A stretch of 39,646 bases of DNA from Chloroflexota bacterium (lineage in GTDB: Bacteria; Chloroflexota; Limnocylindria; P2-11E), in NCBI GenBank assembly GCA_005879975.1, contig VBIL01000075.1:1-39646 (forward strand), given 5' to 3'. Both the position numbers and the translations under genes were made by a program. The notes under the pieces were generated by a model. That model saw nothing but the letters and a program-made list of their open reading frames with translations. It had not been told where the DNA came from and ran no database searches. Shown piece by piece: positions 1 through 39,646 of the stretch (position 1 is its first letter; each line of letters begins with the position of its first letter).

Positions 1-2
1 CT

Positions 3-821
3 TCACCGCCCTGCGGCGTTCGACTCGATGACCGCGCGAACGTCCCACCCTGCTGACTCGAGGCGCCGCCGCGCCTCATCCTCGTCGACGCCGGTCTCGT
101 CGCGTACGATGCGGATCGCCCGCTCACGCAGCTTGTCGCTCGCGGGCCGCATGTCGATCATGAGATCGCCTTTCGTCCGCCCGAGCTTCACCATGGCGGC
201 GGTCGAGAGCATATTCAGCGCGAGCTTTGTGGCCGTGCCCGCCTTGAGCCGGCTCGACCCCGCGAGGACCTCGGGGCCGACGCGCAGGACGATCGCGACA
301 TCTGCCGCGTGCGCGAGGGGCGATCCCGGGTCGCACGTCATCGCCACCGTGTGCGCGCCCAGCTCTTTCGCCGCCGCGAGCGCGGCCAGCACGTAGCGCG
401 CGCGCCCGCTCGCGGAGATGCCCACGAGGACGTCGCCTTTCCGGACCGCCCCGCGGACATCGCGCGCCCCGGCGCCCGCGTCATCTTCCGCGCCCTCGAT
501 CGCGCGACGCAGCGCGGAGTCGCCGCCGGCGATCATTCCATGCACGAGCTCCGGTTCGACGCCGAAGGTCGGTAGCGCCTCGCTCGCATCGAGCACCCCG
601 AGGCGTCCGCTGGTCCCCGCGCCGATGTAGCGGAGCCGCCCGCCCGCCGACAGCAACGCCACTATCAGGTCCACGGCCTTCTCGATCTCAGGGATGGCCT
701 CGCGCACGGCGCGCGCGACGGTTGCGTCCTCGTCGTTCATGAGCTCGAGGAGCTCACGCGTGGAGAGCCCCGAGAGCCTCGTCGCCCGGGGGTTTCTCGC
801 CTCGGTTGGCCGCTCGTTCAT
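3..821 (-). CDS. murQ: N-acetylmuramic acid 6-phosphate etherase
   Basis: 272-aa ORF; SIS-domain motifs RYIGAGTSGRLGVLDASE, GISASGRARYV and SSRLKAGTATKLALNMLSTAAM typical of MurQ; start overlaps the upstream kinase stop (ATGA). Confidence 0.95.
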   Translation of the reverse strand: MNERPTEARNPRATRLSGLSTRELLELMNDEDATVARAVREAIPEIEKAVDLIVALLSAGGRLRYIGAGTSGRLGVLDASEALPTFGVEPELVHGMIAGGDSALRRAIEGAEDDAGAGARDVRGAVRKGDVLVGISASGRARYVLAALAAAKELGAHTVAMTCDPGSPLAHAADVAIVLRVGPEVLAGSSRLKAGTATKLALNMLSTAAMVKLGRTKGDLMIDMRPASDKLRERAIRIVRDETGVDEDEARRRLESAGWDVRAVIESNAAGR

Positions 822-1729
822 GAGCCACCCCAGGCGAGCCGCATCGCGAGCCGCGCCGCGCCCATCGCCGGCTCTTCACGGACCGGCTCGACAGTTGCGC
901 GAGGCAACATCGCCAAAAGCTCGCCGCGCACCGCACGTTCGAGCGACGGCAGCGACTCGAAGGCGCCGCCCGCCAGGTAGATGGGTCCGTCGCTCAGCCG
1001 GAGTCCCGCCGCGACGATGGACGCCGCACGCGCCAGCGCGTGTGCGCCGCGCTGGACGATCGACACGGCGATCGCGTCCGCTTCGGCCGCGGCGCGCGCG
1101 ACGGCGCGTACCGCTGCCAGCACCGCCGGCGCGGGGTGCGGGCGTCCATACAGCTCGGGGATGACGTCCATGAACGCGGTCGCTCCGAGCTCGCGCAACA
1201 GGTGGGCCGTGATCGCTGTCGCGGCGCCTCGTCCATCGGTGTGGTGCGCGGACGCGCGCAGGCCTTCGAGGCCGATCCAGACCGCGGACCCTTCGTCGCC
1301 GATGAGATAGCCCCAGCCTCCTGCGCGACGCTCCTCGCCGGCAAGGTTGCGGCCGAAGGCGATCGATCCGGTGCCTGAGATGAGCACAACGCCACATCCG
1401 GCTGGGTTGCCGGCGTAGAGCGCCGCGATGGCGTCGTGCGTCACCTCGATCTGTACCTCGGGACCGACGAGCCGAACGAGGATGGCGCGGCCCTTCTCGC
1501 GATCGGCCGGCCGATCGCCGCCGGAGCAGGAGAGCACGATCGCTTGCGGGACCGCGCTCCCAAGCGATTCGGCGAGAGCCGCACCGATCGATCCCTGCGG
1601 ATCCGGGGAGGACAGCAGATTTGCGCCGCCGCCCGCGCCCCGGCCGATCACCGCGCCGGTGCGGTCCACCGCGAAGGCGCGCGTCTTCGATCCGCCGGCA
1701 TCGATCCCCACGACGATCGGACTCGCCAT
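818..1729 (-). CDS. BadF/BadG/BcrA/BcrD-type N-acetylglucosamine kinase
   Basis: Start reset to MASPIVVGIDAGGSKTRAFAVD inside the longer ORF 818..1972; GTGSIAFGRN and GGWGYLIGDEGSAVWIG motifs; TGATG overlap with the anmK stop. Confidence 0.88.
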   Translation of the reverse strand: MASPIVVGIDAGGSKTRAFAVDRTGAVIGRGAGGGANLLSSPDPQGSIGAALAESLGSAVPQAIVLSCSGGDRPADREKGRAILVRLVGPEVQIEVTHDAIAALYAGNPAGCGVVLISGTGSIAFGRNLAGEERRAGGWGYLIGDEGSAVWIGLEGLRASAHHTDGRGAATAITAHLLRELGATAFMDVIPELYGRPHPAPAVLAAVRAVARAAAEADAIAVSIVQRGAHALARAASIVAAGLRLSDGPIYLAGGAFESLPSLERAVRGELLAMLPRATVEPVREEPAMGAARLAMRLAWGGS

Positions 1730-2820
1730 CAGGGCTGGTGGATCGCTCCGCCGGACACGGCGCGCGATGCCCCGGTCGCGCGGGGCAGCGTGTTCGGAAG
1801 GCCCCGCAGGCGGTACGCCCCGAGGATCGCGAACGCGACGGCCTCCCGCGCGTCCACCGGAATACCGAGCTCGTCGATCGTGCGCACGTTGAGGGGCGCC
1901 ACGGCGCTGCGTAGGCGATCGATGAGGGTCTTGTTCTTGGCGCCGCCTCCCGCGACCACGAGCTCCCGCCACCGAACGCCCGACGGCGTCTCGCGCGAGA
2001 GGCCGTCCCCGACCGTCTTCGCGCTCAGCGCGACCGCCGTGGCGAGCGTGTCGTCGATCGATCGGCCAGCGCGCTCAAAGAGCTCGTCGGCGAACTTGCG
2101 ATCGAACTCTTCGCGGCCGGTGCTCTTCGGCGCACGGCGAGCGAAATACGGATGCGAGAGCGCCCAGCGCAGCGCATCCTCATTCACCCGCCCGCGCCCC
2201 GCACCCGCGCCGCCGTCGTCGAACCGCTTGCCTTCGCGCAGCGCGATGAGGTCACTAATGATGTTCGCGGGGCCGGTGTCGAACGCAACGACGTCCTCGG
2301 CGCGGGAGCTCGCGATCAGGGTTAGGTTGGCGATCCCGCCGAGGTTGAGGAGTGCGATCGGCGCGCGATCGGCGAAGAGGACGTAGTCGGCGAACGGGAC
2401 GAGTGGAGCTCCCTCGCCGCCTGCCGCGAGGTCTGCGCTCCGGAAGTCGGCGATGGTGGTGACGCCGGTGCGTACCGCGACGCGGGCCGCGTCTCCGAGC
2501 TGGAGCGTTGAGTGCGGCGGGAGGTGCGCGACGGTCTGACCGTGCAGTGCGATCAGCTCCGGTCGCGCCTCCAACGTCTTGATGAAGGCACTTGCAGCGT
2601 CGGCATAGGCGTCGCCAAGCAGACCGTGGAGCTCCGCGAGCTCGTACGTGTCGGACTCGCCTGACGCCGCGCGGAGGGCGATGCCGCGCAGCTCGCCGTC
2701 GTAGTCCTGGTGCGCGTTCCGGAGCAGGCGGATATGTGGCCGTGGGGCGTCGTCGATCTCGATCGCGGCGAGATCGATTCCATCCAGGGACGTGCCGGAC
2801 ATCATCCCGACCGCGATCAC
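1729..2820 (-). CDS. anmK: anhydro-N-acetylmuramic acid kinase
   Basis: MIAVGMMSGTSLDGIDLAAIEI, LHGQTVAHLPP, LNLGGIANLT and FDTGPANIISD motifs. Confidence 0.95.
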   Translation of the reverse strand: MIAVGMMSGTSLDGIDLAAIEIDDAPRPHIRLLRNAHQDYDGELRGIALRAASGESDTYELAELHGLLGDAYADAASAFIKTLEARPELIALHGQTVAHLPPHSTLQLGDAARVAVRTGVTTIADFRSADLAAGGEGAPLVPFADYVLFADRAPIALLNLGGIANLTLIASSRAEDVVAFDTGPANIISDLIALREGKRFDDGGAGAGRGRVNEDALRWALSHPYFARRAPKSTGREEFDRKFADELFERAGRSIDDTLATAVALSAKTVGDGLSRETPSGVRWRELVVAGGGAKNKTLIDRLRSAVAPLNVRTIDELGIPVDAREAVAFAILGAYRLRGLPNTLPRATGASRAVSGGAIHQP

Positions 2821-2837
2821 AGCCGAATTGTCGCGCC

Positions 2838-3872
2838 TCAGGGCTTCGAGAGCGCCTCGTACACCGTGACGCGGAACCGGAGCAGCTCGGCGTCGTTCGT
2901 CCGCCCGAAGTACACCCGGTTCGTGAGGACGACGAGGGTGAGGTCCTTCGGCGGATCGACCCAGGCGCTCGTGCCGGTGAAACCGGTGTGCCCGAACGCG
3001 TCCTCGCTGAAAAACGGTAGCCCCTCGGGCGGGCGCAGCACGAGCCCGATACCGCGCCGCACTCCGCCGCCGCGGTAGTGCTCAGTTCGCGCGAGCGTCG
3101 CCAGCGCGTTGCCGATGGCGGCACCGTCGCGGTACACCCGCATCAGCGACGCGACGTCGGCGGCCGTGCCGAAAAGACCGGCGTGGCCAGACACGCCGCC
3201 CATCGCGAAGGCGTTCTCGTCGTGCACCTCACCCCGCAGGCGCTTTCGCCGCCAGTCCCGATCCTCTTCGGTCGCGGCGCACTCCACCGCCGGGCGCGGG
3301 CCGTAGTCGGTGCGCTCCGTTTCGACGGCCCCCAGGATCCGCTGACGCACAAGGTCGGCGAATGTCGCATCGCCCGCCCGCGCGAGGCCGGCGGTCAGCA
3401 TGATGTAGCCGAGGTCGCTGTACCGAAACTCGCCGACGTCCTGGGCGAGAGGCTCCTTGGCCGCGAGCTCGATGAGCTCGTCCGCTGAGCCGGCCTCCTT
3501 CCAGAGCGGCTTCCACCACGCGAGGCCGGCCGTGTGCGTCAGGACTTGCAGAAGCGTGACGCGATCTTTCGCGCCGCCGCGGAATTCCGGCACGAGCTCG
3601 CGGAACGGCATGTCGAGCGAGAGCGACTTGTCACGCACGAACGCGAGGACAAGGGCCGTCGTCGCAAGCTTTGTGAGCGACGCGAGATCGAAAAGCGAGT
3701 CCGCCGTGCAGGGAGCGTCCGGCCCCGCGCTCGGGTCAGGGCACAGGGTTCCCGCGGCGTACGTGTCGGACGCGCCGCCGCGTTCGACGCGCACGACGGA
3801 GCACGTGAACAGGTTGCCGATCGCCGCATCGACGATCGGCTTCGCCGCGACGGCGGAGACCGGTTCGCTCAA
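2838..3872 (-). CDS. serine hydrolase, beta-lactamase/penicillin-binding protein-like (class C type)
   Basis: SxxK motif in SLFDLASLTKLATT, YSDLGY, and HTGFTGTSAWVDP near the C terminus. N terminus uncertain; TTG at 3872 proposed because the longer ORF runs through nagZ. Confidence 0.8.
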   Translation of the reverse strand: MSEPVSAVAAKPIVDAAIGNLFTCSVVRVERGGASDTYAAGTLCPDPSAGPDAPCTADSLFDLASLTKLATTALVLAFVRDKSLSLDMPFRELVPEFRGGAKDRVTLLQVLTHTAGLAWWKPLWKEAGSADELIELAAKEPLAQDVGEFRYSDLGYIMLTAGLARAGDATFADLVRQRILGAVETERTDYGPRPAVECAATEEDRDWRRKRLRGEVHDENAFAMGGVSGHAGLFGTAADVASLMRVYRDGAAIGNALATLARTEHYRGGGVRRGIGLVLRPPEGLPFFSEDAFGHTGFTGTSAWVDPPKDLTLVVLTNRVYFGRTNDAELLRFRVTVYEALSKP

Positions 3873-3903
3873 GCGAAGTCGTGCGGTGGGCCGACCTTGC
3901 GCT

Positions 3904-5379
3904 TCACGGTAGGCGCACCGGCAGGCGGCCCGTCGGCCGGAGCTTTCCGGCGAGGACCGCGGCGAGGGCGTCGAGCGAAACGGGAACGTCGCCATAAGAA
4001 AGGAGCGCCGGACGATCCCGAATGAGCGCCGCGTCATACGGGCTGCGAAGGGCGCAAAGAACTCCGCCGCGCGCGAGCAGCTCGCGGACGCGCGCGGCCT
4101 GCTCGGGTTGGAAGTACGCGTTCGTGGAGCAGACGATGAGGGTTCCGTTCCCCTCGGGGAGCGAGCCATCGCGCGAGAACGCGATCTCGGGTCCCATCTC
4201 GCGCCGCAGCGCGGCCTCGAACGTTCCGGCCGGGTCGGCGAGCTCCTCGACAGGAGAGGCGCGCGTTGGCGGGAAATAGACGACGCGCGGCTCGCCCTCG
4301 AGTCGGGGCAGGGGAGGACCGACGTGGGTGATCGACGCCAATGCGATCTCCATCGCGAGGTCACGTGCCGGCCGATCGTCGAGCTCGGTGTCCGGCACGG
4401 TGCCGCCGAAGCGCGCGCGGAACGCCGTCGCGCGCCGCAACGCCTCGCGGGTCCGTTCCGGGCGCACGCGCTGGGCGATCCACCCCGCTGCCGCGAGCTG
4501 CCGCTCGAGGCCGCTTGTGACCATCATCGCGTCCACGCCGGCTTCGAGGCCGATGGTGATCACGTCTTCGGCCGACATGGCATCGGCGATGCCGCTCATG
4601 TCGAGCGAGTCGGTCACGCAGAGCCCTTCGAACCGAAGCTCGCGTCGGAGAAGATCCGTGAGGATCGGCCCGGAGATGGTGGCCGGACTGGACGGATCGA
4701 GCGCGGGGTAACGCACGTGCGCGGTCATCACCATCGTCGCGCCTGCCGCGAAGGCTGCTTTGAACGGATGGAGCTCGCGCCGATCGAGCGTCGCGCGGTC
4801 GGCGGCGACGTCCGGTCGCGTGAAATGCGAATCGAGCGAGGTATCGCCGTGTCCCGGGAAGTGCTTCGGCGTGCTCGCGACGCCCACGCTCTCGGACCCG
4901 CGCACCCACGCCGCGGCGTGCTCCGCGACCCGACCGGGATCGTCCCCGAAGGAGCGCGTGCCGATGACCGGGTTGCGCGGCTCGACGTTCACGTCGCAAA
5001 CGGGCGCGTGGTTCACGGTGATCCCATCCGCGAGCAGCCCCTCGGCCACCGCCCGCGCCGCGCGCTCGGCGTGAGCGGCGTCGCCGGTCGCGCCGATGGC
5101 CATCGCGCTCGGGAACACTGCGCGGTACCCGACGCGCACCACGCTCCCGCCCTCTTGATCGACAGCGACCGGCACCGGAGGCAGGCCGCCGCGGCGCGCC
5201 GCGTCCTGGACTTCGCGAAGCATCGCGCGGACCTGGTTCTTCGAGCGGATGTTCTTCCGGAACGCGAAGAGCAGGACGCCACCGACCTTGCCGTCACGGA
5301 TCGCGTCGAGCAGCGCGCCGGGGGCATGCTCGCCGTCGAACCCCGCCCAGATGAGCGCGCCGGTGCCGAGCTCGGTCAC
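3904..5379 (-). CDS. nagZ: glycoside hydrolase family 3 beta-N-acetylglucosaminidase
   Basis: VDQEGGSVVRVG, STPKHFPGHGDTSLDSH and CVTDSLDMSGIAD motifs of GH3 NagZ. Confidence 0.92.
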   Translation of the reverse strand: MTELGTGALIWAGFDGEHAPGALLDAIRDGKVGGVLLFAFRKNIRSKNQVRAMLREVQDAARRGGLPPVPVAVDQEGGSVVRVGYRAVFPSAMAIGATGDAAHAERAARAVAEGLLADGITVNHAPVCDVNVEPRNPVIGTRSFGDDPGRVAEHAAAWVRGSESVGVASTPKHFPGHGDTSLDSHFTRPDVAADRATLDRRELHPFKAAFAAGATMVMTAHVRYPALDPSSPATISGPILTDLLRRELRFEGLCVTDSLDMSGIADAMSAEDVITIGLEAGVDAMMVTSGLERQLAAAGWIAQRVRPERTREALRRATAFRARFGGTVPDTELDDRPARDLAMEIALASITHVGPPLPRLEGEPRVVYFPPTRASPVEELADPAGTFEAALRREMGPEIAFSRDGSLPEGNGTLIVCSTNAYFQPEQAARVRELLARGGVLCALRSPYDAALIRDRPALLSYGDVPVSLDALAAVLAGKLRPTGRLPVRLP

Positions 5380-5768
5380 GACCTCCGCCGCCGGCGATAC
5401 CGCCCGAGCGTGATCTGCCCGAGCGGACGGCCGCGCGGAACGCGTGTCGATTTCTCGAGGACGATGCGGCGGATCTGGTCAGGGTTGGGAACGATCGGCG
5501 CGATGCGCCGCTCGCTTCGCGGGCCGGCGATGTATCCGCCCAGAGCGTCGATGACGTCGTTCACCCGCTCCTCGATATCGAGCATCGCGAGGGGCCTCGA
5601 CCCCAGGAAGAGCTCGATCCGGACCTCGAGCCGATCGCTTTCGCTGTACCCGACGCCGCGTCCGGCCTGTGACTCGAGAACGGCCGCGTGCACGCGCCGT
5701 CTCCACTCGTTCCTCGGGGGAGCGTAGGGCGGCAGCACGGCACTGAACGTGAACCGACGCTTCGCCAC
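5376..5768 (-). CDS. small basic protein, possibly RusA-like endodeoxyribonuclease fold
   Basis: 130-aa ORF, ATGA-overlaps nagZ; central LDIEERVNDVIDALGGYI resembles the RusA family D-[LI]-[DE]-N-x-x-K-x-[VL]-x-DAL segment. Family assignment is tentative. Confidence 0.5.
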   Translation of the reverse strand: MAKRRFTFSAVLPPYAPPRNEWRRRVHAAVLESQAGRGVGYSESDRLEVRIELFLGSRPLAMLDIEERVNDVIDALGGYIAGPRSERRIAPIVPNPDQIRRIVLEKSTRVPRGRPLGQITLGRYRRRRRS

Positions 5769-5844
5769 ACCGCGAGGTTAGCGCCACGCAGGGTACGGGG
5801 CGTTTTCGCCGCTATCATTTCGTTCTCCGAGGGAGCAAGAACCG

Positions 5845-6696
5845 TTGCCAACGCTCGACGCCGGCGCCCGCGCGCGCCTGCCGGACAGCTCATTCGCATA
5901 CATCGATTCGCAGGGCCGCAGGCGCCTGCCAATCAACGACGCCTCGCACGTCCGGAACGCCCTGGCGAGGTTCGATCAGGTCGCCTTCGAGGATGATGCC
6001 GCGCGCGAACGCGCGCGGCAGCGGCTCCTACGGGCGGCCAAGAAGTACGGGATCGTCCCGCTCGGATTCTTCGACGGGCAGCTCCGCAAAGAGCGGCTCG
6101 AGGGGCAAATCAAGGCCCGCGCCATCGATATCGCGAGCCTGCCGCGCGGGACCGTGACCTTCCTCCTCACGGACATCGAAGGTTCGACGCGCCTTTTGGA
6201 CCGGCTGGGAGACGGGTACGTCGTGCTCTTGCGCGACGTACGGACGATCATCCGGACCTGTGTGCGTCGTGCGGACGGCCACGAGGTGGACACGCGGGCG
6301 GATGAGTTCTTCGCGGTCTTTCGGGAGCCGCTACGCGCGCTGGACGCCGCTCTCGAGATCCAGCGCTCGCTTCGGAAACGCTCCTGGCCCGACCGCGCGG
6401 ACGTGCGCGTTCGTATCGGGATGCACACCGGCCGACCAACGCTCACCGAGACCGGCTACGTGGGCATCGCGGTACACACCGCCGCTCGCATCTGCTCGGC
6501 CGGTCACGGTGGACAGATCCTGCTCTCCTCGGCGACGCGCGAGTGCTTGATCGACGCCCCGTCGACCGTCGCCGTCTTTAAGAGCCTCGGGCGCCATTCG
6601 CTCGCGGGCCTGCACGAGCGCGAGGCGCTGTTCCAGGTCAGCGTGTCCGATCTACCGGCGAAGTTCCCCCGACCGCGAACGAGGCTCGAGTCTTAG
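5845..6696 (+). CDS. class III adenylate/guanylate cyclase with N-terminal DUF6582-like module
   Basis: FLLTDIEGSTRLLDRLGD and VDTRADEFFAVF (both metal-Asp positions present), VRIGMHTGRP; N-terminal LPDSSFAYIDSQGRRRLPINDASHVRNALARFDQV...AKKYGIVPLGF. TTG start. Confidence 0.85.
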   Translation: MPTLDAGARARLPDSSFAYIDSQGRRRLPINDASHVRNALARFDQVAFEDDAARERARQRLLRAAKKYGIVPLGFFDGQLRKERLEGQIKARAIDIASLPRGTVTFLLTDIEGSTRLLDRLGDGYVVLLRDVRTIIRTCVRRADGHEVDTRADEFFAVFREPLRALDAALEIQRSLRKRSWPDRADVRVRIGMHTGRPTLTETGYVGIAVHTAARICSAGHGGQILLSSATRECLIDAPSTVAVFKSLGRHSLAGLHEREALFQVSVSDLPAKFPRPRTRLES

Positions 6697-8165
6697 CCCC
6701 GCTGCAGGTTCACGTCGGCTGAGTCGTAGCCCGTCGCGCCGTCCGGATAGGGGTCGCGGCTGATGGGGGTCTCGGTGTTCCCGGTCCCGTCGGTCGACCG
6801 AACGGCGAGCTTCATCGTTCCGCTCGCGGACGGGGTCCATTTGAAGATCCAGCGGCGCCACGTCAATGCCCCGGGCGGCGTCTCGAGCGTCGCCTGGCCC
6901 CAGGTCTTCCCCCCATCGGTCGACACCTCGACCTTGGAGATGCCGCGGCTGCCGGCGAAAGCGATCCCACCGATCGTGACATCACCTCCGGTCCACTTCA
7001 CGTTGCGGCCGGGGACGTCGATGCGCGTGTTGGTATTCACGATCGCGCTGTCGGACCAGCCTTGCTGCATCCAGTACCCGAGGAAGTCGTAGTTGACCAC
7101 CTCGATCGTGCGGATCCACTTCACGTTCTTCATGCCGTAGATGTTCGGGACGAGCATGCGCGCCGGGAAGCCGTGCTCCTGCGGCACGCTCTTTCCGTTC
7201 ATTAGGTACGCGACGAGCGTCCGATCCTCCATCGCCTTCGCGATCGGGATCGAGTCGGTGTAGCCGTCGACCGATGTGAAGACCACGTCGTATGCGGTGG
7301 GCTTCACGCGCGCGCGGTCCAGCAGGTCGCGCAGCGGAACGCCCGTCCACACCGCCGTCGAGATGAGCTCGCCGCCCACGTAGTTCGAGATGCACTCGAG
7401 CGTGTGGATCTGCTCGACGGCGTCGAGGTCGAGGAGCTGGTCATACGTGAGCGAGAACGGCGATTGCACCAAGCCTTTGATGTCGAGCCGCCACTCATCG
7501 ATGAGGACGCGCGGCTTCACGAGGGTTGTGTCGACGACGTAGTGATTCTCGTTTGTCGTGATCCGCGGCGTGATGCCGGGGAGCGCGTCCACCGCCGGAT
7601 CCGGCGCGGGGATGTCGGCACGTGAGCGCAGGCGGCGGGCCGCCATCGCGATATTGCCCAATCCGCCCGAGCCGACAGCCGCGATCCGCGATAGCGGGAG
7701 CGACACGATCGCGATCGCAGCCGCGATCGCCGCGGTCCCGAGAAGCGCGCGCCGGCGCCCAGGCGATGCCGGCCCTTTATCGGTGGATCGATCCAGCGCG
7801 CTCGGCAGGATGAAGGCGAGCGCCGCGAGGAACACCGCCGCGCCGACTGCGGCGTCCAGGAGCCCCACCGCGATCACGACCGAGTCGCGCCGGCGTGATG
7901 CCGCGAAGTAGCCGGTCGCCGCGCCGTCGATCAGGAAGAGCAGGGTGACGCCGACGACGAGCAGGATCTTCGCCCACTGGTGCAGGAGCTCGATCAGGGG
8001 GATCGATACCCAGCCGGGAAGAACGTCGATGATCGCCTGACCGAGGCTGTCCGCAACGAAGGGCATGCCGGCCATGCTGAGAAGGAAGGACACGTCGAGA
8101 GCGAAGAACATCGCGAGCGCCCCGACGAGCATCGCCGTGCGCGCCCGCCGGTCGAACCGGCCCAT
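6693..8165 (-). CDS. membrane-anchored molybdopterin-dependent oxidoreductase (sulfite oxidase fold)
   Basis: N-terminal hydrophobic helices; LECISNYVGGELISTAVWTGVPLRDLL (Mo-ligand Cys region), GFPARMLVPNIYGMKNVKWI; C-terminal Ig-like dimerisation domain ISKVEVSTDGGKTWGQA. Start reset to ATG 8165. Confidence 0.88.
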   Translation of the reverse strand: MGRFDRRARTAMLVGALAMFFALDVSFLLSMAGMPFVADSLGQAIIDVLPGWVSIPLIELLHQWAKILLVVGVTLLFLIDGAATGYFAASRRRDSVVIAVGLLDAAVGAAVFLAALAFILPSALDRSTDKGPASPGRRRALLGTAAIAAAIAIVSLPLSRIAAVGSGGLGNIAMAARRLRSRADIPAPDPAVDALPGITPRITTNENHYVVDTTLVKPRVLIDEWRLDIKGLVQSPFSLTYDQLLDLDAVEQIHTLECISNYVGGELISTAVWTGVPLRDLLDRARVKPTAYDVVFTSVDGYTDSIPIAKAMEDRTLVAYLMNGKSVPQEHGFPARMLVPNIYGMKNVKWIRTIEVVNYDFLGYWMQQGWSDSAIVNTNTRIDVPGRNVKWTGGDVTIGGIAFAGSRGISKVEVSTDGGKTWGQATLETPPGALTWRRWIFKWTPSASGTMKLAVRSTDGTGNTETPISRDPYPDGATGYDSADVNLQRG

Positions 8166-8167
8166 GT

Positions 8168-10171
8168 ATGGCACGATACGCTGCGTTGTCCTCGTCGCTT
8201 CCCCCATTGACTCCTGAAGACCTTTACGAGTTCCGCTTCCTGACGGATGCGCAGATCTCACCGGATGGCGAGCGGATCGCCTTCGCGGTGAAGACCGCGA
8301 ACGAGAAGCGCGACGGTTATCGGGGCGCGATCTGGCTCGTCCCGTTCGACGGCTCTCGACCGCCGGCACAGATCACCTCCGGCGCCGCACACGATTCGAC
8401 GCCCCGGTGGTCGCCCGATGGCCGTCAGCTCGCGTTCACATCGGATCGCGGCGAGACGCCAAAGGGGAAAAAGCGTCCGCCGCGCAACGTGTTCCTGCTC
8501 GATCTCGACGGCGGCGAGGCCCGTGAGCTTACCCGGTTCGCCGACGATTGTTCAGACCTCGTCTGGTCGCCGGACGGACGCACGCTCGCGTTCGTCGTCC
8601 GCGATCCCAGGAACGACGGAGACGAGGACGACGGCGTCCGTGTCTACGACCGGGCGCGATACAAAGCCGACGAGGGCGGTCTCTCGGACGGCCGGCGCAA
8701 GCACATCTGGCTCGTCGGGCCGGACGGCCTCGCGCCGCGACGACTCACCGACGGCGACTGGGATGACGGTCAGCCGGAGTACTCGCCCGACGGCACAGAG
8801 ATCGCGTACGTCTCCAACCGGACCGAGGAGCGCGACGTCAACACGGTCGCCGACATCCACGTGACCAGCACCACGAGCGGCGAGACGCGCCGGATCACCG
8901 ACGGCCAGGGCAGCTATGGCAATCCGTCATGGTCGCCCGACGGTGCCACGATCACTTGCTACGGGACCGAGGTCGCGATTGGATCGTCCGCACGCAATGC
9001 GCATCTCTGGGCGTTTCCACGGGCCGGCGGTCGCGGTCGGGACCTCCTCGCGGGGTGGGATCGGACCGTCGGATCCTCGGTCATTAGCGACATGCGCGCG
9101 CACGCGCAGACCCTCCCGCCAACCTGGACCGATGACGGTCGCATCCTCTTTCTCGGCTCCGATCAGGGCACCGCGAACGGATATTCCTGCGCGGCGGCTG
9201 GTGGCGATGTCCGGGCGATGACGCTGGGCAGCCACCAGCTCGTCTCGTGGTCACTCGACCGATCGCGCAAGCGTTTCGCGACGGTCGTCGCGACGGTCAC
9301 CGATCCGGGCAACGTTTTCTCCGGCGAGATCGGTGGGGCGATGCGCAAGATGAGCTGTCTGAACGACGACCTCCTGGGCTCGCGCTTCCTCGCGTCGCCG
9401 GAGCGTGTCGAATTCACCGGGCCGGACGGTTGGAAGATCGAAGGCTGGATCCTGAAGCCACGCGGCTTCGACCCGGCGAAGCGCTGGCCGCTGGTCCTCG
9501 AGGTCCACGGCGGGCCGCACACCGCGTACGGACACTCTTTCTTCCACGAGTTCCAAGTCCTCGCCGGGCGCGGATATGCGGTGCTCTTCACCAACCCGCG
9601 GGGCTCTCACGCGTACGGCGAGAAGTTCGTCACCGCGTGTGTCGGCGATTGGGGCGGCAAGGACTACGAGGACCTGATGGCAGGCGTCGACCAGGTGCTG
9701 GGTTCAGGCTGGGTCGATCCGAAGCGCCTGTACGTGACCGGCGGCAGTTACGGCGGATTCATGACGAACTGGATCGTTGGCCACACCGACCGCTTCCGTG
9801 CGGCCGCCACGCAGCGCAGCATCTCGAACAACATCTCCGCGTTCGGCACCAGCGACATCGGCTGGCACTTCTGGGAGCACGAGATGGGGGATGCGACGCC
9901 CTGGCGTGGCAGCGAAAAGCTGATCGAACGTTCACCGTTGACCTACGTGACCAGGGTGAAGACGCCTCTCCTGATTCTCCACGCCGAACGCGATCTTCGC
10001 TGTCCGATCGAGCAGGCCGAGCAGCTCTTCATCGCGCTCAAGGTCCTCGGCAAGGAGGCTGTCTTCGTACGTTTCCCCGAAGACAACCATGACCTCACCC
10101 GTGGGGGCAAACCGAAACATCGTGTCGAGCACTGCCGCCGGATCGCCGACTGGTTCGACGCGCACCCCTGA
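8168..10171 (+). CDS. S9 family peptidase (acylaminoacyl-peptidase/prolyl oligopeptidase type)
   Basis: Repeated WSPDG beta-propeller blades; VTGGSYGGFMTNWIVGHTDRF nucleophile elbow; ILHAERDLRCPIEQAEQ and EDNHDLTRGGKPKHR. Start could be TTG 8186 or 8207. Confidence 0.93.
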   Translation: MARYAALSSSLPPLTPEDLYEFRFLTDAQISPDGERIAFAVKTANEKRDGYRGAIWLVPFDGSRPPAQITSGAAHDSTPRWSPDGRQLAFTSDRGETPKGKKRPPRNVFLLDLDGGEARELTRFADDCSDLVWSPDGRTLAFVVRDPRNDGDEDDGVRVYDRARYKADEGGLSDGRRKHIWLVGPDGLAPRRLTDGDWDDGQPEYSPDGTEIAYVSNRTEERDVNTVADIHVTSTTSGETRRITDGQGSYGNPSWSPDGATITCYGTEVAIGSSARNAHLWAFPRAGGRGRDLLAGWDRTVGSSVISDMRAHAQTLPPTWTDDGRILFLGSDQGTANGYSCAAAGGDVRAMTLGSHQLVSWSLDRSRKRFATVVATVTDPGNVFSGEIGGAMRKMSCLNDDLLGSRFLASPERVEFTGPDGWKIEGWILKPRGFDPAKRWPLVLEVHGGPHTAYGHSFFHEFQVLAGRGYAVLFTNPRGSHAYGEKFVTACVGDWGGKDYEDLMAGVDQVLGSGWVDPKRLYVTGGSYGGFMTNWIVGHTDRFRAAATQRSISNNISAFGTSDIGWHFWEHEMGDATPWRGSEKLIERSPLTYVTRVKTPLLILHAERDLRCPIEQAEQLFIALKVLGKEAVFVRFPEDNHDLTRGGKPKHRVEHCRRIADWFDAHP

Positions 10172-10172
10172 G

Positions 10173-10691
10173 GTGCGCGTTCGGCCGGCGACGCTGGACG
10201 ATGCCGAGGCCATCGAACGCATCCGCGTCGAGACCTGGCGCGCGACATACCGCGGGCTCCTACCCGACGGGCTGATCGACGGACTACGCGAGAACGCGGA
10301 CCAGCGTCGGGAACGCCTGCGCTCTCAGCGGGCCGATCAGTTCTCCTTCGTCGCGGAGGACGCCGGCGAGGTGGCCGGATACGCCTTGGGCGGTTCCGAG
10401 CGAACGGGCGACGCTGAATATCGCGGCGAGGTCTATGCGATCTACGTCCTGCCCGCGCATCAAGGAAAGGGACTTGGTCGCGCTCTCATCCGCGAGTCGG
10501 CACGAGAGCTGGCACGACGTGGGCTGGATTCGCTCGTCATCTGGGTGTTGCGCGAGAACGAGGTCGGTCGCGGCTTTTACGAGCGTCTGGGCGGACGCGC
10601 GATCCGCGAAAAGCCACTCGAGGAATTCCCCGGTGCGGCAGATCACATCGAGATCGGCTACGGCTGGTCAGACACCTCGCCGCTCCGATGA
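10173..10691 (+). CDS. GNAT family N-acetyltransferase
   Basis: VRVRPATLDDAEAIERI, IYVLPAHQGKGLGRALIRE, ENEVGRGFYERLGG; GTG start at 10173 next to the S9 peptidase stop. Confidence 0.9.
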   Translation: MRVRPATLDDAEAIERIRVETWRATYRGLLPDGLIDGLRENADQRRERLRSQRADQFSFVAEDAGEVAGYALGGSERTGDAEYRGEVYAIYVLPAHQGKGLGRALIRESARELARRGLDSLVIWVLRENEVGRGFYERLGGRAIREKPLEEFPGAADHIEIGYGWSDTSPLR

Positions 10692-10696
10692 CCTAG

Positions 10697-11110
10697 TCAG
10701 GTCCCGAGGTCGAGATCCGTCGGCGGCTCGTCCGGCAGAACCCAGCGGATGTATGGCTTCGCCCACTTCACGTGAAGCTCATTGGCTCGGTCCGTCGCTT
10801 TCGCGTACAGCCGTTCGAAGGCCGGCCCGTCGTGCCGCTCGAGCGCGAGAAGGACCGGCGCGAGGAGCTCGGTCTCGAACGCGACGAGATCGTCCGCGTA
10901 CTTCGGCCGGATCACGGCGAGCTTCCGCTGCAGACCGCGCACGCGCCGCGCGAAATACGCCGCGAGGTCCCAGTTACCGCCGCGCGCGGCGTACGCGCAT
11001 TTCCACCAGGCGACGCCCACCGAAGCCATGATCTCGCCCGTCCCCGGAAGAAGTTCGGCGACCTGATCGAGCGTGAGCTGCGGCGGCTTCGCGCGCGTCT
11101 CGTCGCTCAT
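10697..11110 (-). CDS. conserved hypothetical protein
   Basis: 137-aa ORF from MSDETRAKPPQLTLDQVAELLPGTGEIMASVG; preceded by TACTAT-N6-ATG. Confidence 0.65.
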   Translation of the reverse strand: MSDETRAKPPQLTLDQVAELLPGTGEIMASVGVAWWKCAYAARGGNWDLAAYFARRVRGLQRKLAVIRPKYADDLVAFETELLAPVLLALERHDGPAFERLYAKATDRANELHVKWAKPYIRWVLPDEPPTDLDLGT

Positions 11111-11116
11111 CGCGCG

Positions 11117-11122
11117 ATAGTA
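11117..11122 (-). promoter_or_regulatory. candidate -10 element (TACTAT) 6 nt before the ATG; possible leaderless promoter
   Basis: Minus strand reads TACTAT CGCGCG ATG. Confidence 0.45.
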
Positions 11123-11338
11123 CGAACGTGCGCGGTCGCCGACGCGAGTCGCTCGCCGTATTCCTGCGGAACTTTCGCGCGAGCGACATCCCGCTTCCTC
11201 GCCGCCTCGCGGTGACCGCACGCAATCTCTCTCAGCGCGTGGCACTGCGGCGTGTGTGCTGCGGCCACGACGGCGAGCCGGGCTGCTGAGTGACCGCCGA
11301 GCCGGAGGGTCCTCCGCGCCGCTAGCATTGCCAGGCCG

Positions 11339-11839
11339 GTGAAAGAGCTCTTCCAAGGCCGTCGCTTCGGGTTTTCGCCCCGCGCGGCCATCGCCTTCGT
11401 GGCGGTCGGGCTCGGGATCGCGCTCTCCCTAACCGACTTCATGGCCTGGTTCGCCTGGGGCGCGAAGGACACGAACGGGTTCGTCATCGTCTCGTACTGG
11501 CTCGCGTGCACCGTGACGGTGATCCTGGCGCTCGGTCTCCTCGCCACGCTCGCCGAGCTGCTCGACACACCCCGGGAGGAGCGTGGCCTCGCCCGGCTCG
11601 ACCTGCTCGCCGCGGTCGTCGCGTTCCTTCTCTACGGCGCGTCCGCGTTTCTGCGCGGCAGCGAGCTGTCGGCCGCCGCCGCGGCACCGGCCCCGTTCCT
11701 TCTCGCGATCGCTGCGCTCCTCGTTACATTCGTCGACGCGGCGGTCGCCGCGAACCTCTACAGCGCGCGCGAGTGGGAAGAGCTCGAAGAAGAACCCATG
11801 CGCGAACATCGTCCGCGGAGGCGCGCCGCCAGCCGCTGA
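11339..11839 (+). CDS. membrane protein of unknown function
   Basis: 166-aa ORF with about four hydrophobic segments (AAIAFVAVGLGIALSLTDFMAW, VIVSYWLACTVTVILALGLLATL, LAAVVAFLLYGASAFL, FLLAIAALLVTFVDAAVAA); GTG start. Confidence 0.65.
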   Translation: MKELFQGRRFGFSPRAAIAFVAVGLGIALSLTDFMAWFAWGAKDTNGFVIVSYWLACTVTVILALGLLATLAELLDTPREERGLARLDLLAAVVAFLLYGASAFLRGSELSAAAAAPAPFLLAIAALLVTFVDAAVAANLYSAREWEELEEEPMREHRPRRRAASR

Positions 11840-11880
11840 TCCCTCAACGGTGGCCATTGCGCGGACGGGACAATACGCGC

Positions 11881-14800
11881 GTGCCGCGCCGAGTCGTTCG
11901 AACCTATCTCTTCGCCGATCTTCGTGACTACACGGCCTTCGTGGAGACACGCGGCGACGCCGCGGCGGCGAGGCTGCTCCGCGCGTATCGGTCGATCGTG
12001 CGTGCAGAGATCCGTGCCAAGCGGGGAGTCGAGATCAAGACCGAAGGCGACAGCTTTTACCTCGTCTTCAACACCCCCGGTGACGCGGTGCGGTGTGCCC
12101 TGGGCATCGCGCGGCGGGCGAAAGCGCACAACGAGCGCCACGCCGACCTTCCGCTGCGGATCGGCATCGGGATCAACACCGGCGAGGCCGTCGAACATGA
12201 CAAGGCCTACGTCGGCTCGGCGGTGATCCTCGCCTCACGGCTCGCGCAGCAGGCCGAGGCGGGTCGAAGCCTTGTCACCGACACGGTCCGGTCGCTCGTC
12301 CGCACCGGGGGCCTCGCGCCGATGCGCGACCTCGGCCCGTGGAAGCTCAAGGGCGTCGCGGAGTCCGTGCACGTCTATGAGGTCGAGACCACCAAGTCAT
12401 CGGCGGCGCGTTCGGTCGGACCGAGCCTTCGCCTGCCCGCAATGCTCCTGCCGCCGCCGCTCCGCGGTGCGACCGGGCTCGTTGTCTGCCCGGAGCTGGT
12501 GCAGCGCGAGCTGCAGCTGGCGGCGCTGCTCGAGCATGTCGGCGCCGCCGCCACCGGCGAGAGCCGGATCGTTGCCGTCGCGGGCGAAGCGGGGGTGGGC
12601 AAGACGCGCCTCTTGCGCGAGCTCGCGCGCGTTGTCCACGACGATGGTTTCTATGTCTTCGGAGGGCGGTCGCACGCGTCGGCGGCACTCCCCTACGAGC
12701 CGTTCATCGCGGCTCTTCGCCCGTATGCCCAGTCGCGCGGGACCGAGATCCTTAGACGCCTCCTTGGCACGCTCACCAGTGAGCTCCGACGCCTTCTTCC
12801 AGAGATCGAGCTCGCGCCAGCCAACGAAGACATGACGATCCCAGACGACGAGCGACGCGAGCGATTCCTGCGCGCCATCCATCTGCTTCTCGAGGACGCG
12901 GCCTCTCTCCGTCCGGTCGTTCTGGTGCTGGAGGACATGCATGAGGCCGATGCTGCGAGCCGCGACCTGCTGAGCTATCTCGCGACGATGCTGCATGGCG
13001 GCATCTGTGTCGTCTTCACATATCGGGAGGAAGACGTCGGACCCACCCATCCGCTGCGTGCGTTGATTGCGGGGTTCGATCGCGAACGCCGGCTTTCGCA
13101 CGTCGCGCTGCCGCCGCTCGACGCTGCGGGCGTCGAGCGAATGACCAGGGCGCTTGTTCCCGAGCGAGCGACGGGCGAGCTCGCACGAGCCGTCCTCGAG
13201 CGCTCCGAAGGCGTCCCCTATTACGTGGAAGAGCTCCTCAAGACCGCCGTCGATGATGCCGACGTAGGAGCCGCTCGCCTCCCTCTGCCGCGCACCGTCC
13301 GCGACGCGGTCCAGATGCGGCTCGGTCGGCTCATCGAGGTGCGTGGGCGTCCGATCGCCGATCTCCTTGAGGCCGCGGCGGTCGCCGCGATACCCCTCGG
13401 GTACGAGGTGTTGCGGGATCTTTCGGGCCGCTCTGACCGAGACACCGGCGAGGACCTCGCCGCGGCGGTCGAGGCACAGCTCCTCGAACGTCCGCCGACG
13501 CAGCAGGAGATCTACCAGTTCCGGCACACCCTCACGCGGGACGCGGTCGCTGGCGCGATACCCGAATCGCGCCAGAAGCTTCTTCACGTGCGCGTCGCGG
13601 AGGGGCTGGAGAAGCTCCGAGACGATCGGCAGAGCGCAACGATCGCCAGGCACTTCGCCGCCGGCGGAGATGGCCCGAGGGCGGTCCGCTATGCGCGCGA
13701 CGGAGCGCGTGCCGCGATCCGGGTCGGAGCGTACGCGGCCGCGATCGATCTCTTGCGACTTGCGGCGACGGAGGGCGTCGGGATTGCCGAAGAAGTGGAC
13801 GTCCTGTTCGAGCTCGGATCGGCGCTGCGCTCCGCCGGTCGCGCACACGAAGCCGAAGATGTCCTCCTCCGTGCTCGAGATCTCACGAAGGACGAACAAC
13901 GCCGGGCCCGGATCGATCTCGAGCTTGCCGCGGTCCTGCGGATGGAAGGGCAACGCGTGGAGGCGGTCACTTCCGTTCGCCGCGCGATCGACGCGCTGCA
14001 GGCGCACCAGGGCCCGATCCTCGCGGAGGCACTCGTCCACCACGCCGATCTGGCTTGGGCGGAAAACAACCTGGGGGAGACGGTGCGCCTGGCCGAGGAT
14101 GCGCTGAGTGCCGCGAGACGGTATCAGGCGCCGAGTGTCGAGGTCCAGGCTCTCACCCTGTTAGGCGCCGCGAGCGTCCGGCTGGGCAAGGACGAAGGTC
14201 TCGAACATCTCGCCGAAGCGACGCGTCGAAGCCGCGCGCTCTCACTTGGCGCTGAGGCCGTTGATGCCTACATGGAGCTCGCCCGCGCGCTTCTCTTTCG
14301 CGGGCGGAACGAAAACGCTCTCGATGCGGTGAAGGAGGGACTGGCGCTGGCCCGGGCGCGGGGACTCGAATTCGCCCAGGCTCGACTTCTCGCTCATGCG
14401 ACGACGATCTGCGTGAACCTCGGCCGGTACGAGGAGGCGCGCGGGTTCGCCGAACAGTCGGTTGCGCTTGCGCGAGCCGGGACCATCGCGGCCAGTGCCG
14501 CTCGCGTGTCATTGGCCCACGTGATGTCCGACCAAGGCGAGGGAGAGGCCGCGCTGGCCCTGTTTGATTCCGTGAGGGAGGACTCCGAGCGGAACGAGCC
14601 GGACAGGCGAGTCATCTACTGGTCATACCGCGCGCAAGCGCTGCTCGGACTTGATCGGCTGGACGACGCGTGGGAGTCGGCGACCCGCGCCGTCGATCTC
14701 ACGGCGGCGACCCCGGGAATGGGGATGACCGCGTTCCTCAACGCCGCTGAAATCGCCGAGGCGCGCCGCGATAGCTCGGGGATCGAGGCACTCTCGCGCC

Positions 14801-15351
14801 GCTTCGAGGATTACTTCGCCGGTCGGGACACACCCCCGGTCCGTCTGGTGCGCCTCGAGATCGCGGCGATCCGCGAGCTCTGCGCCGGTCGGGATGCGGC
14901 GAGCCCCTTCAGTGAGGTCGCCGACACCTACGCCTCGCTCGGCGCTCGAGTGCGGGCGAGTTACCGGCGCGCAACCGCGGCCATCGCTCGCCTGAACGAC
15001 TCGAGGGCTCGCGGTTCGGCGCGTCGTGAGCTCGCCGCTCAGCTGCGCGACCTAGAGTCTTTCGGCGCGCGTCGGTACGTGGCCGCGCTCAACCGGCAGC
15101 TGCGCCGCCGGACCGCGGCGCGGAGCGCCGGCGGTCCGCTCACCCAGCGGCAACAGCGCGTGGCTGTGCTTATCTCCCGTGGCTGGACCGACCGGCGGAT
15201 CGCACGCGCTATCGGTGTGTCGGATCGGGCCGCGAGCGGGCTCGTCCGTTCCGTGCTTACGGGCCTGGGTGTCGCCACGCGGTCGCAGGTCGCCGCATGG
15301 GTAGCCGACCACCCGGGTCTTCCGCGAACCGCTCCTGCTCTTGCGCCCTAA
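11881..15351 (+). CDS. class III nucleotide cyclase - P-loop ATPase - helical (TPR-like) repeats - LuxR-like HTH transcriptional regulator
   Basis: YLFADLRDYTAFVETRGD and KTEGDSFYLVF (cyclase), VAVAGEAGVGKTRLLRELAR (Walker A), VVLVLEDMHEAD (Walker B), long Ala/Leu-rich helical repeats, C-terminal PLTQRQQRVAVLISRGWTDRRIARAIGVSDRAASGLVRSVLTGLG. Confidence 0.88.
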   Translation: MPRRVVRTYLFADLRDYTAFVETRGDAAAARLLRAYRSIVRAEIRAKRGVEIKTEGDSFYLVFNTPGDAVRCALGIARRAKAHNERHADLPLRIGIGINTGEAVEHDKAYVGSAVILASRLAQQAEAGRSLVTDTVRSLVRTGGLAPMRDLGPWKLKGVAESVHVYEVETTKSSAARSVGPSLRLPAMLLPPPLRGATGLVVCPELVQRELQLAALLEHVGAAATGESRIVAVAGEAGVGKTRLLRELARVVHDDGFYVFGGRSHASAALPYEPFIAALRPYAQSRGTEILRRLLGTLTSELRRLLPEIELAPANEDMTIPDDERRERFLRAIHLLLEDAASLRPVVLVLEDMHEADAASRDLLSYLATMLHGGICVVFTYREEDVGPTHPLRALIAGFDRERRLSHVALPPLDAAGVERMTRALVPERATGELARAVLERSEGVPYYVEELLKTAVDDADVGAARLPLPRTVRDAVQMRLGRLIEVRGRPIADLLEAAAVAAIPLGYEVLRDLSGRSDRDTGEDLAAAVEAQLLERPPTQQEIYQFRHTLTRDAVAGAIPESRQKLLHVRVAEGLEKLRDDRQSATIARHFAAGGDGPRAVRYARDGARAAIRVGAYAAAIDLLRLAATEGVGIAEEVDVLFELGSALRSAGRAHEAEDVLLRARDLTKDEQRRARIDLELAAVLRMEGQRVEAVTSVRRAIDALQAHQGPILAEALVHHADLAWAENNLGETVRLAEDALSAARRYQAPSVEVQALTLLGAASVRLGKDEGLEHLAEATRRSRALSLGAEAVDAYMELARALLFRGRNENALDAVKEGLALARARGLEFAQARLLAHATTICVNLGRYEEARGFAEQSVALARAGTIAASAARVSLAHVMSDQGEGEAALALFDSVREDSERNEPDRRVIYWSYRAQALLGLDRLDDAWESATRAVDLTAATPGMGMTAFLNAAEIAEARRDSSGIEALSRRFEDYFAGRDTPPVRLVRLEIAAIRELCAGRDAASPFSEVADTYASLGARVRASYRRATAAIARLNDSRARGSARRELAAQLRDLESFGARRYVAALNRQLRRRTAARSAGGPLTQRQQRVAVLISRGWTDRRIARAIGVSDRAASGLVRSVLTGLGVATRSQVAAWVADHPGLPRTAPALAP

Positions 15352-15377
15352 CTAGGGCACTACATATCGCTGAAGCA

Positions 15378-15713
15378 TCAGTAGTGCTCGACAGTCTTGA
15401 AGTACGGCTTGTTGTTGTTGGCCGGGTCGGTCAGGCCCTCCATCCACATAGCGATGCCATCGACGAACGCGTCTGCCTCTGGGGTGTGAGCCGGAACATC
15501 CGTGTCGAACAACGCCGCTATGGCATCGCCTTGCTTCCCAGGCTTGTTGTCCTCCTCGAAAAGACTCACGGTGCTGGCGATCACGTGTTGTTCGCCGTTG
15601 AGCTTGGTCTTGATCATGGTCGCGACCGCACCACCGTTCGCCACCGAAGCCTTGTCGAGATGGCCCAGCACGAGACCGTGGGCGTCCTGACTGTGTGTCG
15701 TCGCCATTGGCAT
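15378..15713 (-). CDS. hypothetical protein
   Basis: 111-aa ORF MPMATTHSQDAHGLVLGHLDKASV...; GGGAGGGAA upstream of the ATG. Confidence 0.6.
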   Translation of the reverse strand: MPMATTHSQDAHGLVLGHLDKASVANGGAVATMIKTKLNGEQHVIASTVSLFEEDNKPGKQGDAIAALFDTDVPAHTPEADAFVDGIAMWMEGLTDPANNNKPYFKTVEHY

Positions 15714-15763
15714 CTGTTCCCTCCCGCGTCCGGGCGCGTAGTACGCCCGCGCTTAGGTGGCTG

Positions 15764-16027
15764 TCAAGCAGGCAAGCGCGTCCCGGCGGCAGTCTGCCGA
15801 CGAGTCGTAGCAACGGCCAGATCCCGCTGCTCGCCGCGAGCCTTACGGATCGCGATCGACTCAGCGATCTCCTGCGCTCGCATCTCGAAGATCTGCAGCG
15901 CCCGCTCGGGATCGTCTCGTAGCGCCCGCCGCGTCCGAGCGTCGCCAAAGAGCATTTCCGCCCGCCCCGCGTCGCTCAAGGCCATCTCCATCACGTCCCA
16001 CAGCTTCGACATCGGTCGTCCTCCCAT
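15764..16027 (-). CDS. small hypothetical protein
   Basis: MGGRPMSKLWDVMEMALSDAGRAEMLFGDARTRRALRDDPERALQIFEMRAQEIAESIAIRKARG; helical composition; alternative ATG at 16012. Confidence 0.5.
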   Translation of the reverse strand: MGGRPMSKLWDVMEMALSDAGRAEMLFGDARTRRALRDDPERALQIFEMRAQEIAESIAIRKARGEQRDLAVATTRRQTAAGTRLPA

Positions 16028-16110
16028 TTCGGTGATGCGGGCAGATTCGCAGCGAAGGCGGCACGCGACCGCCAGACGGCGAACGGCGCCAGTGTTTGGT
16101 GCGCGACAGT

Positions 16111-16842
16111 TCAGCCGCCGGAGGCGAGCTCGCGAAGACGGAGCGCGTTCTTCGGCGCGTAGGCCATCTCGTCGTTGTTGAAGTAGGCGTAGACGTCGCG
16201 GCCTTCCGCGCGCCAGCCGCGGATGCGCTCGGCCCATTCGCGCAAGGCGTCGTCGCCGTAGTCCGAGCCGTAACGGCGCTCCGGTCCGTGAAAGCGGAGG
16301 TAGACGAAGTCCGCGGTCACGGCGATGTGCGTGGGCCAGTGCGGCGTGTCGCCGATGACGAGAGCGACCTTGCGCCGGCGCAGGAACGCGAGCGCCTCTT
16401 CCGTGAACCAGGATGCGTCACGCGGCTCGAGCGCGTGGCGGCGCCGGCGCGGCGCGACCAGGCGGAAGAAGCGATCCGCCCTGTCCTTATCGAACTTCAT
16501 CCGCGGCGGCAGCTGGACGAGCACGACGGCGAGCTTCCGCCCCAGACCGGCCATCGTCCCGTACGAGCGCTCGATGCTGTCGTGCTCGACCTTGAGCCGC
16601 TTGATGTGCGTGATGAAGCGGTTGAGCTTCACCGCGTACACGAAATCATCGGGGACCGCGCGCCGCCACTTCTCGAAGATCTCTCGCTCGGGTTGTCGGT
16701 AGAAGGGACTGTTCAGCTCGACCGTGTCGAAGAGACGCGCGTAGTAGTCGAGCCACTTGGATGTCGGCAGCTCCTTCGGATAGAACCGGCCCTTCCAGTG
16801 CTTGTACTGCCAGCCCGATGTGCCCACGCGCAGCTCGCTCAT
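16111..16842 (-). CDS. DUF72 domain-containing protein (YecE-like)
   Basis: RVGTSGWQYKHWKGRFYPKELPTSKWLDYYARLFDTVELNSPFYRQP; FVYAVKLNRFITHIKRL; VYAYFNNDEMAYAPKNA. Confidence 0.93.
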   Translation of the reverse strand: MSELRVGTSGWQYKHWKGRFYPKELPTSKWLDYYARLFDTVELNSPFYRQPEREIFEKWRRAVPDDFVYAVKLNRFITHIKRLKVEHDSIERSYGTMAGLGRKLAVVLVQLPPRMKFDKDRADRFFRLVAPRRRRHALEPRDASWFTEEALAFLRRRKVALVIGDTPHWPTHIAVTADFVYLRFHGPERRYGSDYGDDALREWAERIRGWRAEGRDVYAYFNNDEMAYAPKNALRLRELASGG

Positions 16843-16847
16843 ATGCT
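16842..16847 (+). promoter_or_regulatory. candidate -10 element (TATGCT) 6 nt before the GTG start; possible leaderless promoter
   Basis: TATGCT CAGGCC GTG within the 11-bp gap between divergent starts (16842 minus, 16854 plus). Confidence 0.4.
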
Positions 16848-16853
16848 CAGGCC

Positions 16854-17783
16854 GTGATCCGCGTCGAAGAACTCGTCAAGCGTTACAAGAAAGCCGAGCA
16901 GAACGCGGTCGACGGCATCTCGTTCGAGGTCAAGGCCGGCGAGTTCTTTGTCCTGCTCGGACCGAACGGGGCAGGGAAGACGACGACGATCTCGATCCTC
17001 ACCACGACGCTTGCCCCGACCGGCGGACGCGCGACCATCGACGGCAGCGACGTCGTTCGCGAGGCGAGCACTGTGCGACGGAAAGTCGGGATCATCTTCC
17101 AGCGGCCGAGCCTCGACCAGAACCTGACCGCCGAGGAGAACGTCCGCTTCCATGCGCTCCTCTACGGTCTGTACCCCTACGCGCCGACATACGCGCTCAT
17201 GCATCGCGAATACCGCGCGCAGGTCGAACACCTCGCGAAGCTCCTCGGGATCGCTCGCGATATCCACAAGCCGGTGCGCACGTTCTCGGGCGGCATGCGC
17301 CGAAAGCTCGAGATCATGCGCAGCCTCCTGCACGATCCCAAGGTCCTCTTTCTGGACGAGCCGACGGCGGGCCTCGACGTGCCGAGCCGCCGCACGCTCT
17401 GGGAGCACTTGAGCGAGGTGCGCCGCACCAGTGGCACAACCATCTTCCTGACCACGCACTACCTCGAGGAGGCCGAAGAGGCCGACCGCATCTGCATCCT
17501 CGACAAGGGTCGCGTCGTGTCGTTCGGCACGCCGGACGACATCAAGCGGGATCTGGTCGAGGACTACGTGCTCGTCGACGCCGACGATCGGTTGGGCCTC
17601 CGGGACGAGCTCGCCCGACTCGGCTACCTGACGAGCGGCGGTCCGCCCTTCAAGCTCCAGCTCGACGGGCACTCCGTCCACTCGATCCTTCGCTCCATCG
17701 AGACCCCGCTCACGATCGTGAAGACCCACACGCCCAGCCTTGAAGATGCGTACCTCGAGATCGTGAGCAAGACGAGTGAGTGA
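16854..17783 (+). CDS. ABC transporter ATP-binding protein (drug/DrrA-like)
   Basis: LLGPNGAGKTTTISIL (Walker A), RTFSGGMRRKLEIMRSLLHDPKVLFLDEPTAGLD (signature, Walker B), GTG start. Confidence 0.95.
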   Translation: MIRVEELVKRYKKAEQNAVDGISFEVKAGEFFVLLGPNGAGKTTTISILTTTLAPTGGRATIDGSDVVREASTVRRKVGIIFQRPSLDQNLTAEENVRFHALLYGLYPYAPTYALMHREYRAQVEHLAKLLGIARDIHKPVRTFSGGMRRKLEIMRSLLHDPKVLFLDEPTAGLDVPSRRTLWEHLSEVRRTSGTTIFLTTHYLEEAEEADRICILDKGRVVSFGTPDDIKRDLVEDYVLVDADDRLGLRDELARLGYLTSGGPPFKLQLDGHSVHSILRSIETPLTIVKTHTPSLEDAYLEIVSKTSE

Positions 17784-18555
17784 AGCCTCGGCGATCCTCG
17801 CGCTCGCGCATCGCGACTTCATCAAACTGCTGCGCGATCGGCAGCGGATCATCGCGGACTTCGCGTTCCCGCTCATCTTCATCGGCATCCTGGGCACGAC
17901 CCTGCAGGCGGGCTTCGGCGAGCGCGCGGGCATCAACCTCATGGATTACGTCTTCACCGGTGTGCTCGCCCAGACGGTGTGGCAATCATCGGCGATGGGC
18001 CTCATCTCGCTCCTGGCGGACCGCGAGCAGGATTTCAGCCAGGAGATCTTCGTCTCACCGATCTCGCGTTACTCGATCATCATCGGGAAGATACTTGGCG
18101 AATCGCTCGTCACGTTGCCGCAGGCGCTCGCGATCATCACCTTCGGGTTCATCCTTCAGATACACATGTCGCCGGACCAGCTCTGGCGCATGGCGCTGGC
18201 GCTGGGCGTCGTCGCACTGTTCGGAGGCGCGTTCGGCGTGATCGTGCTTGCGAACCTCTCGAGCCAGCGCGCCGCGAACCAGATCTTTCCCTTCGTCTTG
18301 CTGCCGCAGTTCTTCCTGGCAGGGATCTTTAATCCGATCCAGAACCTGCCGCTTCCACTGGACATCCTGTCGAAGATCGCGCCGATGCGTTACGCGGTGG
18401 ACCTCATGCGCGACGCGTACTACGGCGGGCTGCCGTCATCCCAGCAAGTTCAGCTCTTCGATGCGCCGACGAACCTCATCATCATCGCCGCGATGTTCTT
18501 AGTCTTCATGATCGTGGGCACGTTCCTATTTGTGCGCGCAGAGCGGAACCGATAG
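17776..18555 (+). CDS. ABC-2 type transporter permease
   Basis: Six-helix hydrophobic pattern; IADFAFPLIFIGILGTTLQAGFG, DREQDFSQEIFVSPISRYSIIIGK; overlaps the ATPase gene by 8 nt. Confidence 0.93.
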   Translation: MSEASAILALAHRDFIKLLRDRQRIIADFAFPLIFIGILGTTLQAGFGERAGINLMDYVFTGVLAQTVWQSSAMGLISLLADREQDFSQEIFVSPISRYSIIIGKILGESLVTLPQALAIITFGFILQIHMSPDQLWRMALALGVVALFGGAFGVIVLANLSSQRAANQIFPFVLLPQFFLAGIFNPIQNLPLPLDILSKIAPMRYAVDLMRDAYYGGLPSSQQVQLFDAPTNLIIIAAMFLVFMIVGTFLFVRAERNR

Positions 18556-18626
18556 AGGCTCGTGCGGGAGGGGAGCTCCTTGGGAAGCGCGGCGCAGCAG
18601 ACCAGGTTGTCCCCGAGGTTGTAGGT

Positions 18627-18938
18627 ATGGGACTTACAGTCCGACTCGAGGACGAGCATGGTCTGGAAATGGCGGAAGCCCTTGCCGACGATGGCACCCT
18701 TGCCCGCCTCTTACCGTCGTTTGATGACCCCTCATCCGCTCTGCTGCGTTTTATCGACCGGTACGGAGACACCACGTTCAATCGGCACCAGATCCCGGTC
18801 TTTCTGGACGAACTTAGCCGGTTCATACATCCACGACTAAGAGATCAGAAAGAGCGCAGCTTCATCGAGCGGCTTGAGAAACTGGCCCGACGCTGCGCGT
18901 CTGAACCTCATCTCTACCTCAAGTTCTATGGCGACTGA
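18627..18938 (+). CDS. conserved hypothetical protein
   Basis: 103-aa ORF MGLTVRLEDEHGLEMAEALAD...FIDRYGDTTFNRHQIPVFLDELSRF...LYLKFYGD. Confidence 0.6.
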   Translation: MGLTVRLEDEHGLEMAEALADDGTLARLLPSFDDPSSALLRFIDRYGDTTFNRHQIPVFLDELSRFIHPRLRDQKERSFIERLEKLARRCASEPHLYLKFYGD

Positions 18939-18960
18939 TCTCTCAGCACGGCGAGATTGA

Positions 18961-19770
18961 TCAGATCGGCACCCCGGTCAGGAAATAGATGACGCGGGCC
19001 GAGATCTCGCCCGCTATCACGCATCCCAGAGCGACATAGAGCAAACCAGTCGAGGACTGCGTGTTCATGCCCGCCGTCCACCACGCGGCGAGCGCGACCA
19101 GGAGCGTCATCAGGAGCCCGACCCCGATCCGCAGGCCGAGCGCAACTGACAACGCCGTCTCCCACGTTCCAGTGAAGTCGCCGCGCAGCGCGACGACCGC
19201 GACGAGGACGAGCTGCACCGCCACGGCGAACACGACGACGAGCGCCGCGCGCCGGAGCGGCCCGGGCGACAGCTTCGGCGTCACCAGGTACCAATGCCCG
19301 AGGAGCATCGCGCCATCCGAGCCGCCAAGGGCGATGGCGCCCAGCGGCAGCGCAGCGATCGCGAATGGGTCGTAGGCCTGTTGTGCGGGCCGCGCGACCG
19401 CGACCACCGCGAGCGCTGCGGCTCCGGCGAGGAACGTCACGATGCCCGCTGCCATGCGCAGCCCGCGTGCCGACGTGAACGTGGTGATGAGCTGGATGAT
19501 CACGAGGATCGTGACGACCACGAGAGCCTGACCGAATGCGTTGAGCGGCCCGGTATCGATCCCCGCCGTCTCGGCCAGATCGCCGCGCGGGAAGGTCGGC
19601 ACCAGCGCCAGCGCGGCAGCCATCGCGCCGGCGTTGACGAAGGCCACGAGCTTCAGGAAACCTGAAGGCGCACGACCACCGCGATCGATGAACCACAGTA
19701 GGAACGCACCCCCAACGGCGAGCTCGGTGAGCACGACCGCGAGGACGATGGGGAGCGTTGCGATCGCCAT
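18961..19770 (-). CDS. multi-pass membrane protein of unknown function
   Basis: 269-aa hydrophobic ORF with SDGAMLLGHWYLVTPKLSPGPLRRA motif between helices. Confidence 0.75.
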   Translation of the reverse strand: MAIATLPIVLAVVLTELAVGGAFLLWFIDRGGRAPSGFLKLVAFVNAGAMAAALALVPTFPRGDLAETAGIDTGPLNAFGQALVVVTILVIIQLITTFTSARGLRMAAGIVTFLAGAAALAVVAVARPAQQAYDPFAIAALPLGAIALGGSDGAMLLGHWYLVTPKLSPGPLRRAALVVVFAVAVQLVLVAVVALRGDFTGTWETALSVALGLRIGVGLLMTLLVALAAWWTAGMNTQSSTGLLYVALGCVIAGEISARVIYFLTGVPI

Positions 19771-20367
19771 CTAGTGGAAGAGGTCGCCGGCGCTTCCGAT
19801 CGTTCCCGATCGATCGACGGCGAGATGGAAGTGGGTGGGTGTCATCGCGATGATCGGAAAGTCCGCGACGAACGGCGACGCGTTGAAGAAGAGCCGTTTT
19901 GCCTGATGTGCCTGGCCACGGTCGGGGTACTGGTCCGCGAGACCGGCGCGATGGAACCCGCGCAGCGCGAACAAGCTCGCGGCGCGGTGGTCGTCATGCT
20001 CGCTGCCGGCGCCCTCTGGCCCGAACGTGCAGACCACGTCTGGCCGGAGCTCGCGGATGAGCTGGACGACGTCCGCAGTCACCCGCTCGATCGGCGCGTC
20101 ACGCAAACCGCCGTCGGGCCATTCCAGGAGCCGGCACTGCTCGAATCCGATGACCTTGGTGGCTTCGCGCCATTCCTTCGAGCGCTCGCGCGCGAGCTCC
20201 TCGGGTGTCCATGAGCCGGTTTCCCTACCGAACCACATGCCAACGTCGCCGCGTGTGAGCGTTAGGAGTCCGGTGATGTGACCTTCGTCTTTCAGCTTCA
20301 TGGCCGTCCCCGCGATCCCGAAGGACTCGTCGTCCGGGTGCGCGTACACGAAGAGGACGGTAGCCAT
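19771..20367 (-). CDS. PIG-L family deacetylase
   Basis: MATVLFVYAHPDDESFGIAGTAMKL, RPDVVCTFGPEGAGSEHDDHRAA metal-binding motifs. Confidence 0.93.
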   Translation of the reverse strand: MATVLFVYAHPDDESFGIAGTAMKLKDEGHITGLLTLTRGDVGMWFGRETGSWTPEELARERSKEWREATKVIGFEQCRLLEWPDGGLRDAPIERVTADVVQLIRELRPDVVCTFGPEGAGSEHDDHRAASLFALRGFHRAGLADQYPDRGQAHQAKRLFFNASPFVADFPIIAMTPTHFHLAVDRSGTIGSAGDLFH

Positions 20368-20370
20368 CCC

Positions 20371-20388
20371 GGCCACGCTAACGTGGCC
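20371..20388. promoter_or_regulatory. inverted repeat GGCCACG-CTAA-CGTGGCC with two opposed -10-like hexamers between divergent starts
   Basis: Perfect 7-bp arms; plus strand TAACGT-N6-GTG (20391), minus strand TAGCGT-N7-ATG (20367). Confidence 0.5.
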
Positions 20389-20390
20389 GC

Positions 20391-21083
20391 GTGACACCCT
20401 CAAACGACCACGACCGTCGGATCGCGGCGATGTTCGATCGCATCGCGCCGCGCTACGACCTCTTGAACCGGGTGCTGTCGCTCGGCCGCGACGCCTCGTG
20501 GCGCCGCCGCGCGGTCGCGGCCGCCGGCCTCGGACCTGGCGAGAGAGCCCTGGACGTGGGCGCGGGCACCGGCGATCTCGCACTCGCGCTGGCGAAGGCG
20601 GGTCCGAGTGGCCGGGTCGTCGCGCTCGACCTGGCTCCCGAGATGCTGGGTCGCGCGCGCACACGCGCGGATGCGTCGCTCCGCTTCGTCGTCGGGAGCG
20701 CGGAAGCGCTGCCGTTCCCCGACGCCCTCTTCTCATGCGTCGTCGCGGGCTTCGCCGTACGCAACTTCGGCGACCTGCCGCGCGCCCTAGGCGACATGCG
20801 TCGCGTGCTGGTGCCGGGGGGCCGTGTCGTGGTGCTCGAGCTATCGCTGCCGCCGAATGCCACGCTCCGCGCGATGCACCGTTTCTATCTGCACCGTGTC
20901 GCGCCGGCCATCGCGACGGTCCTGGGCTCGAGCGCCGAGGCTTACCGATACCTGCCCGCGTCGATCGAGGCCTTTCTCGACCCGGAGCGCGTCGCCGCGG
21001 CTCTTCGTGAGGCGGGGTTCCAGCGCGTGCGATACGAGCGCCTCACGTTCGGCGTCGCGACCATCCACGTCGGAGAGGCCTAG
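20391..21083 (+). CDS. UbiE/MenG-type demethylmenaquinone methyltransferase
   Basis: [57 protein letters not shown] motifs. Confidence 0.9.
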
Positions 21084-21112
21084 TCGTATCGTTCGCGGCG
21101 AAGGGGAGACAG

Positions 21113-22261
21113 GTGGACTTCGACATCCCTGAGGAGCTGCAGCTGGTCGCGCGCACCGTGCGCGACTTCGTTGAAACGCGCCTCCAGCCACTCGAGAAGC
21201 AGGTCGAAGAGACCGACAAGATCCCGGATGGCGTCCTGAAGGAGATGGCCGAGCTCGGCTTTTTTGGGCTGCCATTCCCCGAGGAGTACGGCGGCGCAGG
21301 CGCGGGCGATCTCGGCTATTGCCTCGCGCTCGAGCAGTTCGGACGCACGTCGGCCGCATTCTCGAACGTCATTGGCGCGCATACCTCGATCGGCTCGATG
21401 TCGATCTTCCTCGGCGGTACCGAGGAGCAGAAGCACAGATATCTGCCGGATCTCACGGCCGGGAAGAAGATCGCCGCGTTTTCGCTTACCGAACCGTCCA
21501 GCGGGTCCGACGCGGCATCCATCCAGACCACCGCGATTTGGCGAGACGGCTGTTGGATCCTGAACGGGACGAAGATCTGGGTCACGAACGGACCGATCGC
21601 CGATGTGGTCGTCGTGTACGCGTCGACGGACCGCGCAAAGGGGGCGCGCGGTGGCATCACCGGGTTCATCGTCGAGAAGGGCTTCAAGGGTTTCCGCGTC
21701 GGCAAGGTCGACGACAAGATGGGGCTGCGCGGCTCGTACACGGGCGAGCTCGTATTCGAAGATTGCGAGGTGCCCGATGCGAACGTCCTCGGCGGACAGG
21801 TCGGCGCGGGGTTCCGCACGGCGCTCGGCGCGCTCGACATCGGACGCATCTCGCTCGCGGCCGGCGCGGTCGGATCGAGCCAGCACCTCCTCGAGCTCGC
21901 GATCGCGCACAGCAAGCGCCGCCAGCAGTTTGGCAAGCCGATCGCCGCGAACCAGGCGATCCAATGGATGCTCGCGGATAGCGCGGTCGAGATCCACGCG
22001 GCGCGGCTTATGGTGTACGACGCGGCGTGGAAGATGGATCAGGGAAAGCGCGCCCCGCTCGAAGCTGCGATGGTGAAGGTCTACGCCTCCGAGATGGCCA
22101 ACCGCGTCGCCGACCGGGTCCTCCAGATTCACGGAGGCATGGGCTACATGAAGGATTCGCCGGTCGAGCGCGCGTACCGCGACGCGCGGATCTTGCGCAT
22201 CTATGAGGGCACGAGCGAAGTGCAAAGGATGATCATCGCGGAAGAGTTACTAGAGTCATGA
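21113..22261 (+). CDS. acyl-CoA dehydrogenase
   Basis: [76 protein letters not shown]. Confidence 0.95.
22218..22246 (+). repeat. 29-bp direct repeat, left copy (3' end of acyl-CoA dehydrogenase CDS)
   Basis: AAGTGCAAAGGATGATCATCGCGGAAGAG, identical to 22346..22374. Confidence 0.97.
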
Positions 22262-22345
22262 AGAGTCGAGCGACGAGCGGTTCACCCGCGAGGAGCGAGT
22301 CCACCAGCCTTGAGCGCGTCTCTGGGCGCAGCCCAGAGATTGAGC
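22258..22345 (+). repeat. Dispersed repeat element, copy C
   Basis: ATGAAGAGTCGAGCGACGAGCGGTTCACCCGCGAGGAGCGAGTCCACCAGCCTTGAGCGCGTCTCTGGGCGCAGCCCAGAGATTGAGC; homologous to the minus-strand copies at 36978..37175. Confidence 0.88.
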
Positions 22346-22374
22346 AAGTGCAAAGGATGATCATCGCGGAAGAG
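22346..22374 (+). repeat. 29-bp direct repeat, right copy
   Basis: Identical to 22218..22246; followed by CTCCTCAAGGCGTAG, an alternative acyl-CoA dehydrogenase C terminus (LLKA*). Confidence 0.97.
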
Positions 22375-22402
22375 CTCCTCAAGGCGTAGGCGGAGGGACG
22401 GG

Positions 22403-24139
22403 ATGGCGAGCAAGATCAAGGTCGAGGTCAAAGACACAGCGCCGCTGACGGAGCGTCCGTGGACGCGCCACTACGACCCGGGCGTGCCCGCGACGCTCAT
22501 CTATCCCAAGGTCCCGTTGCAGGCCATGCTCGACGACGCTGCCGAGAGCAACCCGAACGCGACGGCGACGATCTTCTTCAATCGCAAGCGGACCTACAAG
22601 AGCATCTCCGATGCGGCATGGCGTTTCGCGAACGGACTCCGTCGTCTCGGCGTAAAGAAGGGCGACCGCGTGGGGCTCGTCCTCCCGAACACGCCCCAGT
22701 TCGTCATCGCGTTCTATGGAGCTCTCCGCGCGGGCGCGACCGTTGTCCCCTGTAACCCGCGATACACCGCGCCCGAGATGCAGCATCAGCTCGCCGATTC
22801 CGGGGCGACCGTGGTCGTCGTGCTCTCACGTCTTTATCCACTGGTCAAGGCCGCGCGCGCTGGTACCTCCGTCGAGCATGTGATCGTCACGAACATCAAG
22901 GAAGAGATGCCGCCGCTCCTGCGAATGCTCTTCACGCTCGCGAAGGAGAAGAAGGACGGGCACCGCCAGCCGTTCGCCGGCGATCCAGGGGCGGTCGCGT
23001 TCCGGGACGTCCTCGCCGCTTCGGCGGATCCCTTCGACGTCGGCACGCGAACCGATGACCTGGCGCTCCTCCAGTACACCGGCGGCACGACGGGCATCTC
23101 GAAGGGCGCGATGCTCTCGCATCGCGCGCTCGTCGCGAACACGCTTCAGTGCCGCTCCTGGTTCACCAATCTCCGCGACGGGCAGTCAACGGCGATGGCG
23201 GTCATGCCGTTCTTCCACGTCTACGGGCTCACCGTGGTCATGAGCCTCGCGGTCCAGTGCGCGGCGGCGATGGTCCTCGAGCCGCAGCTCGACCTCGAGC
23301 ATCTATTGAAGGACGTCCAGCGTCATCGCCCGCAGATGTTCTGCGGCGCGCCGATCATCTACAACGCGATCAACAACTCGCCACTCGCCAAGAAGTACGA
23401 CCTCCGGTCGATCGAAGCGTGCATCTCGGGCTCCGCGCCCCTGCTCATCGACACGCATCGGAAGTTCGTTGAGCTCACCGGCGCGAAGCTCGTGGAGGGA
23501 TACGGCCTCACCGAGGCCGCGCCGGTCACGCACAGCAATCCGCTCTTCGGCGAGGGCAAGCAGAAGGTCGGGACCATCGGCGTGCCGTTCCCGGACGTCG
23601 AGTCCAAGGTGGTCGATCTCGAGACCGGGGAACGCGAGATGCCGGCGGGCGAATCCGGCGAGCTGATCGTCCGCGGTCCGCAGCTCATGGACGGCTACTA
23701 CAGGCGGCCCGACGAGACGGCCCTCACGCTGCGGAACGGCTGGCTGTACACCGGCGACATCGCGACCGTCGATGAGGAAGGCTACGTTGCGATAGTCGAT
23801 CGCAAGAAAGAGATGATCATCGTCTCCGGCTTCAACGTGTACCCGCGCGAGGTCGAGGAGGCCCTGGTAACGCATCCTGCGGTGCTCGACGCAGCCGCGA
23901 TCGGCGTACCGCATCCGATCAAGGGCGAAGAGGTCAAGGCCTTTGTGGTCCTCAAGCCTGGCGCGACTGTGACTGCCGATGAGCTGCGCGCCCACTCCGC
24001 CGAGCGTCTCGCGTCGTTCAAGCGGCCCCACGAGATCGAGTTCCGCCAGTCGCTCCCCAAGACGCTTATCGGAAAGACGCTGCGGAAGGAGCTCGCCGCG
24101 GAGGAAAGGGCCAAGCGCGAGATAACTGTCCCGGCGTGA
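22403..24139 (+). CDS. long-chain fatty-acid-CoA ligase
   Basis: LLQYTGGTTGISKGAMLSHRALVAN, GYGLTEAAPVTHSNP, YTGDIATVDEEGYVAIVDRKKEMIIVSGFNVYPREVEE; GGAGGGACGGG upstream of ATG. Confidence 0.95.
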   Translation: MASKIKVEVKDTAPLTERPWTRHYDPGVPATLIYPKVPLQAMLDDAAESNPNATATIFFNRKRTYKSISDAAWRFANGLRRLGVKKGDRVGLVLPNTPQFVIAFYGALRAGATVVPCNPRYTAPEMQHQLADSGATVVVVLSRLYPLVKAARAGTSVEHVIVTNIKEEMPPLLRMLFTLAKEKKDGHRQPFAGDPGAVAFRDVLAASADPFDVGTRTDDLALLQYTGGTTGISKGAMLSHRALVANTLQCRSWFTNLRDGQSTAMAVMPFFHVYGLTVVMSLAVQCAAAMVLEPQLDLEHLLKDVQRHRPQMFCGAPIIYNAINNSPLAKKYDLRSIEACISGSAPLLIDTHRKFVELTGAKLVEGYGLTEAAPVTHSNPLFGEGKQKVGTIGVPFPDVESKVVDLETGEREMPAGESGELIVRGPQLMDGYYRRPDETALTLRNGWLYTGDIATVDEEGYVAIVDRKKEMIIVSGFNVYPREVEEALVTHPAVLDAAAIGVPHPIKGEEVKAFVVLKPGATVTADELRAHSAERLASFKRPHEIEFRQSLPKTLIGKTLRKELAAEERAKREITVPA

Positions 24140-24158
24140 GCTTCGGAGCGCTGGGTTC

Positions 24159-24326
24159 CTAGCGCCTGGCTGCGCTCGCGGTGATGACGAAGTAGTCGTT
24201 CACGATGCCGTCGAGGGTGTTGAAGACGACCCGCACGACCACGTTCACCGGCTCGATCGCCGATACCGCCTGCATCTGCGGGTGAAGGAGCTTCGCGCTC
24301 CAGATCGCCGGGTATCCGCTGTACAT
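24159..24326 (-). CDS. small hypothetical protein
   Basis: MYSGYPAIWSAKLLHPQMQAVSAIEPVNVVVRVVFNTLDGIVNDYFVITASAARR; no recognised family; start uncertain. Confidence 0.35.
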   Translation of the reverse strand: MYSGYPAIWSAKLLHPQMQAVSAIEPVNVVVRVVFNTLDGIVNDYFVITASAARR

Positions 24327-24434
24327 GGCGACAAGATCGCATCGCGAGATGCGTGCCACATCAGCCGCGGGAGTGATGATCTCTCCCGATCGCGTACTCC
24401 CCCGATGAAGTCCTACCTCTCCTGGGGGGTCCAC

Positions 24435-24450
24435 GGGGGCAAGAGCCCCC
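24435..24450. other. GC hairpin GGGGGC-AAGA-GCCCCC upstream of the SUMF1-like gene
   Basis: Perfect 6-bp stem with 4-nt loop; a competing GGGGGG (24424-24429)/CCCCCC (24446-24451) pairing is also possible. Confidence 0.55.
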
Positions 24451-24470
24451 CGGCTCGCTACCGTAAGCGC

Positions 24471-24944
24471 GTGGTCGAGCCCGATGTCGTCGTCGTACCT
24501 GCCGGCGACGCGCTCCTCGGCGATCCGCCCCGCACCGAGCACGTAAATGTTTTTGCCATTGCCCGCCGCCCGGTCACGGTGGGCGAGTACTCGGCGTTCC
24601 TCGAGGCGACGGGGCACCCCGCGCCTGTCAATTGGAGTACACAACGCGCCCGCACGGACGGCGCGATCGAGAACGTCTCGTGGGCCGACGCCGTCGCCTA
24701 TTGCCGCTGGCTCACGATCGGGAGCGGCCGGATCTACCGCCTACCCGACGAACGGGAGTGGGAGAAGGCCGCCCGGAACGAAACCACGCTGAGCGGCCTC
24801 GGCGCCCTTCGGGAGTGGACGAACAGCTGGCAGGGCGGCGGTCGTGTGGTCCGTCGGGGCGACGATCTCGCGGAACGGGCGTTCGCCGGCACGGACCTGC
24901 GGGGGATCGGCTTCCGGATCGTCCGCGGCATGACCGGTCGGTAG
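24471..24944 (+). CDS. SUMF1/formylglycine-generating-enzyme-like (EgtB/Pvd-type) domain protein
   Basis: FAIARRPVTVGEYSAFLEATGHPAPVNW, ENVSWADAVAYCRWLT, YRLPDEREWEKAAR, LREWTNSW, GFRIVRG; GTG start chosen, ATG 24405 possible. Confidence 0.75.
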   Translation: MVEPDVVVVPAGDALLGDPPRTEHVNVFAIARRPVTVGEYSAFLEATGHPAPVNWSTQRARTDGAIENVSWADAVAYCRWLTIGSGRIYRLPDEREWEKAARNETTLSGLGALREWTNSWQGGGRVVRRGDDLAERAFAGTDLRGIGFRIVRGMTGR

Positions 24945-25903
24945 TGCCGTCCATCATCGTTGCGAGCGGCAACGGGGCCTCCGCACTACCTGCCGGTATC
25001 CGCATCCTGGCTCGCGGCGGATCGGCACTCGACGCGGTCGAGGCCTGCGCGAAGATCATCGAAGCCGATCCGAGCGACACGAGCGTCGGCCGCGGCGGCA
25101 AACCGAACGTCCTCGGCGTGGTCGAGCTCGACGCCTCGATCATGGACGGCACCACACACCGGACAGGCGCGGTCGCGGCGCTCGCGGGGTTCCTCCATCC
25201 GATCTCCGTCGCTCGCGCGGTAATGGACCGGACGCCGCACGTATTCCTCGTCGGCGAGGGGGCCAGCCGGTTCGCTCGCGAGATCGGCGCCACGCGCACT
25301 CAGAACCTCACCCCTTCGACCCGCAAGCTGTGGGTCGAGCGCCTGCGCAAAGCGGGCGAGACGCCCTCCAGCGTGCGCCGCCGCGCGAAGCTCCTCCCGG
25401 TCGTCCGGAAGACTGTGAAGGAGGAACGGGGGACCGTGAACTTTCTCGCGGTCGACCGGCACGGGGATGTCGCCTCCGCGGTGACCACGAGCGGGTGGGC
25501 GTATAAGTACCCCGGGCGCGTGGGCGACTCGCCGATCATCGGCGCCGGCAACTACTCCGACTCGCGTTACGGCGCGGCCGCGTGCACGGGCTACGGCGAG
25601 CTCGCGATCCGCAGCGTCACGGCGAAGACCGCCGTCGATCGGCTCGCGTCGGGGATGCCCATCGACGTGGCGGCGCGGGCAGCGATCGAGGATGCGAACG
25701 CGCTCGAGGATGCCGCGTTCAACATCGTCGTGCTGAGCGCGGACGGCGCCCACGCCTCGGCCACGAATCGCCAAGGCCGCCGCTACGTGTGGATGACCGC
25801 GACGATGAGTGAGCCGGCTACCGCGCTTCGAGCTTGGGTGCCGCAAGCGCGGCGAGGATCTCGATCGTCTCGGGCCACCGTTCGAGCAGGGTCGCTTCGC
25901 TGA
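24944..25903 (+). CDS. isoaspartyl peptidase/L-asparaginase (Ntn-hydrolase, glycosylasparaginase-like)
   Basis: GGSALDAVEACAKIIEADPSDTSVGRGGKPN, ERGTVNFLAVDRHGDVASAVTTSGWAYKYPGRVGDSPIIGAGNY; GTG start overlapping the upstream TAG. Confidence 0.88.
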   Translation: MPSIIVASGNGASALPAGIRILARGGSALDAVEACAKIIEADPSDTSVGRGGKPNVLGVVELDASIMDGTTHRTGAVAALAGFLHPISVARAVMDRTPHVFLVGEGASRFAREIGATRTQNLTPSTRKLWVERLRKAGETPSSVRRRAKLLPVVRKTVKEERGTVNFLAVDRHGDVASAVTTSGWAYKYPGRVGDSPIIGAGNYSDSRYGAAACTGYGELAIRSVTAKTAVDRLASGMPIDVAARAAIEDANALEDAAFNIVVLSADGAHASATNRQGRRYVWMTATMSEPATALRAWVPQARRGSRSSRATVRAGSLR

Positions 25904-26243
25904 GGCCGCACCAGCGGTAGCGATCGTGTTCCTCGTTCAGCGTCGGCTCCCACTCCGGCGGAACCTCGACGGAGAAGTTGCCGATCGTGACCTCCACTAC
26001 GCCCGGACCGTACTCGTGGCGGAGCATCTCCGGCACCGCGTAGCTCTGCGGCATGGCGAGATCCGCGACCGCGGCGTGCAGCCCGGTCTCTTCCAAGAGC
26101 TCGCGCGCCGCCGCCTCTGCGAAGGTCTCGTCCGCCTCGACCACGCCCGCGACGACGTGCCAGTAGTCGTCGGGAACGCGATGGAGCATCAGGAACAGTT
26201 CGCCGCGTCGGACGATGATCGCGGCCTCGCGCTCGGTCCTCAT
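25818..26243 (-). CDS. NUDIX hydrolase
   Basis: GVVEADETFAEAAARELLEETGL Nudix box; start MRTEREAAIIVRRGELFLML. Confidence 0.9.
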   Translation of the reverse strand: MRTEREAAIIVRRGELFLMLHRVPDDYWHVVAGVVEADETFAEAAARELLEETGLHAAVADLAMPQSYAVPEMLRHEYGPGVVEVTIGNFSVEVPPEWEPTLNEEHDRYRWCGLSEATLLERWPETIEILAALAAPKLEAR

Positions 26244-26245
26244 CC

Positions 26246-28777
26246 CTAGAGCGCCGCCACCGCCGCCTGCAGCTTCGCGGTCGCGTCGTTCGCGTTGGTC
26301 CCTGCCGGGAAATAGATCGGATCGCCGAATACGACCTCGACGTCGCCGCGCCAACCGTTCGCCCGGTCGCGGCCCCACTTCTTATCCAGGTGATCGAGGA
26401 TGGAGACGCGGTTGATCTTGAGCTTCATCGGGACGACCGGGCTGGCGCCCTCGACGGCGATGAGTCCGGCGCCGGACTTGAAAGGCTGCGTGGGACCGCC
26501 GATGGTGAGCTTGCCCTCGGGATAGATGAGCACCGAGAACTGCCGATCGAGCCGCGCCCCGAGCAGTTCGAGACTCCGGCGGATCGCGCCCTCCCTTGCG
26601 AGCGGAAAGGCGTTGGCGAGGATCGCGCTGAACGCGCCGTTGAGCTTGTTGCCGAAGACATCGTCAGCCGCCGCCGCGACGGCCAGGCGCCACCGCCAGG
26701 TGAGGGGGATGGCCATGATGATGATGCCGTTGTCCCAGTGCAGGCAGTGGTTCGGTGTGAAGAGCACCGGACCATCGAGCCCGCGAAGCTTCTCGAGGCC
26801 GGTGACCTTCACGTGATAGAAGAGGTGCACCAGCGGGTAGAGCAGCGTCTCCTGGAGAAGGATCCCGAAGCTGCGCACCAGCGGGTGAAGCGGCCAGCCG
26901 AAGATCCCGGTCTCCTTCTTGGTGTCGCGCGCAGCGGCCACCATTTGTTCGAGGTCACCGACGGTCGCGTTCGGCAGGACGGCGGCGTCGTCGATATACG
27001 TGCCGGTCTCCTCCTCGATGACCCCGAGGAGGTCGACCCGCCCGAGTGAGTCGAGCCCGATGTCCTGTGAGAGCTGTGCGTCGCCGTGGATGCGCTCGGC
27101 AGGTACGTTCGCGACCTGCATCACGATCCGCTCGACCTCGCTGAGCTCGCGCGCCGATCCTGTCGCCGCCACGGGCTCGGGCTCGCCGCGTCCGATGGCC
27201 CCAAGACGCTCGACGATCTCGCGCTTCTTGACCTTCTGCGTCGGTGTCGTCGGGAATTCCGCGTCCGGCCAGATCGTCCAGCCGCGGATCTGCTGGCTGC
27301 TCGAGAGCTTCGCGTTGGCGTCGCGGACGATCTGATCGACGGTGGCGCGGTCCTTTGGCTCGAGGAACACGGCGTGGACCTGCAGCGTCTCCCCGGGGCG
27401 CTCGAGACCGACGACCGTGGCGAGCACCGGCCGCTGCGGCGTGGCGATCTCCTGGAGCCGCGGGTCGGCCGCGAGGATGTTTTCGATGTCCTCGGGATAG
27501 ACCTTGAGGCCGTCGGGGAGCGCGATCATGTCCTTCTTGCGGCCGTGCAACCAGAGGAAGCCGTCCGCATCGAACTTGCCGAGGTCGCCGGTGTGGAACC
27601 AACCGTCCTTGTCGATCGCCGCGCGGGTAGCTTCCTCGTTCTCCCAATACCCCTTGAAGATGTTCGGTCCGTGCGCGATGACTTCGCCCTCGTCGGTGAT
27701 CTTCACCAGGACGCCGGGCAACGGAACGCCGACCGAGCCGAGGCGGTTGCGGTCGAGGCGGTTGAACGTGAGCGCGGGCGACGTCTCGGTGAGTCCGTAG
27801 CCCTGCAGCACGTCCACACCGAGCTCGCGCCAGGCTTCACCCAACGCGGGATCCAGCGCCGCGCCCCCGGACACGATGTAGCGGAAACGGCCCCCGAACT
27901 GACTGTGCACGCTGAAGAACAGCAGTCGGCGAAGCGGCATGGGTAAACGCCGGGCGATCCGGCGAAGTCGCGCGAAGAGCTCGGTCTTGCCCTCTTGTTG
28001 CGCGCGCCGCTCGATCGCGATGAAGAGCGAGCGCACCGCCGCGGGCGTGATGAGGATCATCGACACCTTGCGCTCGCGGAATGTTCGGCGCACCACCGAT
28101 GGCTGACGGCTCGTCGGATACACAACCGATGCGCCCGCGAGCATGAGGCACCAGAACCCAGCCATCTGCTCGAACATGTGCGAGAGCGGGATGAAGGACA
28201 AGAGGCGCTGCTGTGGACCGATGGGGAAGATCTGCGTCGCGGCGATCGAGTTCGTGAGGATGTTGCGATGCGTGAGCATCGAGCCCTTCGGGTCGCCGGT
28301 GGTGCCCGAGGTGAACACCACCTCCGCGAGGTCGTCAGCACCGACGTCCGCTTTCGGCAGAGGCTCCAAAAGGCGCGCGCGGTCTGGGAGCTGCTCCATG
28401 TCGAACAGCGTCAGACCGAGCCCTTCCGCGCGTGGCCGCGTCTGCTGCGAGACGACGGCGGAGCTCGCGCGAGTGAACGTCGCGATCTTTTTGACGAACT
28501 CGGCGGTCGAGTTCACGTCGAGAGGCACGAGCACCGCGCCGACGCGGAGTGCCGCGAGCATCGCCATGCCGTACTCGGGCCGGTTCACCCCGAACGTGAT
28601 GACACGGTCGCCCTTGCGGACGCCGGACTCGCTCAGGTATCGAGCGATCCGCGGAACAATGTCCTCGAGGTCGCGGTAAGTCCAGGTCCGCGTGCGGAAA
28701 CCCGGCTTGATGATGAAAGCGTCCTTGCGGCCGAACTTCGCGGCGGACACCTCGAGGATGTCGTTGAGCGTCTCCAC
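26246..28777 (-). CDS. fused AMP-dependent acyl-CoA/ACP synthetase - acyl carrier protein - lysophospholipid acyltransferase
   Basis: AMP-binding motifs VVFTSGTTGDPKGSMLTHRN and GYGLTETSPAL, HTGDLGKFDADGFLWLHGRKKDMI; ACP motif DIGLDSLGRVDLLGVIEEE; PlsC motifs FTPNHCLHWDNG and LIYPEGKLT. Confidence 0.92.
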   Translation of the reverse strand: METLNDILEVSAAKFGRKDAFIIKPGFRTRTWTYRDLEDIVPRIARYLSESGVRKGDRVITFGVNRPEYGMAMLAALRVGAVLVPLDVNSTAEFVKKIATFTRASSAVVSQQTRPRAEGLGLTLFDMEQLPDRARLLEPLPKADVGADDLAEVVFTSGTTGDPKGSMLTHRNILTNSIAATQIFPIGPQQRLLSFIPLSHMFEQMAGFWCLMLAGASVVYPTSRQPSVVRRTFRERKVSMILITPAAVRSLFIAIERRAQQEGKTELFARLRRIARRLPMPLRRLLFFSVHSQFGGRFRYIVSGGAALDPALGEAWRELGVDVLQGYGLTETSPALTFNRLDRNRLGSVGVPLPGVLVKITDEGEVIAHGPNIFKGYWENEEATRAAIDKDGWFHTGDLGKFDADGFLWLHGRKKDMIALPDGLKVYPEDIENILAADPRLQEIATPQRPVLATVVGLERPGETLQVHAVFLEPKDRATVDQIVRDANAKLSSSQQIRGWTIWPDAEFPTTPTQKVKKREIVERLGAIGRGEPEPVAATGSARELSEVERIVMQVANVPAERIHGDAQLSQDIGLDSLGRVDLLGVIEEETGTYIDDAAVLPNATVGDLEQMVAAARDTKKETGIFGWPLHPLVRSFGILLQETLLYPLVHLFYHVKVTGLEKLRGLDGPVLFTPNHCLHWDNGIIIMAIPLTWRWRLAVAAAADDVFGNKLNGAFSAILANAFPLAREGAIRRSLELLGARLDRQFSVLIYPEGKLTIGGPTQPFKSGAGLIAVEGASPVVPMKLKINRVSILDHLDKKWGRDRANGWRGDVEVVFGDPIYFPAGTNANDATAKLQAAVAAL

Positions 28778-28788
28778 CCTTTTCCCCC

Positions 28789-29448
28789 TCAGCTCCCCAG
28801 CGCGCGCAACGTCTCTCGGGCGCGTTCCCGGTACGGCGCGTAGTGCGAGAACAGGATGGTCTCCACGTCAAGGTCCGCGAGCCTGGCGATCGATTTGCGG
28901 GCCTGGGGCATGTCGTCGGTGAAGAAATAGTTCGGGAGCGTGACCTTTCCCTTCACCCGCTGCAAAAGGTCGCCGACGATCACAAATCTCCTCTCGGCGG
29001 AGTACAGGCAGATGCTCCCCGGGGTGTGCCCGGGGGTGTGAACGACGCGCAAGCCGCCGAACACGGGCAGCTCTTCACCATCCGCGACCGGTGTCGCGTT
29101 GGCGGGCGCGCGCGTCAGCAGCGCCACGATCGGACCGGGTGAGAAGTTCGCGATCACTTCTCGGAAGCGGATCCGCAGGCGCTCGCTGTCCGCCGGGTGC
29201 ATAAAGACGCTCGCGCCGGACAGCGCCGCGATCTCGTGGACGCCGCCGATGTGGTCGGGATGCCCATGCGTGCACACGATCCGCGTGATGTGCTCCATCG
29301 AGCGGCCGATCCGGGCGAGGTAGCCGCGCAGCATGCGGCTTGATCCTGCGTGCCCGGCGTCGACGAGCGTGATCTGGTCGCGGTCGACGAGCAGGTAGGC
29401 CTGGGCGCCGATGAGCTTGATCGCATGGACGTTGGGTAGCACTTCCAC
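28789..29448 (-). CDS. MBL-fold metallo-hydrolase
   Basis: RIVCTHGHPDHIGGVHEIA, HTPGHTPGSICLY, VGDLL; GTG start MEVLPNVHAIKLIGAQAYLL. Confidence 0.92.
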   Translation of the reverse strand: MEVLPNVHAIKLIGAQAYLLVDRDQITLVDAGHAGSSRMLRGYLARIGRSMEHITRIVCTHGHPDHIGGVHEIAALSGASVFMHPADSERLRIRFREVIANFSPGPIVALLTRAPANATPVADGEELPVFGGLRVVHTPGHTPGSICLYSAERRFVIVGDLLQRVKGKVTLPNYFFTDDMPQARKSIARLADLDVETILFSHYAPYRERARETLRALGS

Positions 29449-29504
29449 TGGAGCGAATGCTAGGTCGCTTGTTTCCCCGGGAGCGTCGGCTATCGGACGG
29501 TCAT

Positions 29505-30245
29505 TTATGCCAAAAAGGTCCGCCAAAGCAGGTTCCCCACGCTCGCGACCAGGAGGACGACGATGACCTGCCGGAAGCGGACCTGGTCGAGCCGGCCGCG
29601 AATGGCGATCCCGGCCATGAGCGCGAGCAGCATCGGGATGCAGGCGACGACGCCGAGCGTGAAGAGGTCCGGCGTGAACAGTCCGAGCGCCGTGTAGGAG
29701 ACGAGCTGCACGATCGACGAGAGCTGGAAGACGGAAGCGAGCGTGATCACGTACTCCTTCGGCGGCAAGCGCAGTGCGTGGAAAAACGAACCGATCACCG
29801 GGCTCGAGATCGATGTCGTTCCCTGCATGACGCCGCCCACGAACCCGACGACCGGCGTGAGCACCCGCGCGCGCCGTGCACCGGGGTCGCCCACGAGACG
29901 GTCGCCGCGGGCGAGGAACAGCACGACCATCGCCGTGATGAGGATCGCGAACGTCCGCTGATCGAGGCCGACCAGGAGCAGCGCGCCTAAAGCGGTGCCC
30001 GCGGCGTTCGCGATGACGAGCGGGAGAAGTGTCCGAAGGTAGCCCAACACCCGCCATGACTGCAGCAGGAGAAGCGTGTTCGCCACGAAGATCGGGATCG
30101 TGATGATGACGACCGCCTGTTTCGGGCCGAAGACCGAGGCGAGGATCGGCGTCGCGATGAGCGGAAGTCCCATGGCCGTCGCGCCTTTGGCAAGTCCGGC
30201 GACCGAGAGGCCGACGACGAGCGTCAGGAGCTGGAGTGCGCCCAA
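29505..30245 (-). CDS. TSUP (TauE/SafE) family sulfite exporter-like permease
   Basis: Eight-helix-like hydrophobic pattern; VAGLAKGATAMGLPLIATPIL, FVGGVMQGTTSISSPVIGSFF. Confidence 0.85.
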   Translation of the reverse strand: MGALQLLTLVVGLSVAGLAKGATAMGLPLIATPILASVFGPKQAVVIITIPIFVANTLLLLQSWRVLGYLRTLLPLVIANAAGTALGALLLVGLDQRTFAILITAMVVLFLARGDRLVGDPGARRARVLTPVVGFVGGVMQGTTSISSPVIGSFFHALRLPPKEYVITLASVFQLSSIVQLVSYTALGLFTPDLFTLGVVACIPMLLALMAGIAIRGRLDQVRFRQVIVVLLVASVGNLLWRTFLA

Positions 30246-31462
30246 TCCTTCTCGCTCACGAGGGACCTCCAGTCCACCTGGTGCAGCCGCTCGCTCTCGA
30301 TGTACGTGCGGCCGGTCTTCGCCAGTGGACGGCCTTCCACGCGAACGATGTCGGCGGTGTGATCGAAACCTGAGCCGTGTACGAGAGCGGAGCCGACCCC
30401 ATAGACGTCGACAGGAACGCGAAGGTCCTCGAAGCGGCGGATCTTTGGAGCGTCGAAGCCGCCCGACGCGACGATGCGCACATGACGGTATCCGTTGCGG
30501 TCGAGCGCTTCACGCAGTAGCTCCACCAGTCGCGGCGTGACGCCGCGAAGCTCGCCGACCGCAACGCCTTCCTTCTTCTCGAGCTCGCGCAGGATCGCGC
30601 GGTCCACGAGCGACTCGCTCGTGTCGACGCGCACTCCCCACAGGCGGGCCCCCAGAGCGTGCGCGACACCGAGAGACGTGTTCACGACATCGTTCTGGAA
30701 GTCGACGAGGCTGCCGCCGTAGACGGCGATGAGCGCGTGCGGGACGGTCCCGAGCCCCGTGGAGCCCCACCACTCGCCCTGCTCGTCGGTCGAGACGGCG
30801 GTGGCGCCGCCGACATATGCCGCGTATCCCGATCCGGCCTGCGCCTCGTGCACCTGGTGCCGCGCGCCGAACATGATCACCGGCTTGCCGTTCGCCGCGG
30901 AGACCACGTCGCGAGTGTTCGTCGCGACGCGCGTCCCTTCCGAGAGCGCGCCGAGGTACAGGGTCTCGAGATGCGCAAACGCCGCGTACTCGCCCTCGAT
31001 GTGCATGACCGGCTCGTATGGTGCCGCGGTCTCGCCGTCGTACAGCGAGGCGACCGAAAGCTCGCGCCAACCCGGCTCCCAGAGGCCGGCGAGCTCGCGC
31101 GAGATGTCGAAGACCTCACGCGCGATCGGGGCGTACGCGGTCCAGTCGAGCGCGGGTAGCTCGAGCCACGCCGCATAGAGCCGGCGCTCCGCCGCGAGAT
31201 AGCGTTCGAACAGAGCCTCGGACTTCGCGCGATCTCGGTACCGGCCGGCGCCCACATGGAGCATCGCGAGCGTCAAGTCCGTTCCGACGACCACCGCATC
31301 CGGCCGTTTTTGGAAGACCTGCATCGTGACGCGATCGCGCCGCCCGTCCCGCTCGAGGATGAGCTTCGTCCGCGCGAAATAGATGTCGCTCTTGTAGCCC
31401 GCGCGGATCTTCTCGATCGGAAGGCGGAAGACGCGCGGCCGAAGGCGATCGGTGAGGATCAC
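30224..31462 (-). CDS. nicotinate phosphoribosyltransferase
   Basis: AGYKSDIYFARTK, GTRVATNTRDVVSAANGKPVIMFGARHQVHE, VASGGFDAPKI, VDVYGVGSALV. Confidence 0.88.
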   Translation of the reverse strand: MILTDRLRPRVFRLPIEKIRAGYKSDIYFARTKLILERDGRRDRVTMQVFQKRPDAVVVGTDLTLAMLHVGAGRYRDRAKSEALFERYLAAERRLYAAWLELPALDWTAYAPIAREVFDISRELAGLWEPGWRELSVASLYDGETAAPYEPVMHIEGEYAAFAHLETLYLGALSEGTRVATNTRDVVSAANGKPVIMFGARHQVHEAQAGSGYAAYVGGATAVSTDEQGEWWGSTGLGTVPHALIAVYGGSLVDFQNDVVNTSLGVAHALGARLWGVRVDTSESLVDRAILRELEKKEGVAVGELRGVTPRLVELLREALDRNGYRHVRIVASGGFDAPKIRRFEDLRVPVDVYGVGSALVHGSGFDHTADIVRVEGRPLAKTGRTYIESERLHQVDWRSLVSEKDWAHSSS

Positions 31463-31890
31463 TCGCGCACCGTCGATCCGGGAAGGTCAGAGATGCCGGG
31501 TCCGGTCTGCGCGCGAAAGACCACATTCGCCTGAAGCGCATCGCGGATTCGCTCAACCTGAAGCGGTGCCGTATTCGGGGGAAGCGCGTTGATGGGGAAG
31601 TAGCCGACCTGATCGGCCTCATCGCTCGTCGCGGGGACGCCGCCGATGATTCTGCCCTCGAAGTTGAAGACCAGATCGCTTGACTTCGGCTTCCAGTAGA
31701 GGCCGGTCAACCGGATGACCTCGATGTCGACGCCGACCTCCTCCCGAGCCTCTCGCACAGCGGCATCCCACGGCGCCTCGTTGTCTTCCACCCCGCCACC
31801 AGGCAGGTTCCACACATCGAAGTCTCGGCGGTGGCAGAGAAGCACCTGCCGATCGCGATCGAAGATCACGGTAAAGGCGCCGACAATCAT
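31459..31890 (-). CDS. NUDIX hydrolase
   Basis: WNLPGGGVEDNEAPWDAAVREAREEVGVDIEV Nudix box; ATG at 31890 overlaps the SDR stop. Confidence 0.92.
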   Translation of the reverse strand: MIVGAFTVIFDRDRQVLLCHRRDFDVWNLPGGGVEDNEAPWDAAVREAREEVGVDIEVIRLTGLYWKPKSSDLVFNFEGRIIGGVPATSDEADQVGYFPINALPPNTAPLQVERIRDALQANVVFRAQTGPGISDLPGSTVRE

Positions 31891-32693
31891 CAGAACATGC
31901 TCATGAGCATGCCGCCGTCGACCTGAAGCGAGACGCCGGTGATGTACGAGGCCTTCGGCGACGCGATGAAGACGACCGCCGCGGCATATTCCTCGGGCTT
32001 GCCGTAGCGGCCCATGGGGATCACCGAGGACTCGTAGCGCTTGCGAACCTCGTCGGGACTCGTGCCCTGCCGTCGCGCCGTGTCGGTGTCGAGCTGGATG
32101 AGCCGATCGGTCGCGATGCGCCCGGGCTGGACCGCGTTCACCCGGATCCCATCTTTGGCAAGGTCGGACGACAGCGTCTTCAGCATTCCGTGCACCGACG
32201 CGCGTATGGCGTTCGACAGGATGAGGTTCAGGTACTGCGTCGGCTGGCGGACGCTCGTCGAGGTCGAGTAGACGATCGAACCGCTGCCCTGCTTGCGCAT
32301 CTGAGGAAGGACGAGCCGCGTGAGCCGCACCGCCGAGAAGAGCGTGAGGTCGACGGCCTTGTGCCACGCGGTGTCGTCGAGATCGTCGAATCGTCCGGGC
32401 GGCGGGCCGCCGGCGTTGACGATGAGGATGTCGATCGCTCCGAACGTGCTCTGCGCCAGCTGCACGAACGACTCGCAGCCCTCCTTTGTCGAAACGTCGG
32501 CGGCGATCGGGAGAAGGTCGGGATTGCCGGTCTTGCGCTCGATCTCCTGCGCCGCGGCGCTGATGGCGCCTTCCTCGCGGCTGCACATCGCGATCTTCGC
32601 TTTCTCCCGTGCGAACTCCTCGGCGATCGCGCGACCGAGACCCTTGCTCGCCGCCGCGACCAGGACGACTTTCCCGTTCAGGCCGAGATCCAC
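31890..32693 (-). CDS. SDR family oxidoreductase
   Basis: ASKGLGRAIAEEFARE, VNAGGPPPG, IRVNAVQPGRIATDR, ITGVSLQVDGGMLMS; GTG start. Confidence 0.92.
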   Translation of the reverse strand: MDLGLNGKVVLVAAASKGLGRAIAEEFAREKAKIAMCSREEGAISAAAQEIERKTGNPDLLPIAADVSTKEGCESFVQLAQSTFGAIDILIVNAGGPPPGRFDDLDDTAWHKAVDLTLFSAVRLTRLVLPQMRKQGSGSIVYSTSTSVRQPTQYLNLILSNAIRASVHGMLKTLSSDLAKDGIRVNAVQPGRIATDRLIQLDTDTARRQGTSPDEVRKRYESSVIPMGRYGKPEEYAAAVVFIASPKASYITGVSLQVDGGMLMSMF

Positions 32694-32714
32694 GGCGCTA
32701 TCGTGCCATGCGCG

Positions 32715-32921
32715 ATGCGCTGGCTTGGTCTGCTGCTCGTCGCCGCGGGCGTCGGCCAACTCATCGCCTTCTGCTTGATCTGGCCGCCGATCCTTCTCTA
32801 CGGCAACGACGTGGCTTCACCGAACGGGATCTTGGCGATCGGCGCGATCCTCGGCCTGGTGTTCGTCATCGCCGGGATCATGGTGATCTTCGGCGGCCGT
32901 GGTGGTCCCGACGTGGCCTAA
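32715..32921 (+). CDS. small two-helix membrane protein
   Basis: MRWLGLLLVAAGVGQLIAFCLIWPPILLYGNDVASPNGILAIGAILGLVFVIAGIMVIFGGRGGPDVA. Confidence 0.55.
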   Translation: MRWLGLLLVAAGVGQLIAFCLIWPPILLYGNDVASPNGILAIGAILGLVFVIAGIMVIFGGRGGPDVA

Positions 32922-33721
32922 GGGGCGAGCAAACCTGCCGCGATCGCAAGGACGATCACGGCCGCCAGCACCACCCGATAGGCGACGAACCAATTCAGCG
33001 AGTGGCCGCGGAGGAAGCGGACCATGAAGGCGACTGCGGCGATGCCGAAAAGGAACGATGTGACGAATCCGATGGCGAGCACGTCGGGCTCGGCAAAGAG
33101 CCCGGCGGCCTTGCGTGCGTCGAGCAGGGTCTTCGCGCCCGCTCCGAGGATCACGGGGGTTGCGAGGAGGAACGAGAACCGCGTCGCCTCTTCTCGATTG
33201 AGCTCGCGAACGAGGCCGGCAGAGATCGTGATGCCCGAGCGAGAGATGCCGGGGAGGAGCGCGATCGCCTGAGCGGCGCCCATGAACAATGCGTCGACGA
33301 CCGTCAGGTCGCCGATCGTTCGGCGCTGCCGCGCGACGGCCTCCGCGGCAACAAAGACGATCGATCCGATGACCAGACCGGCCGCGATGAAGACCGGACT
33401 GCGCAGCTCTCGCTCGACCGCGGACTGAAAGAGCACGCCGGCGATCGCCGCCGGTGCGGTGCCGAGCACGACGAGCGCGGGCATCCGCCAGCGGCCGCGG
33501 AACACATCGGCCACCAGGCCGATCCATGTGCGGGCGAAGTAGAGGAGCACGGCGAGGGCGGTGCCGAGGTGCAGGGCGACGTCGAAGCTGAGCCCGAAAC
33601 GTTCCGGATCGAGCTTGAGCACGTCGCTGGCGAGAATGAGATGCGCGGTCGAGCTCACCGGAAGGAATTCGGTGAGCCCCTGGATCACCCCGAGGATCGC
33701 CGCCGCCGCCGCGTCGTTCAT
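32918..33721 (-). CDS. uppP: undecaprenyl-diphosphatase (BacA/UppP)
   Basis: ILGVIQGLTEFLPVSSTAHLIL, LLPGISRSGITISAGL motifs. Confidence 0.95.
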   Translation of the reverse strand: MNDAAAAAILGVIQGLTEFLPVSSTAHLILASDVLKLDPERFGLSFDVALHLGTALAVLLYFARTWIGLVADVFRGRWRMPALVVLGTAPAAIAGVLFQSAVERELRSPVFIAAGLVIGSIVFVAAEAVARQRRTIGDLTVVDALFMGAAQAIALLPGISRSGITISAGLVRELNREEATRFSFLLATPVILGAGAKTLLDARKAAGLFAEPDVLAIGFVTSFLFGIAAVAFMVRFLRGHSLNWFVAYRVVLAAVIVLAIAAGLLAP

Positions 33722-34670
33722 CGCATCGAGCGCCGGGCGGCCGCGAGCGCCTCCCGCGCCTCGCGGTCGTTCTCGCGCACCGCGTCGAGGTTCTTGGCCC
33801 ACGCACGCCGGTGACCCACGTCGAGAAAGCGCATCGCGACTCCTCCGTCGAATTCGCCGACCCCGCCCTTGGCTGCCGACTCCGCGGCGTAGCCATACGA
33901 CTCCGCGGCGCGTAGCAGATCGCCGCCCGGCGCGTTCGCGAACATGCCGCGCGCGCCGCGAAGAAATCGCGCCGCCGCGCGACGCTTGTCGACCAGGACG
34001 GCGCGCATCGCATGATCGGCAAACGCCGCGGTCCCGGCGTGCTTTGCGTCGCTCCATCGCGCATCCTCACGGAGCGCGCCGGACCATGAGGCCAGCGCCC
34101 GATCGCTCGCGTCGCCGGCCGTGAGCCCCGCATCGATACCTTCGCGCACGGCATTCGCCCGGTCCGGCGCCGCGCCTTTGTCGAGAAAGACGAGCCCGCC
34201 ACGATCCTCACTCTCGAACGCGTCCCACCCGACGCGGCGCGGGTCGTCGCCTTTGTCAAAGAACGTGCGCGCGAAAAAGGTCGGTCCCTCTTGATCGAAG
34301 CCCACGACGAGGCCGTACTCGGGCGTGCCGCCGAGACCGAACACGAGGGGCGGCAGCTGCGCATCGACTGCCTCCATCACGCGATCCAGGATGAGCTCGC
34401 GCATCTCCTCGTCGTACGGTGGCGGTTCGGGATCGAGGCGCACACCCGCCGCGCGCGCCGCGCGACGGAGCGTGTCGGAATCGCGCGGTGTCGCGGCAAG
34501 CGGGTCCCACCCCGTCTCGTCGATCGTCGCGGTGAACGCGGCGGCCGAGGAGCCCATGAGCCAGTCGTAATCGGTCTTCGTCGCGGCGGCGAGCGCCGCG
34601 GGGAACGTACAGTCGTGCCCTTCACCGAACCGGAGCGGCGCGATCTCTTTAAGGATGCGGCGTTTGGTCA
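33718..34670 (-). CDS. conserved hypothetical protein; N-terminal segment faintly reminiscent of BtrH-N/cysteine-peptidase-like proteins
   Basis: FGEGHDCTFPAALAAATKTDYDWLMGSSAAAFTATID...; conserved-looking internal Cys/Gly motif; no canonical start close to the upstream stop, so the 5' end is approximate. Confidence 0.55.
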
Positions 34671-35615
34671 GGCGCCGTTCTCGGGGAAGGCGTGCTTCAG
34701 GAGCGTGCAGACCTGGAGCGTCACCCACTTGCTCGCGTCGACCTTCGATGGCATGCGGGCGACGTACGGTGCTCTTCCGGCCCAGCGGCCACGCGGGTCC
34801 TGGCGCGAAAGGAGCCACGCGATCGCCGGCTGAACTCGGTCGTCATCGATCGCGCCGGCGGCATCGAGGGCGCGGAGGACGAAGAGGACGTCGGCTTGGT
34901 AAAAGAGCGGGAACGAGAGCTGGCGCCAGAGATAGCTGGGCTCTGTGTCCGTCGGGTACTTCCCACGCTCGACCCGATAGGACAGGAGGAACTCCACGCC
35001 GCGCCGGATCGTCCGAGCGACCTCGCGCGTGCGTGCGCCCTCGGGAAGCGCCGCGAGCCCCCAGATGAGTCGGGCATAGCCCCACGCGCAGGGTTGGTCG
35101 CCATTGATCCAGCACGCGGCGTCGAATTTCTTCGAGTCCTGCACGAGCCGCTCGACGAGGGGCTCGACTCGCGGATCGTTGCCGTAGCCTGCGATCGAGA
35201 CATAGCGCACCAGGTTGCCGATGACGCATGACGCGCCGTGATCTCTGTTGAACACCCAGCGCATCCCACCCATGTCGGGTTGGCCGAGCTCGTCGAGAAC
35301 GTAACGCGCGGCCCGCTTCACGCGGGTATCCGACGCATCGACCCCGTACTCGATCAGAAGCAGATTCGACCAGAGCGTGCCCTCGTACTTCGGGCCGTAC
35401 ATATTCGCGCCAGGCCATCCGCCGCTCGGACGCTGACGCCCCAGGATCGTGGAGATCGGCGGCGTACCCATCGCCCGCTGCTGCGCTTCGCGCACTTCAG
35501 GATCGCGGGGCCCTCGGTCGAGCAGGGATCGCAGCGCCAGCGACCGGACCGCCGGATCGCGCCGCTCGAGAAGCCACGGGACCGGGTCACCCTTCAACAG
35601 GGACCGCCAGGACAC
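34668..35615 (-). CDS. prenyltransferase/squalene-cyclase-like alpha-alpha barrel protein
   Basis: Repeated Gly/Trp helical pairs: RQRPSGGWPGANMYGPKYEGTLWSNLLLIEYGV, WLLSRQDPRGRWAGR; VCTLLKHAF. Confidence 0.72.
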   Translation of the reverse strand: MSWRSLLKGDPVPWLLERRDPAVRSLALRSLLDRGPRDPEVREAQQRAMGTPPISTILGRQRPSGGWPGANMYGPKYEGTLWSNLLLIEYGVDASDTRVKRAARYVLDELGQPDMGGMRWVFNRDHGASCVIGNLVRYVSIAGYGNDPRVEPLVERLVQDSKKFDAACWINGDQPCAWGYARLIWGLAALPEGARTREVARTIRRGVEFLLSYRVERGKYPTDTEPSYLWRQLSFPLFYQADVLFVLRALDAAGAIDDDRVQPAIAWLLSRQDPRGRWAGRAPYVARMPSKVDASKWVTLQVCTLLKHAFPENGA

Positions 35616-36977
35616 CTAGGCCCCTCCGATAGACAACTCTGAGATGACGAGCGTGGGACTGCCTAGGCCGCCCGGCCCAAATACCAGATCGTTCCCGACG
35701 CCGACCACCGCACCAAGCAGATGAGTGAGGTTGCCGGCGATCGTGATGCCCTCCGCCGGATGCACGCGTCCCCCGCGCTCGAGATAGTTCCCGGTCGCGC
35801 CGAGCGAGAACTCGCCCGACACGGGATCGATCGTGTGCAGATTCAGCAGTGACGTCACGGCAAGCGCGTGGTCCAGCCCGCGAACGATCCCCTCGGCGTC
35901 GTCGGAACCGGCGGCAACAAAGAGATTCGACGGCCCGATGCGGGCCGGCGAGCCGTAGCCGCCGCGTCGCGCATTGCCGCTGGGGTCGATGTGCAGCTTG
36001 CTCGCCGTCTTCAGTGATGTGAGATACCCGCGGAGGGAACCGCGGTCGATCAACGTTCGCGTTGTGGTCGCGACGCCTTCGCCGTCGAACGGTGCGCTCC
36101 GAAGGCCGCGCGGCTTCCGCGCATCGTCCACGATCGTGATCTTCTCGTTTGCGACGCGCTGCCCCACCTTTCCCGCGAAGAGACTTCGCCCTTTGAGCAC
36201 GTTGTCGGCCGAGAACAGCGGGCCGATCGCGCGCAAGAGATCCATCGCCATCCACGGATCCAGGACGACCGGGAGCTTCTGCGTCGCCAGAGGACGGGAG
36301 CCGAGCTTCTCGACGGCGCGCTGCGCGGCGCGCTGTCCGACGCGCACCGGGTCGAGCTCGGCGAATCGGCGAGCGGCCTCGCCGTGATAGCCGACCTGCC
36401 GTTCGCCACCAGGAGAGGTCTCCGTCGCCACCGCCGAGGTCATGACGCCGCAGTACGACTCGCGGTACGAGGCGCGGACGCCGGTCGTCGTCGCGATGAT
36501 CGTGGTCGACTCCGAGTCGCTGTACGTCGTCTTGCGAAACTGCCTGATGCGCGGATCGACCGCGCGCGCGGCCTCTTCGACAGTCAGCGCGACGGCACCC
36601 CGCTCAGCCAGCGGCCGGTCGACCACGCCGGCCTGGTAGATGTCCAGATCGGCGTCGTCGATCGCTTTCTTCGCAAGAGCGAGATCGGGATCGGCCTCGG
36701 TGACGCCCGACATCCGGCGCGCCGTGTCGGCGCAGGTTCGGATGCCGTCCGCGCTGAGGTCGCTCGTGTAGGCGAAGCCGAGGCGCTGCTCGTCGAGGAC
36801 GCGGATGCCGACGCCGCGCTCGCCGCGCGCGATGGCGCTTTCGATCGCGCCCTCCTTGATCTCCACGGATCCCGACTGCGCCTCGCGGAGGAAGACCTCC
36901 CCGGTCGCGACGCCTAGCGAGCGCAGCGCATCCAGCGCCGTGTCGACCGTAGCCTCGTTCGTGAGCCGCTCGCTCAT
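35616..36977 (-). CDS. pmbA: TldD/PmbA family protein (PmbA/TldE-like subunit)
   Basis: GVGIRVLDEQRLGFAYTSDLSADGI, VVLDPWMAMDLLRAIGPLFSADNVLKGRS, GSPTLVISELSIGGA. Confidence 0.92.
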   Translation of the reverse strand: MSERLTNEATVDTALDALRSLGVATGEVFLREAQSGSVEIKEGAIESAIARGERGVGIRVLDEQRLGFAYTSDLSADGIRTCADTARRMSGVTEADPDLALAKKAIDDADLDIYQAGVVDRPLAERGAVALTVEEAARAVDPRIRQFRKTTYSDSESTTIIATTTGVRASYRESYCGVMTSAVATETSPGGERQVGYHGEAARRFAELDPVRVGQRAAQRAVEKLGSRPLATQKLPVVLDPWMAMDLLRAIGPLFSADNVLKGRSLFAGKVGQRVANEKITIVDDARKPRGLRSAPFDGEGVATTTRTLIDRGSLRGYLTSLKTASKLHIDPSGNARRGGYGSPARIGPSNLFVAAGSDDAEGIVRGLDHALAVTSLLNLHTIDPVSGEFSLGATGNYLERGGRVHPAEGITIAGNLTHLLGAVVGVGNDLVFGPGGLGSPTLVISELSIGGA

Positions 36978-37063
36978 TTCAGCTCAATCTCTGCCTTCGG
37001 CAGAGACACGCTCAAGACTGGCGGTCTCGCTCCTCGCGGATAAACCGCTCGTCGCTCGCTCAT
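36974..37063 (-). other. 29-codon mini-ORF (copy A of repeat), ATGA-coupled to mini-ORF B and to pmbA
   Basis: MSERRAVYPRGARPPVLSVSLPKAEIELK*; stop TGA overlaps pmbA ATG. Confidence 0.5.
36978..37060 (-). repeat. Dispersed repeat element, copy A
   Basis: Plus strand TTTCAGCTCAATCTCTGCCTTCGGCAGAGACACGCTCAAGACTGGCGGTCTCGCTCCTCGCGGATAAACCGCTCGTCGCTCGCT; tandem with copy B. Confidence 0.92.
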
Positions 37064-37179
37064 CTCAGCTCAATCTCTGCCTTCGGCAGAGACACGCTCA
37101 AGACTGGTGGTCTCGCTCCTCGCCGGCAGGGGTAGGGGCCCCTGGGCGCGGAGCGACCCGCTCGTCGCTCGCACTTCAT
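37060..37179 (-). other. 39-codon mini-ORF (copy B of repeat), ATGA-coupled to tldD stop and mini-ORF A
   Basis: MKCERRAGRSAPRGPYPCRRGARPPVLSVSLPKAEIELR*; start overlaps the tldD stop. Confidence 0.5.
37061..37175 (-). repeat. Dispersed repeat element, copy B, with extra palindromic insert
   Basis: Same core as copy A, but the apex region is replaced by a longer segment containing CAGGGGTAGGGGCCCCTG (37127-37144). Confidence 0.9.
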
Positions 37180-38591
37180 TTCAGTTTCCCGCCCACCACG
37201 ACCGAGGGGATGCGGATCGTTGGCTGGGCGTCGGCGACCGGCGCTCCCTGCCCGTCCTTGCCGCATGTCCCGGTGGAGTAACCGAGATCGCTCCCGACCA
37301 TGTCGATCTCGCTCATGAGCTTCGGGCCCTGGCCGACGAGCGTTGCTCCGCGGAGCGGCTCCGCGAGCTTTCCGTCGCGGATGCGGTAGCACTCGGTTAT
37401 CTCGAAGGCGAAATTGCCCGAGACCACGTCGACCTGCCCACCGCCCATCTTCTTCACGAACACGCCGTCCTTGACGGAACGCAGGATCTCCGCCGGTTCC
37501 GACGTCCCGCGCGCGATCATCGTGTTCGTCATCCGGCAGATCGGGAGATAGCGGAAGGACTCGCGTCGCCCGTTGCCACTCCTCGGGATGCCGAGCTTCT
37601 CGGCATGCTTCCGATCCGAGAGGTAGGTCCGAAGGATGCCGTTTTCGATAAGAACCGTGCGGTTCGTCGGTGTGCCCTCGTCGTCGATCGCCGACGTGCC
37701 GCGCCTGTCGGGATCGGTCCCGTCGTCGATCACCGTGATGAGCTCGCTCGCGACCTTCTGCCCGATGCGACCCGAGTAGACCGAGAGTCCTTTCAGGTTG
37801 AGGTCGGCTTCGAGACCATGACCGACCGACTCGTGAATGAGCGTGCCCCCCGCCTCACTCGACAGAACGACCGTATACGTGCCCGCCGGCGCCGGGTCAG
37901 CGCCGACGTTGAGCACCGCACGACGAGTCGCGTCGGTCGCCGCCTGCTCGACCGCCTGATCGGTCAGCATCTCGAATCCCGCGGTGCCGCGGAGCGCCTC
38001 GAAGCCGGATTCGAGCACCTCCCCCTGCTTCGCTACAACGTGCACGGCGAGGTTGAGACGCACCCGGGTGTCGGTCCGCAGCAGGCCATCGCTGTTCGCG
38101 ATCAGGATCTCCTGAACGCTCTCGCCGTAGCTGGCGGTCACCTGCTGGACCCGCGGATCGAGGCCGCGCGCTACCTCGTTTGCCCGGCGCAGAAGGCCCA
38201 GCTTCCGCTCGACGGCGACCGAGCGCGGGTCGATGGCGACGGTCGAGTGACGCGGAACCGAGTCCGGTTCGGGCGGAGTGGCTTCGTGGAGCTCGCCGCC
38301 GTCGGCGACGCTGCGCGCGGCGCGCCCTGCCAGTGCGATCAGGTCGTCGACATCCGCAACGTTCCCGTTCGCATAGGTCGTGCGCTCGCCGCTGGTCACG
38401 CGGATGCCCGCACCTTGATCCACGCCGCTGATCGCATCCTCGATGCGTCCGTCATCGAGGACGAGCTGCAGCGTCTCGTGCCGTTCCCAGTAGAGCTCCG
38501 CCCAGTCCCCGCCCCGCGAGAGCGCGGTGCGGAGCGTCTGTGCCGCCTCGCGCGCGCTGATCGACGGATCTTTTGTCAGTGTGGTGGTGAT
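37176..38591 (-). CDS. tldD: TldD family metalloprotease
   Basis: GGTLIHESVGHGLEADL (HExxxH zinc motif), IDDEGTPTNRTVLIENGILRTYLSDRKHAEKLG. Proposed start ATC 38591 (non-canonical); first canonical in-frame start is GTG 38423. Confidence 0.88.
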   Translation of the reverse strand: MTTTLTKDPSISAREAAQTLRTALSRGGDWAELYWERHETLQLVLDDGRIEDAISGVDQGAGIRVTSGERTTYANGNVADVDDLIALAGRAARSVADGGELHEATPPEPDSVPRHSTVAIDPRSVAVERKLGLLRRANEVARGLDPRVQQVTASYGESVQEILIANSDGLLRTDTRVRLNLAVHVVAKQGEVLESGFEALRGTAGFEMLTDQAVEQAATDATRRAVLNVGADPAPAGTYTVVLSSEAGGTLIHESVGHGLEADLNLKGLSVYSGRIGQKVASELITVIDDGTDPDRRGTSAIDDEGTPTNRTVLIENGILRTYLSDRKHAEKLGIPRSGNGRRESFRYLPICRMTNTMIARGTSEPAEILRSVKDGVFVKKMGGGQVDVVSGNFAFEITECYRIRDGKLAEPLRGATLVGQGPKLMSEIDMVGSDLGYSTGTCGKDGQGAPVADAQPTIRIPSVVVGGKLK

Positions 38592-38634
38592 GTGCTGACC
38601 TCCGCTCCCCTGAAAGTCAGCGATGGTACGACGT

Positions 38635-39042
38635 TCATTCGCCGATGACAGTTATGGTCGCGCCTCGTTCCCGCGGGCCATCGAACTCCGCAAGGTAAAT
38701 GCCCTGCCATGTTCCGAGCGCGACCTCACCGTCGCGCACCGCGAGCGTGATCGAGTTACCGACAAGGACTGATTTGACGTGCGCGGGACCGTTGCCCTCG
38801 GCATGCGCGTACTTCGCACCGCTCGGCACGGCGCGTTCCAGCGCGGTGAGCACATCTTTCTGCACGTCGGGGTCGGCGTTCTCGTTCACGAACACCGCGG
38901 CGGTCGTGTGCGCGACGCTGACCGTCACGATCCCATCGCCGATCTTCGCGCGCGTGACCGCGGCCTTCACGCGTGGCGTGATGTCGATGGTCTCTTCACG
39001 CTTCTTCGATGCGATGCTGATTTCCTCGTGACGAACGCTCAT
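38635..39042 (-). CDS. UPF0047/YjbQ family protein
   Basis: ITPRVKAAVTRAKIGDGIVTVSVAHTTAAVFVNENADPDVQKDV, LGTWQGIYLAEFDGPRER. Confidence 0.93.
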   Translation of the reverse strand: MSVRHEEISIASKKREETIDITPRVKAAVTRAKIGDGIVTVSVAHTTAAVFVNENADPDVQKDVLTALERAVPSGAKYAHAEGNGPAHVKSVLVGNSITLAVRDGEVALGTWQGIYLAEFDGPRERGATITVIGE

Positions 39043-39646
39043 GCCGTCGCTAGGGTGTCGCGTTGGGCGGCGATCCGAGCGATCAAAGCCGGCGTCGCGT
39101 TCCCTCCGCTGACGACGAGCACCGTTTTTCGGCCAGTGGGATCGACCTTTCCCGCTCGGACCGCGGCCAGCGGAGCGGCGCCGGACGGTTCGACGAGAAG
39201 CGAGAGCCGGTCCAGGTATTCGTAGGTCGCGCGCTCGAGGTCGTCGTCGCTCACGGTGACGAATTCGTCGACGTAGCGGGCAGCGAGGGCCACGTTCAGC
39301 GCATCCGTGCTCTTCGCGACGAGCTTGTCCGCCACGCTGTGTGGGTGCTCGAGCGTGATCGGCCGGCCCGCCCGCACCGATCGTCCGACGGCATCCGCGC
39401 CGTCCGGCTCGACGCCCACGACCCGGACGGCGGGCCGCGACGAGCGCATCGCGAGCGCGATCCCGGTGATGAGTCCGCCGCCGCCGACGGCGACGATCAC
39501 GAGCTCGACCTCCGGAAGGTCCTCGAGGACCTCGAGGCCGATCGTGCCCTGACCCGCGACGATCAGCGGATCGGCGTAGGGGTGCACGAGGGTCTTGCCC
39601 TGCTCGTGCTCGATCCGATGCGCGAGCGCGAGCGTGTCGTCGTACA
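39039..39646 (-). CDS. threonine/serine dehydratase-like PLP enzyme, partial (5' end beyond window)
   Basis: VHPYADPLIVAGQGTIGLEVLED, VAVGGGGLITGIALAMR, VVSGGNATPALIARI; reading frame open to the window edge. Confidence 0.9.
   Translation of the reverse strand, partial: YDDTLALAHRIEHEQGKTLVHPYADPLIVAGQGTIGLEVLEDLPEVELVIVAVGGGGLITGIALAMRSSRPAVRVVGVEPDGADAVGRSVRAGRPITLEHPHSVADKLVAKSTDALNVALAARYVDEFVTVSDDDLERATYEYLDRLSLLVEPSGAAPLAAVRAGKVDPTGRKTVLVVSGGNATPALIARIAAQRDTLATA

Follow-up and report, generated by a model that had tools for sequence, protein, structure and literature searches.

The window, the whole stretch of DNA analysed here (positions 1-39646 of 54,880 on contig C88, in a 2.66 Mb assembly that is 83% complete), carries a two-hairpin repeat at two gene junctions. 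One copy (A) lies between genes for an acyl-CoA dehydrogenase and an AMP-binding enzyme; on the opposite strand, a tandem pair (C, then B) lies between genes for a TldD-like and a TldE-like protein. The features, in order of position, are as follows.

21113..22261, + strand: acyl-CoA dehydrogenase, the gene upstream of copy A
22218..22257, + strand: left flanking direct repeat of copy A, the last acyl-CoA dehydrogenase codons, ahead of the stop TGA at 22259-22261
22260-22345, + strand: covariance model match to copy A (E 5e-22, 106.7 bits)
22267..22345, + strand: core of copy A, 79 nt (model match)
22267..22299, + strand: hairpin 1 of copy A, CGAGCGACGAGCGG-TTCAC-CCGCGAGGAGCGAG, with 8 Watson-Crick pairs and three tandem G.A/A.G steps
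22300..22318, + strand: linker of copy A, TCCACCAGCCTTGAGCGCG, which forms a short GC/GC mini-hairpin; other copies have 4 bp here
22319..22339, + strand: hairpin 2 of copy A, TCTCTGGGC-GCA-GCCCAGAGA, then TTGAGC at 22340-22345
22346..22385, + strand: right flanking direct repeat of copy A, then the presumed original gene end ...GCGTAG
22403..24139, + strand: AMP-binding enzyme, the gene downstream of copy A
35616..36977, - strand: PmbA/TldE-like protein, the gene downstream of copies C and B
36974..36982, - strand: right direct repeat of copies C and B, CTGAAATGA, whose last letters include the TldE start ATG at 36977-36975
36982-37065, - strand: covariance model match to copy B (E 2e-18)
36982..37058, - strand: copy B, tandem to copy C
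37068-37178, - strand: covariance model match to copy C (E 6e-14)
37068..37171, - strand: copy C, after the TldD stop TGA at 37178-37176; the apex of its hairpin 1 holds a second palindromic module
37126..37157, - strand: nested module GTCGCTCCGCGCCCAGGGGCCCCTACCCCTGC in hairpin 1 of copy C, replacing the 5-nt loop
37176..37184, - strand: left direct repeat of copies C and B, CTGAAATGA, equal to the end of TldD
37176..38423, - strand: TldD-like PmbA/TldD protein, the gene upstream of copies C and B

The earlier note on this DNA had counted three copies in the window, and a covariance model built from 20 copies matches all of them. It had also described two stems; both exist, but they were assigned to the wrong copies, since GGGC-GCA-GCCC is found in the copy at 22258 and GCC-GAA-GGC in both minus-strand copies. 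What had been taken for a variable region is the apex of hairpin 1, where GTCGCTCCGCGCCCAGGGGCCCCTACCCCTGC replaces the 5-nt loop in copy C, and if tandem G.A/A.G mismatches are tolerated, the flanking arms pair along 14 positions. A shortened extra copy lies on the same contig beyond the window (G000:C88:44583-44649). The genome has 11 copies of a small palindromic module, GTCGCTWCGCGCCCAGGGGCCCCTRCCCCTG, which recurs in element loops in either orientation; its sites include 37126-37157 (-) in the window and C8:9456, C31:7588, C110:30226, and C134:2976 of G000.

Across the family, the core is ~80 nt long and consists of two hairpins in fixed order. Hairpin 1, with arms CGAGCGACGAGCGG-loop-CCGCGAGGAGCGAG or the alternative GAGCGAGGAG...GACGAGCGAG, follows the pattern C GA GC GA C GA GCGG - loop - CCGC GA G GA GC GA G. 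Its 14 pairs comprise eight Watson-Crick pairs plus three tandem G.A/A.G mismatches set between covarying pairs. Conservation is 98% at the six G.A/A.G positions and 86% at the Watson-Crick ones in this stem, where the pair at the base varies between C-G and T-A and the others among G-C/A-T, C-G/T-A, and further combinations. The single pair between two G.A steps is C-G or G-C in 78 and 64 of 157 copies, respectively. Loops are usually CTTTG, TTCAC, or TTCAT, with an almost invariant T in second place. The linker holds a small hairpin, GC-CNTGA-GC, extended to four pairs in other copies (e.g., CGCC-TGC-GGCG). Hairpin 2 has a perfect stem, capped in 74 of 111 copies by a C(GNA)G triloop, which forms an unusually stable DNA mini-hairpin, and the element ends 3' of it with TTGAGC. 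Folding energies are modestly below those of shuffled sequences (z about -1.4).

Further copies, which the earlier note had proposed to seek, are plentiful. The covariance model finds about 20 in the source genome (E<0.01) and 2-45 in every one of the 28 genomes of the source's GTDB family. In contrast, 33 genomes from other families of the class yield only 0-2 weak matches each (E>=4e-4). A phylum-wide sample of 251 genomes gives matches at E<=1e-5 in just six, all of the source's GTDB family, and none of the 245 sampled genomes outside the family reaches that threshold. The full element is also present on collection contigs that are Chloroflexi metagenome-assembled genomes (MAGs) from soil, groundwater, and lakes, and which probably belong to the CSP1-4 group of Limnocylindria. 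Another tandem pair, picked up by a strict pattern search, lies on contig C41; it runs antisense to both neighbours, and its 3' end meets the TAG of the gene for an ABC permease. Rfam gave no match at gathering threshold for the window and eight loci. Plasmid carriage has no supporting matches, and viral carriage has no support either, as the lone viral-contig match has only the loose seed pattern. This repeat family is real and new, REP-like, and restricted to one GTDB family.

Several copies are bounded by direct repeats. Among 147 non-tandem copies, 18 have junction repeats scoring >=8, versus 0.25 expected from mismatched flanks. The repeats are 6-42 nt long, mostly 8-12; examples are AAGGGTGG[C/A]TAG, AGGAGGCCAAA, CGGTCAGA, and GATGCCTAG, and at copy A the repeat spans 40 nt (22218-22251 matches 22346-22379 at 32/34 nt). 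Empty sites exist as well. The element is present at the acyl-CoA dehydrogenase junction of G000, G001, G003, G007, and G010; the junction is empty in G002, G005, G006, and G008. At the TldD/TldE junction, G000 and G004 carry the element and G001 and G007 have a tight junction; a different repeat occupies the site in six further species of the genus. Because direct repeats exceed chance and empty sites exist, the elements are insertions at gene junctions that left direct repeats behind. After insertion, the upstream gene still has its full end, and the start of the downstream gene is intact. Copies have been gained and lost between related species and duplicated in tandem.

In G004 the acyl-CoA dehydrogenase junction (L156) has no element and an apparent remnant, TCATGAAGATCGA; this looks like a deletion, and so like loss after insertion. 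The duplicated acyl-CoA dehydrogenase 3' codons (22218-22257 and 22346-22385; L056) are near-identical within a species and different between species, with 29 nt identical in G000, a pattern that suggests either gene conversion between both copies or independent insertions. At the TldD/TldE junction, loci L127, L128, L129, L131, and L133 carry an unrelated repeat of ~150-190 nt with CGGGTCCTGTCCCGGG, in both orientations. This junction is an insertion hot spot common to two unrelated repeats.

Orientation is strongly biased towards the direction of the upstream gene. Among 80 independent loci, those between co-directional genes are sense in 54 cases and antisense in 8 (p 2e-9); a further 7 have convergent neighbours and 7 have divergent ones, with some of the divergent cases possibly reflecting gene-caller errors. 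The earlier note had every copy beginning exactly at a stop codon. That is true of two of the three, where 5 nt (acyl-CoA dehydrogenase) and 4 nt (TldD) separate the TGA from the conserved core, but the copy at 36982 is a tandem repeat of its neighbour. More generally, the nearest upstream stop is at most 15 nt away in 50 of 61 loci. Of the gaps between co-directional genes in the source genome, 42% are zero or negative and 59% do not exceed 15 nt; 74% of elements would be expected within 15 nt of a stop if every junction had an equal chance, or 16% if chance followed gap length. Because gene junctions are so tight, stop proximity alone is weak evidence, and special targeting of stop codons need not be invoked. 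The proximity is a preference for, or tolerance at, tight junctions rather than stop-codon recognition. Exact placement at stops is thus largely expected from compact gene junctions, and has already been described for REPs (PMC3733652). Nor does the element always bring the stop codon: left-end stops vary (TGA at 35 loci, TAG at 8, TAA at 7), and TGA is already present at empty TldD/TldE sites. Copies starting TGAGCGA do supply a TGA stop.

The pairing itself is conserved, as the earlier note had claimed of its covarying hairpin. In 112 aligned copies, 96.9% of cells pair and all 17 modelled pairs show two-sided compensatory changes. Two-sided covariation amounts to 222 cells versus 64 in shuffles, and the signal is gone when the partner column is slid by 1-3. 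This alignment was fitted to the covariance model, so that its counts lean towards the model; regex and arm-based pair counts, which are independent of it, agree. At 59 orthologous junction pairs, defined by homologous flanks on either side, hairpin 1 has 55 two-sided changes, of which 50 exchange one Watson-Crick pair for another, together with 23 one-sided wobble changes and 39 one-sided breaks. About 16 two-sided changes would be expected under independence, given a per-site difference of about 0.18. These pairs share genomes and are not phylogenetically independent, and compensatory change could be mimicked if one copy took the place of another at a given site. Neither random placement nor stems devoid of compensatory change, which together were to have counted against the element, was found.

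The two hairpins differ in what they say about the folding strand. In hairpin 1, wobble G.T outnumbers A.C by 39 to 10 (p 4e-5), and therefore the strand that folds is the sense strand; its G.A steps would read T.C on the opposite strand. Hairpin 2 shows no such asymmetry (G.T 5, A.C 6). Structure is conserved on the sense strand, and hairpin 1 is constrained either as sense-strand RNA or as the same strand in single-stranded DNA. A DNA role is possible for hairpin 2, since its triloop is stable as a DNA mini-hairpin. Indeed, recognition of single-stranded DNA during mobility could explain hairpin 2, because it lacks a G.T excess and its triloop type is best known from DNA.

The earlier note had likened the repeat to a REP/RPE-type element or a post-stop regulatory RNA. 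Many copies, insertion signatures, compensatory change, and sense bias fit that description, but the TnpA_REP-like Y1 transposase that it suggested is missing. PF01797 (IS200/IS605-type, including RAYT) is found in 0 of 61 genomes, with 5 of 14 control genomes positive, which leaves mobilisation by Y1/RAYT with no candidate enzyme there. The reverse transcriptase RVT_1 (PF00078) was found in a single one of the 28 family genomes and not in the other 27, which sets aside reverse-transcriptase mobilisation. Because of these absences across 28 genomes, albeit in incomplete assemblies, either enzyme is unlikely as the general mobiliser.

Known repeats offer partial parallels. REPs lie close to the 3' end of the gene upstream, and some provide its stop codon (PMC3733652). 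Like the GTAG REPs and REPINs of the Y1 RAYT system, the element is a short, multi-copy, non-autonomous intergenic hairpin repeat near upstream-gene 3' ends. Unlike them, it is ~80 nt long with two ordered hairpins, a G.A-mismatched stem, flanking direct repeats, and a strong sense bias, and it has neither a Y1 transposase in the 61 genomes nor a GTAG tag; just 13 of 163 copies have GTAG close to the hairpins, and it is not a family feature. With CGTC REPs (dRS3, RPE-4/RPE-6) it shares a location near gene 3' ends and no known dedicated transposase. A loose pattern places [C/T]GTC shortly ahead of hairpin 2 in about 112 of 163 copies. In CGTC REPs the stems are 8-9 bp long and start with AT pairs, the loops are 4-5 nt, and the tail is CCA (PMC3733652), whereas here hairpin 2 follows another hairpin, its stem starts TC/GA, its commonest loop is GNA, and the tail is TTGAGC. 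Bacterial MITEs (Correia, RUP, ERIC/RU) are likewise small non-autonomous insertions, and the excess of junction direct repeats corresponds to their target-site duplication. Here, in contrast, the direct repeats vary in length and no terminal inverted repeats were found: the ends hold none >=14 nt, and CGAGCG... and ...TTGAGC are not complementary.

We consider it somewhat probable that this is a lineage-restricted, non-coding, REP-like mobile repeat, non-autonomous and kept as structured RNA at operon junctions. An inserted element would be transcribed as a spacer within an operon mRNA, or as an mRNA 3' end, and the G.A-rich stem and perfect GNA hairpin would act as a structured RNA block. 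Its likeliest effect would be mRNA protection or segmentation, as proposed for REP/BIME elements; an added effect may be to uncouple translation of genes that once overlapped (ATGA at TldD/TldE). The mobilising enzyme would be something other than a detectable Y1 transposase. Both the RNA function and the mode of mobility are our inference.

The strongest competitor, possible but unlikely, is a purely selfish REP/MITE-like DNA element whose hairpins are recognised as single-stranded DNA by a putative recombinase, with placement at gene ends reflecting survivors in a compact genome and no cellular role. Direct repeats, tandem copies, family restriction, and the C(GNA)G triloops all suit such an element, as does the equal-chance expectation for stop proximity. 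It accounts poorly for the 54:8 orientation, for compensatory change that keeps the structure at fixed sites, and for a family that has no Y1 transposase. More doubtful still is a strand-specific mobile RNA element with a stem of sheared G.A pairs bound by a putative protein; it would spread through operons, insert at stop/start junctions without breaking genes, and separate their expression, with a mobiliser unlike Y1 transposases or reverse transcriptases.

Two further readings seem very improbable, and to the same degree. A retro-inserted, SINE-like RNA element, its transcript copied into DNA at a nicked junction, would yield direct repeats of variable length, sense-strand structure, and sense bias, yet RVT_1 is missing from nearly all family genomes. 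Alternatively, hairpin-templated repair (template switching) could perfect palindromes and produce covariation as a mutational artefact, with no selection involved. Hairpin 2 is a perfect palindrome whose G.T and A.C counts are symmetric, and such repair could have acted on it. For hairpin 1 it is already disfavoured, as it would erase the G.A mismatches, the most conserved positions of that stem, and would give G.T no preference over A.C. A reading as intrinsic terminators of transcription downstream of genes is scarcely credible: a hairpin does directly follow the stop codon, but hairpin 2 has no T run behind it (flank consensus A[G/A]G) and co-directional genes flank most copies.

REP-like repeats are common, and they raise the questions of whether the fold counts at the DNA or the RNA level and of how those lacking a RAYT are mobilised. 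The folded strand of the repeat family described here, which we favour as a mobile repeat kept as structured RNA, can be read from sequence alone, through G.A mismatches that are kept, an excess of G.T over A.C, and a sense bias. Moreover, empty, filled, and lost sites in close relatives make the insertion mechanism and the function of resident copies separately testable, in a lineage without a Y1 transposase.
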